Source: Flavobacteriales bacterium (GTDB lineage: Bacteria > Bacteroidota > Bacteroidia > UBA10329). Taken from it: a stretch of DNA of 64,000 bases. Shown one piece after another: positions 1 through 64,000 of the stretch (within the stretch, counting starts at the first letter, position 1; each line of letters starts with the position of its first letter). A model generated the notes under the pieces. It made no database searches and had not been told where the DNA came from. It saw only the letters and a program-made list of their open reading frames with translations. The position numbers and the translations under genes are program-made. The stretch lies in contig JAIPBM010000003.1 in assembly GCA_021739695.1 (NCBI GenBank), positions 62,001 to 126,000 of the forward strand. The letters are read 5' to 3'.

Positions 1-1
1 G

Positions 2-580
2 AGACTTTCTTACTTATTGGATGTTATAGGTACATATGAAAATCTCAAGGATATCCCTATACATATAAAAATAGAGTATGGTGCTCTTGAAGATAAGGGT
101 GTGGATAGTTTTTTGGTAAAAGAGAAAAAAAGAATTCAAAAAGAATTAAAAGATAATATCGATAAACTAAACAAGGAGCTAGATTCTTTTGCCAAGGAAC
201 AAGAAGAACAGGAGATCGATGATAGGGAAGTTTTGTTTGAAAAATTGAATTCCGAGGTTAAGAGAGTTCAAGAGGTAGTAGCTAATGCGTATGACAAAGT
301 AAGCCCCCTTATTGATCGTGTTGAAAATTATAAGAATGAAAATGGGTCAACAGGTAATGAAAGGTTGGATATAAAAGCAGCCTTACTCTTATTGCCGGAT
401 GCAGAAGATGATTACTATAAATATCATAGGATTATTGAAAAAACAGAAGGCCCACTTTCTGAACTACAGGCAATCCTGGATAAGGTAAAAGATGCCGTGG
501 ATAATGATAAAGGAATAGGGTATGCAGAAAGAGATTCCAAAGCTATTTTAGAAAATATAGGGAAGTATTTAGAATCATAA
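2..580 (+). CDS. Unknown coiled-coil protein, 5' end cut by window
   Basis: The reading frame is open from base 2 with no stop, and the first possible start (TTG at 17) has no support, so the true start very probably lies left of the window. About 193 residues are visible. The stretch from about residue 28 to 62 is rich in Lys, Glu and Gln with heptad-like spacing, suggesting a coiled coil, and the rest reads as soluble and mostly helical. I see no catalytic motif, signal peptide or membrane segment. A strong hairpin follows directly at 591-618, so this is the last gene of a plus-strand unit. I do not recognise the family. The gene lies in the accessory part of the window, so a mobile-element or defence role is possible but not shown. 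Confidence 0.6.
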   Translation, partial: RLSYLLDVIGTYENLKDIPIHIKIEYGALEDKGVDSFLVKEKKRIQKELKDNIDKLNKELDSFAKEQEEQEIDDREVLFEKLNSEVKRVQEVVANAYDKVSPLIDRVENYKNENGSTGNERLDIKAALLLLPDAEDDYYKYHRIIEKTEGPLSELQAILDKVKDAVDNDKGIGYAERDSKAILENIGKYLES

Positions 581-590
581 AATACAGATA

Positions 591-618
591 AAAAGCTCCA
601 CCGATTGGTGGAGCTTTA
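591..618. terminator. Bidirectional hairpin terminator
   Basis: An 11-bp perfect inverted repeat (AAAGCTCCACC, loop GATT, GGTGGAGCTTT) lies 12 bases after the stop of the upstream plus-strand gene and 27 bases before the end of the convergent lipoprotein gene. A-rich sequence precedes it and only a short T run follows, so it can serve both strands. Confidence 0.8.
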
Positions 619-644
619 AAGTAAACCTTATTAGAAATAATGTG

Positions 645-1130
645 TTATTTACACCCTTTCTCCAGCGTTTCCAACTGATTATTCATTTGGTTAAGGATAT
701 CTTCCATTGAGAGTATGGTAAGTTCATATTCTTCGGTGACTTCTTGAAAATCAACTAAAAATTCCTTTGTAAAGCCTTTAGATTCACTAGTCAGAAAAGT
801 TTTCACATGATTCGTTTGCACAATTTCTGACCTCAAGGTTTGCTCTCTCACAATTTTCAAGCCAAATCTGAAAATGAGATCACTCATTTCCGAAACATCA
901 AAACTTCCGTCTTGACTATAACAGTTCTCTGTTAATGAACTGTACTTAAGAGCACTATTCCCATATTCTTGATACAGATCAAGCCTTCTTTCAAAAAACA
1001 TTAGATATGAATCATAGGCATCGAGATACTGAGCTTCTCTTTCTTCGAGTAGGGCCGTTACTTCTTCAGATTTTTGTCCACATGATTGGAATAGGAAGGT
1101 GACGGACAGTAGGAACAATACTTTTTTCAT
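645..1130 (-). CDS. Small putative lipoprotein, unknown function
   Basis: This encodes 161 residues. The N-terminus has a Lys-rich start, a hydrophobic segment and a lipobox ending at Cys17 (FQSC), so export and lipid anchoring are likely. The mature part is acidic and helical, with no recognised domain. A few Cys residues (in the ENCYS segment and at the C-terminal GCK) could form a disulfide after export. It is a single gene convergent with the 5'-partial gene and shares the terminator at 591-618. Its role is unknown. The start is supported by the signal sequence beginning at the first Met. Confidence 0.7.
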   Translation of the reverse strand: MKKVLFLLSVTFLFQSCGQKSEEVTALLEEREAQYLDAYDSYLMFFERRLDLYQEYGNSALKYSSLTENCYSQDGSFDVSEMSDLIFRFGLKIVREQTLRSEIVQTNHVKTFLTSESKGFTKEFLVDFQEVTEEYELTILSMEDILNQMNNQLETLEKGCK

Positions 1131-1254
1131 TTTTATTGGATTTTGTGATGAACAGGGTGGTTCCCTGATTGGGTTTAACTATTTATGAGAATGCTATCAC
1201 ACACTTTATATTTTGTCAATATTCCACTTCACTAAAAAATTCAACATTTTCATA

Positions 1255-1386
1255 TTATTTATCTTCACTCATTTCTCTAAACAAAACATCAAATGCTCTA
1301 TTTATTCTCCTTTCGAACTCCAATCTTTCATCTTCATCCTTAGGTTGTACTTCCACATACGTAACCTTTAATTCTTCTGACTTCAT
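1255..1386 (-). CDS. Small conserved-looking 43-residue protein
   Basis: An ATG at 1386 opens 43 codons ending in TAA at 1255. The product begins MKSEELKVTYVEV, is highly charged, and has a regular helical C-terminal half (ERLEFERRINRAFDVLF). This amphipathic pattern is unlike a chance reading of AT-rich DNA. It resembles, from memory, short proteins that sit beside serine recombinases in many mobile elements; that link is unverified and no recombinase is visible here. The DNA around it is strongly AT-rich. Confidence 0.5.
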   Translation of the reverse strand: MKSEELKVTYVEVQPKDEDERLEFERRINRAFDVLFREMSEDK

Positions 1387-1732
1387 GTTATTAATATTAT
1401 GTTAATAATACTTCCAGTATACTAGTTTGCTTTTTTGACATATTTTCACTACTATTCAATACATCAATGGTCATGATACATTTTAAAAACAATATAATCC
1501 CAAGTCAGAACCTTATCTCATAAGGCTTATTTGACGTTCTATATATGGCACTATCTATAGGAACGCCCAGAACACAATCCGACACGCTGACAGTGAGAAA
1601 AACATTGTTCCTTTCGAAATCAAAGTACCGTTACCACCGCCACTTCAGCGAGGTGTCGATTATGGGTTTAAATAGAAGGAAATCGGTTAACTTGGTGGCG
1701 GTGGTAATTATTTATTCTTAAGTTCTATTACT
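1387..1732. other. AT-rich intergenic region upstream of the large 1733 gene
   Basis: No credible gene is visible on either strand. The region should contain promoters for the minus-strand 43-residue gene and the plus-strand 1733 gene. Its only striking structure is the 12-bp inverted repeat at 1631-1707. No clear TAnnTTTG box was found. Confidence 0.5.
1631..1707. repeat. 12-bp perfect inverted repeat before the 1733 gene
   Basis: TTACCACCGCCA at 1631-1642 is repeated as its exact reverse complement at 1696-1707, separated by 53 bases. The second arm ends 25 bases before the start codon at 1733. The arms are GC-rich in AT-rich surroundings. It could be a paired operator, a large hairpin in the 5' leader, or a recombination site; the sequence does not decide between these. 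Confidence 0.6.
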
Positions 1733-4700
1733 ATGAGAATTATTGATCGAGACGATATAAAAGCTTGGGGTAAATCATTTGGATCAAAAGGCCAACTACC
1801 TGTTCTCTTAGCGAAATTATCAAGAGCCACATCAGGGTTCTCTACTAGAATACATTTCCCATCTGGCAGTGCGGTTACGACTTCAGGATTTGACGGAATC
1901 GTAGATTGTACCGAAGAACACGCCTATGTTCCTGAGGGTCGTTCTATCTGGGAATTTGGAACTGAGCCTGGACCAAAAACCAAAGCCCAAGAAGACTACG
2001 ACAAGAGAACGACTAATCCCAGAGGTCAAACTTTGTCAAAATGCACTTTCGTTTTTGTTACTACTGAGCCTTGGGTGGATAAAGATGTTTGGATTGAGGA
2101 AAGGAAAGCAGATGGAGTTTGGGAGGATATTAGGGTGCTGAATTGCAATGACCTTGAAGAATGGATTGATTTGGCCCCTGCCGTTGGTCGAGAATTCTAT
2201 AAACAAGTAACTGGTGCTTCTATTGACGATATACTTACTGCAGAAGAAAGTTGGAGAGAGTTCAGTACTGGCCCGTATAAACTTAGCTGTGAAATGCTAA
2301 CAGCTGGTCGTTTGCACGACTCTACTCAGATTGACACTTTTTTGGCTGGAAATCCAGGTATTTTAGCCATAAAGGCTTCATCAAGAGACGAGGCAATAGC
2401 CTTCATAATTGCATCTGCATTTCAGTTCAGTGATACAGTCAGGTCAAAGGCATTTTTCCATAAATGTCTTGTGGTAAGCGACCCACGTCAATTTAGGCAA
2501 ATGGCAAAATCAGGAAAAAAATTAAACCTAGTTGCCAATTTTGAAGACTACAGACCCATTTACACTGCAGTGGAGGATGGTCATCACGTCCTAGTTCCAC
2601 TTGGAGCAGATGATAATTTCAATCCAAACCCAGATTTACTACCCCTTCTTGATGGTGTTATTTTGACCGAGGAGCTAGTGAAACTTGGCATTGATTATGA
2701 TCAGGCAAGACGATTCATTAAAGAATCTGCTAACAACATTACACTTCTTAAAGAACGGCTTGGATTTCCACCTTTAAATGTAGACTGGAATAAAGCAGAG
2801 TTTGCAACTGATTTACTTGCAGCTTTAATTGTTGGGAAATGGAACGAGGAGAGCAGTGGAGACAAGAAAATTTTGGAAACCATTTCGGGGTTGCCATACG
2901 AACAATATGTACAGAAGCTATCCAGATGGAAATCTGACCCAGTTCCTCCAATTATTCAAATCGGAAGTACTTGGAGAATATCGTCCCCATTAATCGTTTG
3001 GAGGAACTTGGCAGAGTACATTTCCCATGAACATATGGTGTCTTTCAAAAAGGCTTTCGAAGAGGTTCTGTTGAATAATAAGCCAATTGAGGTTGACGTA
3101 CCAAATCACGCTTTCACCTTCTTTTCAAGAGAATACATGTATTCCTCAGATTGTAGAGAGGGATTATGTCAGTCAATGATTTTAGTTGCACTATACGGGG
3201 TTGGGCTGAAGCTATTCAGTGATGGAGATTCTCAATCATGGGTTGATGAAATTGTTGCTCAGATGTTGGATAGAGCAGATAGCCAACTTTGGATATCACT
3301 AGATAGAATAATGCCGTTAATCGCTGAAGCATCTCCGGAATCATTCATCCAAGCGGTTTTAGACTCGTTAAATTCCTCAACACAATCTATTATGGGCATG
3401 TTTGAAGAGGTGGATGGGATCATATCCCCAAACAGCCATCACACAGGTCTTCTTTGGGCTTTGGAAGGGTTGGCATGGATGCCAGAATATATTTCCGATG
3501 TCGCCATTATTTTAGCCAAGCTTGCTGCTCTTGACCCAGGTGGAAATCTTGCCAACAGACCGGACAACTCATTACGTGAAATCTTCAAACCATGGCACAT
3601 TCAGACTTTTACTTCGCAAGAAGATAGATTAGTGGTATTGAACAGAATAGCTGACAGTGTTCCTGAAGTTGGTTGGAAACTCCTCGTGAGCTTACTCCCG
3701 AAGTTCCACGATATGGGGCAACCAACTCATAAACCACGGTGGCGAATGTTTGAGAAGTCATTTAAGGTCCTAACCACTTATGAAGAGCTATACAGCACCC
3801 ACACTAGAATTGTAAAACTCCTCATAGATAGGGTCGGAAAATCTGAAGACCGAATTGCCAATCTCCTTGAAGAATCTGACAACCTTGCTCCTGCTGACAG
3901 AGCAATAATCATAAAAAAGGCATCTGAACTAGCAGGAACACTGGATGAAACAAATCATTTAGTGTGGCACACGTTGCGTAAGCACTTATCTCATCACAGA
4001 TCACACCCAGATGCCAAGTGGGCATTATCTGAAGCAGATCTGCAACCGTATGCTGAGTTGTATACAAAATACTCACCTGGTGAAGGAGTAGATAGCATCG
4101 AGTGGTTATTTGCTGAACATGGTCCAAGTTTTGCGGATTCGAAGGCGTATGACTCATTAAACTTTTCTGATTCCCACAAAGAGCGTGAGGAACGAATTTC
4201 TCAAGAACGAATTAAGGCTTTAAATGCACTTGTAGAAAGTGACGGTTTTGATTCCATAAAAGAGCTCAAAGAGCGTCTTGAGGATGGTTGGTATCTCGGT
4301 CAATCTCTAGCACAAGCTTATTTGACAGACAAGCAAGAATATCAGATTCTTGAGGAATATCTGGGGATAGAAACAAATGATCGTTTTATTTCTGGCTATA
4401 TCTTTCACAGCGCAAGAGAAAAAGGAACAGATTGGGTTACAAGGACATTTGAGCAGCTAGAACAAAAGGGCCTAGACCCTGATAAGTTAGTCTCATTCCT
4501 GATTTCAGTGGAAAGTACTCCAGACTTGTGGAAATACATAAACTCTTTGAAAGACGAGGTTGTTACTGGCTATTGGAAACACATGAGGCCAGTTCTTCAT
4601 GAACTAAAAAAAGAGAATGCTGAATATCAACTGAATAAGTTGATACTAGTCCAACGGCATGCGACTTGTATACAAGTGGCTTTTTACCACCGAGAACATA

Positions 4701-5512
4701 TCCCAACTAAAGTCATTTTTGAGGTTCTACATAGTGCAGGTTCAAGAACCCCTGATGAAGCATTTGGTGGTCGGAGTTATGAGATTGAACAGCTTTTTAC
4801 AGAGCTTGACGTAAGAGGTGATATTGAGAGAGATAAGTTGATTCAACTTGAACTTCTGTACTTACCGGTTTTAGAGTCGTATGGAAACAATAGAAACCTG
4901 AAGACCTTACACGAGGAGTTAAGTTCGAATGCCGAATCGTTCATTACGGTTTTGTCGTGGCTATATAAGCCGGAAAGTGACGAGCAAAGAGAGTTAGAGG
5001 TGAAAGATGTTGACGATAAGACTCTTTCGAATCGAAGCATGGCTGCATACAGAATCCTCAGCTCTTGGAAATTAATACCGGGAAAAACTGATGACGGTGT
5101 TGCTGAAGCCAAGTTGATAGAGTGGATCGAACAAGTGAGAGAGCAAGCAAAAGCATGTAGTAGACTAGACGTTGCCGATTCACGTATTGGTGAAATTTTA
5201 GCAGAATTTCCACAAGGAAAATTTAACGGCTGGCTGCCTGATGGCTTATGTAAAAAACTTGAAGGCTATGAAAGTGAATCTATACTAAGAGGACTGTCAA
5301 GAGCTCTATACAACCAACGCGGCTCCTCTAGCCGAGGTGTTTATGCTGGCGGTGAAATAGAACGAGGTCATGCCGACTACTTCCTTAAGCTTGAAGAATA
5401 TCATCAAGTTAAGTATCCTAAAATTGCTTCAGTATTTAGGCAGCTCCGCACAGGATACCTGAAACAAGCGAAGAAAATGGATGACGAGGCGGTTAGAAAC
5501 CAACTGGATTGA
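1733..5512 (+). CDS. Large putative defence protein: nuclease-like N-terminus, STAND-like core, helical tail
   Basis: This encodes 1259 residues with no signal peptide or membrane segment. Residues about 1-160 contain a GFDGIVD motif (52-58), a WEFG motif (73-76) and a KTKAQEDYDKR segment (82-92). The Asp, Glu and Lys spacing fits a PD-(D/E)XK-type restriction-endonuclease-like fold, but the assignment is inferred. Near residue 207 a GILAIKAS segment sits where a STAND-type P-loop would be expected, and it lacks the full Gly-rich Walker A. From about residue 350 to the end the protein is a long run of helical segments, like the HEAT/TPR sensor arms of large antiviral proteins. The start is supported by the domain beginning at once. 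The 3' end overlaps the convergent ATPase gene by 20 bases. It could instead be a housekeeping protein of the element. Confidence 0.65.
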   Translation: MRIIDRDDIKAWGKSFGSKGQLPVLLAKLSRATSGFSTRIHFPSGSAVTTSGFDGIVDCTEEHAYVPEGRSIWEFGTEPGPKTKAQEDYDKRTTNPRGQTLSKCTFVFVTTEPWVDKDVWIEERKADGVWEDIRVLNCNDLEEWIDLAPAVGREFYKQVTGASIDDILTAEESWREFSTGPYKLSCEMLTAGRLHDSTQIDTFLAGNPGILAIKASSRDEAIAFIIASAFQFSDTVRSKAFFHKCLVVSDPRQFRQMAKSGKKLNLVANFEDYRPIYTAVEDGHHVLVPLGADDNFNPNPDLLPLLDGVILTEELVKLGIDYDQARRFIKESANNITLLKERLGFPPLNVDWNKAEFATDLLAALIVGKWNEESSGDKKILETISGLPYEQYVQKLSRWKSDPVPPIIQIGSTWRISSPLIVWRNLAEYISHEHMVSFKKAFEEVLLNNKPIEVDVPNHAFTFFSREYMYSSDCREGLCQSMILVALYGVGLKLFSDGDSQSWVDEIVAQMLDRADSQLWISLDRIMPLIAEASPESFIQAVLDSLNSSTQSIMGMFEEVDGIISPNSHHTGLLWALEGLAWMPEYISDVAIILAKLAALDPGGNLANRPDNSLREIFKPWHIQTFTSQEDRLVVLNRIADSVPEVGWKLLVSLLPKFHDMGQPTHKPRWRMFEKSFKVLTTYEELYSTHTRIVKLLIDRVGKSEDRIANLLEESDNLAPADRAIIIKKASELAGTLDETNHLVWHTLRKHLSHHRSHPDAKWALSEADLQPYAELYTKYSPGEGVDSIEWLFAEHGPSFADSKAYDSLNFSDSHKEREERISQERIKALNALVESDGFDSIKELKERLEDGWYLGQSLAQAYLTDKQEYQILEEYLGIETNDRFISGYIFHSAREKGTDWVTRTFEQLEQKGLDPDKLVSFLISVESTPDLWKYINSLKDEVVTGYWKHMRPVLHELKKENAEYQLNKLILVQRHATCIQVAFYHREHIPTKVIFEVLHSAGSRTPDEAFGGRSYEIEQLFTELDVRGDIERDKLIQLELLYLPVLESYGNNRNLKTLHEELSSNAESFITVLSWLYKPESDEQRELEVKDVDDKTLSNRSMAAYRILSSWKLIPGKTDDGVAEAKLIEWIEQVREQAKACSRLDVADSRIGEILAEFPQGKFNGWLPDGLCKKLEGYESESILRGLSRALYNQRGSSSRGVYAGGEIERGHADYFLKLEEYHQVKYPKIASVFRQLRTGYLKQAKKMDDEAVRNQLD

Positions 5513-6677
5513 TGCTCAAGGTATAACTGCTAAACGGTTTTGATGGCTTGCCATCTATCATCAAGGTCAAGTAAATGTGGTAGTTTGGGAGTGACATGAA
5601 ATCAATGGGTTCAAATACAGGAGACATTTTCTTTGCCATATAGTCCGCATCAAAGGCATCTACTCTGAATGAGATATGTGTTCCAATGTTTCCCAATACG
5701 GCATTTCTAAGTTCAAGAGGTAGCTGATCCATGTATTGGTGAGCCATAACCATCCCTACTTTAAACTTTCGTAGTTCTGAGAGCATATTGACCAATGAGA
5801 GAGTCGTGAAATTTTGGAATTCATCAAGAAAAATATGGAATGGAACTCGTTCGGATTCTTGCTTGTCGACACGGCTAAAAGCTGCTGATGATAGGGAAGT
5901 GAGAAGTACCGCACCGAGGATATGGGCCACATCTTCTCCAACTGCTCCTTTTGATAGGTTGACCAAGAGGATTTTCTTTTCATCCATCAAAGACCGAAGA
6001 GATATTCTGTCCTTGTTGTCCACCAATATTCGTTTGATGGCAGGATATGCAAGCATCCCTCCTACCTTATTCAATGCAGGAAGTATGTCGTAGTATGAAT
6101 ACCGAGGAAACTCCTTAGTCCAGAAGTTACGTACCTCAGGATTCTCCACATGTTCCAAGGCTTTCTTTCTGAATTCCTTGTCCATGAGCATGGTTGAAAC
6201 TTGGGAAATATCAGCTTCTGGTTGATCAAGAAGAGCGAGAAGGGTGAATCTCAAGATGTGTTCGAGTTTTACACCCCACGCATCAAACCAGAGCTTCTTG
6301 AGGGTTTCTAAAATTGAAGATGCTACAAGCGCTCGTTTCTCATAACTGACCTTTCGAAGTGGATTGTACCCAAAGGATTGATTGGGGTTGGTGACATCGA
6401 TATAGACCACATCATTCTTTCGATTGGGTGGAATCTTTTGGAGTATTCGGTTCACTAGGTCACCATGGGGATCAATGAGGCAAAAGCCTCGATTGTGGAT
6501 GGCGTCCTGGGTCATAAGGGTTTCTAAAAGGGTACTCTTTCCCGTACCTGTTTTCCCAATGATGTATGTGTGCAAAAGGCGGTCAGCCTGCTTGATTCCA
6601 AAAGGAACACCTGCGTTTCTGAAGGTGGTTTTTGCGAAATAGCTTATGTCTCCATTTCCACTGTTGGCCATACTCAA
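5493..6677 (-). CDS. HerA/VirD4-like type IV secretion/conjugation ATPase
   Basis: This encodes 394 residues of a P-loop DNA-pumping ATPase of the HerA/FtsK superfamily, close to VirD4/TraD coupling proteins. It has a perfect Walker A (GKTGTGKST, residues 41-49), a conserved LIDPHGD segment after it, and a Walker B-like FLDEFQNF near residue 290. A later GMVMAHQYMDQL segment matches the sensor region of this family. There is no N-terminal membrane segment, unlike the second coupling protein at 13405. It could move DNA during conjugation or act as the motor of a defence complex, since HerA ATPases partner with nucleases in several known systems. It is convergent with the 1733 gene and divergent from the methyltransferase-like gene. 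Confidence 0.85.
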   Translation of the reverse strand: MSMANSGNGDISYFAKTTFRNAGVPFGIKQADRLLHTYIIGKTGTGKSTLLETLMTQDAIHNRGFCLIDPHGDLVNRILQKIPPNRKNDVVYIDVTNPNQSFGYNPLRKVSYEKRALVASSILETLKKLWFDAWGVKLEHILRFTLLALLDQPEADISQVSTMLMDKEFRKKALEHVENPEVRNFWTKEFPRYSYYDILPALNKVGGMLAYPAIKRILVDNKDRISLRSLMDEKKILLVNLSKGAVGEDVAHILGAVLLTSLSSAAFSRVDKQESERVPFHIFLDEFQNFTTLSLVNMLSELRKFKVGMVMAHQYMDQLPLELRNAVLGNIGTHISFRVDAFDADYMAKKMSPVFEPIDFMSLPNYHIYLTLMIDGKPSKPFSSYTLSINPVGF

Positions 6678-6715
6678 AGTATCTCAGGCAACACATTCCT
6701 GAAACAGTAGGGAAT

Positions 6716-6731
6716 ATATGCTATTGCATAT
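6716..6731. promoter_or_regulatory. Possible operator between divergent genes
   Basis: ATATGC and GCATAT form a perfect 6-bp inverted repeat around a TATT spacer, in the 98-base gap between the divergent ATPase and methyltransferase-like genes. The position suits a regulator site controlling one or both. Motif and function are unverified. Confidence 0.3.
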
Positions 6732-6775
6732 TCTGACTTCTAGTAAGTGCTCAAGCATTAGAGGACAATTCGGGT

Positions 6776-7411
6776 ATGAGAATACTCGAACTATTCGCTG
6801 GAAGTCGTTCAATAGGAAAGGCAGCAGCACAACTGAACGTAGAATCCTTCTCGACTGACATAGAAGGATTCGAGGGTATTGATCTAGTCAAGAATATTCT
6901 TCATCTCAATCCGGAGGATATTCCTTTCGTTCCTGATGTCATATGGGCATCTCCACCATGCACCACGTTTAGTGTTGCAAGCATGTGGAGACATTGGAAG
7001 AAGGTTGATGGGCGATATATCCCACAAACAGCTAAAGCTATTGAAGGCCTCAAAATTGTTCGCAGAACCCTTTGGCTTATCCGTGAATTTCAGAAACTGA
7101 ATCCGAACCTTGTTTGGTATCTTGAGAATCCACGAGGAGCGTTACGGAAAATGCCCATGATGCAGAACCTTCCAATCAGGCACACGGTCACGTACTGTCA
7201 GTATGGAGATTTTAGAATGAAGCCTACTGATATTTGGACGAACAACCCTCAGTGGAAACCAAGATCTATGTGTCGACCAGGTGCCTCTTGTCATATTTCA
7301 GCACCACGAGGAAGTCATACGGGAACGCAGGGCATGAAGAACAGTTTTGAGCGGTCGAAGATTCCTCATGAACTGTGCTTGGAAGTGGTGGATTCTGCGA
7401 CTTCTCTATGA
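6776..7411 (+). CDS. Short DNA cytosine-C5 methyltransferase-like protein
   Basis: This encodes 211 residues. The N-terminal ILELFAGSRSIGKAA segment is the SAM-binding motif I. Residues 59-66 (SPPCTTFS) carry the catalytic PPC with Cys62, and ENPRG at about 117-121 matches the ENV-type motif VI. The protein is about half the length of a typical C5 methyltransferase and has little room for a target-recognition domain, a form common in phages and mobile elements. It could methylate the element's DNA to evade restriction. No cognate restriction enzyme lies next to it, although the nuclease-like protein at 1733 is nearby. Its RadC neighbour follows after 55 bases. Confidence 0.8.
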   Translation: MRILELFAGSRSIGKAAAQLNVESFSTDIEGFEGIDLVKNILHLNPEDIPFVPDVIWASPPCTTFSVASMWRHWKKVDGRYIPQTAKAIEGLKIVRRTLWLIREFQKLNPNLVWYLENPRGALRKMPMMQNLPIRHTVTYCQYGDFRMKPTDIWTNNPQWKPRSMCRPGASCHISAPRGSHTGTQGMKNSFERSKIPHELCLEVVDSATSL

Positions 7412-7466
7412 CATATTTTCACTTCTGTTTGGCCTCTTTCGTCAGAACTACAATGAGTGAAAAACA

Positions 7467-7931
7467 ATGGTAAAACGAGATTCAATTAACCACGTAGTTG
7501 TGAAAGAATTAGAGATTCAATACGAACGACCAGCATTTGATTCCATGAAGAAAATAGCGGATTCTAAAGATTGTGAAAAGTTGTTTAGGGCAGTATTTAA
7601 CCCAAAGACAATAGATCTGAAAGAATCCTTTTGGGTCGCCCTCTTGAACAGGGCAAACCGAGTACTTGGAGTTTCAATGATTGGTATGGGTTCCGTATCA
7701 GGATGTACAGTCAACTTGATTGAAATTTTTCAACTCGCAATCAATACGAATTCATGCGCCATAGTTCTTTGTCATAATCACCCATCAGGGAATGTAAAGC
7801 CAAGTCAATCCGACATGGCTCTTACACAGAAAATCAAGGATGGATGCAAGCTCTTTGAGATTGTGTTGCTCGACCACATCATCTTAACACGGGAGTCATA
7901 TTCCTCTTTTGTCGATGATTGTATCATGTAA
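7467..7931 (+). CDS. radC: RadC-like JAB/MPN-domain protein of a mobile element
   Basis: This encodes 154 residues. The zinc-metalloprotease-type JAMM motif is intact: Glu54 region, HNHPSG at 103-108 (His103, His105), then Ser113 and Asp116. The chromosomal RadC helix-hairpin-helix N-terminal domain is absent, which is the usual form carried on integrative elements and phages in Bacteroidota. The family's function is still unclear despite the historical DNA-repair name. It lies between the methyltransferase-like gene and the small 8137 gene, all on the plus strand, and its presence supports the mobile-element reading of the region. Confidence 0.9.
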   Translation: MVKRDSINHVVVKELEIQYERPAFDSMKKIADSKDCEKLFRAVFNPKTIDLKESFWVALLNRANRVLGVSMIGMGSVSGCTVNLIEIFQLAINTNSCAIVLCHNHPSGNVKPSQSDMALTQKIKDGCKLFEIVLLDHIILTRESYSSFVDDCIM

Positions 7932-8136
7932 TCGCTTCTTCACCCTTACTGTGGCTAGTCCAACGTTGCTCGGTCTTTATGTAAGATTCTGTTTGGTCCT
8001 GCTCTGAATTGAACACTCTCCATTATGGACGTTGCACGAAATGCGCAAGCAATGCTGGCTTCGCTCATTCCTACTTGCACTCTATTTCTATCACAAGTCC
8101 GCGGTACGGCTCGATTATCAATTAAGCCAAAGCAAT

Positions 8137-8493
8137 ATGGACACAAAAACAAAATCACACATTACAAAGACACTTAAAGCAATCGTTCTGGATGAGCCAA
8201 ACTCAATAAGGGGTGCGGTTGCACAAGAAGCACTTGATTACCATGACCCTGTAGAATTTTTCAATGACCTGCTTTCACACGGATGCGTGAGTGGTATAGT
8301 GAGCTCTCTGATCTACTACAAGGACACGCATGCTTTCTTCGATGTTCATTATGAAGAAATCGAAGACTTGCGAGTAGAATATGTAGAGAGCATAGGGGAA
8401 TCACTTATGGTGAAAGGCGACATGAAAAATTGGTTCGCATGGTTCTCTTTTGAAGAAACTGCGCGATCTCTTTCTTGTGAGTTGGGCATATAA
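8137..8493 (+). CDS. Small uncharacterised protein common in Bacteroidota mobile elements
   Basis: I chose the ATG at 8137, giving 118 residues (MDTKTKSH...), because the 35 residues before it in the longer frame look like unrelated sequence. The protein carries a conserved-looking core (FFNDLLSHGCVSGIVSSLIYY) followed by FFDVHYEEIEDLR and a C-terminal WFAWFSFEETA. I recall this as a family of unknown function found beside conjugation genes (possibly named DUF7222); I could not verify the name. It has no signal peptide or membrane segment. A hairpin at 8511 ends the transcript. Confidence 0.7.
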   Translation: MDTKTKSHITKTLKAIVLDEPNSIRGAVAQEALDYHDPVEFFNDLLSHGCVSGIVSSLIYYKDTHAFFDVHYEEIEDLRVEYVESIGESLMVKGDMKNWFAWFSFEETARSLSCELGI

Positions 8494-8510
8494 AACCGGA
8501 ACTAAATCTG

Positions 8511-8536
8511 AAAAGCACTTCAAATAGAAGAGCTTT
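8511..8536 (+). terminator. Hairpin terminator after the 8137 gene
   Basis: AAAGC-CTTC pairs with GAAG-GCTTT around an AAATA loop with one A/A mismatch, and a T run follows. It sits 18 bases after the stop codon. Confidence 0.6.
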
Positions 8537-8877
8537 TTTATTTATGATTTTAACCAAATCTCATTCACTTGAATAGGTTAACTAGTTTATAAATATTGTA
8601 TCCATTTCTCCATGCAGTGTTTTGTCGTGTTATGGACATTATTTAGGTCAATCGAAACCAAATGAGGAATGATAAGAACCTTATAGTTCTTGGTTAGGTG
8701 GTTGAAATTTCCTTTCATCGTAAAAAATTCAAGTAACCTGATTGATTATAAGTTCACTTCGCTTCATCCGGGATTTGATGTTGATAAAAAGCCAGTCAAT
8801 TGATATTTGTTGTTATGAAAAAGTCATTTGTCTGACTATTTTTCCGACATTAATTTAATTGTAGCAAGATAGTTGAC
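8537..8877. other. AT-rich intergenic leader before the peptidase operon
   Basis: I see no credible gene on either strand in this stretch. It should hold the promoter of the three-gene operon beginning at 8878. No exact TAnnTTTG box with a -33 element was found, so promoter position is unresolved. Confidence 0.4.
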
Positions 8878-10575
8878 ATGTCTAATATTGATGTTCGAAA
8901 GTTTGACAGAGCCTCATTGGCTCAAGCAATTGCCGATTGCAACATGTCAATTACCGGCAAGGAGGTAAATGAGGATAAATGGTTCAGTTACCTCTTCTCA
9001 TACCTCTCTTATCCCAGTGCTGGTTTCAAGGCTAAAATATTCATTATCGAACCCAATTATGTAAGCGAGGCTTATCTAGGTGATTATTTAAGCCATTATT
9101 CAACAAAGTTCAAGGAATATCCAAAGTTCACCTACCGAATTCATTTTTTTGACAGCAATATAGACGCAGAAACTTTATCTCATGATTTACTTCACTCGGA
9201 TGATAACGAGAAGTTAGATAAATTTTGGGAGAAATGCTATATAGGTTATACCGTAATTAAACCAGTTACAAATTCAATTTTTGGTGCTACATTACTTAAA
9301 CCGTACGAGGATAAAACCAAAATTCTGCGAAAGTATCCAGTAACTACGCTCGAAGAAATTCATTTTCTAGGGCGGACGATTAAAATTCGAGCACTTGGTT
9401 ATCAACAACAAGATGTTTCGGTCGGTGTATGCGCCACAAATTCGCTGTGGTGCGCTTTTCATAAAACTTCACGACTTTTCGGGACAGATTTACCATCTCC
9501 GCATAACATAACCAAATCATCATTATCCAGCACAGGAATATTTGATGATTTTGAAAATGCGGAACTTGGATTGACTTTTGGTCACATAGCTCAAGCTATC
9601 AGATCTCTTGGTATGGGATTAGACAGGTTGTATTCAGGGGTGGGTTCCGTGGGCCTTGATCATCCTACACTGAGGAAGTATGTATACGGATATTGTAAAG
9701 CGGAAATACCGGTACTGTTAGGGTACCAAAGAAACGATTCATACCACCTGGTAACTATTTGTGGATACCGACTTTCGTCATCTGAGAAAGTTTCTGATGG
9801 TCGCGGTGAATTTGTTGAGTTTGCGGATCGAATTGACCGCTTATACGTTCATGATGACCTCATTGGGCCGTACGCTAAAATGACATTCGAAAAAGAGTCC
9901 CTGACGTTGATGAAGAGAAACGATGAGGGTAAATTAGTACCAGCGTCAAAGACCGTGGAAACCTTCACCACTCACTATATAGATGGGATTCCGCATTTTA
10001 ACACTTGTATCCCCAATATGCTGATTATCCCACTTGACAAATCGATATCAGTTAAGCTAGAAGAAATAAGAAAAAGTGTACGGAAATTCCATAAGTTCTT
10101 TGTTCAAATCAACCTTTCTAATCTTGAACTACTAAAGAATTCTCAATGGGAAATTTATCTTCAATCTGGTATTGATTATAAAAAAGAATTCAAAAATTCG
10201 GGGAAAACTAACACCATTTCTAAGATCATGGGTGCATCGTTTCCGTTGTACGTCTGGATTGGAAGATTAATTCATCAAGGAAAACCAATCCTAGATATTG
10301 TATATGACGCTTCTGATGACAACAACAGCTTTTGTTGTTTCCAATTCAATGTATTTGACGACGAGCATAAAGCAATATTCTATAACTTCATTCTGATGGA
10401 GTTGAGGAAAAATCGAAACGACTCAGAATCTAAATTACCTCAGAAACAATCAAAGGATTCATTAAGCAGACGGCATATCAATTTCATGATATTAGCACTT
10501 ATCTATGATGGTCTAGAAATGCAATATTATGGTAAGTTCAATTTAGCAAACCAATTAGTTGACGAAATAAGGTGA
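8878..10575 (+). CDS. C39/papain-like cysteine peptidase domain protein
   Basis: This encodes 565 residues with no signal peptide. A cysteine-peptidase-like core is visible. A Gln-rich segment with Gln178 precedes the nucleophile Cys185 (VGVCATNSLWCA), then His290 falls in a YHLVTICGYR strand and Asp326/Asp327 follow in VHDDLIGPY. The order Gln, Cys, His, Asp and the spacing match bacteriocin-processing C39-like and related papain-fold peptidases. The regions before about residue 160 and after about 400 are not recognised. It opens a tight operon with a membrane protein (stop/start overlap) and a small acidic protein, so the three probably work together. A defence, toxin or signalling role is inference. 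Confidence 0.7.
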   Translation: MSNIDVRKFDRASLAQAIADCNMSITGKEVNEDKWFSYLFSYLSYPSAGFKAKIFIIEPNYVSEAYLGDYLSHYSTKFKEYPKFTYRIHFFDSNIDAETLSHDLLHSDDNEKLDKFWEKCYIGYTVIKPVTNSIFGATLLKPYEDKTKILRKYPVTTLEEIHFLGRTIKIRALGYQQQDVSVGVCATNSLWCAFHKTSRLFGTDLPSPHNITKSSLSSTGIFDDFENAELGLTFGHIAQAIRSLGMGLDRLYSGVGSVGLDHPTLRKYVYGYCKAEIPVLLGYQRNDSYHLVTICGYRLSSSEKVSDGRGEFVEFADRIDRLYVHDDLIGPYAKMTFEKESLTLMKRNDEGKLVPASKTVETFTTHYIDGIPHFNTCIPNMLIIPLDKSISVKLEEIRKSVRKFHKFFVQINLSNLELLKNSQWEIYLQSGIDYKKEFKNSGKTNTISKIMGASFPLYVWIGRLIHQGKPILDIVYDASDDNNSFCCFQFNVFDDEHKAIFYNFILMELRKNRNDSESKLPQKQSKDSLSRRHINFMILALIYDGLEMQYYGKFNLANQLVDEIR

Positions 10576-11141
10576 ATTTTATCGACCCAAGCACGCTTAA
10601 GGACACTAAATCGCTAGAAACCCAAATGGGATTGAGCCTGAGCCATTATCGTGAATTAGAATCGCAAATAAATGATCTAAGAGGACTGTCAAAATATCAT
10701 GTCGCATATGTCACGCTGACAGGTTACTATTTAATTTCAACAATTTCGGAATTGAAATTGCTTCTGTCCAACCTTCATAACACAACTGTTCTTTTAGGTG
10801 AGGTCTACGTAGTTGTTGTGCTTTTTATGTTCTTGTTAATTTCAATTTCAGTCTCCTCATTCAAACTGATTTTGGTTCTTCGTCCGATTCACCTTCATGA
10901 TGCCCCGCCACCCTCATATCGTTTTGACAATTTTAAAATACTAGTTAAAGACAAGTGGACTGAAACCAAAGCATGGAACATTTCAACTTGTAAGTTTATT
11001 AAAGAGATCGATAAAGTGTGCGTCAAGAACAAACTAATAATCGACAACGTTCATACTCAACATAAACTCTTTGTAAATTGGGCCATTGTGGTCATGGTTG
11101 TAGGGTTTGTATTAATGACGACATTAACTATTATTGTTTAA
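10572..11141 (+). CDS. Membrane protein, partner of the peptidase
   Basis: This encodes 189 residues from a GTG start that overlaps the previous stop by four bases (GTGA), so translation is probably coupled. Hydrophobic segments are at about 43-65, 75-103 and 167-189. An LRP sequence follows the second one, and a soluble stretch of about 60 residues separates it from the last. This layout resembles the membrane effectors of nucleotide-signalling immunity such as Pycsar TM proteins, but no nucleotide cyclase gene is next to it. The resemblance is topological only. Confidence 0.6.
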   Translation: MNFIDPSTLKDTKSLETQMGLSLSHYRELESQINDLRGLSKYHVAYVTLTGYYLISTISELKLLLSNLHNTTVLLGEVYVVVVLFMFLLISISVSSFKLILVLRPIHLHDAPPPSYRFDNFKILVKDKWTETKAWNISTCKFIKEIDKVCVKNKLIIDNVHTQHKLFVNWAIVVMVVGFVLMTTLTIIV

Positions 11142-11163
11142 ACTATTTCAAGGACTTGAATCA

Positions 11164-11370
11164 ATGGAGAACGAGGAAAGCAATTCTAATTTGATGAACA
11201 CCCCAAATAATTTAGGGGATAAGGATATGGGACTACCGTCCCAAAATGTTGAGACCTCAAACGATATTGGTAAGTATGAGTACGTTATGATAGGTGGCAA
11301 ACTGCAACGATTACTAAAATATGATGGCGGAAAGAGATACAAAGGACTGGGTGATAATGAAGATAAATGA
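11164..11370 (+). CDS. Small acidic protein, third gene of the peptidase operon
   Basis: I chose the ATG at 11164 (68 residues) over the upstream TTG at 11134, because it is a standard start 22 bases after the membrane gene. The N-terminal half is polar with many Asn, Glu, Asp and Ser residues, and the C-terminal half has a YEYVMIGGKLQRLLKYDGGK segment. This may be a substrate or inhibitor of the peptidase, since small proteins next to C39-like peptidases are often their targets. No double-glycine leader is obvious; a GG occurs at IGG and DGG. Function is not established. Confidence 0.5.
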   Translation: MENEESNSNLMNTPNNLGDKDMGLPSQNVETSNDIGKYEYVMIGGKLQRLLKYDGGKRYKGLGDNEDK

Positions 11371-11409
11371 GTGTGTTATATCCGTTTAGTTATCTCAATC
11401 AAAAAGTTT

Positions 11410-11417
11410 TACATTTG
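11410..11417 (+). promoter_or_regulatory. Bacteroidota -7 promoter box (TACATTTG)
   Basis: This exact TAnnTTTG match lies 55 bases before the start of the 96-residue gene at 11473. No good -33 TTTG was found. It suggests that the 11473 gene has its own promoter apart from the upstream operon. Confidence 0.45.
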
Positions 11418-11472
11418 CAGACCTTTTTTAGGCATGGTACAATTCTTGACAAGAAATTGAACAGTATATAAA

Positions 11473-11763
11473 ATGAAAGATTTAGTATTATCAGGTACTT
11501 ACCAGGATCATGTCGATTTAGTCAAGAAGAAAAATGAAACTCGAGATTTTGAGATTGAAAGTACGTGGTGGGATGGAGACATCTTCTGCGGAAAGGTCTT
11601 GACAAAATCAACGGGACAGGTCGCAGTGTACAAAATTGACTACAGTGATGGACTTTCTAATCAACTAAAAGAAAGGTCTTCATTCAGTTCTAAGAAGAAC
11701 TTAACGCCGGAAGATGTCGTGAGACTACTTGGTATTAGATTTAACGCTACAAACGATGAGTGA
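11473..11763 (+). CDS. Small soluble protein of unknown function
   Basis: This encodes 96 residues, charged and probably soluble, with an aromatic ESTWWDGDIFCGKV segment in the middle and an SSKKNLTPEDVVRLLG helix near the end. No family is recognised. It has its own likely promoter at 11410 and a strong terminator at 11790, so it is probably a single-gene unit. It lies between the peptidase operon and the mobilization operon. Confidence 0.6.
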   Translation: MKDLVLSGTYQDHVDLVKKKNETRDFEIESTWWDGDIFCGKVLTKSTGQVAVYKIDYSDGLSNQLKERSSFSSKKNLTPEDVVRLLGIRFNATNDE

Positions 11764-11789
11764 AATTCGTTGATTACGTAGTTCATTAG

Positions 11790-11821
11790 CCACCTACACA
11801 ATACTTGTAGGTGGTTTTTTA
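11790..11821 (+). terminator. Strong rho-independent terminator
   Basis: A 9-bp perfect stem (CCACCTACA / TGTAGGTGG) with a seven-base loop is followed by six T residues. It starts 26 bases after the stop of the 96-residue gene. Confidence 0.9.
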
Positions 11822-12151
11822 TTTACACATGTATCCCTATAATGGATGAGTGGTATGCTAATATAATTGACTTAGATATTTTTTTGCCTTTTTTCTGGAA
11901 TCACATTTCGCTGTTCACGCAGTAAGAACGGCTTCCTATTCTTGTTCTAAAATTGATATAATATTCATCCTAAAAACCTTTATTCATAGTTGTTTCAACT
12001 ATCTTGTCATCTATGATAGGGATACGTGCGTTTATTTAACTACGTTTTGCAAGATTGCTGTTTACTGAAAACTTGAAAGTATTTCATTTAACAGCCATCT
12101 TGTCGGGGGAATCCCCGAACCCCTTTTTGCAGGTCGGAGACCTGTGGATGA
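11822..12151. other. Intergenic region downstream of the relaxase gene
   Basis: No credible gene is visible on either strand. The stretch is AT-rich up to about 12,050. The only structured part is the pair of hairpins at 12103-12144. This 330-base space between two convergent units could hold a transfer origin, but there is no direct evidence. Confidence 0.4.
12103..12144. repeat. Pair of short GC-rich hairpins beside the relaxase 3' end
   Basis: Hairpin one is TCGGGG, loop GAAT, CCCCGA (12103-12118). Hairpin two is CAGGTC, loop GGA, GACCTG (12130-12144). They lie 7 bases beyond the relaxase stop and are separated by CCCTTTTTG-type sequence. They could terminate the mobilization operon or form part of an oriT. 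Which one applies is not decidable from the sequence. Confidence 0.5.
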
Positions 12152-12988
12152 CTAACGCTCAATACCAAAGCGGTCATCCAGTGGTCGATTTCTCAAGGAG
12201 GCAAGCTCAATCGACCTTTCACTTTCAAGCAATAGTCCTTGTATCCGTTCTTGGTTTACACCAAGTTTATTAAAGCGAAAGCGCCTTCCTTCGTGCTCTA
12301 CTCCGTAGAGTTTTCCACCACGATAGTATGGCTCATACTGATTCTCCTTTAAGTTGTCGAACCAATCATCCAAGCCATCAGCTTGTTCTAAGGAAGAGGA
12401 AAGAAAGTTGCGTATGACCTCTCGATGAAAGACACCGTTTCGGAGCTTTATTTGGTATTCCTTGTCTGAAGCCTCAAGCTGCTCTCTATGCTTCTTGCCA
12501 TGATCCGCGAGGCTACTGTAGTGCAATTCAGGGAAATTAATCTGTTGGTACAATTGCAATTCTTTCTTCATGTCTTGGAAAGACTCAATACTCATTCTTT
12601 TGTTCTTACCCGTAAGGTCAAGAGGGGATTCAACCAGATGTAAGTGATGATGGTCTGCATCATGATGTGACACGATGAGGTATTTTGAATCCAAGCCTCG
12701 AAGAGAAACGTATTTGAGCGCCATGGCTTTCAGTACTTCTTCATCCACATGTTTAGAGTCGTCCGGTGCTAAGGCAATCACCGTGTGTATGAGCTTGATG
12801 TTATGTTTATGATGAAGTTGCCGGAGTTTCTCATTGTCCTCGAATTCTTTCACCCAATCTTCGATTGATTGGCCTTTCAAATTCCATGGAATAAGAATGC
12901 CCTTGTCACCAAGGGCATCTTCACGCATCACATACGATATCAGCTGCTTATACGATGCCAATTTCCGAGTGAGCGTCTTGAGAATCAT
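12152..12988 (-). CDS. MOBP-like relaxase/mobilization nuclease
   Basis: This encodes 278 residues. The metal-binding motif of the relaxase family is plain at residues 108-117 (HHDADHHHLH, with His108, His113, His115 and His117). A Tyr near the N-terminus (Tyr13 or Tyr19 in the SYKQLISYV segment) is a candidate for the strand-nicking residue. Its reaction would be cutting at oriT and covalently holding the transferred DNA strand. It is shorter than many relaxases of this type and has no helicase or primase extension. Its start overlaps the MobC-like gene by 41 bases, making it the last gene of the minus-strand operon from 17184. Confidence 0.85.
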   Translation of the reverse strand: MILKTLTRKLASYKQLISYVMREDALGDKGILIPWNLKGQSIEDWVKEFEDNEKLRQLHHKHNIKLIHTVIALAPDDSKHVDEEVLKAMALKYVSLRGLDSKYLIVSHHDADHHHLHLVESPLDLTGKNKRMSIESFQDMKKELQLYQQINFPELHYSSLADHGKKHREQLEASDKEYQIKLRNGVFHREVIRNFLSSSLEQADGLDDWFDNLKENQYEPYYRGGKLYGVEHEGRRFRFNKLGVNQERIQGLLLESERSIELASLRNRPLDDRFGIER

Positions 12989-13412
12989 TCTCTAACTTTT
13001 TGATAAGCTTTTCCATATCACCAATCATCTTTTGCAACATGGTTTTCTTTGTCTCGTCCAGTATGTCGCCCTGAATCAGGGTCAATACTTGAAGTGAGGT
13101 GGAAAGGGTAGCCACAACTTCAATCGTTGAGAATTCTAACATCCGTTTTTGGTTCAACTCTGATAAAACCAACGTCTTAAGATATGTAGAGAGACCTTGG
13201 CCGAACCTATTACTCTTTGGGACAATGCTTCTCATCTCCTTATCGGTGAATTCCAAGGTGACAGGCGTGAGATTCTCTCTGCGCTCACGTTGGTACTCTC
13301 GCAGATAGACCTTTCTAAATTCAAACCTGAGACGATCCTTCGTATCTCGATCAGCGTTCATGGCTCCTTTCATCTCAAGATAATCCCAGAAATTGATTCC
13401 TGACTTATACAT
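12948..13412 (-). CDS. MobC-like mobilization accessory protein
   Basis: This encodes 154 residues. The region about residues 50-90 (LEFTDKEMRSIVP, then LSTYLKTLVLSEL) resembles the ribbon-helix-helix DNA-binding part of MobC/MbpC-type proteins, which guide the relaxase to oriT. The C-terminal third is a likely amphipathic helix or coiled coil. It overlaps the coupling protein gene by 8 bases upstream and the relaxase gene by 41 bases downstream, so all three are translationally linked. The assignment rests on this position and the weak DNA-binding pattern. Confidence 0.65.
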   Translation of the reverse strand: MYKSGINFWDYLEMKGAMNADRDTKDRLRFEFRKVYLREYQRERRENLTPVTLEFTDKEMRSIVPKSNRFGQGLSTYLKTLVLSELNQKRMLEFSTIEVVATLSTSLQVLTLIQGDILDETKKTMLQKMIGDMEKLIKKLENDSQDAHSEIGIV

Positions 13413-14832
13413 CGCTCCCAGTATTTGAGTTCAACTTGTCGAGGTCGAGATATGGTATGTGCGTTGGAAGGTGACCCTTGAATTCAACAGGAGGCATCTT
13501 CGCATATTTGCTGTATTTGCTGTACTTGTAGTAGGGGGCCAATCTCACTAGCATTGGACGTTTAGAACCACTTGTCAGAATTCCCATGTCGGGGTCGAGG
13601 TGCATGAGTTCATCGACCTCCTTTGCGTTCTTAATGACCTTGTGACCTTTGTCGTCTTCAAATTGCCATTTTCCTAATCTTCTGGAAAACTGTCCTGCTA
13701 AATCCTCCGATAACCGTCCGAAGGCTATCAGGTTATTTGTGTTATCAAGAATGGTTGTGGCTGAGCCATGATATGTCGTTTGAAGTTGTGCCAAGCTTTG
13801 GCAGGCATAGAGGAGCATCACCCGATTTGCCCTACAATTTGAAATGAAAATTGGAAAAGAGGGCACGTACACGGATCCGAATTCTTCTAAAATCATGAGC
13901 AAATCAAGTTCTTCCTCTTTGGGGTACTGACTCAATATTTCATCAAATACCTGCTCGAAAAAGCAACTAACAAGAGGCTGGTAATATGTGTCCAGTCCAC
14001 TCTCAACGAATAGTACCGTTTGAGTGGTTCGAAGGGCACTGAGATCAATATCATCCCTTCCAGTCACTGCATTTACTATTGGATCATTGAAGATTTTTAG
14101 CGTTGCTAACACTGTACTTATAACATTGCTTTGAACCTTAGAATCTTGGGCGATGAAGGCTTTGTAAGCGTTGTACACCTCAGGATTATCAATGGTGCTT
14201 CGAGCTACGAAACTGTCGACCTGCTTAGGGTTCCCGAGCATTTGAGCGAGCAACTGATTTGTGTAGCCAAGTGTCCTGTATTGCTCGGCCATCAAATCCT
14301 GTATTCGCCAGAGTAGAACGCAGAGGTTCTGACCTGAGTTTCCCCAGAAATCGTGATCAGATTGCTTGCCGAAAAGGGCATGAGCCAATTTGTATTTGGC
14401 TGTGATGCTCGTTGCTCGTTTCAATGGGTTGTAGCCTAAGCTGTCCATTGAGTTGAACCTGAGAACCTCTACCTTATGTGTCATAGCAAGAAATCCGCTA
14501 GACTTCGTTCGTAATTCTCCTTTGGGGTCGAGGACCAGCTTCGATGTCGTATCACTCTGAAAAAGTGATGGTAATAGCACAACACTTGACTTACCCCCAC
14601 CCGACCCTGAAATCGTGGCAGAGGAACGGTAGCTTGCACTTTTGGAGAGTTGCTTGTTGATGCCAGCTATGGCAACTCCTGTGTTCCACATGGAAATCGT
14701 TCCTAAACTTGAATCGAAGTTTCCTTGAAGTTCCTTGCTTCTCTGATCACTAGGTAGCAATGCAAAGAGTACAAGCAGTGCAATGATGGCACCGATGAGC
14801 CATAGATTGAATAACAGTATTGCTAAATCCAT
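13405..14832 (-). CDS. VirD4/TraD-type conjugal coupling protein
   Basis: I chose the ATG at 14832 (475 residues); an earlier in-frame start at 14877 lies inside the preceding 48-residue gene. An N-terminal membrane segment (about residues 3-26) is followed by a Walker A (GSGGGKSS, about residues 76-83) and a Walker B-like LLMILEEFGS near residue 320. A VLDPKGEL segment matches the coupling-protein family after the P-loop. These proteins carry relaxase-DNA complexes to the secretion channel. No channel genes (VirB4 and others) are in the window, so the element may rely on another system. It is the fifth gene of the minus-strand operon. Confidence 0.85.
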   Translation of the reverse strand: MDLAILLFNLWLIGAIIALLVLFALLPSDQRSKELQGNFDSSLGTISMWNTGVAIAGINKQLSKSASYRSSATISGSGGGKSSVVLLPSLFQSDTTSKLVLDPKGELRTKSSGFLAMTHKVEVLRFNSMDSLGYNPLKRATSITAKYKLAHALFGKQSDHDFWGNSGQNLCVLLWRIQDLMAEQYRTLGYTNQLLAQMLGNPKQVDSFVARSTIDNPEVYNAYKAFIAQDSKVQSNVISTVLATLKIFNDPIVNAVTGRDDIDLSALRTTQTVLFVESGLDTYYQPLVSCFFEQVFDEILSQYPKEEELDLLMILEEFGSVYVPSFPIFISNCRANRVMLLYACQSLAQLQTTYHGSATTILDNTNNLIAFGRLSEDLAGQFSRRLGKWQFEDDKGHKVIKNAKEVDELMHLDPDMGILTSGSKRPMLVRLAPYYKYSKYSKYAKMPPVEFKGHLPTHIPYLDLDKLNSNTGSDV

Positions 14833-14845
14833 TGGTTGAGTTTTT

Positions 14846-14992
14846 TTAGTTCGACATTCGTTTGATGAAAAGGCCAAGGCTTTCTATAAGGAAGCCAAGA
14901 GCTTGAAGAAGAAGACAGATCAGCCATAGCAGTAACCGAAGTACTGCTATGGCGAAATCTCTCAGGTAGAGAAGGAGGTGTTTTTGCTGCAT
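14846..14992 (-). CDS. Small membrane peptide (48 residues) within the mobilization operon
   Basis: An ATG at 14992 starts four bases after the stop of the 259-residue gene. The product of 48 residues has a hydrophobic core of alternating Leu and aromatic residues (about 13-43) flanked by basic residues. The stop lies 13 bases before the start of the coupling protein gene. This exact fit between two tightly packed genes, plus the membrane character, argues for a real gene too short for usual thresholds. It may help anchor the coupling protein. Confidence 0.65.
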   Translation of the reverse strand: MQQKHLLLYLRDFAIAVLRLLLWLICLLLQALGFLIESLGLFIKRMSN

Positions 14993-14996
14993 CACT

Positions 14997-15776
14997 TTAG
15001 AATTTGAGATGCGTGTCTTTGGCGCGGATCACCACCCTTGCTCCTTGTTCCTCCAATCTTCGTTTGAGGAACTCCGAGCGGGTACGATAGGACGTTTCTT
15101 GATTCTGAGTTGGGCGGTAGATGAAGAAGATATGTATGCCTTTCAATTCAAGTTCTTTCGCACCCGGAATCTCATCCCAAACTAACCTGTCGTCTTTCTT
15201 CATCCTTTCAAGTGAGGGACTAGCATCCAGCCAATTCCGTTCATCATTGAATTCAGCCAGGTCTGAGAACACTATAAGAGCGCGGTCGTCCGTGGGGTAA
15301 TCACTCAGACTTTGTAATTCTTGAACAAGTGAACGAATGAATGAGGTTCGGTCGTACCCAATCCGTTCGGACATGACCTCCGATATGGTAGAGGATACTC
15401 CCAGTTCAAACTTCTCAATCTGACCCCTTCGGTATTCCTCATCCTTATGTCCCTCCCACTCTGTGGTGCTCCATTCTCCGATGATGCGGTAGGCAGGAAG
15501 TTCCAGATGTATCCTGTCCTCAGTCAGGATATCGGTCACTGGACGAATGACTACTCGTCTTGACTGTTTCAATTCATCCATACTGAACTCCAATTCAACG
15601 TGCTCGCTGTCGGCGGAAAGTTGGAACTCATTTGTCCTATCAAGTAAATAGGTTCTCCGATGAGTAGGGACTTCTCCGTGGTATGAAAAGATGAAGGATC
15701 CTGCGATAGCTAGCATGGCCACGAAGGCACATGACCCAAGTATTGCGAGTATTACATGTTGCGTTTTCATAATCAA
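14997..15776 (-). CDS. Membrane-anchored protein, possibly VWA-like
   Basis: This encodes 259 residues. One hydrophobic segment (about residues 8-30) anchors the N-terminus, and the rest should be extracytoplasmic. A strand-like RALIVFSDLAEF sequence and a later GIHIFFIYRP are reminiscent of von Willebrand factor A-type core strands, but a clear MIDAS Asp-x-Ser-x-Ser is absent, so this is tentative. It overlaps the 366-residue gene by four bases and precedes the 48-residue gene by four bases, so it is part of the mobilization operon. Confidence 0.55.
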   Translation of the reverse strand: MIMKTQHVILAILGSCAFVAMLAIAGSFIFSYHGEVPTHRRTYLLDRTNEFQLSADSEHVELEFSMDELKQSRRVVIRPVTDILTEDRIHLELPAYRIIGEWSTTEWEGHKDEEYRRGQIEKFELGVSSTISEVMSERIGYDRTSFIRSLVQELQSLSDYPTDDRALIVFSDLAEFNDERNWLDASPSLERMKKDDRLVWDEIPGAKELELKGIHIFFIYRPTQNQETSYRTRSEFLKRRLEEQGARVVIRAKDTHLKF

Positions 15777-16873
15777 TCGTTTTTAGTGGTTGTGAAAAAT
15801 GTCCGGTCCTCAATTCCGAAAAGAGGCTCTGGCCTTACTGCGGTGAAGCTGTCATCGATGCGTTCGCCTTTGTTGCTTCTGCCTTTCAGGTAGAGTGTCA
15901 GAAATTTTGAATGGGTTGACCGATGGTGATCTTCCAACATCTGGAACAATGCTTCAGCCTCACTCCTATCCAATTCTCCTTCCACCGCTGATTCGACCAA
16001 CAGGTTTCTCAGTTCCTGTTGACGGGCTTCTAGCTGTTGCTTTTTCTTGCGCAGTTCGGCTGTCTTCTGATGGTCATGCCATCTTTGACGGCTCACTTGG
16101 ATTTCTCCTCGGATAGGTTCAGTGAGGTAGTGAGAAGCCCATATAGCCCCGAAGAAAAAGAGGCTCAGGGTCACGAAAGCCATCTCTCCTGAAGTCTCAG
16201 TAATTCCTGAGTTTGCCAAGGTTTGAAGGCGTAATTTTGCGACCATCATAAAAAGGCCTGTCATGGTAAGTAGGGTTGTTGCCATGATTGCCACTTTCCA
16301 AGTAAGTTTTTCAGTCCGTTTCAGTAATCGGGTCAGCAACTGAATAATGACCAGCTTGGATATATTGAAACCAATCGCCAAAAACAGCGCAACAAGGTAG
16401 AACAACTTCAAACTTGAGAAGGCAGACGCATCAAACGCTATTTCGGTGAGAACTAGCAGGTAGCTAAGCCAAGACAGCAGTCGCTTCGATAGCGATACAC
16501 TATCTGGCGCGGTTTTTCCAACATTAGGATCATTGCTTAGTCTGTTGTTAACGTCTTCGAGATCAGCACCTGTTTCTTTCATCTCGTTCTCGTAGCTCTC
16601 AGTTCTCAGTCGTTCTATATCCCTGTTGGTAGGGTTAATCCAACCATGAACCATCTGTAGGAGCTTTCTGTACTCGTACCTGAGACCTTGCAGGTGGATG
16701 GTGAGCTCTGGAACACTTAATGGAATCCTGGACTCTGCCTGTTGTAATGCGTTCCGTATGGCTTCTTCTCGGACGTGTTCTGCCTCGTTAAGTAATTCTT
16801 GCTTGTGTGCCTCTTTTAAGGCCTTACGTTTCTTTGATTCCTCCTCATGGAATCGATATTCATTCGTTTTCAT
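15773..16873 (-). CDS. Four-helix membrane protein with coiled-coil ends
   Basis: This encodes 366 residues. The N-terminal 50 residues are Lys/Glu-rich with heptad character. Hydrophobic segments lie at about 132-150, 154-180, 193-213 and 231-249. A charged helix from about 260 to 300 follows, then a basic and polar C-terminus. No enzyme motif is seen. Overlap with the next gene indicates co-translation. It may form the membrane platform for the coupling protein, which is inference. The family is not recognised. Confidence 0.65.
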   Translation of the reverse strand: MKTNEYRFHEEESKKRKALKEAHKQELLNEAEHVREEAIRNALQQAESRIPLSVPELTIHLQGLRYEYRKLLQMVHGWINPTNRDIERLRTESYENEMKETGADLEDVNNRLSNDPNVGKTAPDSVSLSKRLLSWLSYLLVLTEIAFDASAFSSLKLFYLVALFLAIGFNISKLVIIQLLTRLLKRTEKLTWKVAIMATTLLTMTGLFMMVAKLRLQTLANSGITETSGEMAFVTLSLFFFGAIWASHYLTEPIRGEIQVSRQRWHDHQKTAELRKKKQQLEARQQELRNLLVESAVEGELDRSEAEALFQMLEDHHRSTHSKFLTLYLKGRSNKGERIDDSFTAVRPEPLFGIEDRTFFTTTKND

Positions 16874-16926
16874 CGTTTTGAGTTTTTAGAATTAACAGGT
16901 GATTTATTGGATTGTGTAGTTGTTGA

Positions 16927-17184
16927 TTACGCTCCATCGGGAGGGTCTCTTACCTGTTCAGTCCGAGCCCTGATCGTTTCCTGTAGGCATGCAGAAGCTT
17001 GGCTTTCCGACAAGCCATTGGAGACAAGGGTTTGGAAGAAGCGTATAGCGTGCTGAGCGTCCTTGATGGGGACATGGAGATTCTCAGTCGAAGTGCTTGA
17101 CAACTTTGACTGGTCTATGTTAGACTTGTTGTAGGTCGGGGTTTCCCGATGACCGAGAAGGTCTCGATTAGTTCTTTTTGTCAT
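16927..17184 (-). CDS. Small soluble protein, first gene of the mobilization operon
   Basis: This encodes 85 residues, Ser/Thr/Asn-rich in the first half, with a helical C-terminal half (DAQHAIRFFQTLVSNGLSES). It has no signal peptide or membrane segment. It is 53 bases upstream of the 366-residue gene on the same strand. It may regulate or assist the operon. The start ATG is preceded by AAAAAGTTCCGACAA, with no strong ribosome site, as is usual in Bacteroidota. Confidence 0.5.
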   Translation of the reverse strand: MTKRTNRDLLGHRETPTYNKSNIDQSKLSSTSTENLHVPIKDAQHAIRFFQTLVSNGLSESQASACLQETIRARTEQVRDPPDGA

Positions 17185-17214
17185 TTGTCGGAACTTTTTC
17201 AGGCTTTCAAAGTC

Positions 17215-17246
17215 GGTCGCATCTCGTAAATGCGGCCCTTTTTATT
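17215..17246 (+). terminator. Plus-strand terminator-like hairpin without an obvious gene before it
   Basis: GGTCGCAT and ATGCGGCC form an 8-bp stem with one G-U pair, loop CTCGTAA, followed by CTTTTTATT. On the plus strand nothing upstream needs termination, because the neighbouring operon runs the other way. It could be an RNA element in the leader of the minus operon, or a terminator of an antisense transcript. Confidence 0.5.
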
Positions 17247-17264
17247 GCCTGGGTTCGGGACAAA

Positions 17265-17284
17265 GGTTATTTCAGGTTATTCCA
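17265..17284. repeat. Tandem 10-bp repeats (possible operator)
   Basis: GGTTATTTCA is followed directly by GGTTATTCCA, differing at one base. The 10-bp period equals about one helical turn. They lie about 80 bases upstream of the first gene of the minus operon, where a repressor or activator could bind. Confidence 0.45.
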
Positions 17285-17358
17285 GAGAGGCACTAATCAG
17301 CTGGGGGGTGTAACTTTTAGTCAGTATCGTTTAATTTTATAGCATCGGCCACCTTTAC

Positions 17359-19110
17359 ATGGAAATTTCCAGAGCGACATTACTTGATTTACTTACCTCA
17401 AAACAATGGAAGGCCAGAGAAGCACTGGACAGGTTTACGTACAATTTTTATTTAAGAGACATTCTGAAACCTCGGCTGGAAGATTCAAAGCCACAACGGA
17501 TTAATGTGGGGAAGCTTTGTGTATCAAGGGCGGAGCTAGGAAAACTTGTGGAACATATTGAAGTGTCTGATTGGGGAGAAACCATGTTTCATTGGGTGAA
17601 GAATGTCACCATCCCCAACCTGACGACCTTAAAGTTTATTCATAAGTGGTTTAGCAACGGGATTGAACTTCTCACCTATAATCAGTTCTCCAAACAAACA
17701 GATCTTTGCTGTAAATACTTTGATGACAATCTAGAGGAGTACGTTCAGCGCATACAGTCGGACAGAGTGTGTCCGTTTACATTCAATGATGTTTTTTCAT
17801 ACGGAATTTCACTCAATTCAAAGGTTCTTGGTAGTAGCAATAAAGCTGGTGATGATGACGGGAGGCTTAAGATCATTACAATTCTCGTTGGGTTGTTAAT
17901 TGAAAATGGCAGAGCAAGTGCGGGGGAATTGAGCCTGTATTCCGCAGAATTTAAGTTAACTCGGTTACTAAGAAGTAAGCGACTTGATAAAGAGAGTAAC
18001 CTAGAATTAAAGAGTGAGATTTCGCGATTAAAATCGTTTCGAGTAAGCTCTGCCTCTCAATTCACGACAAGGGAATTCGTAGTGAAGTGGAAGGTGCTCC
18101 TGACGCTAAGCACTGCCATCTTCGTGGCACTTATGGCGTATACGTATCGTTCCAACTTCGGATTTGCCGGCTCCGATGTCAGTCTACCAGGTAGTTCCAT
18201 GTCCACTGTCGCGCTTCCACGACCATTTTCGGATACGTCAGCTCTACTCGATTCTAATTTTTGGGATTCTTATGAAGGCATTCTTCACACCAAAGAATAC
18301 TTTCTTCGCGAGGATTTTTGCGACTGGATGGAGGGTCTTGAGAGCTTGAATACTCTTGAAGACAAGCTTTACTATATGGACAGTATTGTTAAGGTAAAAC
18401 CGTTCTCACCCCGTGCTTTTGGAGAAAGAGCGAACATAAAATTTGAGATGAACTCATTTGATGAAGCTTTGAAAGACATTCAAATTGGAATTTCACTCAA
18501 GCCATATATCATTTGGGAATACTATATTAAAAAATCGTTCTTTCTCGGAACAAAAGGTCAGAAATGGGAGTCTCTCGTTTGTCTTGATTCCACCATGATG
18601 TTCCTACCCAAAGAAACTACGGACTCAATCAGAGCGGAATGTTACCTACTCCGAGCCTTAGCACGTGATAACCTGTCATTTTTAGATTCAGCTATTGCAG
18701 ACTACTATCGATCTCTCCAACTCTACCCAGACAAACCAATCGCCTATTATAAATTGGGTCGGGTAAATTTGGAAAACTCTGAATTCGAAAGTTCAATTGG
18801 CAACTTTCAAACACTTTTAAAGGCACACCACGAAGGAAGACCATTGGATGATGTCAAATTAGAAGACATATATTCGTACGTAGGGCTGGCATTTTATCAA
18901 ATAGCCAGATATTCTACGGAAACGACAAAAAACAGGGACGCACACATTAATTACTCAATAATGTACTGTGATAGTGCGCTAAAGCTGAATCCTCAGAATA
19001 TAATGGCCTCTAACACGAAAAAAAATGCAAAAGACTTGTACAAAGGATTAGTTCCTTTTATGGATCCCTTGAAATTGAGAAAATCGCGCGATACGCTCGG
19101 GGTAAACTAG
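17359..19110 (+). CDS. Membrane-anchored TPR protein of unknown function
   Basis: This encodes 583 residues. The first about 240 residues form an unrecognised, probably cytoplasmic domain. A membrane segment lies at about 243-262. Tetratricopeptide-type helical repeats follow from about 340 to 560, e.g. FDEALKDIQIGISLKP and DSAIADYYRSLQLYP. There is no signal peptide, so the TPR part probably faces the periplasm. It is transcribed away from the mobilization operon and may be a signalling protein or sensor. The family is not identified. Confidence 0.65.
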   Translation: MEISRATLLDLLTSKQWKAREALDRFTYNFYLRDILKPRLEDSKPQRINVGKLCVSRAELGKLVEHIEVSDWGETMFHWVKNVTIPNLTTLKFIHKWFSNGIELLTYNQFSKQTDLCCKYFDDNLEEYVQRIQSDRVCPFTFNDVFSYGISLNSKVLGSSNKAGDDDGRLKIITILVGLLIENGRASAGELSLYSAEFKLTRLLRSKRLDKESNLELKSEISRLKSFRVSSASQFTTREFVVKWKVLLTLSTAIFVALMAYTYRSNFGFAGSDVSLPGSSMSTVALPRPFSDTSALLDSNFWDSYEGILHTKEYFLREDFCDWMEGLESLNTLEDKLYYMDSIVKVKPFSPRAFGERANIKFEMNSFDEALKDIQIGISLKPYIIWEYYIKKSFFLGTKGQKWESLVCLDSTMMFLPKETTDSIRAECYLLRALARDNLSFLDSAIADYYRSLQLYPDKPIAYYKLGRVNLENSEFESSIGNFQTLLKAHHEGRPLDDVKLEDIYSYVGLAFYQIARYSTETTKNRDAHINYSIMYCDSALKLNPQNIMASNTKKNAKDLYKGLVPFMDPLKLRKSRDTLGVN

Positions 19111-19165
19111 AGTTGGGGTGAACTCAAAATTGACTACTAAGCTCACCCCTAAGATTACACGATTA

Positions 19166-21754
19166 TTATCGAATCAGAATCAGTCTCTCATATTGGACCT
19201 GAGCCCCTTCATAGTACACTTGCACGATATACATTCCTTTTCCAACGCTAAATAGGTTTACCGTTTCAACACTTGCTCCAAAACCACCTGAAGTAACCAA
19301 TCGGCCAAGCTGATCAGTAACCTCATATCGAATAGGGTGGGAATTGCCCGAAGTTTGAATAGTGAACATTCCTGTTGAAGGATTAGGATAAATGGATAAT
19401 CGGTTATCCATCTCATTCGCCTGAACTGATGTTACATCAACAAGTTGGGTTTCGGAGCTACAAATAGTATCTGTATCACAAACGATACATCCTGTAGCTG
19501 TTACGACATATCCTGTCTCAAATGAGGCAAACGTGTGGGAAGGGGAAAAGCCTGTTTCAACTGGTGATGAATCACCAAAATCCCATTCTACATAATCAAA
19601 TTGTCCTGCGTTTGAGAGTTCAAATTCGACATACAATGAGTTTGATATATAGCTATGAAGAGGCCACTCAATGATTGGTGTTGGTGCTTGATTTGATATG
19701 ACAGAGACTAACACATTATCGATATTGGTACACCCCGTATTAATGTCTGTAACTTCTACGCTGTATTGTGTATCGGTGCTAGGTGAGGCATTCGTTGAAC
19801 AATTAATTGGGTTTGCAAGACCTGTGGTGGGCGTCCATGTGCAACTAGATGCTGTTGTGACGCTCGTAAGGGTAGCGCTGTCGCCAAAACATATAGATAC
19901 ATCTGAACCCGCATTAACCGAAGGCAATGGAATCGTGGTAACGGAGGTCGGCATACTAGAGGTTTGGCAACCGTACTGATCAGAAATGGTGACCGAATAA
20001 TTGCCAGATGTTGAAACCGTGAGATTTTGAGCTACTCCATTTCCAGGACTCCATGAATAGCTGTATCCTGACGGGGCAGAAAGAACGACTGAGCCACCAT
20101 TACAGAACTGTACAGGTCCATTTGCTGAAACTGTCGGAGTTGGAGGTAACGCGTGCACGACAATCGGTCGCGTGGCTTCTGCTGAGCAACCTGTTGCATT
20201 AATGTATTCATAGGTAATGATGTGTGTGCCAACACCTGCGGTTTGTGGGTTAAACGAACCGTTTGTCACACCTGTTCCTGAGTATGTTCCACCAGTTGGA
20301 GAACCTCCTGAAAGTTGAATTGGATTGGCATTGATACAGATTCCATTGTATGGGTTTAGGGCGACTACAGGCGGTGTGCAGTACATGAGAAGAATTCCAT
20401 CATCATTCGTTGCGTTTGAATTGCTCATTCCTCCTACTCGAAATGTTCCGCTATTATCTACATGGATAAACTTCGCAATGTCTGAGTTTCCATCCGGTCC
20501 ATTATATGGAAGATACCACTCGACATTTCCGTTGGTGTTGTCCAAGCTAAAAGTCCCAATATCATTAGTTCCTTGAGCCGTACTAGTTACGGTTCCGTAT
20601 ACAGAAGAGTACGTTTGATTATCTGGAAATAACGCTTCAATTACATCCGTTCCTGTTCCAACAATTGAACGGAACCAGCTATATGAGTAGTCTGAATTAA
20701 AGCAGAGTATAAATCCATCAAGATCAATTCCATTGGTTGGGTCAGCATCATAGCTTCCTGAAACGTAAATCTTGCCAAGGCCATCGACAACAATATCAGT
20801 CACGTGGTGCTCATCAACTCCAGCATCCCAGTACCAATAGAATTCATAGGTAATAGTGCCATTTATACCTGCATTTCCAACCTTGTACACCTGAATGCTA
20901 TGTGAAATGTTCTGATTGTCTATGATACCTTCAGCGGCAATGAATACCTCCTCAGAAGAGGTCATGTAGGTAGCGCGTGGTCGTATAATGTCCGAGACGG
21001 AATTAGTTGAATAGCCGAAAGTAGGGTTGCCGCCACTCGAGCTGCGAGCCTCAAGTTCTAATTGGATGCTATATGGACCGCTGGGTTGTGCCGAGTGAGA
21101 CGAATCTTCGCTTACGAATACCATATTTCCATTATTGAAAAATTCAACAAATCTCGATGTCTTATCATAACCCCCTTGGTTGATTTCAGCGTTTATTAAC
21201 TGTCCGTTCTGATTCAGTATGATGAAAATAGCGTCTCTATCATTAAAGCCCCCATCCGTTTCACCAGCTAGGGCAATACGCGTTCCGTTATTAGAAACAG
21301 ATACGGAATTGGCTTTGTCAACACCACTTACGATACCGTCATACACGTAATCCCACAAAAGACTTCCGTTGGTTGGGTTGAGTTTAAATATCACGGCATC
21401 CTGACTTGTTCCAGTGTTGGTGACTGTTCCAATGCAATACACGTTTGACTGACTATCAATCTCGATGTCAGTCCCGACATCGGTTTGATTTGCAGTTCCA
21501 TTGTAGCGGTATGTCCAAACGATGCTTCCTTGATTGTTAACCTTAGATACGATGATGTCATAACCTGTTCCTTGACCAATTGATTTTCCAATCAAATAGC
21601 TATTTCCAGCCCCATCAACTTCCATATCAATCCATTCATCCTTATTGTTGATTAATTGGTTGTTGTATTTGACTTCCCAATTAAAGACTGGTTGAGCAGA
21701 AACAAGACTTACAAATAGGGATAATGCTACGATTAGTGAGAATCTATGTGTCAT
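19166..21754 (-). CDS. Large T9SS-secreted beta-rich protein
   Basis: I chose the ATG at 21754 because it starts the signal peptide (MTHRFSLIVALSLFVSLVSAQ); the longer frame uses a TTG. About 862 residues. The first half holds repeats built around GGxYDK- and DGLGKIYVSGSY-like segments typical of SBBP/beta-propeller surface proteins. The middle has PKD-like domains with GSVVLSAPSGYSYSWSPG character. The C-terminal about 75 residues (YPNPSTGMF, ending YERLILIR) are a type IX secretion type A sorting domain. The protein is therefore exported through the Por system and attached or released at the surface. It lies inside the accessory region and could be an adhesin. Confidence 0.85.
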   Translation of the reverse strand: MTHRFSLIVALSLFVSLVSAQPVFNWEVKYNNQLINNKDEWIDMEVDGAGNSYLIGKSIGQGTGYDIIVSKVNNQGSIVWTYRYNGTANQTDVGTDIEIDSQSNVYCIGTVTNTGTSQDAVIFKLNPTNGSLLWDYVYDGIVSGVDKANSVSVSNNGTRIALAGETDGGFNDRDAIFIILNQNGQLINAEINQGGYDKTSRFVEFFNNGNMVFVSEDSSHSAQPSGPYSIQLELEARSSSGGNPTFGYSTNSVSDIIRPRATYMTSSEEVFIAAEGIIDNQNISHSIQVYKVGNAGINGTITYEFYWYWDAGVDEHHVTDIVVDGLGKIYVSGSYDADPTNGIDLDGFILCFNSDYSYSWFRSIVGTGTDVIEALFPDNQTYSSVYGTVTSTAQGTNDIGTFSLDNTNGNVEWYLPYNGPDGNSDIAKFIHVDNSGTFRVGGMSNSNATNDDGILLMYCTPPVVALNPYNGICINANPIQLSGGSPTGGTYSGTGVTNGSFNPQTAGVGTHIITYEYINATGCSAEATRPIVVHALPPTPTVSANGPVQFCNGGSVVLSAPSGYSYSWSPGNGVAQNLTVSTSGNYSVTISDQYGCQTSSMPTSVTTIPLPSVNAGSDVSICFGDSATLTSVTTASSCTWTPTTGLANPINCSTNASPSTDTQYSVEVTDINTGCTNIDNVLVSVISNQAPTPIIEWPLHSYISNSLYVEFELSNAGQFDYVEWDFGDSSPVETGFSPSHTFASFETGYVVTATGCIVCDTDTICSSETQLVDVTSVQANEMDNRLSIYPNPSTGMFTIQTSGNSHPIRYEVTDQLGRLVTSGGFGASVETVNLFSVGKGMYIVQVYYEGAQVQYERLILIR

Positions 21755-21838
21755 GGCGTATATTTTCAAATCGAAACTACAAAAAGTAGGCCGAAATATC
21801 AGCCTAATTTATCAGAAGGTGCTTCTCACCTTTCGATA

Positions 21839-22063
21839 ATGACTAAGATTCGAGACGAACAACTCCTACAGGCTTTCGGTGAGCGTGTTAGAAGCTTGCG
21901 TATTGAACGGAATCTTTCTCAATACGAATTAGCGGACACAGCAAACATTAGTCGGAGTCAAGTGAAGGGAATTGAAAAAGGGGATATTAATCCATCCTTA
22001 TGTACCATGGCCGTCTTAGCAGACGCATTCAATATCACTACAAGTGAATTGACAGACTTTTAG
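21839..22063 (+). CDS. Xre-family helix-turn-helix regulator
   Basis: I chose the ATG at 21839 because the DNA-binding domain starts there; the longer frame adds 31 unrelated residues. The product is 74 residues, with a canonical HTH_3 domain from VRSLRIERNLSQYELADTA to SRSQVKGIEKGDINPS. It lacks a ligand or dimerization domain. It is the gene closest to the tRNA, divergent from the large secreted protein, and could control the element or its neighbour. Confidence 0.85.
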   Translation: MTKIRDEQLLQAFGERVRSLRIERNLSQYELADTANISRSQVKGIEKGDINPSLCTMAVLADAFNITTSELTDF

Positions 22064-22154
22064 CTTACTCGCAGAAGATGTCATTCACATCGAGTGAAGG
22101 GGTATCACAGATTTTCTAATCGACAGTGAAAAGAAGGATTCTCTAAACTGCCTC

Positions 22155-22176
22155 ATGTTTTACCTATGTTTTACCA
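22155..22176. repeat. Tandem 11-bp repeats beside the tRNA (possible integrase arm sites)
   Basis: ATGTTTTACCT is followed at once by ATGTTTTACCA, matching at 10 of 11 bases. They lie about 50 bases from the tRNA 3' end on the element side, where tyrosine recombinases often bind arm-type repeats. No integrase gene is visible in the window. Confidence 0.4.
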
Positions 22177-22180
22177 AGCA

Positions 22181-22218
22181 AAAAAATAAGGCTTCCAGAT
22201 TTCTCTGAAAGCCTTATT
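22181..22218 (-). terminator. Terminator of the tRNA transcript
   Basis: Read on the minus strand, AATAAGGCTT and AAGCCTTATT form a 10-bp stem and a T run follows. It begins 10 bases after the 3' end of tRNA-fMet. Confidence 0.8.
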
Positions 22219-22227
22219 CTCACTGTG

Positions 22228-22300
<73 letters not shown>

Positions 22301-22408
22301 ATATATCTTCTGGCGCTGAAGTTGCTTTAGCGCAGCCTGTTTTTCTAAGGGGCGGCAAATATATAATTTGTTTCTTTGCTGACCAAATTTTTCACACTCC
22401 ATTTCCAA

Positions 22409-23281
22409 ATGTCGCACAAGGCCGGATTCGTAAGCATCATCGGTAAGCCCAATGTTGGGAAATCTACACTGATGAACGCACTCATTGGTGAAAGGCTTTC
22501 TATCACCAATCCGAAAGCTCAAACCACGCGCCATCGAATTTTGGGCATTTGGAACAACGAGGAGAATCAGATCGTTTTTTCAGACACTCCTGGAATTTTG
22601 GATCCAGCATACAAATTGCAGGAAAACATGATGGCTATCGTGCATTCTGCTATCAAAGACGCAGACGTTCTGCTTTATTTGGTGGAACCTGCAGAACCTT
22701 TTAACGAAACCTTGATTGAACAGTTGCAGACCGTGAAGTGTCCTGTCATTGTCGTTTTAAATAAGGTTGACCTTAGCTATCAGGAAAAAGTTGAAGGCAG
22801 GATAAACGAATGGAAGGAGAAATTGCCCAACGCAGAAATCCTTCCTGTGTCAGCATTGCATCAATTCAACACGGCATCGTTGATTGAAATGATGACACAG
22901 CATTTGCCTGAACATGCGCCCTATTACGATAAGGACGAATTGACAGATAGACCAGTTCGATTCTTTGTGTCTGAGATCATTCGAGAGAAAATACTCAAGC
23001 ATTACAAAAAGGAAATCCCCTACTCTGTTGAAGTTGTTGTAGAAAACTATACCGAAGAGGAAAAAATGGATCGGATTCAAGCCACGGTTTTCGTGGAACG
23101 GGAATCTCAGAAAATGATCCTTATTGGTCAAGGCGGAAAGGCCATAAAGCGAATGGGTACTGATGCAAGGCGAGACATTGAAAATTTCGTTGGAAAGAAA
23201 GTGTATTTGGATCTGACGATCAAAGTGAGAAAGGATTGGAGAAGTAACGACCGAGACTTGAAAGAATTCGGTTATTCATAG
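22409..23281 (+). CDS. era: GTPase Era, ribosome assembly factor
   Basis: I chose the ATG at 22409 (MSHKAGF), giving 290 residues, the normal Era size; the longer frame begins 11 residues earlier without support. The GTPase domain has a Walker A (GKPNVGKS, residues 12-19), a DTPG switch II and an NKVD guanine motif. The C-terminal KH domain, which binds the 3' end of 16S rRNA, carries the GGKAIKRMG loop. Era assists 30S maturation. The der gene follows after nine bases, so both are likely one operon, and the tRNA lies upstream on the other strand. Confidence 0.97.
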   Translation: MSHKAGFVSIIGKPNVGKSTLMNALIGERLSITNPKAQTTRHRILGIWNNEENQIVFSDTPGILDPAYKLQENMMAIVHSAIKDADVLLYLVEPAEPFNETLIEQLQTVKCPVIVVLNKVDLSYQEKVEGRINEWKEKLPNAEILPVSALHQFNTASLIEMMTQHLPEHAPYYDKDELTDRPVRFFVSEIIREKILKHYKKEIPYSVEVVVENYTEEEKMDRIQATVFVERESQKMILIGQGGKAIKRMGTDARRDIENFVGKKVYLDLTIKVRKDWRSNDRDLKEFGYS

Positions 23282-23290
23282 AAATAGAAA

Positions 23291-24595
23291 ATGAGCAATA
23301 TTGTAGCAATTGTAGGAAGGCCAAATGTTGGCAAATCGACCCTATTCAATAGGATGATCGGTGAGCGTCAGGCCATTGTGGATGAGCAAAGTGGCGTGAC
23401 ACGCGACAGAACTTATGGCAAATCGATCTGGAATGGAATTGAGTTCAACTTGATTGATTCTGGAGGATATGTGATGGGTTCGGAAGATGTATTTGAAGGC
23501 GAAATAAGGAAACAGGTTGATATCGCCATTTCTGAAGCAACAGTGCTTCTTTTTGTGGTTGATGTTTCATCTGGAATCATGGGACCAGATGAGGTGGTTG
23601 CAGAGGTTTTACGCAAGTCTCAAAAGCCAATTATCCTAGTGGTGAACAAGGTGGATAACAGCGACCGTATTGGAGACGCATCAGAGTTCTACTCCCTTGG
23701 CTTGGGCGAATATTTCTGCATTTCGAGTATTAACGGAAGCGGAACTGGAGAATTGCTCGATGAAGTTGTAACCTATTTGACGCCCGAAAAGGAAGAAACC
23801 AAATCGGATCTACCGAAATTTGCGATTGTTGGCCGTCCCAATGTAGGAAAATCGAGTCTGACAAACGCTTTGCTGGGTGAGAATAGAAACATTGTAACTG
23901 ACGTTGCTGGAACTACTCGCGATACGGTTGATAGCTATTACAACGGCTATGGATTTGAATTCACATTGGTTGATACTGCCGGTATTCGAAAGAAAAAATC
24001 GGTGCACGAAGACGTTGAATTCTATTCAGTTCTTCGATCTATCCGTGCAATAGAAAGCTGTGATGTCTGTATTCTGATGGTAGACGCAACAGTGGGCTTT
24101 GAGCATCAGGATATGAGCATTCTTGGTCTGGCCCAGAAAAACCATAAAGGAATTGTCATCCTCGTAAACAAATGGGATCTGATGGAAAAGGACACCATGA
24201 GCACAAAGGAGTACACAGAACACATTCTGAATAAGATTGCTCCTTTTAATGATGTTCCGATTTTATTCGTGAGTGCGCATACTAAGCAACGTATTCATAA
24301 AGCATTGGAGACAGCTGTTCAGGTTTACAAGAATCGATTGACACGAATTCCGACCAAGAAACTGAACGATCTGATGCTGCCGATCATTGATTCGAATCCT
24401 CCGCCAACGATGAAGCATCATTACGTCAAGATCAAATACGTGACACAACTTCCAACGTATTTTCCTTCGTTTGCATTCTTCTGCAATCATCCGAAATACG
24501 TTCGCGAAGACTACAGACGTTTCCTTGAAAATAAACTGAGAGACAATTTCAATTTCACTGGCGTTCCAATTGAAATCTACATGCGGCAGAAATAG
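23291..24595 (+). CDS. der: GTPase Der (EngA), 50S ribosome assembly
   Basis: This encodes 434 residues with two tandem GTPase domains, each with its own Walker A (GRPNVGKST near residue 8 and GRPNVGKSS near residue 181) and NKxD motif, followed by a KH-like C-terminal domain. That arrangement defines Der, which acts in 50S subunit maturation. It follows era by nine bases and ends with a terminator shared with metK. Confidence 0.97.
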
Positions 24596-24618
24596 CCATT
24601 GTAACGAAACTTTTTAGC

Positions 24619-24651
24619 ACAAAAAAAACGGGGCGAAATGCCCCGTTTTTC
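24619..24651. terminator. Bidirectional terminator between der and metK
   Basis: An 8-bp GC-rich stem (AACGGGGC / GCCCCGTT), loop GAAAT, has an A run before and a T run after it. It serves both converging genes. Confidence 0.92.
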
Positions 24652-24669
24652 GTATTCAATCAATTGGCA

Positions 24670-26016
24670 TTACATGTTATAGACGTCTGGAATTGAAATC
24701 ACCTCATCCAGTTCAAATTCTTTGATCAATTCGTCCACTCGGTCAAGTCGTTCCCAACCAAAGGTTTCCACCTTTTTGTAAAGCTTATCAGCTCTTCTTG
24801 TAACGCCTTCACCTTCGTAATAGACTTCAACTTCTTTTTGCTCTGGCTGACGACCAAAGTGTCCGTAAGCTGCGGTTTCAGAGAATATTGGGTTCTTAAG
24901 ACCAAATCGTTTAACAATAGCTGCTGGCTTCATATCAAACATTCTAGCTACAATCGCTGAAATTTCACCATCAGTCATTTTCTTTCCATCTCTCCACAGT
25001 TTAGCAGTCTTATACGTGTTGACATAAAGACTAACCGGATCAGCAACTCCAATGGCATAAGCAACTTGAACCAAGGCTTGGTCGCAAACACCTGCTACAA
25101 CAAGATTCTTGGCCACGTGACGGGCAGCGTAAGCCGCACTTCTGTCGACTTTTGTTGAATCCTTTCCAGAAAACGCGCCACCACCGTGTGCGCCACGTCC
25201 TCCATAAGTATCTACAATGATTTTTCTTCCAGTAAGACCAACATCACCGTGTGGTCCGCCAATTACAAATTTGCCGGTCGGATTAACGTGAAGAATGATG
25301 CTTTCTTTCCATCCGCGACCAAACAAGCGTCTTTCTGTTGTTGGAAGTTTCTTTATTATTCGTTTAAGAACGATTTCTCGAACATCATTTTTAATGACTT
25401 CGAGCATTTTTTCCTCTTCATCAAAGTCATCGTGCTGAGTGGACACAACAATAGTGTGGATAGACTCAGGCCTTCCTCTATCGTTGTATTCAATTGTAAC
25501 TTGCGATTTAGCATCTGGACCTAGATACTTCATCAACCGTCCTTCCTTACGGATCTCTGCCATTTCCTGCAAGATCATATGCGACAATTTCAAGGTGATC
25601 GGAATGGCATTTTCGGTTTCGCTAGTTGCATAACCGAACATCATTCCCTGATCACCAGCGCCTTGCTCTTTGTGCAATCCTTGACCTTCAACTACTCCCT
25701 GACGAATATCGCTCGATTGTTCATGAAGAGCAGAAATGACACCACAGCTTTCAGAATCGAACTTATATGAAGCTTTCGTGTAACCGATCTTTTTAACTGT
25801 TCTACGAACCACTTCATCCACTTTCACTTTTCCTTCACCTAACGAAGATATCTCTCCTCCCACTACGACAAGACCTGTTGTACAGAAGGTTTCGCATGCA
25901 ACTTTTGAATTCGGATCGTGCTTGAGGAATTCATCCAACATGGCATCCGAAATTTGATCTGCCACTTTATCTGGATGGCCCTCCGAAACTGATTCTGATG
26001 TAAATAAATATGACAT
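24670..26016 (-). CDS. metK: S-adenosylmethionine synthase
   Basis: This encodes 448 residues, slightly longer than the 380-430 usual for the family. The N-terminal GHPDKVADQISDA motif and the GGRGAHGGGAFSGKD segment are the ATP- and methionine-binding signatures. It makes S-adenosylmethionine from methionine and ATP, feeding methyl transfer reactions. It is monocistronic, with its own terminator shared with der. A TACCTTGT box preceded 19 bases earlier by TTG lies just upstream on the minus strand and may be its promoter. Confidence 0.97.
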   Translation of the reverse strand: MSYLFTSESVSEGHPDKVADQISDAMLDEFLKHDPNSKVACETFCTTGLVVVGGEISSLGEGKVKVDEVVRRTVKKIGYTKASYKFDSESCGVISALHEQSSDIRQGVVEGQGLHKEQGAGDQGMMFGYATSETENAIPITLKLSHMILQEMAEIRKEGRLMKYLGPDAKSQVTIEYNDRGRPESIHTIVVSTQHDDFDEEEKMLEVIKNDVREIVLKRIIKKLPTTERRLFGRGWKESIILHVNPTGKFVIGGPHGDVGLTGRKIIVDTYGGRGAHGGGAFSGKDSTKVDRSAAYAARHVAKNLVVAGVCDQALVQVAYAIGVADPVSLYVNTYKTAKLWRDGKKMTDGEISAIVARMFDMKPAAIVKRFGLKNPIFSETAAYGHFGRQPEQKEVEVYYEGEGVTRRADKLYKKVETFGWERLDRVDELIKEFELDEVISIPDVYNM

Positions 26017-26117
26017 AATGAATTAGGTTTTAACTTAACAAGGTATGAATGTGAAACATTGGCGCAATTTATGACTTTTCCAGAATGCAGAACAAGCATT
26101 AGCGACTTCAACCAAAA

Positions 26118-27023
26118 TTAATTTGTGAATTTTCGGAAAACGCCTTCAAGATTTTCGTCTTCCAGTTTAAGTGTAAGCACCAATAGGTTGTTCTCTCTAG
26201 CAAATTCCGAAATCAACTTACGAAGGTCTCCTTGGTAATCTGCAACAACCTTATAGGTTCGATTCTCCATTATTTCGCATTGAAGCACGAATTCAATTTG
26301 CTTCAGACGCTCAAGCGAAACTTCTCCGTCAAACTCCACAATCACTGATTGAAGTGATGTATGCGACAGCGAATCCTTCATGGTTCTATCTGTCATCAAT
26401 TTCCCTTTATCAATGATGATGATACGATCGGAGACCGCCTCAACTTCCTGCATGATGTGCGATGAAAACATAACCGTCTTTTCCCTTCCTAAGTTCCTGA
26501 TCAATTCGCGGACATCTACCAACTGATTGGGGTCCAAACCCGATGTCGGTTCATCTAAAATGAGCACCTCTGGATCATGAATAAGCGCCTGTGCAATCCC
26601 AACTCGTTGCTTATATCCTTTAGAAAGTTGTCCGATCTGCTTGTGTTGTTCGCGGCCAAGCCCAGTAAGCTCTATCATCTTCTTCACCTGTTCCTTTCTA
26701 TTTTTTCCTGCATCATAGAGCGAAGCCACAAATTCCAGGTATTCCTTCACATACATATCATAGTAAAGCGGATTGCTTTCTGGCAGGTAACCGACCATTT
26801 GTCGTACGGCCATGGAATCATCAAGGATATCGTAACCACCGACCGTGACTTTTCCTGATGTTGGAGGGATAAAACACGATATGATCTTCATCATCGTTGA
26901 TTTTCCAGCACCGTTAGGCCCTAAGAAACCCAAAACTTCCCCTTTCTTCACTTCAAAAGACACATCATCGAGTGCTTTCTGAGTACCATAGATCTTCGTT
27001 ACGTGTTCTACTTTAATCGACAT
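26118..27023 (-). CDS. gldA: GldA-type ABC transporter ATP-binding protein (gliding motility)
   Basis: I chose the ATG at 27023 because MSIKVEHVTKIYG is the conserved N-terminus; an ATG three codons upstream exists. About 301 residues. The P-loop GPNGAGKST, the signature LSKGYKQR and the Walker B LILDEPTSGLD are all present. A C-terminal extension of about 80 residues is typical of GldA. In flavobacteria GldA works with the GldFG membrane proteins in gliding. No partner genes are in the window, and similar ATPases exist outside gliding bacteria, so the role is probable rather than certain. It diverges from rsgA. Confidence 0.85.
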   Translation of the reverse strand: MSIKVEHVTKIYGTQKALDDVSFEVKKGEVLGFLGPNGAGKSTMMKIISCFIPPTSGKVTVGGYDILDDSMAVRQMVGYLPESNPLYYDMYVKEYLEFVASLYDAGKNRKEQVKKMIELTGLGREQHKQIGQLSKGYKQRVGIAQALIHDPEVLILDEPTSGLDPNQLVDVRELIRNLGREKTVMFSSHIMQEVEAVSDRIIIIDKGKLMTDRTMKDSLSHTSLQSVIVEFDGEVSLERLKQIEFVLQCEIMENRTYKVVADYQGDLRKLISEFARENNLLVLTLKLEDENLEGVFRKFTN

Positions 27024-27070
27024 TGAAAACAATTTGGGGTGAAATTAACAAATGACCATCTTGATGAAAG

Positions 27071-27078
27071 TATCTTTG
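27071..27078 (+). promoter_or_regulatory. -7 box of rsgA (TATCTTTG)
   Basis: An exact TAnnTTTG match ends six bases before the chosen start codon at 27085. The transcript would begin at or next to the ATG, making it almost leaderless, and this also rejects the earlier in-frame ATG at 27052. Confidence 0.6.
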
Positions 27079-27084
27079 ACCACA

Positions 27085-28011
27085 ATGGCAGAGCGAATTA
27101 AAGGCACCGTTATCAGAAGCACCGGAAGTTGGAGCACAGTGATGCTTGCAGATAAGCGCTCGGTGGAATGTCGGTTGCGTGGTCAATACCGTATCAAAGG
27201 TTTGCGCACCACAAGCCCCATTTCTGTAGGCGATAAAGTGGAGATTGAGTTGGAAGAGGACGCGGAAACTGGTGTTATCAATACCATTTTCGAACGTGAG
27301 AATTACATCATCCGTAAGTCTGTGAATCTGAGTAAGCAAGCGCATATTATCGCTTCGAACGTAGATCAGATGCTGATCATTGCCACGGTCCATCATCCTC
27401 GCACATCTTTTGGTTTCATTGATCGATTACTGTGTACGGCTGAAGCTTACAACATCCGCGCTGCGGTATTGATCAATAAGATTGACCTGAACGACACAGG
27501 AAAATCCATCAACCTACAAGAAGAATACGAAAACTGCTACCGTTCCATCGGTTATCCTGTTTTCCTTGCCTCGGCACTGGATGGAACAGGAATGGATCAA
27601 TTAAAAACGTGGATGAGCGGAAAGGTGACACTCGTTTCGGGACACTCAGGAGTTGGAAAAAGCACTTTGATCAATAGTTTGGTTCCAGATCTGAATCTCA
27701 GAACTTCCGAAATCTCTGAAATGCACAGCAAAGGAACCCACACTACCACCTTTGCCGAAATGTTTCCGTTGGTCGGTGATGGCTACATCATTGACACGCC
27801 AGGCATTAAGGAATTTGGAATGATTGATATGCAGCCTTCCGAACTATCGCACTTCTTTCCTGAGATATTCAGCGCCTCGGCCAAGTGCAAATTCCACAAT
27901 TGTCAGCATGTGAATGAGCCAGGATGCAACGTTCGCGCAGCGGTGGAATCAAATGCCATCCCAAGCAGTCGGTATTCCAACTATATTAGCATACTCGAGA
28001 GCATTCAATGA
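27085..28011 (+). CDS. rsgA: Ribosome small subunit GTPase RsgA
   Basis: I chose the ATG at 27085 (308 residues) because MAERIKGTVIRSTGS starts the OB-fold. The GTPase is circularly permuted: NKID comes first, then the Walker A (GHSGVGKST) and DTPG. A C-terminal Cys/His cluster (CKFHNCQHVNEPGC) binds zinc. RsgA releases RbfA and checks 30S decoding-site maturation. The last codon overlaps the next gene by four bases. Confidence 0.96.
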   Translation: MAERIKGTVIRSTGSWSTVMLADKRSVECRLRGQYRIKGLRTTSPISVGDKVEIELEEDAETGVINTIFERENYIIRKSVNLSKQAHIIASNVDQMLIIATVHHPRTSFGFIDRLLCTAEAYNIRAAVLINKIDLNDTGKSINLQEEYENCYRSIGYPVFLASALDGTGMDQLKTWMSGKVTLVSGHSGVGKSTLINSLVPDLNLRTSEISEMHSKGTHTTTFAEMFPLVGDGYIIDTPGIKEFGMIDMQPSELSHFFPEIFSASAKCKFHNCQHVNEPGCNVRAAVESNAIPSSRYSNYISILESIQ

Positions 28012-28481
28012 GCGAATACGTCAACCACATACAAGGCACTGGCTGGGAAGTCATCATTGCGTTTGTGGTGGCAAATCTGATTGCTCAATTCTTCAAGATC
28101 CTTACAGTTGCCATCAAGAAGAAAACCTTTAAGTGGACCATTCTGTTTGCTACTGGCGGAATGCCATCCAGTCACAGTTCTACGGTTGTTTCCATGGCCA
28201 CTTCCATCGGTTTGATAGATGGATTTGATTCTACAACCTATGCATTGGCCGTGTGTTTTGCCACAGTGGTGATGTTTGATGCCGCTGGATTGAGACGGAA
28301 TGCTAGCAAGCAAGCCATGGTCTTGAATAGGATGATCAAAGAACTGCTTTCGCCAGATAGCAACGTAAGCCGCGTGAAACTGAAGGAATTCTTGGGACAC
28401 ACGCCTACCGAAGTATTGGTTGGCGCACTGCTTGGAGTAGCCGTGAGCTTGGCATTGCACTTCGGGCCAGACTTCCTCTAG
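28008..28481 (+). CDS. Divergent PAP2-family membrane phosphatase-like protein
   Basis: This encodes 157 residues, with an ATGA overlap with rsgA. The GGMPSSHSSTVVS segment matches the divergent PAP2 family (PSSH motif), flanked by hydrophobic segments. The family is often called acid phosphatase/vanadium-dependent haloperoxidase related, with unclear natural substrate. The position after rsgA suggests co-transcription, but not a shared function. Confidence 0.85.
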   Translation: MSEYVNHIQGTGWEVIIAFVVANLIAQFFKILTVAIKKKTFKWTILFATGGMPSSHSSTVVSMATSIGLIDGFDSTTYALAVCFATVVMFDAAGLRRNASKQAMVLNRMIKELLSPDSNVSRVKLKEFLGHTPTEVLVGALLGVAVSLALHFGPDFL

Positions 28482-28520
28482 CACACTTTTTCCTTAACAT
28501 TTCTGAACACCAACTTTATT

Positions 28521-28528
28521 TAGCTTTG
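28521..28528 (+). promoter_or_regulatory. -7 box of the first ppk2 gene (TAGCTTTG)
   Basis: An exact TAnnTTTG match ends five bases before the ATG at 28534, predicting a leaderless transcript covering both ppk2 genes. Confidence 0.55.
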
Positions 28529-28533
28529 CGATT

Positions 28534-29388
28534 ATGGCAGGTCAATTTACCAAAGAGGAATTGGAAGGTTTTACTACCCGTAAGGAGGTAGTGAAGCTTG
28601 CTAAGCAGAAAGACATCAATATCCAAAACCACATTGCAAACCGCGAATACGAAATAGAACTGGCCAAACTTCAGGCGCAGCTTGTCAGTTTGCAGCGTTG
28701 GGTTTACAAACGGAAGCTCCGCGTGGCCATTCTTCTGGAAGGTCGCGATGCTTCGGGAAAAGGTGGAACCATCAAGCGTTACACCGAACACTTGAACCCA
28801 AGAACATCACGCGTTGTGGCGCTCAACAAGCCTACAGATATTGAAAAAGGTCAGTGGTTTTTTAGACGTTACATCAGTCAACTACCAGAACCGGGCGAGA
28901 TCGTCTTCTTTGACCGAAGCTGGTACAACCGTGCCGTGGTTGAACCCGTTATGGGCTTCTGCGACCGAAAGCAATACGACCAGTTTATGGTGCAAGTGCC
29001 CGAATTTGAGCACATGCTTTATGAAGATGGCGTCATCATCATTAAGTTCTGGTTCTCCATTACCAAAGATGAGCAGCGAAAACGCTTCGAATCTCGAATG
29101 AAAAACCCACTGAAACAGTGGAAATTCAGTCCTGTAGACATGAAAGGACAGGAATATTGGGATGAATACACTTACTACAAGGAGCAGATGTTCACGAAGA
29201 CCCACACCAATTTCAGTCCGTGGGTCATTGTAAAGACCAATAGCAAGCGCACGGCAAGACTCGAGAGCATGCGCTACATTCTCTCCCGATTCGATTATGA
29301 TGGAAAAGATCAAGCTGAAACAGTGCTTCTACCCGACCCTAACGTCATTTTGAGATATTACCGTCACATTCAACAATTGGATATCTGA
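28534..29388 (+). CDS. ppk2: Polyphosphate kinase 2 family protein
   Basis: This encodes 284 residues. The Walker A is GRDASGKGG (residues 70-78), the Walker B region is EIVFFDRSWYNR (Asp127), and a lid region follows, all as in PPK2 enzymes that transfer phosphate between polyphosphate and nucleotides. Class assignment (ADP/GDP or AMP phosphorylating) cannot be fixed by eye. A second, similar gene follows after one base, so they form a pair. Upstream PAP2 and downstream beta-propeller genes have no obvious link. Confidence 0.93.
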   Translation: MAGQFTKEELEGFTTRKEVVKLAKQKDINIQNHIANREYEIELAKLQAQLVSLQRWVYKRKLRVAILLEGRDASGKGGTIKRYTEHLNPRTSRVVALNKPTDIEKGQWFFRRYISQLPEPGEIVFFDRSWYNRAVVEPVMGFCDRKQYDQFMVQVPEFEHMLYEDGVIIIKFWFSITKDEQRKRFESRMKNPLKQWKFSPVDMKGQEYWDEYTYYKEQMFTKTHTNFSPWVIVKTNSKRTARLESMRYILSRFDYDGKDQAETVLLPDPNVILRYYRHIQQLDI

Positions 29389-29389
29389 T

Positions 29390-30175
29390 ATGGAAACCGT
29401 GAAAAAGATAGAACTTACGGAAGAAGATGTCAGACTGCTGAACTCCAAAACAGGCCTTCGGCAACTTATCCGATCATCCAAGGTCAGCTTAGAAAAAGCC
29501 TTGCAGTATGCTCGTTACGACCATAGGCTGAAAGAACTTCAGGCAGAGATGATCAATCTCCAAACGTGGGTAATGGAGAACGAGAAAAAACTTGTGGTCA
29601 TTTATGAAGGGCGCGATGCTGCCGGAAAAGGTGGCGCCATCCGTAGGACAACCGCACACATCAATCCTCGGGCTTATCGGGTTGTGGCACTTCCGAGACC
29701 AACGCACCAAGAGGCCGGTCAATGGTATTTTCAGCGTTACGTTAGACGATTACCCATTCCTGGCGAGATCGTATTCTTTGACCGTAGCTGGTACAACCGT
29801 GCGGTGGTAGAACCGGTGAATGGCTTCTGCACGCCTGAGCAGTACAGCATTTTCTTGGAAAATGTGAATGAGTTTGAGAAGATGCTGGTTCAAGGAGAAA
29901 CCTATCTCATTAAGATGTATTTCTCCATCACCAAAGAAGAACAAGCGTTGCGGTTTGCAGATATAACCAACGATCCACTTAAGCGATGGAAAATGAGCCC
30001 GGTTGATGAGCGTGCTCAAGAACTTTGGGATCAGTATACCAAGTACAAGCAGATCATGTTCGACCGAACACACACCGATCTTTGTCCTTGGACCATTATT
30101 GACGCGAACGTAAAAACCCACGCGCGCGTTAGTTCCTTAGAGCATATCCTGCAGAGTGTGCCATACAAGAAGTGA
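29390..30175 (+). CDS. ppk2: Second polyphosphate kinase 2 family protein
   Basis: This encodes 261 residues. Its Walker A (GRDAAGKGG, residues 74-82) and Walker B (EIVFFDRSWYNR) match the first PPK2 gene, but the N-terminal 60 residues and the lid region differ, so the two are diverged paralogues rather than a recent copy. It starts one base after the first gene stops. The two may act on different nucleotides or form mixed oligomers. Confidence 0.93.
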   Translation: METVKKIELTEEDVRLLNSKTGLRQLIRSSKVSLEKALQYARYDHRLKELQAEMINLQTWVMENEKKLVVIYEGRDAAGKGGAIRRTTAHINPRAYRVVALPRPTHQEAGQWYFQRYVRRLPIPGEIVFFDRSWYNRAVVEPVNGFCTPEQYSIFLENVNEFEKMLVQGETYLIKMYFSITKEEQALRFADITNDPLKRWKMSPVDERAQELWDQYTKYKQIMFDRTHTDLCPWTIIDANVKTHARVSSLEHILQSVPYKK

Positions 30176-30208
30176 AGTTTGGCGATAGTTTGCCCCTTGC
30201 CGATCATC

Positions 30209-31540
30209 ATGAAAACAACTACCGTCCTACTCGCCATCGCGCTTTTTGCTTGCACCCTTTTGAATGATCAAAATGCTGCAATTGCTCAGACCTTTTGGAC
30301 AAAAGACGCCACAAACCCTGTGCTACGCAGGGATACGGTGCTTGCCAATTTACCGCACGACATCTATGCCATTAGCGACTGCTGGGTATTGAAGGAAGGT
30401 GCAACTTATAAGATGTGGTATACTGGTGGTGGCTTGAATTATCCTACCGACACCGAATTGCGTTCAAGAATCTGTTATGCCACTTCTTCTGATGGCGTTA
30501 ATTGGACTAAATATGCTGGCAATCCTGTGTTGGATGTGTCTTACAATGGTGCGTGGGATTCGCTTGGAGTGGAAACTGTTTCTGTCATTATTGACGAAGA
30601 CGCTCCTGCCGGACAACGCTACAAAATGTGGTATGCAGGTCAGTATTTCAACGAGTATCGCTACGAAATTGGTTACGCCTATTCTGCCGATGGCATCAGT
30701 TGGACAAAACATGGAAACCCCGTGCTACAGGTTGGAACAGCCAACGAATGGGACAATGGTTTTTTGGAAGGCCCCTCCGTAGTTAAAGATGGCAGCACCT
30801 ACCAAATGTGGTATTGCGGTTATGACGTGACCGTAAACGGAAGCCCAACAGACGGAAAGGCAAGTATCGGCTACGCAACATCTACCGATGGCATCAACTG
30901 GACGAAGTATGCCAATAATCCAATCATGGTTACAGGAGTTGGCAATTGGGAGAGCGTTTACGTGCAAGACCCGCACGTGATCAAAGACGACCTAGGATAT
31001 TATATGTGGTATGGCGGTGGATCGGACGACTCGCACTATGACCAACAAGTTGGTTACGCCACTTCGTTCGATGGTATCAATTGGGGCAAATCTCCGCTCA
31101 ATCCTGTTCTGACAAGAGGAAATCCAGGCGATTGGGACCAATTGGTTGCTTCTTTTCCAAGTGTGATAAATGATGGTGGAGGCTATAAAATGTGGTACAC
31201 GGGCAAAGACGTTGATCCGCTTCCTGAGAACTCCACAGCGTATTATTGGGAAATCGGCTATGCCACTTCATCTCCCACAGGGATGGAGGAATTCGCTAGC
31301 AATCCAAACGAAATGCAGATCTATCCGAATCCTGCCACCGAAACCATTTATATCACCTTTCCTCCTTCTGAAACCGGACAGAAACATCTGCTCATTTTCA
31401 ATTCGTTGGGAGCTTTGGTGCAAACGGTCAACACGAATCAAGCAGTGCAGATAAACATTGCCGACCTACCAGCTGGCCTTTATTTCATCCAAATGAACTC
31501 AGATAACGGCAGTGTGACGAACAGACTGGTTAAGAATTAA
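30209..31540 (+). CDS. T9SS-secreted beta-propeller protein (GH43/GH117-like repeats)
   Basis: I chose the ATG at 30209 because it starts a good signal peptide; the longer frame begins ten codons earlier. About 443 residues. Several blade-like repeats share YKMWYTGG / IGYATSxDGxNWTK motifs, seen in five-bladed propellers of glycoside hydrolase families and related surface proteins. The C-terminal YPNPATETIYI to TNRLVKN section is a type IX sorting domain. It is probably exported and surface-bound. Catalytic acidic residues of a glycosidase cannot be picked out with confidence, so the enzymatic role is open. Confidence 0.8.
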   Translation: MKTTTVLLAIALFACTLLNDQNAAIAQTFWTKDATNPVLRRDTVLANLPHDIYAISDCWVLKEGATYKMWYTGGGLNYPTDTELRSRICYATSSDGVNWTKYAGNPVLDVSYNGAWDSLGVETVSVIIDEDAPAGQRYKMWYAGQYFNEYRYEIGYAYSADGISWTKHGNPVLQVGTANEWDNGFLEGPSVVKDGSTYQMWYCGYDVTVNGSPTDGKASIGYATSTDGINWTKYANNPIMVTGVGNWESVYVQDPHVIKDDLGYYMWYGGGSDDSHYDQQVGYATSFDGINWGKSPLNPVLTRGNPGDWDQLVASFPSVINDGGGYKMWYTGKDVDPLPENSTAYYWEIGYATSSPTGMEEFASNPNEMQIYPNPATETIYITFPPSETGQKHLLIFNSLGALVQTVNTNQAVQINIADLPAGLYFIQMNSDNGSVTNRLVKN

Positions 31541-31661
31541 GCGTCTAAGCAGCTTTGCCTTTATCCAAGCCAAGACCTTTCTGCAGTCGCGACAGCCTGA
31601 ATAGAGATAAATCCTCCAGAAATTTAAGAACACCTTAAGCCTAAAAGAAGCCATCAGAACC

Positions 31662-33041
31662 ATGGACGATTTCGAAAGTGACTACAGTGAAAGAATAAAT
31701 CCCGCTTTAATGACAATGTTGCTTTCTGAAGCGGTGCCTACCATTAAAGATGTGGACTTTCGATATGAAGAGGTAAAAAAAGGGTATTGCAGGTCCGTTT
31801 TGCCTCTAAATCATAAGAGCTCAAATCAGCATGGTACCCATCAGGCATTAATCATGGGCATGAGTGGAGATTACACCGGTGGGCTTGCTTTAGCTTCATT
31901 GATTCCATTCGAACCAATACTTGGCATTCATGAGATTACTCCTGACAGAGGCATGAGCCTATGGTTAGTGAAATCGGACATGAAATATCTTAAACCATCT
32001 ACTGACGATGTAGTTGTGGAAGCAATAATTCCAGAAGATCTGGGAGAAGCGATAAACAAACGCTATCACAACGGCCAAATAATTCTTCTGGACGTTGCGG
32101 TAACGTTCAAAGATCTAAGAAACACAGATGTTGCCCAAGGAACTTTCCGCTATTACTGCAAGAAGAAAAACTCTCTTGCCCCTGTTTCTACAAGCAGAGC
32201 GATTAATGTGATGTTTGAACATCTTCTAAAAACATCGGCAAAGCTAATTGCGCAGTTAAGGTCTTTTGAAAGCAGTAAAAGCCGACCGCTTTTCATAGAT
32301 GATATTTCTGCAGAAGTTGCCGGAAAGCAAGGAAAAGTCATTGCCGACCGATTCATGGAACTATTACCCGAATTGCAGAACATGGTTGCTGCAAGAACAT
32401 TCCATTTAGACGAAGCGCTTAAAAAACGCGCTTCTGAAATAAAGAACGTAGTGTTTATCGGAGCTGGGCTCGATTTCAGAATGTATCGCAATCAATCTGA
32501 TTTTAAAGGCAAGATGATCTTTGAACTGGACCTAGCTGAAATGTTAGCTGAAAGAATTCACACAGAAACAGCACTTCAACTCAAATCATCATCCTTCAAC
32601 ACACCGGTTAAAATCAGCTGTAATTTCATATCCGAAAGCATCTCAGAAAAACTGTTGCACCACGGATTTAACCCTGAGGAACCTTCATTCTATATTTTCG
32701 AAGGGTGTTCGATGTATTTCTCGGAAGCAGAAAATCGGAAAATTCTGATGGAAATAAGCGGCCTGCTTCATCAAAATTCAGCAAGTGTTCTTTGGATGGA
32801 TATGGTAGACGACAGAGCAATCCAGATCACGGAAAAGCTACCGATGGAAATCAAGTCTTTTCTTTCGAATATGGCCAAACTTGGAGAACCTTTTATTTAC
32901 GGATTCGACAAGGATTCTGAACTCTTTACAATAGCAGACCTTTCCATTGTTGAAAGCGCACTTACCAATGATTGCATGGATATTGAACCAAGTGATGTGT
33001 ACTCGCTGTATTCCTTTAATCTATTGAAGTACAATCACTAA
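31662..33041 (+). CDS. Fusion of hotdog thioesterase-like domain and leucine carboxyl-methyltransferase-like domain
   Basis: This encodes 459 residues. Residues about 15-170 resemble the DUF4442/PaaI-like hotdog thioesterase fold (HGTHQALIMGMSGDYTGGLALASL). Residues about 200-459 are a SAM-dependent methyltransferase of the PPM/LCM type: motif I VVFIGAGLDFR (263-273), FELDL (287-291) and FEGCSMYFS (346-354). Fusion of these two is uncommon in my knowledge, although unverified. It might methylate or process an acyl group on a small molecule. It is monocistronic with a terminator. Confidence 0.75.
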   Translation: MDDFESDYSERINPALMTMLLSEAVPTIKDVDFRYEEVKKGYCRSVLPLNHKSSNQHGTHQALIMGMSGDYTGGLALASLIPFEPILGIHEITPDRGMSLWLVKSDMKYLKPSTDDVVVEAIIPEDLGEAINKRYHNGQIILLDVAVTFKDLRNTDVAQGTFRYYCKKKNSLAPVSTSRAINVMFEHLLKTSAKLIAQLRSFESSKSRPLFIDDISAEVAGKQGKVIADRFMELLPELQNMVAARTFHLDEALKKRASEIKNVVFIGAGLDFRMYRNQSDFKGKMIFELDLAEMLAERIHTETALQLKSSSFNTPVKISCNFISESISEKLLHHGFNPEEPSFYIFEGCSMYFSEAENRKILMEISGLLHQNSASVLWMDMVDDRAIQITEKLPMEIKSFLSNMAKLGEPFIYGFDKDSELFTIADLSIVESALTNDCMDIEPSDVYSLYSFNLLKYNH

Positions 33042-33046
33042 TACAC

Positions 33047-33083
33047 GAGACCTTCAAGGTTTTTAAAGCCTTGAAGGTCTTTT
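33047..33083 (+). terminator. Rho-independent terminator
   Basis: A 12-bp stem (AGACCTTCAAGG / CCTTGAAGGTCT) is followed by TTTTCT, shortly after the hotdog-methyltransferase gene and before the convergent AAA gene. Confidence 0.9.
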
Positions 33084-33089
33084 CTACAT

Positions 33090-34550
33090 TCAATTATCCC
33101 CAAAAAACAGCTGACTTCCAGTTGAATCAAAAGAGAAAGCCTTGTCGCTTTCGGTTCTATCCAGTTTATTCGAAACGGCCAAGGTCCAAAGCACCAATTC
33201 CATAGCGAAGAGTTTTTCAGGTTCAGTCAACCTAGGCGCATATTCGTTTACCAATTTCACCAGCGGTTTGATGCTGAGTAGATTGGCATTGAATTCCTCG
33301 TCCGTATCCGTGTAGTTAAGTTCGACCAGATTGCTGCTATCGAACCAGGTGATGATGTCGGTGTAAGGCGTTTTCACTCCTGCTTTTTCAAGATTGGGGA
33401 TGCGCGGGAACAGCTTCTCGAACTCGGTTACCACCGCTTGATCGATGAGGTGCTTGGCCACTTCGGTGGCTCCCTCCTGCTCTCCTTCATAGACCAACTC
33501 GATCTTGCCCGTAATGGAGGGAATGATAGACATGAAATCGACCAATCGGATGGCTGTTTTCTTCTCGCCCGATTCGATCAGACGGAGATTGGCAGCGGCC
33601 ATGAGGTTTTCCATGGCGCTGATGGTGAGACGGGCGCTAACGCCACTCTTTGCATCCACATATTCGCTATCGCGCGCTTCAAAGGCCACTTGCTCTAAGA
33701 GGTCTTTGGCCAATTCGCACATGGCGATGTTGGCACGGTCTGCTTCCGATAGCCGCGCTTCCTGCTCGGTTATCTTCTTGGCCAGCGCAATGCTTTTCGG
33801 GTAATGCGTGAATATCTGCGAACCGATACGGTCCTTCAATGGCGTGACGATGCTTCCGCGATTGGTGTAATCCTCTGGGTTTGCTGTGAAGATGAACTGA
33901 ATATCGAGCGGCATTCTGAGCTGAAAACCTCTGATCTGAATGTCGCCTTCCTGCAAGATATTGAAGAGCGAAACCTGAATGCGCGCTTGAAGGTCGGGCA
34001 ATTCGTTGAGTACGAAAATGCATCGGTTGGCACGAGGGATCATACCATAATGTAGCACGCGTTCGTCCGAATACGGCACTTTTAAGGTAGCGGCCTTTAT
34101 CGGGTCGATGTCTCCGATGAGGTCGGAAACATTCACATCGGGCGTGGCCAGTTTCTCAAAGAAACGGTCGGAGCGGTGCAACCACGCAATGGGCGTGCTG
34201 TCTCCCATTTCGGCCAGCGTGTCTTTGGCAAACTTCGAAATGGGACTGTAGGGACTGTCGTTGATCTCGGAACCTTCCACGATGGGCATGTACTCATCCA
34301 AGAGACTGACCAAGTTGCGCGCAATGCGTGTTTTGGCCTGTCCGCGCAGACCGAGCAGGTTGATATGATGCCCCGCCAGAATGGCTTTCTTCAATTGCGG
34401 CACCACGGTATCATCGTAGCCCCATAATCCTTCGAAAGCCGGTTCGTTGGCACGGATCCGTGCAATAAGGTTCTCCTTCAACTCCTCGCTAATAGTGCGC
34501 TCGGTATAACCCGCTGCTTTCAACTCCCCAAAAGTGGTTTCCTTCTTCAT
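33090..34550 (-). CDS. MoxR/magnesium-chelatase-like AAA+ ATPase
   Basis: This encodes 486 residues of an AAA+ ATPase of the MoxR/ChlI group. The Walker A is GLRGQAKT (67-74), and the FVLNELPDL segment (Walker B with Asn replacing the first Asp) and FTANPED sensor region follow. Such ATPases act as chaperones together with VWA-domain proteins. Its start directly follows the stop of the VWA gene upstream, so the two are one operon and probably one complex. Confidence 0.88.
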   Translation of the reverse strand: MKKETTFGELKAAGYTERTISEELKENLIARIRANEPAFEGLWGYDDTVVPQLKKAILAGHHINLLGLRGQAKTRIARNLVSLLDEYMPIVEGSEINDSPYSPISKFAKDTLAEMGDSTPIAWLHRSDRFFEKLATPDVNVSDLIGDIDPIKAATLKVPYSDERVLHYGMIPRANRCIFVLNELPDLQARIQVSLFNILQEGDIQIRGFQLRMPLDIQFIFTANPEDYTNRGSIVTPLKDRIGSQIFTHYPKSIALAKKITEQEARLSEADRANIAMCELAKDLLEQVAFEARDSEYVDAKSGVSARLTISAMENLMAAANLRLIESGEKKTAIRLVDFMSIIPSITGKIELVYEGEQEGATEVAKHLIDQAVVTEFEKLFPRIPNLEKAGVKTPYTDIITWFDSSNLVELNYTDTDEEFNANLLSIKPLVKLVNEYAPRLTEPEKLFAMELVLWTLAVSNKLDRTESDKAFSFDSTGSQLFFGDN

Positions 34551-35693
34551 TTAAATACGTTTGATTCTGTTCTTCTCGTAATCTTCAAATATCATCTGCC
34601 CCAAGCCTTTCAATCCTGTCAGGAAGGCTTTGCCGTTGTTCTGCTTGGTGAACATCTCTACAAATTGCCGCAGGTAAGGGTCGGATGCGATCATGAATGT
34701 GGTGATCGGTATCTTCAGTTTCCTAGCCTGCGCGGCCTTGTTCAGACACTGATTCACGATCATCTCGTTGAGGCCGTTACTGTCCTTGTAATACTCTCCG
34801 TTTGGCAACCGCACACAGCTTGGTTTGCCATCGGTTATCATGAATATCTGCTTGTTGGTGTTGCGCTTGCGTCTTAGAATGTCCATGGCCAATTCCAATC
34901 CGGCAACGGTATTTGTGTGATACGGCCCCACCTTCAAATACGGCAGGTCTTTCACCTGAATGGGCCACGCATCATTGCCGAACACGATGATGTCTATCGA
35001 ATCTTTCGGGTATTTGCGATGGATCATCTCCACCAAGGCCATGGCCACCTTTTTGGCAGGCGTGATGCGGTCTTCGCCATACAGGATCATGGAATGGCTG
35101 ATGTCGATCATGAGCACGGTGCTCATCTGCGCCTTGTGCTTGGTCTCCTCCACGATCAGGTCGTTCTCGGTGAGTTTCAGGTCGCCAATGCCGTGGTTTA
35201 TCTGTGCATTCTTGAGGCTCTCGGTCATATCCACCCGCGAGAAATCATCCCCGTAATTGTAGGGGCGGTTCTCGCCATCCTTCTCATCTCCCTGCCCTAC
35301 TTTCTTGGTTCGGTGGTTGCCCGCTCCGCTCTTCTGAAGTTTCCCGAAGATCTGCTCCAAGGCGTATTCGCGTAGAGCAGATTCCAATTTAGGCGTGAGG
35401 ATGTTCTTGCCTTTTCCCTTGCCCGAATTCCCCTCCTCGGGGTCAATCTCCTCTTTGATATAACCACGTTTTTTGAGGTCTTCCTCAAAGTCAGCCAGCG
35501 TGTATTCGTCCGTGAAAATGTTGTACTCCCTATCGAGTTGATTCAACCAATCGAAGGCTTCCTCAATATCGCCCGAAGTGTGGGTGATCAGCTCCTTGAA
35601 AATATTGAACACGCGGTCAAAAGGAGAAACCTCCTTCGGATGGTGCTTACTGAAAATGAAGCCTTTGCTAAGATTGAATTCTATGCCGTCCAT
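34551..35693 (-). CDS. VWA-domain partner of the MoxR ATPase
   Basis: This encodes 380 residues. The C-terminal VWA domain has a MIDAS motif DISHS (197-201) and an ITDGKPS segment. The N-terminal half is an unrecognised helical region with a Lys/Gly-rich linker near residue 90. MIDAS metal-binding domains pair with MoxR ATPases to fold or load metal into target proteins. The target here is unknown. Confidence 0.88.
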   Translation of the reverse strand: MDGIEFNLSKGFIFSKHHPKEVSPFDRVFNIFKELITHTSGDIEEAFDWLNQLDREYNIFTDEYTLADFEEDLKKRGYIKEEIDPEEGNSGKGKGKNILTPKLESALREYALEQIFGKLQKSGAGNHRTKKVGQGDEKDGENRPYNYGDDFSRVDMTESLKNAQINHGIGDLKLTENDLIVEETKHKAQMSTVLMIDISHSMILYGEDRITPAKKVAMALVEMIHRKYPKDSIDIIVFGNDAWPIQVKDLPYLKVGPYHTNTVAGLELAMDILRRKRNTNKQIFMITDGKPSCVRLPNGEYYKDSNGLNEMIVNQCLNKAAQARKLKIPITTFMIASDPYLRQFVEMFTKQNNGKAFLTGLKGLGQMIFEDYEKNRIKRI

Positions 35694-35738
35694 TGTGTGC
35701 TCAATATACTGCTTCGCTCAGAAGAACGTAGCTTCCTT

Positions 35739-36371
35739 TTACTTGATCTCTGTGATGAGGTCCGCTCTGCTTTTTCGCACCTTTTTCAGGTTTACGAGCC
35801 AATCTTTTTCGGCATTCCGATAGCCCAAGGGCAGCATCACGCAGCTTCTCAATCCCTTTGCCCGTAAACCCAGTATCTCATCTACGGCCGCAGGGTCAAA
35901 ACCTTCTATTGGCGTGCTGTCAACACCTTGAAATGCAGCAGCAGCTATGGCCATCGAAAACGCGATATAAGCTTGCTTGGCCGCATGATTGAAGTTGACT
36001 TCCGCATCCTTTTGAGGGTACGTGCCCAGTAGCAGTTGGCGGTAGTTCTCCCAACCCTTATTCTCAAATTCTCTGATGGTGTTTACCAGATCAAACTGCT
36101 TGTTGATGCGATCTGCCGTGTAGGTATCCCAAGCGGCAAAGACCAACAGGTGCGAACAATCCCTTATCACCGATTGGCCCCAAGCCACTGGTCTGATCTT
36201 CTCTTTTACTTCCTGATTGGTGATGACCAAAACCTCGAAAGGCTGCAATCCACTGGAAGTTGGTGCTAGCGAAATGGCTTCAATAATGTTCTCGATCTTT
36301 TCCTCTGGCACCGTTTGGCCGTTCATGGCCTTGGTAGCATAACGCCACTTCAATTTCTCTATTAATTCCAC
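35739..36371 (-). CDS. NAD(P)H-dependent nitroreductase-family oxidoreductase
   Basis: This encodes 210 residues, starting from GTG at 36371. The family's flavin-binding pattern is visible in the RYATKAMNGQ, APTSSGLQPFE and GVDSTPIEGF segments. Members such as NfsB use FMN and NAD(P)H to reduce nitro groups and quinones. It is a single gene, with 45 bases to the VWA gene, whose stop lies at 34551 and whose start at 35693. Confidence 0.85.
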   Translation of the reverse strand: MELIEKLKWRYATKAMNGQTVPEEKIENIIEAISLAPTSSGLQPFEVLVITNQEVKEKIRPVAWGQSVIRDCSHLLVFAAWDTYTADRINKQFDLVNTIREFENKGWENYRQLLLGTYPQKDAEVNFNHAAKQAYIAFSMAIAAAAFQGVDSTPIEGFDPAAVDEILGLRAKGLRSCVMLPLGYRNAEKDWLVNLKKVRKSRADLITEIK

Positions 36372-36450
36372 TTTATGTTGTTTTTCTGTTTGTTCTCAGC
36401 TGCTTGCAATTGCTTTGGTCAAAGCTACGGTGCTTAAGCCGCGCTGCTCA

Positions 36451-36466
36451 CCGTGTCTGAACACGG
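36451..36466. repeat. Short hairpin in intergenic repeat cluster
   Basis: CCGTGT and ACACGG surround a CTGA loop in the gap between the nitroreductase and lipoprotein genes. This is one of several palindromes in a 290-base gene-free stretch. Confidence 0.5.
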
Positions 36467-36508
36467 CTTGAAGAGGAATTGTTGTGATCATGGGCAACAA
36501 GCCAACTC

Positions 36509-36534
36509 AGATGCTGCAACGAGTTCAGCATGAC
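36509..36534 (+). repeat. 26-bp palindromic interspersed repeat, copy 1
   Basis: The core is AGATGCTGCAACGAGTTCAG followed by CATGAC. It matches copy 2 (36620-36645) except at one base (C/A), and copy 3 (36572-36597) in inverted form with more changes. The ATGCTG/CAGCAT arms make each copy a hairpin. Confidence 0.7.
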
Positions 36535-36541
36535 CGGACCT

Positions 36542-36559
36542 TTTGGTGTTCGCACCAAA
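36542..36559. repeat. UUCG-type hairpin in the repeat cluster
   Basis: TTTGGTG and CACCAAA form a perfect 7-bp stem closed by a TTCG loop, a very stable tetraloop in RNA. Confidence 0.55.
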
Positions 36560-36571
36560 CCTACATACACC

Positions 36572-36597
36572 GTCACCCTCAACTTGTTTCAGGGTCT
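36572..36597 (-). repeat. 26-bp palindromic interspersed repeat, diverged inverted copy
   Basis: Its reverse complement reads AGACCCTGAAACAAGTTGAG followed by GGTGAC, clearly related to copies 1 and 2, with compensating changes in both arms. Confidence 0.6.
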
Positions 36598-36619
36598 GTC
36601 TTACCAGTTAAACCGTAAT

Positions 36620-36645
36620 AGATGCTGAAACGAGTTCAGCATGAC
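36620..36645 (+). repeat. 26-bp palindromic interspersed repeat, copy 2
   Basis: The core is AGATGCTGAAACGAGTTCAG followed by CATGAC, differing from copy 1 at a single base. It lies just beyond the stop of the minus-strand lipoprotein gene. Confidence 0.7.
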
Positions 36646-36662
36646 GCGCTTGTAGCCCCGAT

Positions 36663-37442
36663 CTAAGGATAATACGGATACACGTCTCCCTCTGGGGGTT
36701 CGTGTGCCTGTTTCATGGCTTTGCCTTGTAGGCGAAGTTCCTTCATGTAGGTATTGAAGGGACGATGAAGACGGTGTAGCATGTCGGCCAATACGGTATC
36801 GGTTTTGGCAGCGTTTAGCATCCATGTGGCCTTAGGGTCTATGCGGCCTTCGTTGTTGCCCAAGCCCGGAACGCGGGTAGAAAGGCGATTGACATCTTCT
36901 GCCTCGGCCCAGTAATCTGTCTTATCCATTGGCAGCAGGCTCGGAAAATCGGACCATGCCTCGATGAAGGTGATCTCTCCTTCATTGTTGAAAGTGAACT
37001 CTTCGTAAATGGGAACGCGCTTGCCGCTGTAATTGAATACCACGTGGCAGCGACAGAAGGGCTGCTGTTCAAAAAACCGACAATCGATGGTATCGTACTT
37101 GGTTGGGTACAACTTGAGCAGGATATCTGTATCGATGAGGTTCCTTCTTCGGTATCCTGTAAGCAGCAACCACGGGTGCCATTCCCAGCGGATAACGAGG
37201 TCGGAATAGTAGGGTTTTACCTTAATGGGCACAGACGATTCCATGGTGAGGAAGTACTTGACCCCCTGCTCTATGTAATAATCGGCCGTTTGGCTTGGCA
37301 CAAGCGTGGTAGATAATGCCGAATCCACATCGGCAACCAGGTACAATTCAGAGCTACCATCGCTTACCGTTTTGCAGGCGCTGGCCGAAACCAAAACCAC
37401 AAACAATAGGAAGCTGAAGTAGTTGATGGTTGGCATATGCAT
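36663..37442 (-). CDS. Putative lipoprotein of unknown function
   Basis: This encodes 259 residues. The N-terminal segment ends at a lipobox Cys23 (SASAC), so it should be a lipoprotein. The body contains aromatic and charged residues with no domain I recognise. The first 12 codons and about 20 bases upstream are duplicated at 38018-38064, beyond the lipocalin-like gene. The original here is the intact copy. Confidence 0.7.
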   Translation of the reverse strand: MHMPTINYFSFLLFVVLVSASACKTVSDGSSELYLVADVDSALSTTLVPSQTADYYIEQGVKYFLTMESSVPIKVKPYYSDLVIRWEWHPWLLLTGYRRRNLIDTDILLKLYPTKYDTIDCRFFEQQPFCRCHVVFNYSGKRVPIYEEFTFNNEGEITFIEAWSDFPSLLPMDKTDYWAEAEDVNRLSTRVPGLGNNEGRIDPKATWMLNAAKTDTVLADMLHRLHRPFNTYMKELRLQGKAMKQAHEPPEGDVYPYYP

Positions 37443-37453
37443 GGATTGCTAAA
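37407..37453. repeat. 47-bp direct repeat, copy A (start of the lipoprotein gene)
   Basis: It begins with TAGGAAGCTGAAGTAGTTGA and ends with GGATTGCTAAA, with two mismatches to copy B. It contains the start codon region of the minus-strand lipoprotein gene. Confidence 0.85.
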
Positions 37454-37558
37454 GATAACAGCGAACTATGAAATGAGCGCCATCGTTCACAAAGCGGAAT
37501 ATTTCAAGCTGCCTGTTGTAAATGCACGAAAAAATATCTTTGTACTACAATCAATCCC

Positions 37559-38014
37559 ATGAAAACGCACATTTCCATTCTCGGTCTGGTCATCATAACC
37601 CTCTTTGCTTCTTGTAAAAGAGACCCCACCACCACCGAACTTCTTACGGATGGCAGTTGGAATATGAAAACCCTGACAATCAATCCGTCCATTACCATAA
37701 ACGGAGTGGTCATCACCGATTATTACAATCAACTCTACGATTATGACAAGGATAACATTCTGACTTTCAATACCAATGGAATCGTTACCTCAGATGAAGG
37801 TCCGCTTAAGGAGTTCCCAAGTGATCCACAGACCAAACAAGGCAATTGGCTTCTTTCTACTTCGGAAGACGTGATCACTGTTTACCTGAACGATGACACG
37901 GCTGTTTATGAACTTTCTGCTATTTCTGAAAGCCAACTGACACTTATCTACTCACAGCGAGACACAGCTACACAGATCAATTACACCCTCACCGCAGGAT
38001 ACACGCATCTGTAA
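37559..38014 (+). CDS. Lipocalin-like lipoprotein between direct repeats
   Basis: This encodes 151 residues. A signal peptide ends at a lipobox Cys19 (FASC). The mature part has alternating strand patterns with GSWNMKTLTI and NWLLSTSEDVITVYL segments, as in small lipocalin-like lipoproteins of Bacteroidota (DUF-type families). No ligand or enzyme activity is evident. It is bracketed by the two 47-bp repeats, indicating a duplication or insertion event. Confidence 0.7.
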   Translation: MKTHISILGLVIITLFASCKRDPTTTELLTDGSWNMKTLTINPSITINGVVITDYYNQLYDYDKDNILTFNTNGIVTSDEGPLKEFPSDPQTKQGNWLLSTSEDVITVYLNDDTAVYELSAISESQLTLIYSQRDTATQINYTLTAGYTHL

Positions 38015-38017
38015 TTT

Positions 38018-38064
38018 TAGGAAGCTGAAGTAGTTGATGGTTGGCAGCTGCATGGATTGCTAAA
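38018..38064. pseudogene. Truncated duplicate of the lipoprotein gene 5' end (47-bp repeat, copy B)
   Basis: On the minus strand this copy encodes MQLPTINYFSFL, matching the MHMPTINYFSFL start of the intact gene at 37442, and then runs into unrelated sequence. It is 45 of 47 bases identical to copy A. Similarity may extend somewhat further upstream. It is a fragment left by duplication followed by insertion or deletion. Confidence 0.7.
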
Positions 38065-38161
38065 CATAGCGTTTTACAACTATGAAAATAGAGCTTTAAT
38101 ACCTGCGTCCTTTCGCCCGAAACCGAAAACTGCAAACCGTGATGAACTTGCGGCAAACATT

Positions 38162-38362
38162 TCACGCCCTATTTTTATAGTTGGTGTTGTGTGTAGTTGT
38201 TTTCTTTTTTGCTTTAAAATCTTTGTAACAGTCGAAGCACCGAATTGTCTTGCTTAAAAACGGTAGAGGCAGTCCGATTAGTAAAAGTCCAATTCCAATT
38301 GCCGCACATGAAAACTTCGGTTTTGAAACATTAGTTGAATTACAGTAGGGACAAGTCGTCAT
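38162..38362 (-). CDS. Small zinc-ribbon membrane protein
   Basis: This encodes 66 residues. Two Cys pairs (CPYC at 4-7 and CFDC near residue 42) can hold zinc, and a hydrophobic segment (about 18-37) lies between them. It is nine bases after the DUF2007-like gene on the same strand, so both are probably co-transcribed. Function is unknown. Confidence 0.65.
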   Translation of the reverse strand: MTTCPYCNSTNVSKPKFSCAAIGIGLLLIGLPLPFLSKTIRCFDCYKDFKAKKKTTTHNTNYKNRA

Positions 38363-38371
38363 ACATAGGTT

Positions 38372-39094
38372 TTAGTGCATTTCCTTATAGCAAACCAAAA
38401 TAGTACTGTAAGAAGTCAGATACATCATTCTGCGTTCAAATTCGATCTTATACCGTCCGTTATAAACGTGTTCGAAGCTGTCGAGTTGACTTATAATCAC
38501 AGAGTCGCCAAAGAGTTCCCAATTGGCATTGAGAAAACCATGTCCGAAACCTGGAATTGTTGTTTGACCATTTGGGCTAAACGTTATCTCGTCACGGCAA
38601 ACACCAGTAAAAATGACGCCCCCTTCTTTCGAAGTAGGGTAGTAAACATCTTCACCGTAAACGATGTAGTCCAAACACCACGGGCTGCCTGTCATACGTT
38701 GTGTAATTGTCGGCTTGTTTAGCTGTTTGAAGATAATTCCTGAGGTAATCAATACTGCGGCAACAACCAAAACAGAGAGGCTTGCCCATTTGAAAATTTG
38801 AGCAGTCTTTTGTCTGCGAGCAACATCATTCTTGTCTATTATTGTCGAAGTTTCTTCATCTGAAAAACCACCTGCTCTAAGGATTGCCCCCGCCTTTTCA
38901 AAATCAGATTTCCTAACCTGAAGCTTCACACCACCGACCGCGTTGGAAACAAAATTGTATGATTGAACCGTTAATTCGTCAAGAACTCTACACTCAATTC
39001 CTTCTGCTTCAAGTTTCAGTTTTGCAATTGCAAGTTCGCTGGGGTATGTAAAGCTGACAATTGTCACAAACTCGTTCATGTCGGTTTGTTTCAT
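38372..39094 (-). CDS. DUF2007-domain membrane protein
   Basis: I chose the ATG at 39094 (MKQTDMNEF); the longer frame starts with GTG at 39106. About 240 residues. The N-terminal part (FTYPSELAIAKLKLEAEGIECRV) matches the DUF2007 type thought to act in signalling, and a single membrane segment follows at about residue 105. The remaining C-terminal half has strand-like character with no known domain. It is followed by the zinc-ribbon gene. Function is unresolved. Confidence 0.7.
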   Translation of the reverse strand: MKQTDMNEFVTIVSFTYPSELAIAKLKLEAEGIECRVLDELTVQSYNFVSNAVGGVKLQVRKSDFEKAGAILRAGGFSDEETSTIIDKNDVARRQKTAQIFKWASLSVLVVAAVLITSGIIFKQLNKPTITQRMTGSPWCLDYIVYGEDVYYPTSKEGGVIFTGVCRDEITFSPNGQTTIPGFGHGFLNANWELFGDSVIISQLDSFEHVYNGRYKIEFERRMMYLTSYSTILVCYKEMH

Positions 39095-39160
39095 TTTAGA
39101 AACCACTTTGCTTTCAATTTAGTGCCGCGTTTTCAGACGGCTTAACAATTACACACAACT

Positions 39161-39190
39161 ATGAGCTATGAGATATTAGATATCAGAAGA
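39161..39190. repeat. Interspersed repeat related to an in-gene insert
   Basis: It reads ATGAGCTATGAGATATTAGA then TATCAGAAGA. It shares the ATGAGATAT...ATATCAG character of the intragenic insert at 40852-40926, which suggests a common mobile or slippage-prone repeat family. Confidence 0.5.
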
Positions 39191-39259
39191 CTCAAAGGCA
39201 CAAAAATCAAACACTAAGACACTTATAATCGGCACGTTCAAAGAGTTAACAGAGGTCAC

Positions 39260-40540
39260 CTACCTCCTATCTATAAGAATCTTCGGTTTGCGTTCGTTCT
39301 CATCAAACTTCAACACGTTGATTTCTTCGTTGCTGGCTAGGATGAGCCGTGGTTTTACACGAAGTTTGCCGCTCAGCTTTTCAAGCACCTTTGCTTCTGC
39401 ATTCTCGCCTTTCAGCAAAGCTTTAATCACCACTTCGTCCAAACCAAGTTCATCGCTGTGCAGTTCTACCACAAAATTGGCTACTTCAGCAATAGCGTTC
39501 AGCTCATCAATAATGGCATTGGGGTATAGCGATGTGCCTTTGAGCTTCACCATCTGTTGTTTACGCCCAACCACCGGACCTAATCGGGGCGTATTGCGTC
39601 CGCAGCTACATGGTTCATCGTAATAATGGCAGATATCGCCCGTTCGGAATCGCAGTAAAGGCGTGCCTTCTACACCCAAAGGCGTTACCACCACTTCTCC
39701 CCGCTCTCCATTTTTCACCTGAATGCCATCTTCGTCCAGCACTTCAGCAAACATCAATTCGGGTTGGATGTGCGCGCCATTTCCTGCTTTGCATTCGGTA
39801 AAGGCCGTGGCCATTTCGGTGCTAGCATAGGTCGAAAACAGTTGCACATTCCATTGTTCTGTAATGCGCAGTGCGAGGTAATTAGGTTGCAGGTTCTCAT
39901 CGCGCACGGCTTCGCCAATACACACGATCTTCTTCACGCTGGTCTTGTTTGGGTCGATGCCATTAGCCAATGCATAGCTAATGAGACGTGGAATGAAACT
40001 CGGCACAGCAACCAACACGGTAGGATTGAATCGCATGATACTCTCCCATTGCAATTGCAACGCTCCTGGGCCCGAACGCACCATCCGTGCTCCAAGCTCG
40101 TTGGCTCCAAGGAAATACGCCAATCCTGCCATAAAACGTTTATCAATGGTGGTGAGCAATTGAAAGGTGTCGTCACTGGTGCAGCCTGCCAATTTGTAAG
40201 AACCCGCTTCATTTACACCCAATCTGTGAAGATCTTTTTGCGTCAGATAAACCGCCACCGAACCGCCTAACGTACCTGACGTGGTTACGATATCGCGGAT
40301 ATCTCCCATTGGCACACAAAGAAAATCCTCGTTGCGACTGGCAATATCATCCTTCTCCGTAAACGGGAAATTCTGAATATCAGAAAGCTCTTCGAGCACG
40401 GTTGCTTCTGGCCCTGCCCAAACCAGTTGGTCTTTATAATACCAACTGTTCTTTTTAAGGTAAGCGATGTGTTCATTCAAGGCCTTCAACCAATAATTCT
40501 GGCGCGCTAAGGGGCTAGTTTCCAACTGTGCTAGTGGCAT
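39260..40540 (-). CDS. Phenylacetate-CoA-ligase-like adenylate-forming enzyme
   Basis: This encodes 426 residues. The AMP-binding motif is TSGTLGGSVAVYLT, and the FRTGDICHYYDEPCSCGRNTPR segment with its Cys pair resembles the PaaK type. These enzymes activate a carboxylate as an acyl-AMP and pass it to CoA. The start overlaps the stop of the C45 gene by 10 bases, so translation is coupled. The substrate is unknown and need not be phenylacetate. Confidence 0.85.
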   Translation of the reverse strand: MPLAQLETSPLARQNYWLKALNEHIAYLKKNSWYYKDQLVWAGPEATVLEELSDIQNFPFTEKDDIASRNEDFLCVPMGDIRDIVTTSGTLGGSVAVYLTQKDLHRLGVNEAGSYKLAGCTSDDTFQLLTTIDKRFMAGLAYFLGANELGARMVRSGPGALQLQWESIMRFNPTVLVAVPSFIPRLISYALANGIDPNKTSVKKIVCIGEAVRDENLQPNYLALRITEQWNVQLFSTYASTEMATAFTECKAGNGAHIQPELMFAEVLDEDGIQVKNGERGEVVVTPLGVEGTPLLRFRTGDICHYYDEPCSCGRNTPRLGPVVGRKQQMVKLKGTSLYPNAIIDELNAIAEVANFVVELHSDELGLDEVVIKALLKGENAEAKVLEKLSGKLRVKPRLILASNEEINVLKFDENERKPKILIDRR

Positions 40541-42237
40541 GCTGTTAAGTTCTGTTGTATTTTCTTCCGTTCTTGTTCAGAGGCAACCTCCTTACTCAAA
40601 CTGAGTAAATAGTACTTGCTGGCCTCTTGAAATTTATCTTGTTCAAGGTAAAGATCTCCGAGCATTAAATACGTCACATAACTCTCCGGATTGCTCGCAA
40701 TGAACTCCGCTTCCAAGGCCTCGTTCCACTCAATATCTTTTCCTAAAGCAATGTTGTCGAATAGCCTATTTTTCAATTCCTTGTAGCGCAGGAAGTGCGT
40801 ATAATCTTCGGAAGCAAGGAAATTGTCGGCAGGAATGGTGAGGGAATCGCTAGAGATATCAGATATCAGATATGAGATGTCAGATTGAGGTCTGTTGTCT
40901 GTCGTCTGTCGCCTGACGTCTGACCGAAAGATTTTCTTGAGGTCGTAGCAAACAAACTCCCCCAATTGAAATGGATTTGTGCTGATCCACAGCACACGCT
41001 TCTCTGGTTGAAACACAATACCATGATGTGCCAACAATTGATTGATTGCCTTTGGGTTTCCCATTCCCAATTCTGCATCGTTCAACCCTTTCTGGTTTCG
41101 GAGAATATCTACAGATTCCCTTGGATCGATGGGGAAATTGGCTTCCAATAGTTGATTCAAACGCTTGAAACGATACTCCGAATCCGAATTGCGCATATTC
41201 TGGATATTGACGGAATCATTCTTAAAAGTCTCACTCTGGTAATGATTGGTGCAAGTCAATCGACTGTCATTCGGTCTGTATATATCAATGCGGTCTGGCG
41301 ATTTCTCGATGATGGCGGCCGCATGATCATCGGCTGAAGCAATAAGCAATGATTCCGAAACAAAGGTTTCCCTCGATTTGGCGATAGCATAAGCTTCATC
41401 AATCGTTCGAGCATATTGAAGAATTTCCCTCGCTAAGAGCGAAATAGGCGTTTTTGCACCATTCGGGATCTCACTTTTGGCAGCATTCAGCGTCACAGTC
41501 AATCCGTGCTCATTCATCCCAGAAACCACCCCCATGAAACCGGCCCAAGTGATGCTGGCGAAAGCATAACCACTATCAGGTTTTACAAAGAGAATGATCT
41601 TGTCCTTCGCAAAATCATCTCCCATGTAGAAATCGAAATTGCGCCCTACAATAAGCGCTGAATCGGCACTGAACTCGTCCCAAACTGCAAAACTACTGCA
41701 GCCCACAATACTCAGATCCTGCAAGGCATGACCGATATCATGTGCTGCGTGGTAATTGAGAATACGGCTGTATTTGTCGCCAATGAAATCAAACTCATCG
41801 GCAAATGATTTCGAAACGCCATAGATCTCCTGCTGCAATTCTTCAGAAACATGCTCGGGCAAGTTCCGATTGAAGAAAACCACGCCATATTTCAAGGTTT
41901 TCAAAAACCATTCGGATGGAATAAGCTTCCGTATCTGCGCCACGAAGCTTTCCTCTTGAGATACGACCTGTGCCTTGGCTAGGATTCCTAAGGTAAGTCC
42001 TCGCTCATAAGCGCTTCCTTCCACATAGGCTTCCCAAAGTCCATTCTCATTCTGCCAATACCAACTGCCATTCAAGCTGCGAACGCCATTTTCGGTCGTC
42101 ACTTGGCTTTCACCTATGGCAAGTTCCGGTACCGATGGCGGATCCAAAGCCAAGGAATAATAGAACAACTGAAGCCCAAGCCATGCCACAATAAGCACGA
42201 TCAGCAGTCCAATTCCTATGTTTCGAAGTGTCCTCAT
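40531..42237 (-). CDS. C45-family acyltransferase/Ntn-hydrolase with TPR tail
   Basis: This encodes 568 residues. A membrane segment or signal anchor is at about 8-25. The predicted nucleophile Cys180 lies in a VGCSSFAVW motif, followed by VGRNFDFYMG, as in penicillin-acylase-like C45 peptidases. An insert at about residues 437-461 is encoded by an interspersed repeat. The C-terminus has a TPR-like DLYLEQDKFQEASKYYLLSL. It overlaps the ligase gene by 10 bases. The two may act on one acyl substrate. Confidence 0.8.
   Translation of the reverse strand: MRTLRNIGIGLLIVLIVAWLGLQLFYYSLALDPPSVPELAIGESQVTTENGVRSLNGSWYWQNENGLWEAYVEGSAYERGLTLGILAKAQVVSQEESFVAQIRKLIPSEWFLKTLKYGVVFFNRNLPEHVSEELQQEIYGVSKSFADEFDFIGDKYSRILNYHAAHDIGHALQDLSIVGCSSFAVWDEFSADSALIVGRNFDFYMGDDFAKDKIILFVKPDSGYAFASITWAGFMGVVSGMNEHGLTVTLNAAKSEIPNGAKTPISLLAREILQYARTIDEAYAIAKSRETFVSESLLIASADDHAAAIIEKSPDRIDIYRPNDSRLTCTNHYQSETFKNDSVNIQNMRNSDSEYRFKRLNQLLEANFPIDPRESVDILRNQKGLNDAELGMGNPKAINQLLAHHGIVFQPEKRVLWISTNPFQLGEFVCYDLKKIFRSDVRRQTTDNRPQSDISYLISDISSDSLTIPADNFLASEDYTHFLRYKELKNRLFDNIALGKDIEWNEALEAEFIASNPESYVTYLMLGDLYLEQDKFQEASKYYLLSLSKEVASEQERKKIQQNLTACH
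40852..40926 (-). repeat. Interspersed repeat inserted in frame in the C45 gene
   Basis: About 75 bases of low-complexity repeat (blocks like AGATATCAGATATGAG and TCTGTCGTCTGTCG) lie inside the coding sequence and are translated as a polar stretch. The frame is preserved before and after. Related sequence lies at 39161-39190. Confidence 0.6.
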
Positions 42238-42258
42238 CTTGCGCGAACGAAGTTAAGA

Positions 42259-42288
42259 TTTGCCATCTGTTTCAACTGGTTACTTTTG
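42259..42288 (+). promoter_or_regulatory. Promoter of fahA (TTTG - 18 - TACTTTTG)
   Basis: A -33 TTTG at 42259-42262 and a -7 TACTTTTG at 42281-42288, 18 bases apart, match the Bacteroidota sigma consensus. The start codon is 23 bases downstream. Confidence 0.75.
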
Positions 42289-42311
42289 CCTTCAAATTGA
42301 AGACAAGCAAG

Positions 42312-43556
42312 ATGAAGAGTTGGATTGAGATAACCGAAGACAGTGATTTTAGTTTAGACAACATTCCTTTCGGAGTTTATGGTAACGGTGGAAAACCGAA
42401 AGCAGCCACACGAATAGGCGACTCGGTAATTGACCTAGATGTATTGCTCAAGGCTGGGCTTTTTGCTGGTTTGAATCTTCCTGAAGACGTATTTGAACAG
42501 CAAGTTCTAAACGATTTCATCGAACTTGGAAAACCAACTACTAACGCCACAAGAAAGCGCATTCAGGAACTGTTTGCAGCAGATAATGGCGAATTGCGCG
42601 ACAATGCTGCGCTTTGCGTAGATGCCATTCTGAATATTCAGGATGTAAAGATGCACATGCCAGTGCGTGTAGGCGATTACACCGATTTCTACAGCAGCAG
42701 AGAGCACGCCACGAATGTTGGAACAATGTTTCGTGACCCTGCAAATGCCTTATTACCAAACTGGTTGCATATTCCGGTGGGTTACCACGGCAGAGCTTCA
42801 TCAATTGTTATCAGCGGCACGCCCATTCATCGTCCAAAAGGACAGACAAAGGCCGATGATGCTGAACTACCAACTTTCGGACCTACCCGCCTACTCGATT
42901 TTGAACTGGAGATGGCGTTTATCGTTGGAAAAGGGAATGCTATTGGAACAACAGTTCCTGTGGAAGAAGCCGAAGACCACATTTTCGGCATGGTGGTTTT
43001 TAACGATTGGAGCGCGCGCGATATTCAAAAGTGGGAATACGTTCCATTGGGACCATTCTTGGCAAAGAATTTCGGGTCGTCCATTTCTCCTTGGATTGTG
43101 ACGATGGAAGCTTTGGAACCATTCCGCTCGGCCAGTCCAAAACAGGAACCGAATGTTCTTCCATATCTGGAAATGAAAAAAGACCACAATTTCAACATCA
43201 ATCTGGAAGCCATCATCGAAACACCAGAAGGCGTTTCAAAAACCGTGAGCCATTCCAATTTCAAATACATGTATTGGAGCATGGCGCAGCAATTGGCGCA
43301 TCATACCGTCAATGGTTGCAACATGAACGTGGGCGATATGTGTGCTTCAGGAACAATCTCTGGCCCAACGCCTGATAGTTACGGCTCCATGCTCGAGATC
43401 ACTTGGCGAGGCTCAAAACCTGTGGCCATGCCCGATGGAACGGAACGAAAGTTCATTCAGGATGGCGATTCGGTAATTATGAAGGCATTCTGCGAAAAAG
43501 ACGGTAAACGTGTTGGCTTTGGCGAAGTAAGAACAAAGGTTCTTCCTGCCAACTAA
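42312..43556 (+). CDS. fahA: Fumarylacetoacetase (tyrosine catabolism)
   Basis: I chose the ATG at 42312 (414 residues), after the -7 box at 42281; the longer frame begins 28 residues earlier. The central REHATNVGTMFR and the GRASSIVISGTP segments are hallmarks of fumarylacetoacetase, which cleaves fumarylacetoacetate to fumarate and acetoacetate. Metal-binding acidic residues (Asp/Glu in EAEDHIF and the GKGNAIG region) are in place. It is divergent from the C45 gene and ends with a good terminator. Confidence 0.95.
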   Translation: MKSWIEITEDSDFSLDNIPFGVYGNGGKPKAATRIGDSVIDLDVLLKAGLFAGLNLPEDVFEQQVLNDFIELGKPTTNATRKRIQELFAADNGELRDNAALCVDAILNIQDVKMHMPVRVGDYTDFYSSREHATNVGTMFRDPANALLPNWLHIPVGYHGRASSIVISGTPIHRPKGQTKADDAELPTFGPTRLLDFELEMAFIVGKGNAIGTTVPVEEAEDHIFGMVVFNDWSARDIQKWEYVPLGPFLAKNFGSSISPWIVTMEALEPFRSASPKQEPNVLPYLEMKKDHNFNINLEAIIETPEGVSKTVSHSNFKYMYWSMAQQLAHHTVNGCNMNVGDMCASGTISGPTPDSYGSMLEITWRGSKPVAMPDGTERKFIQDGDSVIMKAFCEKDGKRVGFGEVRTKVLPAN

Positions 43557-43582
43557 TTCAATTGGAAATCTTTACCAATAAA

Positions 43583-43612
43583 AAAGGCCGAGCGAATGCT
43601 CGGCCTTTTGTT
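43583..43612. terminator. Terminator of fahA
   Basis: An 11-bp stem (AAAGGCCGAGC / GCTCGGCCTTT), loop GAAT, is followed by a T run. It may also serve the convergent lipoprotein gene. Confidence 0.92.
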
Positions 43613-43628
43613 TTAAAGTTGATGCTTC

Positions 43629-43829
43629 TTAGTGAGCAGCTTCTTCAGTAACTTCTTCAACTGCAACAGTGTCAGCAGGAGCTTCTTCAACAACTGTTTC
43701 CTCAACAACTGTTTCTTCAACAACAGTCTCCTCTACAGGAGCCTCTTCTTGAGCTGGTGATGAACATGCAACAAAAGATGCACAGAAAATAGCAACTAGT
43801 GCGTTGCTGAAAAATGTAGATTTCTTCAT
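43629..43829 (-). CDS. Small acidic lipoprotein with VVEET repeats
   Basis: I chose the ATG at 43829 (66 residues) because it begins the signal peptide; a longer reading exists upstream. The lipobox ends at Cys (FVACSS). The mature part is a tandem VVEET repeat, five residues per unit (15 bases), with many Glu residues, then a short acidic tail. It should be a small envelope lipoprotein, perhaps an exposed spacer or charge-rich coat. A -7 box lies 29 bases upstream. Confidence 0.75.
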   Translation of the reverse strand: MKKSTFFSNALVAIFCASFVACSSPAQEEAPVEETVVEETVVEETVVEEAPADTVAVEEVTEEAAH

Positions 43830-43857
43830 TATTAAATGAGTTTGGTTTATGAGGGCA

Positions 43858-43865
43858 CAAACGTA
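43858..43865 (-). promoter_or_regulatory. -7 box of the acidic lipoprotein gene (TACGTTTG)
   Basis: On the minus strand TACGTTTG is an exact TAnnTTTG match located 28 bases before the start codon at 43829. No strong -33 was found. Confidence 0.55.
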
Positions 43866-44009
43866 GTAAAAACTCAACGATCTGTTATAATTTGTTAATA
43901 AATACGACCTATTTGGTGACAAAATCATCATTTTATATCGGACAGCGTTGTTAACAGCCTCACTTGAATACTTCTTTCTCCCCGTTGCCGTTAGGGCACG
44001 CGTAGCTTA

Positions 44010-44017
44010 TACATTTG
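44010..44017 (+). promoter_or_regulatory. -7 box of the AsmA-like gene (TACATTTG)
   Basis: TACATTTG lies 10 bases before the start codon at 44028, with a TTG 23 bases upstream as a possible -33 element. Confidence 0.5.
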
Positions 44018-44027
44018 TCTACATTAC

Positions 44028-46655
44028 ATGGTCTGGATAAAACGGATTGTATCTATTCTCCTTCTGCTGTTGCTGATTTCCGCAGCAACCATTGGATTCA
44101 TTACATGGCGCTACGCGGACGAGATCAAAGCCTACGCACTTGACGCCCTTCGCTCGTCCATTGTAACTGATATATCATTCAACGAAGAAGTAGTCTTGTC
44201 CTTGTGGAAGGATTTCCCGCTTATTGCTGTAGAGATATCTGACATCCAAATTGAAGACGCGTTCAAAACGGATACGCTCCTAAAAGTTGACAAAGCCTTT
44301 GTTCAGTTCGACATCATCAAGATAATCCAGAACCAGTTTACCATTGAAGGAATCAGAGTGACAGATGGATTTCTTCGGTTACGGAGAAATGACCACGACA
44401 AGTGGAATTTCCGCGTGTGGAAGGAGAAGGAAGATGATGGCGCGCCAAGCAAGACCGACTTCAGCATAGAAATTCTGACGCTTGAGAATATTCATTTGGA
44501 TTATGACGACCGCATGGTTGACCTGAACATTCAATTCCTCTCCGAAAAATCTAAGCTAAAAGGGCGTTTTACAGACGAAAACACACGTTTGGGGTTGAGT
44601 ATCAAAGGCTTCATGGAACGTCTTAGCACCACTGGAGGAGATCGGATTATAGACCTTTCTCTTAGCTTGGCAGGTGTGCTCAATATCAATTCTAAGGAAA
44701 GCATCTACACCATCGAAATGGGAAATGCCATTTTAGCTGGAAACGAAATGGTGCTTGACGCTGAATGGACAAGAATTGCCGAAGGCACCAACATGGAAAT
44801 GGAAGTCCATGCGGGCAACATCGAACCTTTTGCCTTGTTGCCACATATTTGGCCACAAATGCCCGAAAACATCCAAAAACTGAAACTAGAAGGTAGAGCA
44901 GATCTTATCTTCTCACTGAATGGTCCGTTTACAAAAACCAGAGGCCCGCAATTGGATGCAACCATCAGAATGCGTGATGGTGGATTGGTTTTTCAGGAAA
45001 CGAATGTTTCGGAACTCAATTTCGAAGGCAAGCTGTTTATGAAAGACATTAAAAGCTCCAAGGCAATGGAAATCACGTTCGATTCCTTCGACCTTAGAAC
45101 GCCTCAGGGAAAAGTGAATGGAAAAGGAAAGCTAACTGATCTTTCCAATCCTTATTTGCGCCTTAGTAGCACCGGAACTTCCAGATTGGAAGAGATTCTG
45201 ACCGTGGCTCACGTGAATGAAGAAATGGCCGGTACTGGAGATGTTTCGTGGTCCATTGATTTTGAAGGACCATTAGGCCCCGATTTTAACACAACAGTGA
45301 ATGAATTGAAACAGATGCGTTGGTCTGGCAGTTTGAATCTTTCCAACACCGAAATGCGCTTCAATGCGAACATTCCGACCATTCAAAACCTGAATGCGAA
45401 GATCCAAATGCAATCAGGCAAGACCTCCATCCAAGATTGCTCGGGCAAGATCGGGCATCTTGAATTTGATGGGAACGTTGATATTGCCCAACTGACGGAC
45501 ATTTTGACCGATCCGAATTCGAAAATTGCGCTGACTGGAGAAATTCATATCGTAGAATTAGATATCCAACAACTTCCAAAGGAATGGCATTTCGAATCTG
45601 ATTCTGATGCTGAAAAAGCCAATTCGCGACCTGTTTCGTTCAAGGTTAAAACAGCCATAGACCGAATTGTTTACAACAACTTCAGTGCTACTTCCATTTC
45701 AGGAAATCTAGCCATGGAAAATGAGCTCCTTCTGGTGAATGAATTACATTTTAAAGCATTGGATGGTAACATATTAACAGACCTCACATATAGCCCTACA
45801 TCCAATGGATACGTTCTCGGAATTGCCTCCGAACTTCGGAATATTGACATGACCAGAACACTTGCAGAATGGGATGATTTTGGTCAAAAAGGAATCACTT
45901 CCAAAAATCTGAAAGGACGTGCGTCTGCCAAATTGGAAGCACAGATTTTCATGGACAAGGATTTCCAAATTCTGAAAGACAAGCTTAAGGTTGAAACGGA
46001 CATGGAGATCAGCGGTGGTGAACTCATAAAATTTGAGCCGCTTTTAGCGCTTTCCAAATTCATAAGCGTAGACGAATTGAATGACGTTAAATTCGATACC
46101 CTACGTAATCAGTTGAGCATTCACGATGGGAAACTTTATATCCCAAAAATGTCTGTTTCGAGCAGTATTCTGAACGTTCAGGTATTTGGCGAGCACGGAT
46201 TTGATCAAGAAATGGATTATCACGTTAACCTGCTATTGAACGATCTGCTGCGCAGAAAAGCCAAGAAAAAGGAAATGTTTGATGGACATGAAATTGTGGA
46301 TGAACGTGGAAAAACACGCTTGTTCCTTTGGGTTAGAGGCAAACCTGGCGATATTAAAGTTGGGTTCGATAAGAAGGAAGTGCGCCAGAAACTGAAAGAA
46401 GATTTCAAGCAGGAAGGTCAAACATTGAAGCAATTATTCAAGGAAGAGTTCGGTGGCGCGTCTTCAACCAAGAGCGAACCCGAAGCCGTGCAATTTCAAT
46501 TGGAAGAAGAACCAACGCAACCCGCAACGAAGGGTGCTCCTGAAAAAGAAAAAACCGAACAAACAGACAAGCCTAAAAAGAAGAAGGGCTTCTTCTCTAC
46601 CGAAAAGGAAGAAACTGAAACAGAAGGCAAATTTGAGATTGAATTCGACCCTTAA
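44028..46655 (+). CDS. AsmA-family inner-membrane protein
   Basis: This encodes 875 residues. An N-terminal membrane segment (about 5-28) is followed by long repeated beta-rich stretches typical of the AsmA/chorein-like family, thought to move lipids or shape the outer membrane. The C-terminus (about 790-875) is Lys/Glu-rich with KKKKGFFSTEKEE-type low complexity. No enzyme motif is seen. Its start is preceded by a -7 box ten bases away. Confidence 0.8.
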   Translation: MVWIKRIVSILLLLLLISAATIGFITWRYADEIKAYALDALRSSIVTDISFNEEVVLSLWKDFPLIAVEISDIQIEDAFKTDTLLKVDKAFVQFDIIKIIQNQFTIEGIRVTDGFLRLRRNDHDKWNFRVWKEKEDDGAPSKTDFSIEILTLENIHLDYDDRMVDLNIQFLSEKSKLKGRFTDENTRLGLSIKGFMERLSTTGGDRIIDLSLSLAGVLNINSKESIYTIEMGNAILAGNEMVLDAEWTRIAEGTNMEMEVHAGNIEPFALLPHIWPQMPENIQKLKLEGRADLIFSLNGPFTKTRGPQLDATIRMRDGGLVFQETNVSELNFEGKLFMKDIKSSKAMEITFDSFDLRTPQGKVNGKGKLTDLSNPYLRLSSTGTSRLEEILTVAHVNEEMAGTGDVSWSIDFEGPLGPDFNTTVNELKQMRWSGSLNLSNTEMRFNANIPTIQNLNAKIQMQSGKTSIQDCSGKIGHLEFDGNVDIAQLTDILTDPNSKIALTGEIHIVELDIQQLPKEWHFESDSDAEKANSRPVSFKVKTAIDRIVYNNFSATSISGNLAMENELLLVNELHFKALDGNILTDLTYSPTSNGYVLGIASELRNIDMTRTLAEWDDFGQKGITSKNLKGRASAKLEAQIFMDKDFQILKDKLKVETDMEISGGELIKFEPLLALSKFISVDELNDVKFDTLRNQLSIHDGKLYIPKMSVSSSILNVQVFGEHGFDQEMDYHVNLLLNDLLRRKAKKKEMFDGHEIVDERGKTRLFLWVRGKPGDIKVGFDKKEVRQKLKEDFKQEGQTLKQLFKEEFGGASSTKSEPEAVQFQLEEEPTQPATKGAPEKEKTEQTDKPKKKKGFFSTEKEETETEGKFEIEFDP

Positions 46656-46693
46656 AAACTACATTTACACGTATTGAAAATCCGTTTACGAAC

Positions 46694-47848
46694 GTGAATA
46701 TCTATTCTCAAAAACAACGCTGGAAACAACTACTGATCGTGCTAGCGCTATGCATTGGTGCAGGCTCGCTGCTTTATACCAATCAGCTTGCAGACCGACT
46801 TGCCAACCAAGAGCGGCTAAAGGTTGAACTATGGGCAAAAGGCACCAAGTTTCTAGCTACTTCTACAGATCAGAACACAGATCTGAGCTTTGTGTTTGAG
46901 GTGGTGAAATCAAACACAACCATTCCTTTAATCTTAACCGATGGCGATAACAACATCATTTCCATCAGGAATTTTGATGAAGATCGAAGTCAAGACCCAA
47001 TATATCAAAAGCAGCAATTAGAAAGGATCTTAAACCTCAACGAAGCAATAGAAATTGAGCTTTATGGAGGCACTAAGAATTTGATTCATTACGATAATTC
47101 CGACCTTTATTATCAACTCAAATATTACCCGTACGTCAGTTTAGGAATCATCTCCATCTTCATTCTCGTAGCCTACTTCGCCTTCAGTTTTGCGCGCAAA
47201 GCAGAGCAAGATCAAGTTTGGGTTGGAATGGCCAAAGAGACGGCACACCAACTCGGAACTCCGCTTTCATCACTCATTGCATGGATTGAATATCTGCGTT
47301 TGAAAAATGTTGATTCAGCCACGTTGGATGATATGAAAAAGGACGTGTCGAGATTGGAAACGATCACAGAACGCTTCTCAAAGATCGGTTCGGTACCTGA
47401 CCTTGTTCCCGCAAATATTGCCGATGTGCTGACAGAAAGCATGGATTACATGCAAACGCGGAGTTCCAAAAAAGTGCATTTCACCTTGAATATTGACGAT
47501 GTGAAGAACGTTGAAGTGCCGATGAATATTCCGCTGTTTGCTTGGGTAATTGAAAACCTTTGCCGAAATGCCATTGATGCCATGGAAGGTGCTGGAGCAA
47601 TTGATCTTGTTGCCAGCGTTTCAGGCTCAAAAGTGATCATCGATGTTTCGGACACAGGAAAAGGAATTGCACGTTCGAAATTTGAAACCGTCTTTCAGCC
47701 GGGATATACAAGTAAGAAACGCGGCTGGGGTCTCGGACTTTCGCTTACCAAACGAATTGTAGAGCAATATCACAGCGGTAAAATTGTGGTCAGTAAATCC
47801 GAATTGGGCAAAGGAACAACCTTTAGAATCACCCTGAATAAAGCCTGA
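46694..47848 (+). CDS. Membrane sensor histidine kinase
   Basis: This encodes 384 residues from a GTG start. Membrane segments at about 12-29 and 146-166 enclose a periplasmic sensor region of about 115 residues. The phospho-acceptor His185 is in KETAHQLGTPLSSLIAW, and the ATP-binding domain follows (ENLCRNAIDAM, DTGKGIARSKFETVF, GWGLGLSLTK). No response regulator is adjacent, so it is an orphan kinase in this window. It overlaps hemW by one base (TGATG). Confidence 0.88.
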   Translation: MNIYSQKQRWKQLLIVLALCIGAGSLLYTNQLADRLANQERLKVELWAKGTKFLATSTDQNTDLSFVFEVVKSNTTIPLILTDGDNNIISIRNFDEDRSQDPIYQKQQLERILNLNEAIEIELYGGTKNLIHYDNSDLYYQLKYYPYVSLGIISIFILVAYFAFSFARKAEQDQVWVGMAKETAHQLGTPLSSLIAWIEYLRLKNVDSATLDDMKKDVSRLETITERFSKIGSVPDLVPANIADVLTESMDYMQTRSSKKVHFTLNIDDVKNVEVPMNIPLFAWVIENLCRNAIDAMEGAGAIDLVASVSGSKVIIDVSDTGKGIARSKFETVFQPGYTSKKRGWGLGLSLTKRIVEQYHSGKIVVSKSELGKGTTFRITLNKA

Positions 47849-48969
47849 TGGCGGGCATTTATATTCACATTCCCTTTTGCAGGAGGGCTTGCCATTACTG
47901 CGATTTCCACTTCACAACTAACCTTTCCAATGCAGATCAGCTGGTGGCTGCAATTGTGAAGGAAATAGAGATTCAAAAGAATTACCTCTACGGTGAGACC
48001 ATTTCGACCATCTATTTTGGTGGTGGCACTCCTTCCCTACTTCCAACCAAGCAGATTGAACGCATCATCCAAACAATCGGTACGTTTCATTCAGTTGAAA
48101 ACGATCTTGAATTGACCTTGGAAGCCAATCCCGAAGATCTTTCTCTCGAAAAATTGAAAGATCTGAAATCTATTGGAATCAACCGATTGAGCTTGGGAAC
48201 ACAATCATTTATCGATGCAGAGCTGAAATGGATGAATCGAATGCACACAGCCGAACAGGCAATTGAATGCATTAAGGTGGCCCAACAAATTGGATTCGAC
48301 AACATCAGCATTGATCTGATTTTTGGTCTCCCAAGCCAATCGGTCAAAGACTGGAACTTCAATCTGGCAACAGCTTTGAGTTTGAATGTTCAGCATATTT
48401 CAAGTTATGGGCTTACTATTGAAGCTAAGACTGTACTCGGAAATCGCGTGAAGAAAGGAACGCAAGAAGCACCAGACGATGAAGTTGCAGCTGAATTCTT
48501 CAGAATGAATATGGAGTTTTTTCCAAGCAACGGATTTGAGCATTACGAGATCAGCAATTTTGCCAAGGAAGGTTTCATTTCACGCCATAATTCATCGTAT
48601 TGGAGAGGCGTTCCATATTTAGGTTTAGGTCCGTCTGCTCACTCATTCAACGGTACCTCAAGGCAATGGAATGTACGCAGTAATGCAGCTTATCTGAATT
48701 CAATTTCTACTGAAAAGACCTTCTTCAAAACCGAAGAATTGTCTGAGATCGATCGATTGAATGAACAGATCATGATCGGACTTCGGACCAAATGGGGCGT
48801 TGAAAAGGCCAAGATGGAACAGATTCGATCTGACAGTTGGAAAATCCTTGTTTCTGAGGTCGCGAGGCAAGAACCTGAAAATTATATTGTGGATGAATCC
48901 ACAATTAGACTTTCTGAAATCGGCAAACTGTTTTCCGACAAGCTTACTTCAGATCTTTTCTTCGATTAA
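47848..48969 (+). CDS. hemW: HemW-like radical SAM protein
   Basis: This encodes 373 residues, with an IHIPFCRRACHYCDFHF motif carrying the three Cys residues (CxxxCxxC) that bind the iron-sulfur cluster. HemW was long read as an oxygen-independent coproporphyrinogen III oxidase but is now viewed as a heme chaperone. GGGTPSLLP and LSLGTQSF segments fit the family. It overlaps the kinase gene, so the two are co-transcribed. Confidence 0.93.
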   Translation: MAGIYIHIPFCRRACHYCDFHFTTNLSNADQLVAAIVKEIEIQKNYLYGETISTIYFGGGTPSLLPTKQIERIIQTIGTFHSVENDLELTLEANPEDLSLEKLKDLKSIGINRLSLGTQSFIDAELKWMNRMHTAEQAIECIKVAQQIGFDNISIDLIFGLPSQSVKDWNFNLATALSLNVQHISSYGLTIEAKTVLGNRVKKGTQEAPDDEVAAEFFRMNMEFFPSNGFEHYEISNFAKEGFISRHNSSYWRGVPYLGLGPSAHSFNGTSRQWNVRSNAAYLNSISTEKTFFKTEELSEIDRLNEQIMIGLRTKWGVEKAKMEQIRSDSWKILVSEVARQEPENYIVDESTIRLSEIGKLFSDKLTSDLFFD

Positions 48970-48975
48970 CAAATT

Positions 48976-48983
48976 TACCTTTG
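48976..48983 (+). promoter_or_regulatory. -7 box of the exosortase-like gene (TACCTTTG)
   Basis: An exact match ends seven bases before the ATG at 48991, predicting a leaderless transcript. It lies between the hemW stop and the next gene. Confidence 0.55.
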
Positions 48984-48990
48984 GGCAGCT

Positions 48991-49533
48991 ATGGAATTTC
49001 TGAAGAACAATAAAGAGGTACTACTGTTTTTGGGCAAGCTTTCTGCCTTGTGTGCTTTTTATTTCCTGTGGTTCAGCCCCAATGTTTGGCAACTACCAGT
49101 AATAAGTACGCTCTACGGTTATTACATCCACTACACGCTTCTCTATCTTATAGAACCAAGTGTTTGGATCCTTCGATTGTTAGGGTATGGTGCTGATGTA
49201 ATCAACCTCAGGAATATCGACCTGCATGATCTTACCTACAATATTCATATCAGAAATTTCTGCCTTGGAACAGATATGATGTTTTCCCTCGCTGCACTTA
49301 TCGTTTCTTTTCCTGGAAAATGGCTTGATCGCTTCTGGTTCATTCCGCTTGGATTGATTGGCATACAGATTATAAATATTGCGCGAATTGTCGGGTTGTG
49401 CATTTCTCTCATCCTATTGAAAAACGGAAACTTTGTGGACCACCACGATGTCTTTAATGTAGTTGCCGTCATTTTCATCTTTTTCATGTTCACCTTATGG
49501 GTAAAGCGATATGAAAAAGAACCTGCTTGTTAA
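48991..49533 (+). CDS. Exosortase/archaeosortase-family membrane protein
   Basis: This encodes 180 residues with several hydrophobic segments. The sortase-like catalytic Cys91 (RNFCLGTD), Arg132 (NIARIVG) and His151/His152 (VDHHDVFN) are present in the usual order. Exosortases cut C-terminal sorting tails and fix proteins to the envelope, often linked to exopolysaccharide. The target of this one is not visible, and the T9SS proteins use other machinery. It ends in a four-base overlap with the LuxR gene on the other strand. Confidence 0.82.
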   Translation: MEFLKNNKEVLLFLGKLSALCAFYFLWFSPNVWQLPVISTLYGYYIHYTLLYLIEPSVWILRLLGYGADVINLRNIDLHDLTYNIHIRNFCLGTDMMFSLAALIVSFPGKWLDRFWFIPLGLIGIQIINIARIVGLCISLILLKNGNFVDHHDVFNVVAVIFIFFMFTLWVKRYEKEPAC

Positions 49534-49868
49534 AGCAGGTTCTCGTTGATAGCTACGCGAACCAGTTCTGCGAAATTTCCACATCGGGAACGGTTCAGCA
49601 TATTCTTTCGGTGGTTGGTAACTGTATGGTTGCTTAGAAAAAGTTTCTCTGCAATTTCCCTCGATGAGCACCCGAACGAAATCAATTGTAGGATTTCAAT
49701 TTCACGTTCAGAGAGCACAGAGGCCGTTTTACCGTAGTTGGTTGCAGGTAACTTGATGATCACTGTAGAACCTGTTTCTCTGCTGATGCGTAATGAACGA
49801 ATCCATTCTTTGTGGCGCATGTCCAGAATATCTTCTGGAGAAGGCCTTTTTGTTCGAGGGTCTCTCAT
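49530..49868 (-). CDS. LuxR-family helix-turn-helix regulator
   Basis: This encodes 112 residues. The C-terminal half (LSEREIEILQLISFG, CSSREIAEKLFLSNHTVTNHRKNML) is a typical LuxR/GerE DNA-binding domain. There is no receiver domain; the N-terminal 50 residues are not recognised. It overlaps the TPR gene by four bases and is the last gene of the unit from 51099. Confidence 0.85.
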   Translation of the reverse strand: MRDPRTKRPSPEDILDMRHKEWIRSLRISRETGSTVIIKLPATNYGKTASVLSEREIEILQLISFGCSSREIAEKLFLSNHTVTNHRKNMLNRSRCGNFAELVRVAINENLL

Positions 49869-50407
49869 GGCTTTCTACTTGCCATCATTGAACTTGAACC
49901 CACTTCGCTGCTCCGTGCCAATTGAACCTGTTGTGCACTTATCTTCTCGATGACGGAGCGTTTGTGCTGGATGGATGCCAATGGAATACAGCTCATGTAG
50001 TTCCTGTATGCATCGATCGACTTTTTAGCAGCTCCAGTGTGAGCGTAAGATTCTGCCAGCAAGTACCAGACATTGGCCGGAGAAGTCTCGTCATTCACAT
50101 CTCCATAAGCGTGGTAGAAATTGTACTTCTTAGAAGCTTCCTCAAGCAGACGAACCGTTTTTCCCCCGAAGTTTCCCTCTTTGATCCTACTCATGGCAAG
50201 CAGATATTGAACTTGCCCATGTGTGCGGTCTGATTCATTCAGTTGTGTTAGCAACGGAGTGGCTTCGGCATAGTTTCCATTCAAAATGGCCGCAAATGCC
50301 TGGTTGAATACTTGTTCGAATTTGTATTGGCTCATTTGCGCAATAGCTGAGTACGAACTGGTGATGCTGATGATTACAGCTACAGAGATTTTCATTATCG
50401 TTTTCAT
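49865..50407 (-). CDS. Periplasmic TPR-like protein
   Basis: This encodes 180 residues. A signal peptide is predicted (MKISVAVIISITSSYSAIAQ in the fuller frame). TPR-like helices follow in AFAAILNGNYAEATPLLTQL and VWYLLAESYAHTGAAKKSID. It is translationally coupled to the LuxR gene and follows the second TPR gene by 32 bases. Such repeats bind other proteins. The partner is unknown. Confidence 0.65.
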   Translation of the reverse strand: MKTIMKISVAVIISITSSYSAIAQMSQYKFEQVFNQAFAAILNGNYAEATPLLTQLNESDRTHGQVQYLLAMSRIKEGNFGGKTVRLLEEASKKYNFYHAYGDVNDETSPANVWYLLAESYAHTGAAKKSIDAYRNYMSCIPLASIQHKRSVIEKISAQQVQLARSSEVGSSSMMASRKP

Positions 50408-50439
50408 GGTGTTTGTTTTTATTGTTTGTTAAAACTTGA

Positions 50440-51099
50440 TTATTGGTTCAGTACTACATTCTCTGGTAAAACTTCTGCTGAATTCTCTATTGTGGCAGCT
50501 TTGCACTTTTCCATATTCCGATGGATCATGGCGTAAGTTCTGCTACCGTTGTCAGCTCCATTGTTGATGGTTGCGAGGTATTGTTCGTAGTATCGAGCTG
50601 CTTTGGCGAAATCCTGAAGGTTTTCATAAGCCTTGGCCAAATGATACACTGATTCGATCGGAGCGCGTTTCTCATCCAGATCCCAGCTTTCGAAATCAAC
50701 GGCTGCGTGCTTGGCTGCTTTGTTCAGGTAGAAAACCGCCTTTTCCGATGCATCCTGCCCATAGAGATAGCACATTCCAAGCATGTGGTTCACGTTGGCA
50801 TTTTCTTCCGAGTTTGCTCGCACTTCAAGTAACTTGGCCGCTGCCTTGTCGAAATCCAGTCTATCCATATCCAGCATCGCTTGTCTTAGCATGATCCGAT
50901 ACTTTAATGGATCAGGTTGTGCCGATGCTACTATCGATACACTTAGCGTTATCAGCATGAACAGCACGATGATCGCATTCATGGTTCGGTCAGAGATGCC
51001 ATCGTCATCACCGATCTTTGGTCGTGGAGATTCCTCTACTGTTGTTTGAGTGGCCTTAAGGCTTACACTCCATTTTTCATTTTCTTTTAAGGTTTTCAT
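50440..51099 (-). CDS. Membrane TPR protein
   Basis: This encodes 219 residues. A cytoplasmic N-terminal tail of about 39 residues precedes a membrane segment (about 40-60), so the first Met is used here; an alternative signal-peptide start is Met40. TPR-like repeats fill the rest (YRIMLRQAMLDMDRLDFDKAA, VYHLAKAYENLQDFAKAARYYEQYL). With the 180-residue TPR protein and LuxR regulator it forms a compact operon. Function is unknown. Confidence 0.62.
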   Translation of the reverse strand: MKTLKENEKWSVSLKATQTTVEESPRPKIGDDDGISDRTMNAIIVLFMLITLSVSIVASAQPDPLKYRIMLRQAMLDMDRLDFDKAAAKLLEVRANSEENANVNHMLGMCYLYGQDASEKAVFYLNKAAKHAAVDFESWDLDEKRAPIESVYHLAKAYENLQDFAKAARYYEQYLATINNGADNGSRTYAMIHRNMEKCKAATIENSAEVLPENVVLNQ

Positions 51100-51379
51100 G
51101 ATTAAGAGTTTTTGAGTGTTTCAGTTGTTTGACTTGTGGTACCTGTGTTTTGAATTCGAGGTCAAACATACCGGGGCGGCAAGCCCTGCTCCTAACCAAC
51201 TTTTTTCAGGTTTTAGGAATTCTGAGCCTGTTGTTTGTCGAAATAGCCTTTTTCAGTCATTGAATCAAACGACTGATTATCAATTGATTAATCACTTTGG
51301 AATAGCTAAAAACAACTAGTGAACGTTAGGAATTGAGAAGCCCAACGAAAGCCGTATTTTGCAGGTAAATTCTTTGATA

Positions 51380-52885
51380 ATGGCGGCCCAAGACGAGCTT
51401 TTTCTGTTGATCCAATCCCTTTCTCCTTCCGAGAAACGATACTTCAAGGTAAATGCATCAAAGGGTGGTGATGCCAAAAGCAACTACATGCAGTTGTTTG
51501 AAGCCATGGATGAACAGAAAGAAGAATACGATGAAGAACTTCTGAAGAAGAAGCACGGAAAGAAACCATTCGTCAAATACCTATCAGCAGAAAAGAAGCA
51601 TCTGCGCGAGCAGATCATGAAGCAGATGCGGGCGTTCAATTCTAACAGAACGGTAGACAATCGAATAAACGAATTGCTGCAAGATGAAATGTTCTACCGT
51701 GATAAGGGATTGAACGATCTGCGAGAAAAGGCACTAGCAAAAGCAAAGGAGCTGGCCACTGATTTTGAGAGATTCCATTTTTTACAAGAAATATTGGAAC
51801 GCCAAACCAACTTCGTGGAAGAGTTTGAGCAGAAAATCTTGACTGAGCCAGTGATTGGATTGCTGACGGAGTTAAAGCAACTATCCATTACGCAATCCAC
51901 ATATATTGATCTATGGGGCAAGAACAAAGAGATTTTCTCGAACTATCGATCAGGAGCCGATATAAAAGACCCAATGGTCATTCATCGGATGAAGACCTTG
52001 GTTGCCGAAGTTGAATTATTAAGAGGCAGGCTAGGTACATCCTTTCGTTTAAACAGAGCTTTTCAGATTGCTTACTCGAACTATTATTTCGTATTCAACG
52101 AAACAGAAAGGAACTACGAGCATTTAAACGCTGAATATCAACTTTTTCAGGATCATCCTAGATTTAAAGAAGAGTTAGCTATCAATTATAAAATCTGTTT
52201 GGCCAACTTGATCGGAAGAGCTCACTCAGCTGGAAAGCTTGATGTTTTTCTAAAAGGTATTGCTGAGCTTAAAAGCCTACCAACGGCTTCTTTCAATGAA
52301 GAAGGTGAAGTTTTTCAAAACGTCTATTTTTCAGAACATTTGCATTATATAAACAATGGAGATTTTGAAAAGGCAGAGGATTTGGTACCTGATATTGAGG
52401 AAGGTTTGGTGAAGTATGAAAGCAAGATCAACAAGGCCCGATTACTTTCCTTTCAATTCAACATAATGATCATGTATTTCATCATGCATCGATTCAAAGA
52501 AGCTGCAGTTTGGGCTGAAAAGGTGTTGGACGACAAGAGCGAGATCAAGCAGGGAATTCATGTGGTGACCAGAATTCTTCTCCCTATCATTCATTTCGAA
52601 ATGGGACATCACGACTTGGTAGAAAACCTGACACGATCAGCCTATCGATACCTTCTGTCCAAAAAAAGACTCCACAGCTTCGAAAGATTAATGGTAAATT
52701 ATTTAAAAGATATGCCGCTTAGTGCTGATTCAGAAGAATTCACCAAAAAACTGAAGGCATTTGACCTAAAACTACAAGCCATCTTTGATGACCCTAATGA
52801 GTCCGTGACATATGGAATGGAGGAACTTCGATTATGGATACTTAGTCACTTGGGCAACAAACGAATGAGCTCATTGGTCAAATGA
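51380..52885 (+). CDS. Large helical protein of unknown function
   Basis: I chose the ATG at 51380 (501 residues); the longer frame adds seven residues. The sequence is rich in charged helices, with TPR-like periodicity in the middle and C-terminal part. The LSPSEKRYFKVNASKGGD start and an acidic Lys/Glu block near residues 50-90 stand out. No signal peptide, membrane segment or catalytic motif is apparent. It is probably a soluble scaffold of a Bacteroidota-wide family. Confidence 0.65.
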   Translation: MAAQDELFLLIQSLSPSEKRYFKVNASKGGDAKSNYMQLFEAMDEQKEEYDEELLKKKHGKKPFVKYLSAEKKHLREQIMKQMRAFNSNRTVDNRINELLQDEMFYRDKGLNDLREKALAKAKELATDFERFHFLQEILERQTNFVEEFEQKILTEPVIGLLTELKQLSITQSTYIDLWGKNKEIFSNYRSGADIKDPMVIHRMKTLVAEVELLRGRLGTSFRLNRAFQIAYSNYYFVFNETERNYEHLNAEYQLFQDHPRFKEELAINYKICLANLIGRAHSAGKLDVFLKGIAELKSLPTASFNEEGEVFQNVYFSEHLHYINNGDFEKAEDLVPDIEEGLVKYESKINKARLLSFQFNIMIMYFIMHRFKEAAVWAEKVLDDKSEIKQGIHVVTRILLPIIHFEMGHHDLVENLTRSAYRYLLSKKRLHSFERLMVNYLKDMPLSADSEEFTKKLKAFDLKLQAIFDDPNESVTYGMEELRLWILSHLGNKRMSSLVK

Positions 52886-52889
52886 GAGC

Positions 52890-54659
52890 CTAGTTCTTCC
52901 TCGAGAATACATTCACGTTGCAGTGTAATCCAGCTAATCTTTTAAAATCAGTAGACTTAATGAACGTTAATTTAATTCCTTGTTTTGAAAGCTGCCTTTT
53001 TACTATCGTCAAAGACTTGCCATATTTGGTTTCTTTCCGAAGCAATATGTTTCCAGCCGCAGAATAATCGGGCAAATAGCAGTGAATACCTGATTTGTAG
53101 CTTTCTACCAATCCATTTGCGAATGATGCAATCGTCTCAAGCTCGGAATTGTCATCTTTTATCACCAAGGGCATTGGAACTGTAATTGCTTCTAATTGAA
53201 CACCTAATTTGGATATAAGATCTTGCTGTAATTTTCTAAAACAAGTGTCTGTAAATAAAACCAAAGAGTCAACCACGGTAACATACATTGCCTGTTTTGA
53301 TCGAGAATTTACACCCTTCAAATTCTGGAATTCGATATTTGGTTTCGCTAAAAGGCAATGATAAACGTTTGAATCATTAAATCTCGTGCCTAACAACATC
53401 ATTGATAAATCAAGATGATACATAGGCGCATGGCCACGATAAGAAGCGATGGTGCTGGAGTCAATCGTGTAAGAATGAAATCTCGCACGCTTTTCCTCAA
53501 GCCCAAACCACAATATGGTTTTCGTTCCGTTTGACAATACGTACTCTAAACTCTGTGTCACCTTAAGTTCAATCTCCTTTTTAGTCAATTTGTTCCAATT
53601 AATTCCGAACTGAGTTAATCTCTCCCTAACTGAGGTACTCGCTGTGTCCAAATAGCGCATCTCCAATTCGTCTCGACCAATTATTATGAACCTGTCAGCA
53701 ATAATCATGCTTCCTCCCTGTATGTCGCATTGCGGAAGCATCATGGGACCAGTATGACAAACGCATCGAGCCATACTTCCAGCGGCCTGAATCGGAGAGT
53801 TTCTATCCGTAAGGAGGTCATTCCTAATAGCGAAACTTTTCAATCCACTTGCTGTGGATGGCTCCAATGCGTAATAGTAATCTTGAATCCAAGAAGCAGT
53901 TAACCAATTTTCAATATTTGCAACACACGTTGGATCAGAAGCACAGTATCTGGTCACGTTTGAAAAAACTGGTGGACACTCATTCCTAGTCCTGAAAACA
54001 TTGAGATAAACCTCATCTATGGTCTTATTATATTCCAGATATAACTCGACAAGAGAATCAAAAAGATCCTGAACAATTTTGTCCTGGTTGGAAAGCCAAT
54101 TTTCAAGTTTAACATCTCCAGTATATTCTAACGAGCTCAATCTCCTGATTCGTTCATCCAGAAAATAATGTGATTCAGGAAGGAAAGACGCTGTCAAAAG
54201 CCTTTTTCGTGCGCCTAAGGAAACAAGTTCGTCCAAGCTGGATTTATCCAAGTTCAATGCTTTTTGCGCACCCAAACTATGAAAAGTGACAGATAGTGAA
54301 TCTAGTTTATGCTTTAGTTCAGGAGAGTGAGAAAGTGACTGACACCAAGGGCGATTTTGCGCAAGAAAATCATGATTAGTAATTGACGAAACGTTCTCAA
54401 CCACTGGGATTGCACAGAATTGACCAGCTTCGAGTTTGAGCTTTCTCTTAAGGTTAGTAGGCGGGTTTGGATGTGACAGAGTAGCCCGATACTTCACTAG
54501 AAGGTGATCTATTTTTCCGTGGTAGGAATTAAGGACAGTTACAACATCATATTCATCGTTGAACTGACCATGACATTGCAAAGTCATTATTAAAACAAAG
54601 GCCATGGAATTGAAAATCCATGGCCTTAGCAAGTTGTTTCTTAAAAACTTTGACATCAA
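52890..54659 (-). CDS. Secreted deiminase-fold (PAD/agmatine-deiminase-like) protein
   Basis: This encodes 589 residues with an N-terminal hydrophobic segment (about 14-29). Residues that match the guanidino-modifying enzyme superfamily are Trp257/Asp260 (SWIQDYYYAL), Gly315-Gly316 (DIQGGSMIIAD), His415/Asp417 (YHLDLSM) and His579-Cys580 (GLHCNVNVF), in the same order as the catalytic residues of agmatine deiminase, with Cys580 as the presumed nucleophile. Length and signal sequence are unlike the cytosolic enzymes. The pair with the lipoprotein gene overlaps by four bases. The substrate, and whether it is active, are unknown. Confidence 0.6.
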   Translation of the reverse strand: MMSKFLRNNLLRPWIFNSMAFVLIMTLQCHGQFNDEYDVVTVLNSYHGKIDHLLVKYRATLSHPNPPTNLKRKLKLEAGQFCAIPVVENVSSITNHDFLAQNRPWCQSLSHSPELKHKLDSLSVTFHSLGAQKALNLDKSSLDELVSLGARKRLLTASFLPESHYFLDERIRRLSSLEYTGDVKLENWLSNQDKIVQDLFDSLVELYLEYNKTIDEVYLNVFRTRNECPPVFSNVTRYCASDPTCVANIENWLTASWIQDYYYALEPSTASGLKSFAIRNDLLTDRNSPIQAAGSMARCVCHTGPMMLPQCDIQGGSMIIADRFIIIGRDELEMRYLDTASTSVRERLTQFGINWNKLTKKEIELKVTQSLEYVLSNGTKTILWFGLEEKRARFHSYTIDSSTIASYRGHAPMYHLDLSMMLLGTRFNDSNVYHCLLAKPNIEFQNLKGVNSRSKQAMYVTVVDSLVLFTDTCFRKLQQDLISKLGVQLEAITVPMPLVIKDDNSELETIASFANGLVESYKSGIHCYLPDYSAAGNILLRKETKYGKSLTIVKRQLSKQGIKLTFIKSTDFKRLAGLHCNVNVFSRKN

Positions 54660-55411
54660 TACTTACATGTCCAATGACTAACTCCTAAATCATCTGTTTT
54701 CTCTTTTCCAATCTTCAGGTCGTTAACTGTCCCAGAGGTTGCTAAGTATAGAGTTCCAGAGCTAGGACTTCGATCGTTAAAATGAATAAAAAATGAAGAA
54801 GAAACTGCTCCTTCTGAACGCGTATACAAATCTGCCAAAACGACTTCCTTAGTTGTCACGCCAGCATTTCTGCCATCTGTTGCTCCAATTAATGCCGGTG
54901 AAGATTCACCATGACCGAATAAATCCTTAGTAAAGGAAAGTTTAAAGTCTGAGTATTCGTCAAAATCTTTCTGTTGCGTAACTCGCTTTGGATCTCTTGC
55001 CGCAACAGTGCTGATTCTACCAGAATACACCTTTCCTTTTTGCCTAGTTGTAAATATTTCAACACCAGCAAGCTGATGAATATTTGCTTCAAAAACGGGT
55101 TTCGAAGTACCACTATTGTCATAAACCTCAAAAATCGCAGTTGCAAAAGCAGGCCAAGTGTGTTTTTCAATTCGGAGACATATGTTGTATTTACTTATAT
55201 CTGCCATTTCAAGAGATTTAGCCTTTTCTCCACTCTCAACTTCTGGCATACTATCAATCACAGCAAGTCTAATTTGATTCAAAATGGAATCCTTTATAGC
55301 ACCTTGTTGAATATAGCTATCTTGACACTCCTTTAATTTTCCGGCATCTCCACATCCCGCCATTCCGCCAACTAGAACAACAGCGATAAATAATTTCATT
55401 AACGATTTCAT
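54656..55411 (-). CDS. Putative lipoprotein partner of the deiminase-fold protein
   Basis: This encodes 251 residues. The lipobox ends at Cys20 (GMAGC). The mature part has beta-strand-like segments and a VYSGRISTVAARD region, with no recognised domain. It is the first gene of a two-gene operon, its stop overlapping the next start (ATGA). It may anchor or regulate the deiminase-fold protein. Confidence 0.68.
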   Translation of the reverse strand: MKSLMKLFIAVVLVGGMAGCGDAGKLKECQDSYIQQGAIKDSILNQIRLAVIDSMPEVESGEKAKSLEMADISKYNICLRIEKHTWPAFATAIFEVYDNSGTSKPVFEANIHQLAGVEIFTTRQKGKVYSGRISTVAARDPKRVTQQKDFDEYSDFKLSFTKDLFGHGESSPALIGATDGRNAGVTTKEVVLADLYTRSEGAVSSSFFIHFNDRSPSSGTLYLATSGTVNDLKIGKEKTDDLGVSHWTCKY

Positions 55412-55535
55412 AGGTCAAATAGATTTTCAGGTTAGTCTCCCAATATTACCTATTCATCTATAAAAACACAATACCCAAGTGATAAAATGACTGAAAAAGG
55501 CTATCGATTTTACGATAGGATAACATTCAGCTACT

Positions 55536-56237
55536 TCAGTTGCTCAATTGGTAGCTAGTGATGGTGAGTTCGGTGAGTTCCTCCGATAAAGAACGAACGT
55601 TGATGGTTCCTTCAGCATTACTGATGCGCGTTAACTGACCATCCTTTCCTTTCACAAAACGCAATCCATCCAATAAACTGGCTTGTTTACTCATTTTGAG
55701 TAAAGCTTCCAGCAGTACATATGTCTGTGGAACGGAAATGGGCAACAATAACTTAGATGTTCTTCGGTCGTTTTGCTTCTCCAATTCAAGCTCTATTCCA
55801 GCGTCAAACTTCTGTAAGCTGTAGAATAAGGTATCTCCACTTCTACTCTTCTCTGTAGCCGTAATGGTTTCTCCTTCCTGATGCAGCGTTGATGCACAAT
55901 AAACAGGAAGCAATTCGGTAAGCGAGCCAGTTTCTGAGACTTGGGTAGGCGCAGGTAACTCATTAAGATAACCTCCGAAAATATATCCTTCTCTACCTCT
56001 GAAGCTGACCTTAAACCAATGGTCCTTTATCCATCCCAATTGAAGGTCGATGTTTGTCCGTTCTAGTATTTCGACCTGCTTGCCAAACGGAACTTTTGTT
56101 ACCACGCGGGCATTGGCATCGGGTTGCGAACGCATGTTCAGACCGTTTACGGCCATCACGTTCAAATACTTAGGTGTGTTTTGCGCCATCGCGTTCATAC
56201 CGATGGCCGAAATGAGAATTACCAGTAGCTTTTTCAT
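55536..56237 (-). CDS. Periplasmic SH3b-domain protein
   Basis: I chose the ATG at 56237 (233 residues), at the start of the signal peptide MKKLLVILISAIGMNAMAQ. A bacterial SH3-type domain follows (LNMRSQPDANARVVTKVPFG, then WIKDHWFKVSFRGREGYIFGGYL). Such domains bind peptidoglycan or other surface ligands. The C-terminal 120 residues are not recognised. It is a single gene. Confidence 0.72.
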   Translation of the reverse strand: MKKLLVILISAIGMNAMAQNTPKYLNVMAVNGLNMRSQPDANARVVTKVPFGKQVEILERTNIDLQLGWIKDHWFKVSFRGREGYIFGGYLNELPAPTQVSETGSLTELLPVYCASTLHQEGETITATEKSRSGDTLFYSLQKFDAGIELELEKQNDRRTSKLLLPISVPQTYVLLEALLKMSKQASLLDGLRFVKGKDGQLTRISNAEGTINVRSLSEELTELTITSYQLSN

Positions 56238-56316
56238 GACTTTCAGATTTTGGTTCAATCACTGAACGTCTATCTGAAAACCAATATTGAACGGACTACA
56301 TCGCTCTTAACATATA

Positions 56317-57633
56317 TTAGATCGGCTCCGCTTTATGGAGTTGCACGCGCAAGGTCAATACTGCGGCAAGCAGCATCAATCCACCGCCAAGCATTACAGC
56401 CGAAAGGCGGTCATTATCCAAGACTGATTCCATTACCCAACCAAAACCAAGGCTGGCAATGATCTCTGGTAATACAATGAAGAAGTTGAAAATACCCATA
56501 TAAACACCGATTTTCTCTTTAGGAAGACTATTGCCCAACATGGCATAAGGCATGGAAAGAATACTGGCCCATGCAATGCCAACGCCTGTCATAGAAAGGA
56601 AAAGCATGTTCGGTTCGGTTACAAATTTCACAGATATGAGACCGATTCCGCCAGCTAGCAAGCACAAGGCATGCGTTACTTTCATAGAAAGACGTGTGGC
56701 CAACCACGGCAGCACCAATGCAAACAAGAAGGTTATGAGATTGTAATACGCAAGCGTCAATCCGGCAAACTCAATTCCTTCGGTGTATGCCTGAGAACCG
56801 TCTTCTGCCATGAACACGTTTCGGGCCACGGCAACCGAATAATAGAACCACATCAAAAACAATCCTGGCCATGTAAAAAACTGGACCAAAGCCACTTGCC
56901 GCATGGTTTTGGGCATAGTTGCAATAGAACTGAAAATCTCTTTTAGTGCCACGCCAACTCCTTTGCTATTGGCATTCTTGCTTCTAAATGCTTCAAGATC
57001 AGCAGGTGGATAGGGTTTTGTGGTGATAATCGTAACGGAAACAGCTCCGATAAAAGCCACGGCACCCAAATAGAATGAGAACTTGACCGAATCTGGAATA
57101 CCGCCATCAGGCGAAGCATTGGAAACACCGAACCAATTGCTCATCATCCATGGTAAGGCTGATGCAATTACAGCTCCAATACCGATCATGAAGCTTTGCA
57201 TGGCGAATCCTTTGCTGTGCTGTTTTTCTGGAAGCATATCCACGACAAACGCCCTGAACGGTTCCATGGAAACGTTGATGGAAGCATCCAAAATCCATAG
57301 AAGACCGGCAGCCATCCAAATGGCTGAAGAATTTGGCATTAATACCAAAGCGATGGAACTCAAAATTGCACCAGTAAGAAAATATGGCCTCCTTCGTCCG
57401 AGTTTGGTCCATGTCCTATCGCTCATGTAACCTATGATGGGTTGAATGATCAGGCCTGTGAGTGGCGCAGCTAACCATAGCATTGGGATATCTTCAGGTT
57501 TGGCTCCGAGATATTCGTAAATGGCGCTCATGTTGGCCATTTGCAATCCCCAACCGAACTGAATTCCCATAAAACCGAAACTCATGTTCCATATCTGCCA
57601 AAAAGAAAGGGTAGGTTTTGTCTGTGTATTCAT
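56317..57633 (-). CDS. MFS transporter, SLC45-like sugar carrier
   Basis: This encodes 438 residues with about 12 hydrophobic segments. Near the N-terminus, GYMSDRTWTKLGRRRPYFL is the MFS signature after helix 2. The family resemblance is to SLC45-type sugar:proton symporters (maltose, sucrose or related). The substrate is not certain. It is a single gene, divergent from relA/spoT. Confidence 0.85.
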   Translation of the reverse strand: MNTQTKPTLSFWQIWNMSFGFMGIQFGWGLQMANMSAIYEYLGAKPEDIPMLWLAAPLTGLIIQPIIGYMSDRTWTKLGRRRPYFLTGAILSSIALVLMPNSSAIWMAAGLLWILDASINVSMEPFRAFVVDMLPEKQHSKGFAMQSFMIGIGAVIASALPWMMSNWFGVSNASPDGGIPDSVKFSFYLGAVAFIGAVSVTIITTKPYPPADLEAFRSKNANSKGVGVALKEIFSSIATMPKTMRQVALVQFFTWPGLFLMWFYYSVAVARNVFMAEDGSQAYTEGIEFAGLTLAYYNLITFLFALVLPWLATRLSMKVTHALCLLAGGIGLISVKFVTEPNMLFLSMTGVGIAWASILSMPYAMLGNSLPKEKIGVYMGIFNFFIVLPEIIASLGFGWVMESVLDNDRLSAVMLGGGLMLLAAVLTLRVQLHKAEPI

Positions 57634-57748
57634 GCTTAAAACGACTTAGTGTAAATGTAACACTTTGGGTCATTGAGCAACAACTGGCAAATTTGCTGGC
57701 ATCCACTATTTCTTAGCTACGAATCGTAAAAAAACGTGCGTGATCATA

Positions 57749-57756
57749 TACCTTTG
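57749..57756 (+). promoter_or_regulatory. -7 box of the relA/spoT gene (TACCTTTG)
   Basis: An exact match ends four bases before the ATG at 57761, again close to leaderless. Confidence 0.6.
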
Positions 57757-57760
57757 ATTC

Positions 57761-60043
57761 ATGTCTGATAACATGCCAGCGATAGACCCAGAGAAGGAGA
57801 AACAGGATATTCTCAAAGCGTATAAAAAGCTCCTACGTTCCACCAAGCGACACGAAGCCAAAGGCGATCTGAAAATGATTCGCAAGGCCTTTGATGTGGC
57901 GTTGGATGCGCACAAGGATATGCGCAGAAAATCTGGAGAACCGTACATCTATCATCCGATTGCCGTAGCAGAGATTGTGACCTCTGAGATCGGTCTGGGG
58001 GCAAAATCGATTGTATGCGCGCTTTTGCACGATACGGTGGAAGACACTGACCTCACCGTTGAAGACATGCGAAGGATGTTCGGAGACAAGGTGGCGCAGA
58101 TCATTGATGGTCTGACCAAGCTCTCTGGCGTACTCGATATTAAAGAAGATAAAAGCCTTCAGGCAGAGAATTTCAGAAAGATGTTGCTGACCATGAGCAG
58201 CGACATCCGTGTGATCCTGATCAAACTGGCCGATCGATTGCACAACATGCGTACGATGGATTCGATGCGCAGAGACAAGCAGCTGAAAATTGCATCCGAA
58301 ACGATGTACATCTACGCTCCGCTTGCGCATCGATTGGGACTTTACGCCATCAAGACCGAATTGGAAGACCTCTCGTTCAAATACCTTGAACCAGAACTCT
58401 ACGATGAGATTGTAAACAAGCTACGGGATTCGGCCAGGCAACGAAATAGATTCATCAATAAATTCAGTTTTCCGATCATCAATTCTTTGAATGATGCAGG
58501 AGTTGACTACGAAATAAAAGGCCGGACCAAATCGGTCTATTCCATTGCTCGGAAGATGAAATCGCAAGGTGTTCCGTTCGAAGAAGTGTTCGACATTTTC
58601 GCCATCCGCATCATTACCAACAGTAAAGAAGAATCGGAGAAAACAGATTGCTGGAAAGCCTATTCCATCGTTACAGATCATTATGTTCCAAATCCAGGTC
58701 GATTCCGCGATTGGGTGAGCAAACCCAAATCTAACGGTTACGAATCGCTGCATACAACGGTAATGAGCGAAGGCGGAAAGTGGGTTGAGGTTCAGATCCG
58801 TACAAGAAGAATGGATGATGTGGCCGAAAAAGGATTGGCGGCACATTGGAAGTATAAGGAAACAAAGAAGGGAGACGATCAGCCACAGTCAAACGAAAGT
58901 GGATTTGATGAATGGTTGAATCAGATCCGTGAATTGCTGGAAAGTCCAGACCCGAATGCCATCGATTTCATTGATGATTTCAAGCTGAATCTGTTTGCTG
59001 AGGAGATTTTCGTTTTCACCCCATCGGGAGAAGTTCGAACGCTGCCATCGAATGCAACTTCGCTTGACTTCGCCTTTGAGATCCACACAGAAGTAGGAAT
59101 GCGCTGCATTGGCGCCAAAGTGAACGGCAAACTTTATCCGCTCAGCTACAATTTAAAAAGTGGCGATCAGGTTGAAGTATTGACCAGCAACAAGCAAAAA
59201 CCGAAGGAAGATTGGTTGTCGTTTGTGGTAACGGCCAAGGCCAAATCGAAGATAAAACAGGCACTAAAAGAGGAAAGTAGAAGCATTGCCGCTGACGGAA
59301 AAGAAATACTTGAGCGTAAACTGAAGCAGATGAAGCTTACGCTCGATCGTGAATTGACCGATAAGCTTCACAAGCACTTCAGGCTTCAAACAAGTCAGGA
59401 TCTATTCATTAAAATCGCCAAAAAGAGTATCGATTTCAAGGAGATAAAGGAGTTTATCGAAAGCAGTAAGAATGCTTCAAAATGGTATAATGTTCTCCGA
59501 AATCGTATTACTGGAACAAGTGAAAGCAATACGGCCAAAACCGAAGCACCGAAACCTAAATCGGCAGACAAAGACAAAGCAGATACGATAGTTATTGGCG
59601 ATGCCAGTCAGAAAATGGACTACGTGATGGCCAAATGCTGCAGTCCGATTCCTGGCGATGACATTTTCGGTTTTGTGACCATTGGCGAAGGCATTAAGAT
59701 CCATCGGACCAATTGCCCAAATGCCATCAACATAAGAAGCAACTACGCTTACCGCGTAGTGCCAGCAAGTTGGGCAAGTAAAGACGATCATACTTCTTTC
59801 GTCACTGGAATTCTCATTACTGGAATTGATGACGTAGGTTTGGTGAATGCCATTACAACGGTTATTTCCAAAGACTTGAATGTGAATATGAAAAGTATCG
59901 CGTTCGAAAGTCATGATGGTGTGTTTGAAGGCCACATCAAGGTTTTGGTGGAAGGAATTCATCACCTCAACAATCTAATTGTGAACCTCAAAAAGGTTAA
60001 CGGTATAAAGAAGATCGTCAGAGAAGACGAACTGGACAATTAA
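57761..60043 (+). CDS. relA: Bifunctional (p)ppGpp synthetase/hydrolase
   Basis: This encodes 760 residues. The hydrolase domain has an intact HD motif (HDTVEDT at 90-96, His90). The synthetase domain follows (GRTKSVYSIARKM), then TGS, zinc-finger (AKCCSPIPGDD) and ACT domains. This is the long Rel type that both makes and degrades the alarmone in the stringent response. Its stop overlaps smpB by one base. Confidence 0.95.
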   Translation: MSDNMPAIDPEKEKQDILKAYKKLLRSTKRHEAKGDLKMIRKAFDVALDAHKDMRRKSGEPYIYHPIAVAEIVTSEIGLGAKSIVCALLHDTVEDTDLTVEDMRRMFGDKVAQIIDGLTKLSGVLDIKEDKSLQAENFRKMLLTMSSDIRVILIKLADRLHNMRTMDSMRRDKQLKIASETMYIYAPLAHRLGLYAIKTELEDLSFKYLEPELYDEIVNKLRDSARQRNRFINKFSFPIINSLNDAGVDYEIKGRTKSVYSIARKMKSQGVPFEEVFDIFAIRIITNSKEESEKTDCWKAYSIVTDHYVPNPGRFRDWVSKPKSNGYESLHTTVMSEGGKWVEVQIRTRRMDDVAEKGLAAHWKYKETKKGDDQPQSNESGFDEWLNQIRELLESPDPNAIDFIDDFKLNLFAEEIFVFTPSGEVRTLPSNATSLDFAFEIHTEVGMRCIGAKVNGKLYPLSYNLKSGDQVEVLTSNKQKPKEDWLSFVVTAKAKSKIKQALKEESRSIAADGKEILERKLKQMKLTLDRELTDKLHKHFRLQTSQDLFIKIAKKSIDFKEIKEFIESSKNASKWYNVLRNRITGTSESNTAKTEAPKPKSADKDKADTIVIGDASQKMDYVMAKCCSPIPGDDIFGFVTIGEGIKIHRTNCPNAINIRSNYAYRVVPASWASKDDHTSFVTGILITGIDDVGLVNAITTVISKDLNVNMKSIAFESHDGVFEGHIKVLVEGIHHLNNLIVNLKKVNGIKKIVREDELDN

Positions 60044-60486
60044 TGGAAGTAATTGCCTCAAATAGAAACGCCAAGTACGAATTCGCCTTTTTGGAAGAAT
60101 TCACGGCAGGACTACAACTATTTGGCACCGAAATAAAAAGTATTCGGAACAAAGATGTGAGCATTGCCGAAGGCTATTGCACCTTCATCAATGATGAACT
60201 GTATATCCTTAACATGCATATTGCGCCATACGAGCAAGGCACTTACAACAATCACGAGCCGAAGCGCGACCGAAAACTGTTGTTGAAATCGCAAGAACTG
60301 AAAAAGCTCAGCGGTAAATTGAAGGACAAAGGTCTGACCATTATCCCAACGCGGCTGTTCATTTCAGATAAAGGTCACGCCAAGTTGAACATCGCGCTGG
60401 CAAAGGGTAAGAAACTGCACGACAAACGCGACACCATTAAAGACAAAGACGTGAAGCGCGAAATTGATCGCGCCATGAAGCGCTGA
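60043..60486 (+). CDS. smpB: SsrA-binding protein SmpB
   Basis: This encodes 147 residues, the usual length. The FLEEFTAGLQLFGTEIKSIR N-terminus and a C-terminal DKRDTIKDKDVKREIDRAMK helix are typical. SmpB brings tmRNA to stalled ribosomes. It overlaps relA by one base (TAATG). Confidence 0.97.
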   Translation: MEVIASNRNAKYEFAFLEEFTAGLQLFGTEIKSIRNKDVSIAEGYCTFINDELYILNMHIAPYEQGTYNNHEPKRDRKLLLKSQELKKLSGKLKDKGLTIIPTRLFISDKGHAKLNIALAKGKKLHDKRDTIKDKDVKREIDRAMKR

Positions 60487-60527
60487 TCTTTAACACAATC
60501 GATCATCTGAGATTGATGGTTTAAGGT

Positions 60528-61175
60528 CTATTGAGCCTTATCATCCAACATCGGCACAAAACGGAAGCTGCCATGATCGGCAGTGATCAATTCCCCGTTG
60601 GCTTTCTTTGTGATGGTCTTCATGATTTCTTCATCACCATTCGAAACAGGAATGACCATGATTCCATCTGGCTTCAGCTGTTCCAACAATCCTTCGGGAA
60701 TAATAGGTGCTCCAGCAGTAATGATAATGCGATCGTAAGGTGCCCAAACAGGTACACCAAGATTGCCATCTCCGAAAAAAGTCTTTACCTGATAGCCGAG
60801 CTTCGGTAGTAATTTACTTGTTCTATCAAACAGCTCTTTAATTCTTTCGATGCTGAAAACCTTCGCTCCCATTTCTTGAAGAACGGACGCCTGATAACCG
60901 GAGCCAGTACCGATTTCAAGCACCTTCATTCCGCGCTTTATCTGTAACAGTTCGCTTTGCACAGCCACCGTGTAAGGCTGCGATATGGTCTGACCTGCAC
61001 CAATGCTGAATGGTCTGTCTTCATACGCATACTGTTCAAATGCACTGTTCAAGAACAAATGTCGAGGCACATTCCCAATTGCCTTCAGAACATTCTCATC
61101 CTTAATTCCTTTTTCTCTAAGGTGCTCAATCAGCTTCCTTCTATTTCCTTGCTGTTTATGAGAATCCTTGACCAA
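60528..61175 (-). CDS. pcm: Protein-L-isoaspartate O-methyltransferase
   Basis: This encodes 215 residues. SAM-binding motif I is VLEIGTGSGYQASVL, and the preceding SIGAGQTISQPYTVA substrate loop is typical. It repairs damaged aspartate residues in proteins. It is convergent with smpB and divergent from the oxidoreductase gene. Confidence 0.95.
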   Translation of the reverse strand: MVKDSHKQQGNRRKLIEHLREKGIKDENVLKAIGNVPRHLFLNSAFEQYAYEDRPFSIGAGQTISQPYTVAVQSELLQIKRGMKVLEIGTGSGYQASVLQEMGAKVFSIERIKELFDRTSKLLPKLGYQVKTFFGDGNLGVPVWAPYDRIIITAGAPIIPEGLLEQLKPDGIMVIPVSNGDEEIMKTITKKANGELITADHGSFRFVPMLDDKAQ

Positions 61176-61284
61176 TTGAGATGTTAAATTTTGAATGTTG
61201 AAAAGAGAATTTCCCGCTGAATATCGGGGCGGCTAAATGTAATAATTTGCAGGTGTTCTAATTTAAAACGAAGTCTGAATTTCA

Positions 61285-62283
61285 ATGGAAAACCTTAAGG
61301 TCGGGGTACTAGGTGCTGGGCATCTTGGAAAGATTCACATCAAGCTGCTCTTAGAGACCGAAGGATTTGACCTCGTTGGTTTTTACGATCCTGATAAAAA
61401 ACAGGCCGACTTTGCAAATGAACAATTCGGCATCAAAGCGTTTTCCAGCATCGAAGAACTGATTGATGCCGTTGATGTGGTAGACGTGGTCACTCCTACT
61501 CTTTCTCACTACGACTGTGCTTCGCTGGCACTTAGAAATTCGAAACACGTTTTCATCGAAAAACCTGTAACCAACACCTTAGAAGAAGCCGAAGCGTTGA
61601 TGAAATTGGCTGAAGAAGCCAAAGTGAAGGTGCAAATTGGTCACGTGGAGCGCTTCAATCCAGCGTTTCTTGCCAGCAAACCATTCATCAAAAATCCGAT
61701 GTTCATTGAATGCCATCGCTTGGCGCAGTTCAACCCGCGTGGAACAGATGTTCCTGTCGTAATGGACCTTATGATCCATGATCTGGACATCATTCTGAGC
61801 TTGGTTAAATCGAACGTGAAACGCATCAGTGCGAGTGGTGTTTCTGTGGTAAGTAACACGCCAGATATTGCCAATGCGCGCATCGAGTTTGGAAATGGTT
61901 GCGTGGCCAACATTACTGCAAGCAGAATTTCGTTGAAGAATATGCGTAAAACACGGCTGTTTCAGCGCGATGCATACATCGCCATCGATTTTCTAAAGAA
62001 GAAGACCGAAGTGGTCCGATTGGAAGATGCCGGCTCAGAAACGAACTCGAACGACATGTTCATTGAATTGCCTGACAACAGCAGGAAAAAGATTCATTTT
62101 GAATTTCCAAACATTGAAGAAACCAATGCCATTCACGAAGAACTTCGGTCGTTCAGAAACTGCATTGAAACGGATACAGAACCAGCCGTTTCTATTCAAG
62201 ATGGCTACAACGCGCTTCAGATTGCCCATCAGATCGTAACCAAGTTGCACCTTGGCACCGATCTTCTTACTTCTGAGATATAA
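61285..62283 (+). CDS. Gfo/Idh/MocA-family oxidoreductase
   Basis: This encodes 332 residues. The N-terminal NAD(P)-binding motif GVLGAGHLGKIHIK and EKPVTNTLEEAEAL are clear. Members oxidize or reduce sugars and related polyols. The HVERFNPAF segment is common to the UDP-GlcNAc 3-dehydrogenase-type. The lipoprotein and sugar transferase genes follow on the same strand, so a role in surface glycan synthesis is possible. Confidence 0.88.
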   Translation: MENLKVGVLGAGHLGKIHIKLLLETEGFDLVGFYDPDKKQADFANEQFGIKAFSSIEELIDAVDVVDVVTPTLSHYDCASLALRNSKHVFIEKPVTNTLEEAEALMKLAEEAKVKVQIGHVERFNPAFLASKPFIKNPMFIECHRLAQFNPRGTDVPVVMDLMIHDLDIILSLVKSNVKRISASGVSVVSNTPDIANARIEFGNGCVANITASRISLKNMRKTRLFQRDAYIAIDFLKKKTEVVRLEDAGSETNSNDMFIELPDNSRKKIHFEFPNIEETNAIHEELRSFRNCIETDTEPAVSIQDGYNALQIAHQIVTKLHLGTDLLTSEI

Positions 62284-62323
62284 TAAAATTACTTTCGCGT
62301 CCGTTCTCGCGCTTTATAATGCA

Positions 62324-63199
62324 ATGAGAAAACGACTACGACCAACCACATATCTGTTCATCCTTATTGTACTTGCTGCCTCATACAGTTCGTGCGACCT
62401 GATCAATCCTGAAGAAACGATTCCTGGTTTTCTGAGAATTGATTCTATTTCTCTTGCGACCACAAGTGTGGAATCGGAAGGACATCCAGTTCCTAATTTG
62501 GTAGATGCCTGGGTTTTCGATGATGATCAGTTGGTTGGCATTTATGAACTACCGGCAATCGTTCCTATCCTCCGAAATGGTGATGCCAACATCCGTATTC
62601 GAGGTGGTATTAAGCTCAATGGTTTGGTTGGTTCGCGTGTTCCCTTATTGTTTTCTGAAGATTATCAGGCAACATTGGAGATGTTTCCCGATAGCCAACT
62701 TCACGTAAACCCAACACTTCATTTTCATGATTGGGTTACATTTTCCTGGTTAGAAGATTTTGACAATGTAGGACTATCAATAGAAGCTTCTGCGGGTAGC
62801 GATGGAACAACTGACCGTGTAAGCGGTGTAGAAGCCCTTGATGGAAATTCCTTTAAAATGGCACTCAGCGCTGATGAACTACTAATGGAATGTTCGATGA
62901 CCGGAAACATGCTCGAACTTCCATCTGGAGGTGCACCTGTTTTTTTGGATTTCTCCTATAAAAACAACAACCCATTTGTTGTTGGACTATTTAGCAGCGA
63001 TGCTACTGGAACGATTCAAACATCACTCATTGTTCTCAATCCATCAGAAGATTGGAATCATATTTTCGTGAATCTGACGGATGCCGTGTCTGCAAACGCC
63101 TCCTACACCGGCCACCGACCATTCTTCGGATTTGTACGTGATGAAACCGTTTCAGGCGAAGCTTACGTCTATTTGGACAACATCAGGCTGATTCATTGA
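62324..63199 (+). CDS. Lipoprotein of unknown function
   Basis: I chose the ATG at 62324 (291 residues) because it starts the signal peptide; the longer frame starts earlier inside the preceding gene. The lipobox ends at Cys25 (SYSSCDL). The body is strand-rich, with a FLRIDSISLATTS start and a C-terminal VFVNLTD to VYLDNIRLIH segment that is reminiscent of carbohydrate-binding modules. Its stop overlaps the next start (TGATG). Confidence 0.68.
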   Translation: MRKRLRPTTYLFILIVLAASYSSCDLINPEETIPGFLRIDSISLATTSVESEGHPVPNLVDAWVFDDDQLVGIYELPAIVPILRNGDANIRIRGGIKLNGLVGSRVPLLFSEDYQATLEMFPDSQLHVNPTLHFHDWVTFSWLEDFDNVGLSIEASAGSDGTTDRVSGVEALDGNSFKMALSADELLMECSMTGNMLELPSGGAPVFLDFSYKNNNPFVVGLFSSDATGTIQTSLIVLNPSEDWNHIFVNLTDAVSANASYTGHRPFFGFVRDETVSGEAYVYLDNIRLIH

Positions 63200-64000
63200 T
63201 GAACCGAAAACTCCAAACTGCCAAGTATCTGCTGTTTGATTGGTTGGCTGCAACCATTACATGGAGCCTGTTTTTCTACTATCGGAAAACGTTTGTGGAA
63301 AGCAACAAGTTCGGCTATCAGGTAATGGTTAACGTGGACGAGCGATTCATCCTCGGATTGATTCTGATTCCGTTGTTCTGGTTGCTATTTTATACCGTTT
63401 TAGGCAACTACCGCAAGGTTTATCGCAAATCGAGACTGAAAGAATTCTTTCAAACCTTGCTTTCCACGCTTATTGGGGTTACATCCATCTTTTTCTTGCT
63501 TATTCTAGATGATGTGGTGGTAAACCACAAAACCTATTATCAGTCGTATGCGGTGCTTTTCGGAATGCAATTCGCATTCACATTCATATTCCGCTTCATT
63601 CTTTCCTCCATTACGGCTTCAAAAATTCATAGAAGGGTAATCGGTTTTCCTACGCTGATGGTTGGAAGCGATGCCAAAGCATTGGAAGTTTTCAATGAAT
63701 TGGATGGACAACGCCAAGCTTCCGGAAACCTTTTCAAGGGTTTTATCCGTGTTAAGGAGCGCGAACTTTATCCGCTGGAAGGTCGACTTCCATTTCTGGG
63801 AGACATGGAAAACCTAGAACAGGTCATCCGCGAAAATTCCATTGAAGAAGTGATCATTGCGCTTGAATCGAGCGAACACGCGAGTTTGCAGAACATACTT
63901 ACGCGGTTGGAAGACACGAATGTGATCGTGAAGGTGATTCCAGACATGTACGACATCCTTTCGGGTTCTGTGCGCATGGATTCCATTTATGGAACGCCAC
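63199..64000 (+). CDS. Polyprenyl glycosylphosphotransferase (sugar transferase), 3' end cut by window
   Basis: 267 codons are open to the window edge with no stop. Four to five hydrophobic segments in the first 150 residues (around 15-30, 45-65, 85-110, 115-140) precede a Rossmann-like region (about residues 150-260, with VIGFPTLMVGSDAKALEVF and VIIALESSEHAS). This is the N-terminal half of exopolysaccharide glycosylphosphotransferases of the WbaP/WcaJ type; the catalytic domain would lie beyond base 64,000. It is translationally coupled to the lipoprotein gene. Confidence 0.82.
   Translation, partial: MNRKLQTAKYLLFDWLAATITWSLFFYYRKTFVESNKFGYQVMVNVDERFILGLILIPLFWLLFYTVLGNYRKVYRKSRLKEFFQTLLSTLIGVTSIFFLLILDDVVVNHKTYYQSYAVLFGMQFAFTFIFRFILSSITASKIHRRVIGFPTLMVGSDAKALEVFNELDGQRQASGNLFKGFIRVKERELYPLEGRLPFLGDMENLEQVIRENSIEEVIIALESSEHASLQNILTRLEDTNVIVKVIPDMYDILSGSVRMDSIYGTP

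Follow-up and report, generated by a model that had tools for sequence, protein, structure and literature searches.

A conserved membrane and VWA-fold gene set beside the relaxase and coupling protein of an integrative element in Bacteroidota, with a candidate shared export signal

Introduction

The stretch of DNA analysed here (the window, 64,000 nucleotides, G000:C3:62001-126000 of a 4.24-Mb draft genome of a Flavobacteriales bacterium) contains an operon in which the genes of a relaxase, a MobC-like protein and a VirD4-type coupling protein are preceded by four further genes. The locus raises the question whether these upstream genes belong to the mobilization functions and what they might contribute to the transfer of DNA. 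A first-pass annotation, made from the letters of the DNA, had proposed that they form a platform which recruits a host or helper secretion system. The integrative element that carries the operon, the wide conservation of its smallest gene and a C-terminal tail that is shared among proteins of relatives were missed at that stage.

Results and Discussion

The operon and its products

The seven open reading frames at 12152-17184 are all located on the minus strand, and neighbouring genes overlap or are at most 53 nt apart, as had been described (Table 1). Homologues suggest that the real start of VirD4 lies at about 14832 (codon 16), and an alignment of homologues suggests 15770 as start of the VWA gene; with these corrections two apparent overlaps vanish. 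Pfam matches were obtained for the relaxase and VirD4 only, whereas no family was found for the other five of the seven proteins, namely the MobC-like protein, the micropeptide, the VWA protein, the coiled-coil membrane protein (MP) and the 85-aa protein.

Table 1. Features of the window in and around the operon, with the evidence for each
Feature	Position	Strand	Evidence
Relaxase, 278 aa, MobA/VirD2 nuclease domain	12152..12988	-	PF03432 1.4e-12; His/Tyr alignment of three paralogues
Relaxase C-terminal tail, proposed export signal	12155..12223	-	17.6 bits with the relaxase-trained tail profile
MobC-like protein, putative relaxosome accessory, 154 aa	12948..13412	-	Conserved profile between VirD4 and relaxase
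VirD4-type coupling protein	13405..14877	-	PF02534 4.7e-36; matches to Cag5/TrwB structures
Membrane micropeptide, ~48-49 residues, in the VWA-VirD4 gap	14846..14995	-	Conserved in cassettes
VWA-fold protein, membrane-anchored	14997..15776	-	AlphaFold model, Foldseek, family alignment
MP, coiled-coil membrane protein with four TM helices	15773..16873	-	Model of homologue L074, family hydropathy
85-aa protein, first gene of the operon	16927..17184	-	Open reading frame; relatives not found
TPR-repeat membrane protein, divergent	17359..19110	+	Also adjoins the cassette at three further loci
attR, 45-bp repeat of the tRNA-Met 3' end	22227..22271	.	Exact repeat and empty site in congeners

The gene first described as a MOBP-like relaxase encodes a relaxase according to its PF03432 match. 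It comprises the three-histidine motif HHDADHHHLH, and Y19, H108, H113, H115 and H117 are conserved in the alignment of the three paralogues. The scores against the curated P-clade models stay below their cut-offs (TraI_MobP 25 bits, cut-off 250; MobP1 18.9, cut-off 200), and a sequence search of the PDB gave nothing of note. The VirD4 assignment is borne out by the T4SS-DNA_transf domain (125 bits against a cut-off of 20.1), and the profile of the protein matches the structures of Cag5 and TrwB. Judged by hydropathy, the usual two-helix N-terminal anchor of VirD4 is absent; one TM helix is predicted in the clade of the window and just a short hydrophobic segment at the N-terminus in other clades. 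The MobC-like gene is indeed present and has a conserved profile between VirD4 and the relaxase in nearly all loci, but its name reflects this position, with no match in Pfam or NCBIfam.

For the 85-aa protein no relatives were found. In many other cassettes its slot is taken by a small protein that bears the tail described below; a HicA-like identity of such first-gene proteins was considered and dropped since Pfam gave no match. PADLOC did not match MP, the VWA protein or the 85-aa protein, for which reason a defence-system reading was rejected. No convincing inverted repeat that might mark an oriT adjoins the operon, the only one seen being a 9-bp repeat at 11790-11814.

The operon is part of an integrative element

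The operon is the transfer module of an integrative element, whose site is occupied in G000 and empty in the congeners G403 and G527. Two exact 45-bp direct repeats lie 37,856 bp apart, one being attR and the other attL, which is situated outside the window at C3:46371-46415. The element accordingly measures 37,856 bp and is inserted in the 3' end of a tRNA-Met gene (window 22227-22300, minus strand). The gene of a tyrosine integrase that comprises arm-binding and core-binding domains (L006:2456-3790) begins 40 bp inside the attL repeat, and a query made of the joined flanks gave a contiguous match across the junction in both congeners. Taken together, the repeats, the integrase and the empty sites place the operon on a mobile element integrated in tRNA-Met. 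A recombinase with end repeats, an empty site and an own relaxase in the absence of a complete T4SS are among the features by which integrative mobilizable elements are recognized, and these three are present here.

Conservation of the cassette

A VirD4 profile search of 395 genomes of the class gave matches in 27, of which the neighbourhoods were fetched and scanned with profiles. A contig search with two VirD4 sequences revealed no relatives, and the same search with a ten-sequence alignment added 22 loci, nearly all of them from uncultured Bacteroidota (Bacteroidales, Lentimicrobiaceae, Flavobacteriales). In a plasmid collection no VirD4 relative could be identified. The gene order MP-VWA-micropeptide-VirD4-MobC-like-relaxase is found in about 40 Bacteroidota loci, including three within G000; the two additional copies of this genome (on C31 and C6) share the order at a VirD4 identity of just 30-50%.

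After removal of duplicates the VWA gene, together with MP, accompanies VirD4 and the relaxase in 40 of 48 loci and is always encoded on the same strand. As to the remaining eight, in L059 the MP-VWA genes follow at a greater distance downstream in the contig (L132), L066 possesses a divergent MP-VWA pair, and L064, L068 and L088 are truncated at contig ends, which leaves L058, L060 and L061 as the sole clade without MP-VWA; no VWA match was obtained in either genome of this clade (G671, G653). In many loci the genes of MP and VWA share 4 nt, and in L063 and L065 they even encode one polypeptide, in which the hydrophobic or lipobox-like segment of VWA is retained internally.

Orthologues residing mainly outside mobilization regions would have spoken against a role of the upstream genes in mobilization, but MP and VWA are nearly confined to the cassettes. 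The 31 VWA matches occur in 22 of the 395 genomes, and 28 of them lie within cassettes; two further ones are located at contig ends and one, in G452, elsewhere. Of the 30 MP matches at E <= 1e-15 in the 395 genomes 28 are in cassettes and two on contig-end fragments. Weak relatives exist in two genomes as MP-VWA-like pairs outside cassettes and without VirD4 (L129, L148), and in L055-L057 and L132 MP and VWA are 7-10 kb away from VirD4. The comparison of sequences supports the assignment of MP and VWA to the mobilization module, into which they may have been recruited from an ancestral pair of membrane and VWA genes.

MP, the VWA protein and the micropeptide

The AlphaFold model of the VWA protein (pLDDT 78.9, pTM 0.74) bears out the VWA-like strands that had been noticed, as the top Foldseek matches are almost all VWA domains, the best being Rpn10, BRCA1-A, ITIH1, Ku, Sec23 and integrin I. 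The scores are modest, with only two at E <= 0.001 and TM values of 0.3-0.4; at the level of the predicted structure the von Willebrand A fold is confirmed. According to the alignment, the DxSxS metal site is absent in the cassette VWA family, which has DxT at that place and later SDL, and DKSGS is found in the non-cassette relative L148. In several relatives the VWA proteins are lipoprotein-like. A PDB sequence search with the VWA protein gave no match.

The four-helix membrane protein of the first-pass annotation is consistent with both the hydropathy across the family and the model of the homologue L074 (pLDDT 86.9), in which four membrane helices are combined with a cytoplasmic coiled coil and a long helix at the C-terminus. 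Searches for related proteins gave only chance coiled coils among PDB sequences and, for the fold of the L074 model, nothing significant.

In 32 of 37 cassettes the gap between VWA and VirD4 encodes a hydrophobic peptide, about 45-76 aa long, which often ends like LWGxLRLxExxLxxxNxxLKKxI. Due to this recurrence the 48-residue membrane peptide of the window is to be regarded as a genuine conserved gene. The idea that it is a detached N-terminus of VirD4 was left as such, since a comparison of profiles gave no significant match (E 0.09, probability 0.7%).

A C-terminal tail shared by unrelated proteins

The relaxases of the cassettes end in a bipartite tail, which consists of RxxELxx[ILVM]R, about 8-20 residues and a terminal hydrophobic-x-R; in the window it reads SERSIELASLRNRPLDDRFGIER. 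In relatives the same tail also ends non-homologous proteins of the same elements. A strict pattern, chosen after the tails had been seen, matched 16 of 642 non-relaxase open reading frames near VWA-bearing cassettes, compared with 0.03 in shuffled tails and none of 221 controls. A profile trained on relaxases alone, which was likewise run afterwards and with a cut of 12 bits, matched 22 of the 642 (against an expectation of 0.8 for shuffled tails and of 1.95 for internal segments) and one of the 221 controls; both counts come mostly from one clade of related cassettes and are not fully independent. At 21 loci a tailed relaxase is found together with at least one other tailed protein. Within loci the codons of the tails agree at 75 of 202 positions, where 61 are expected from codon usage. 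The agreement is thus close to codon usage, which indicates that the tails are conserved as protein rather than copied as DNA, and an origin by DNA duplication was rejected on this basis.

The tail carriers belong to unrelated families. They include ArdC proteins encoded directly after the relaxase (PF08401 and PF18818), four tyrosine integrases (L048, L050, L087, L092) and one AbiEii-like protein, in addition to a small family encoded at the start of the operon and several proteins of unknown kind. Two tandem copies of the tail occur in some of the small proteins, and PDB sequence searches with the small tail proteins gave nothing of note. In the window only the relaxase exceeds 8 bits with the tail profile, and when paralogues and congeners are included it is again only the relaxase that scores clearly. 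The relaxases of the VWA-less clade (L058, L060, L061) end before the tail; this joint absence, which represents one loss event, is suggestive of a link between the tail and MP/VWA.

As the relaxase is the substrate that a coupling protein must recognise, a tail common to relaxase, integrase and ArdC is most simply explained as a candidate export signal read by the coupling protein. In open-access papers we found no report of a motif common to these three proteins and nothing relevant on a VWA partner of a relaxase. If the tail is such a signal, it would serve as an address from which the proteins that accompany DNA in conjugation can be recognized. Integrase and anti-restriction protein would be predicted to arrive with the strand, cargo would become predictable from sequence, and the entry of proteins into the recipient together with DNA would become a directly testable question.

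The transfer channel

The earlier statement that no VirB4-type motor is visible holds for the entire G000 genome. TraG-type VirB4 (TIGR03783) is missing from all 22 VWA-bearing genomes, G000 included, compared with 20 of 247 genomes of the class, a difference (0/22 versus 8%) that is not significant; most of the genomes are draft MAGs. PF19044 (P-loop_TraG) gave one weak match among the 22 genomes (G469) and none in G000, and TraG is encoded in both G671 and G653, the genomes of the VWA-less clade. Of the platform that had been supposed to recruit a host or helper secretion system, the membership in mobilization is upheld, whereas the recruitment gains no support from these 22 genomes. A resident helper is not evident in VWA-bearing genomes and a transient one is possible. 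The conservative reading assumes a helper that is there from time to time, the bold one a transfer without any classical channel.

Proposed mechanism and alternatives

We consider it reasonably probable, from the comparison of sequences, that the locus represents an integrative mobilizable element which brings along a coupling protein of its own, a membrane accessory complex and a shared export signal. The integrase would drive excision of the element, the relaxase and the MobC-like protein would nick the origin of transfer, and the C-terminal tail would hand the relaxase-DNA complex to VirD4. In relatives ArdC, the integrase and small proteins may be directed by the same tail to this coupling protein, pass into the recipient along with the strand and there assist in its protection and integration. 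MP, VWA and the micropeptide are envisaged as a membrane docking platform for VirD4 and its link to the transfer channel, built of a cytoplasmic coiled coil, a membrane bundle and a periplasmic VWA domain. Because VirD4 lacks the usual two-helix anchor, MP and the micropeptide may supply the membrane anchor. For the channel itself the element probably depends on a conjugative element that is temporarily present, as none is encoded in the genome. Among the points against this reading are that tailed cargo is known from relatives only, the relaxase being the single tailed protein of the window, and that the pairs in L129 and L148 point to some use of MP-VWA without VirD4.

The bold reading goes further and takes VirD4, MP, the VWA lipoprotein and the micropeptide for a self-sufficient minimal conjugation system of a new type, which would move DNA and tail-tagged proteins and need neither VirB4 nor a classical T4SS. 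In its favour, the module has remained stable in many lineages, and TraG is lacking where VWA is found and present in the sole clade without it; however, this distribution carries the statistical limit given above, helpers may be transient, and the cassette revealed no component of the outer membrane, of a pilus or for crossing the peptidoglycan. We regard a conjugation system of this kind as quite improbable. It is also unlikely, if slightly less so, that MP, VWA and the micropeptide act outside DNA export as a regulatory or exclusion device, for instance in contact sensing or entry exclusion. The pairs without VirD4 and those 7-10 kb away from it would fit such a device, but in most loci the genes form a tight operon with VirD4, and MP-VWA and the relaxase tail are jointly missing from one clade.

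For the tail, a different function as an interaction motif (a common partner, DNA binding) or as a stability determinant is doubtful but deserves to be kept in mind. Its proposed role derives from the sharing of sequence, and the tandem copies in some small proteins would suit an interaction motif; against this, the tail is found on the relaxase, an obligatory VirD4 substrate, it is always placed at the extreme C-terminus, and its carriers make sense as delivered cargo. That ordinary mobilization genes merely lie beside unrelated cargo and that the tails resemble each other by chance is hardly credible: relaxase and VirD4 are of known families, but the order conserved in about 40 loci and the tail statistics contradict this explanation.

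Relation to known systems

Relaxase and VirD4 thus belong to known families, the set of membrane protein, VWA protein and micropeptide is undescribed, and the shared export signal is a candidate. In Bacteroidota genomes without a known transfer channel, the set would represent a so far undescribed partner of the coupling protein. The mobilizable elements NBU1, NBU2, Tn4555 and Tn4399 have a MobP-type relaxase, in most cases a tyrosine integrase, and no mating-pore genes, NBU1 and NBU2 being inserted at tRNA 3' ends, and known mobilizable elements of Bacteroidota are transferred through the pore of ICEs, for example CTnDOT (PMC5704250). The element described here resembles them in integrase type, in having an own relaxase and in the absence of pore genes, and NBU1 and NBU2 also in the insertion site. 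In contrast to these elements, for which the review gives no coupling protein (PMC5704250), it encodes VirD4, MP, VWA, the micropeptide and a tailed relaxase. VirD4 shares the ATPase domain and Walker motifs with VirD4/TraG proteins (TrwB, Cag5; NCBIfam CD1115), but it reaches 131 bits with the CD1115 model, below the cut-off of 250, and differs in having at most one N-terminal TM helix or a short hydrophobic segment.

Conjugation systems are known to co-deliver proteins with DNA, by means of signals that lie at the C-terminus or internally and differ greatly (PMC8406263, PMC11288057). In contrast to the F-plasmid 'conjutome' and other proteins delivered by conjugation, one motif is found here on relaxase, integrase and ArdC. 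Entry together with DNA has been proposed for ArdC-type polyvalent proteins (PMC5512222), although ArdC of R388 is functional when made in the recipient and does not require export (PMC7213743). The cassette ArdC proteins resemble this group in their ArdC-N and zincin metallopeptidase domains and are encoded beside the relaxase; they differ from other ArdC proteins by an extension of about 50 aa past the last domain, which ends in the relaxase tail.

Further genes and ends of the element

The features considered here are compiled in the table below. Besides the VirD4 gene of the mobilization cassette, the element encodes a second TraD/HerA-like ATPase, relatives of which (34-65% identity) are found near cassettes in four other loci (L056, L057, L058 and L070). 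The 1259-aa protein has no match in Pfam or NCBIfam; it has a marginal PADLOC match to PD-Lambda-4_A (E 0.0097) and is possibly the product of a defence gene aboard the element. The 2107-aa protein carries a type IX secretion sorting tail. One copy of the 23-bp repeat ATGTTTTACCTATGTTTTACCAA lies inside each element end, close to the att sites, and these repeats are candidates for integrase arm sites.

Coordinates of the features (L numbers denote loci fetched from genomes)
Feature	Location	Strand
Second TraD/HerA-like ATPase, 394 aa, inside the element	window 5493-6677	-
1259-aa protein	window 1733-5512	+
Serine recombinase, in the element's left part beyond the window	L006:16058-17794	
2107-aa protein, in the element's left part beyond the window	L006:6329-12652	
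23-bp direct repeat	window 22155-22177 and L006:2520-2542	
AbiEii-like nucleotidyltransferase, PF08843	L083:2766-3479	-
Sigma54-type AAA+ regulator, divergent to the contig C6 cassette in the genome that contains the window	L005:11319-12740	+

Related genes in other loci

The C-terminus of the AbiEii-like nucleotidyltransferase is the same tail, a proposed export signal, as that of the relaxases, and the protein may be cargo or may bear the tail by chance. The AAA+ regulator appears RtcR-like by eye.

Decayed cassette copies are present in L011 and L050, where the relaxase frame is split, and in L071, where it is the VWA frame. Pairs resembling the four-TM protein and its VWA-fold partner also occur outside mobilization cassettes, in L129 (G452) and L148 (G547), the latter with an intact metal-site motif DKSGS.
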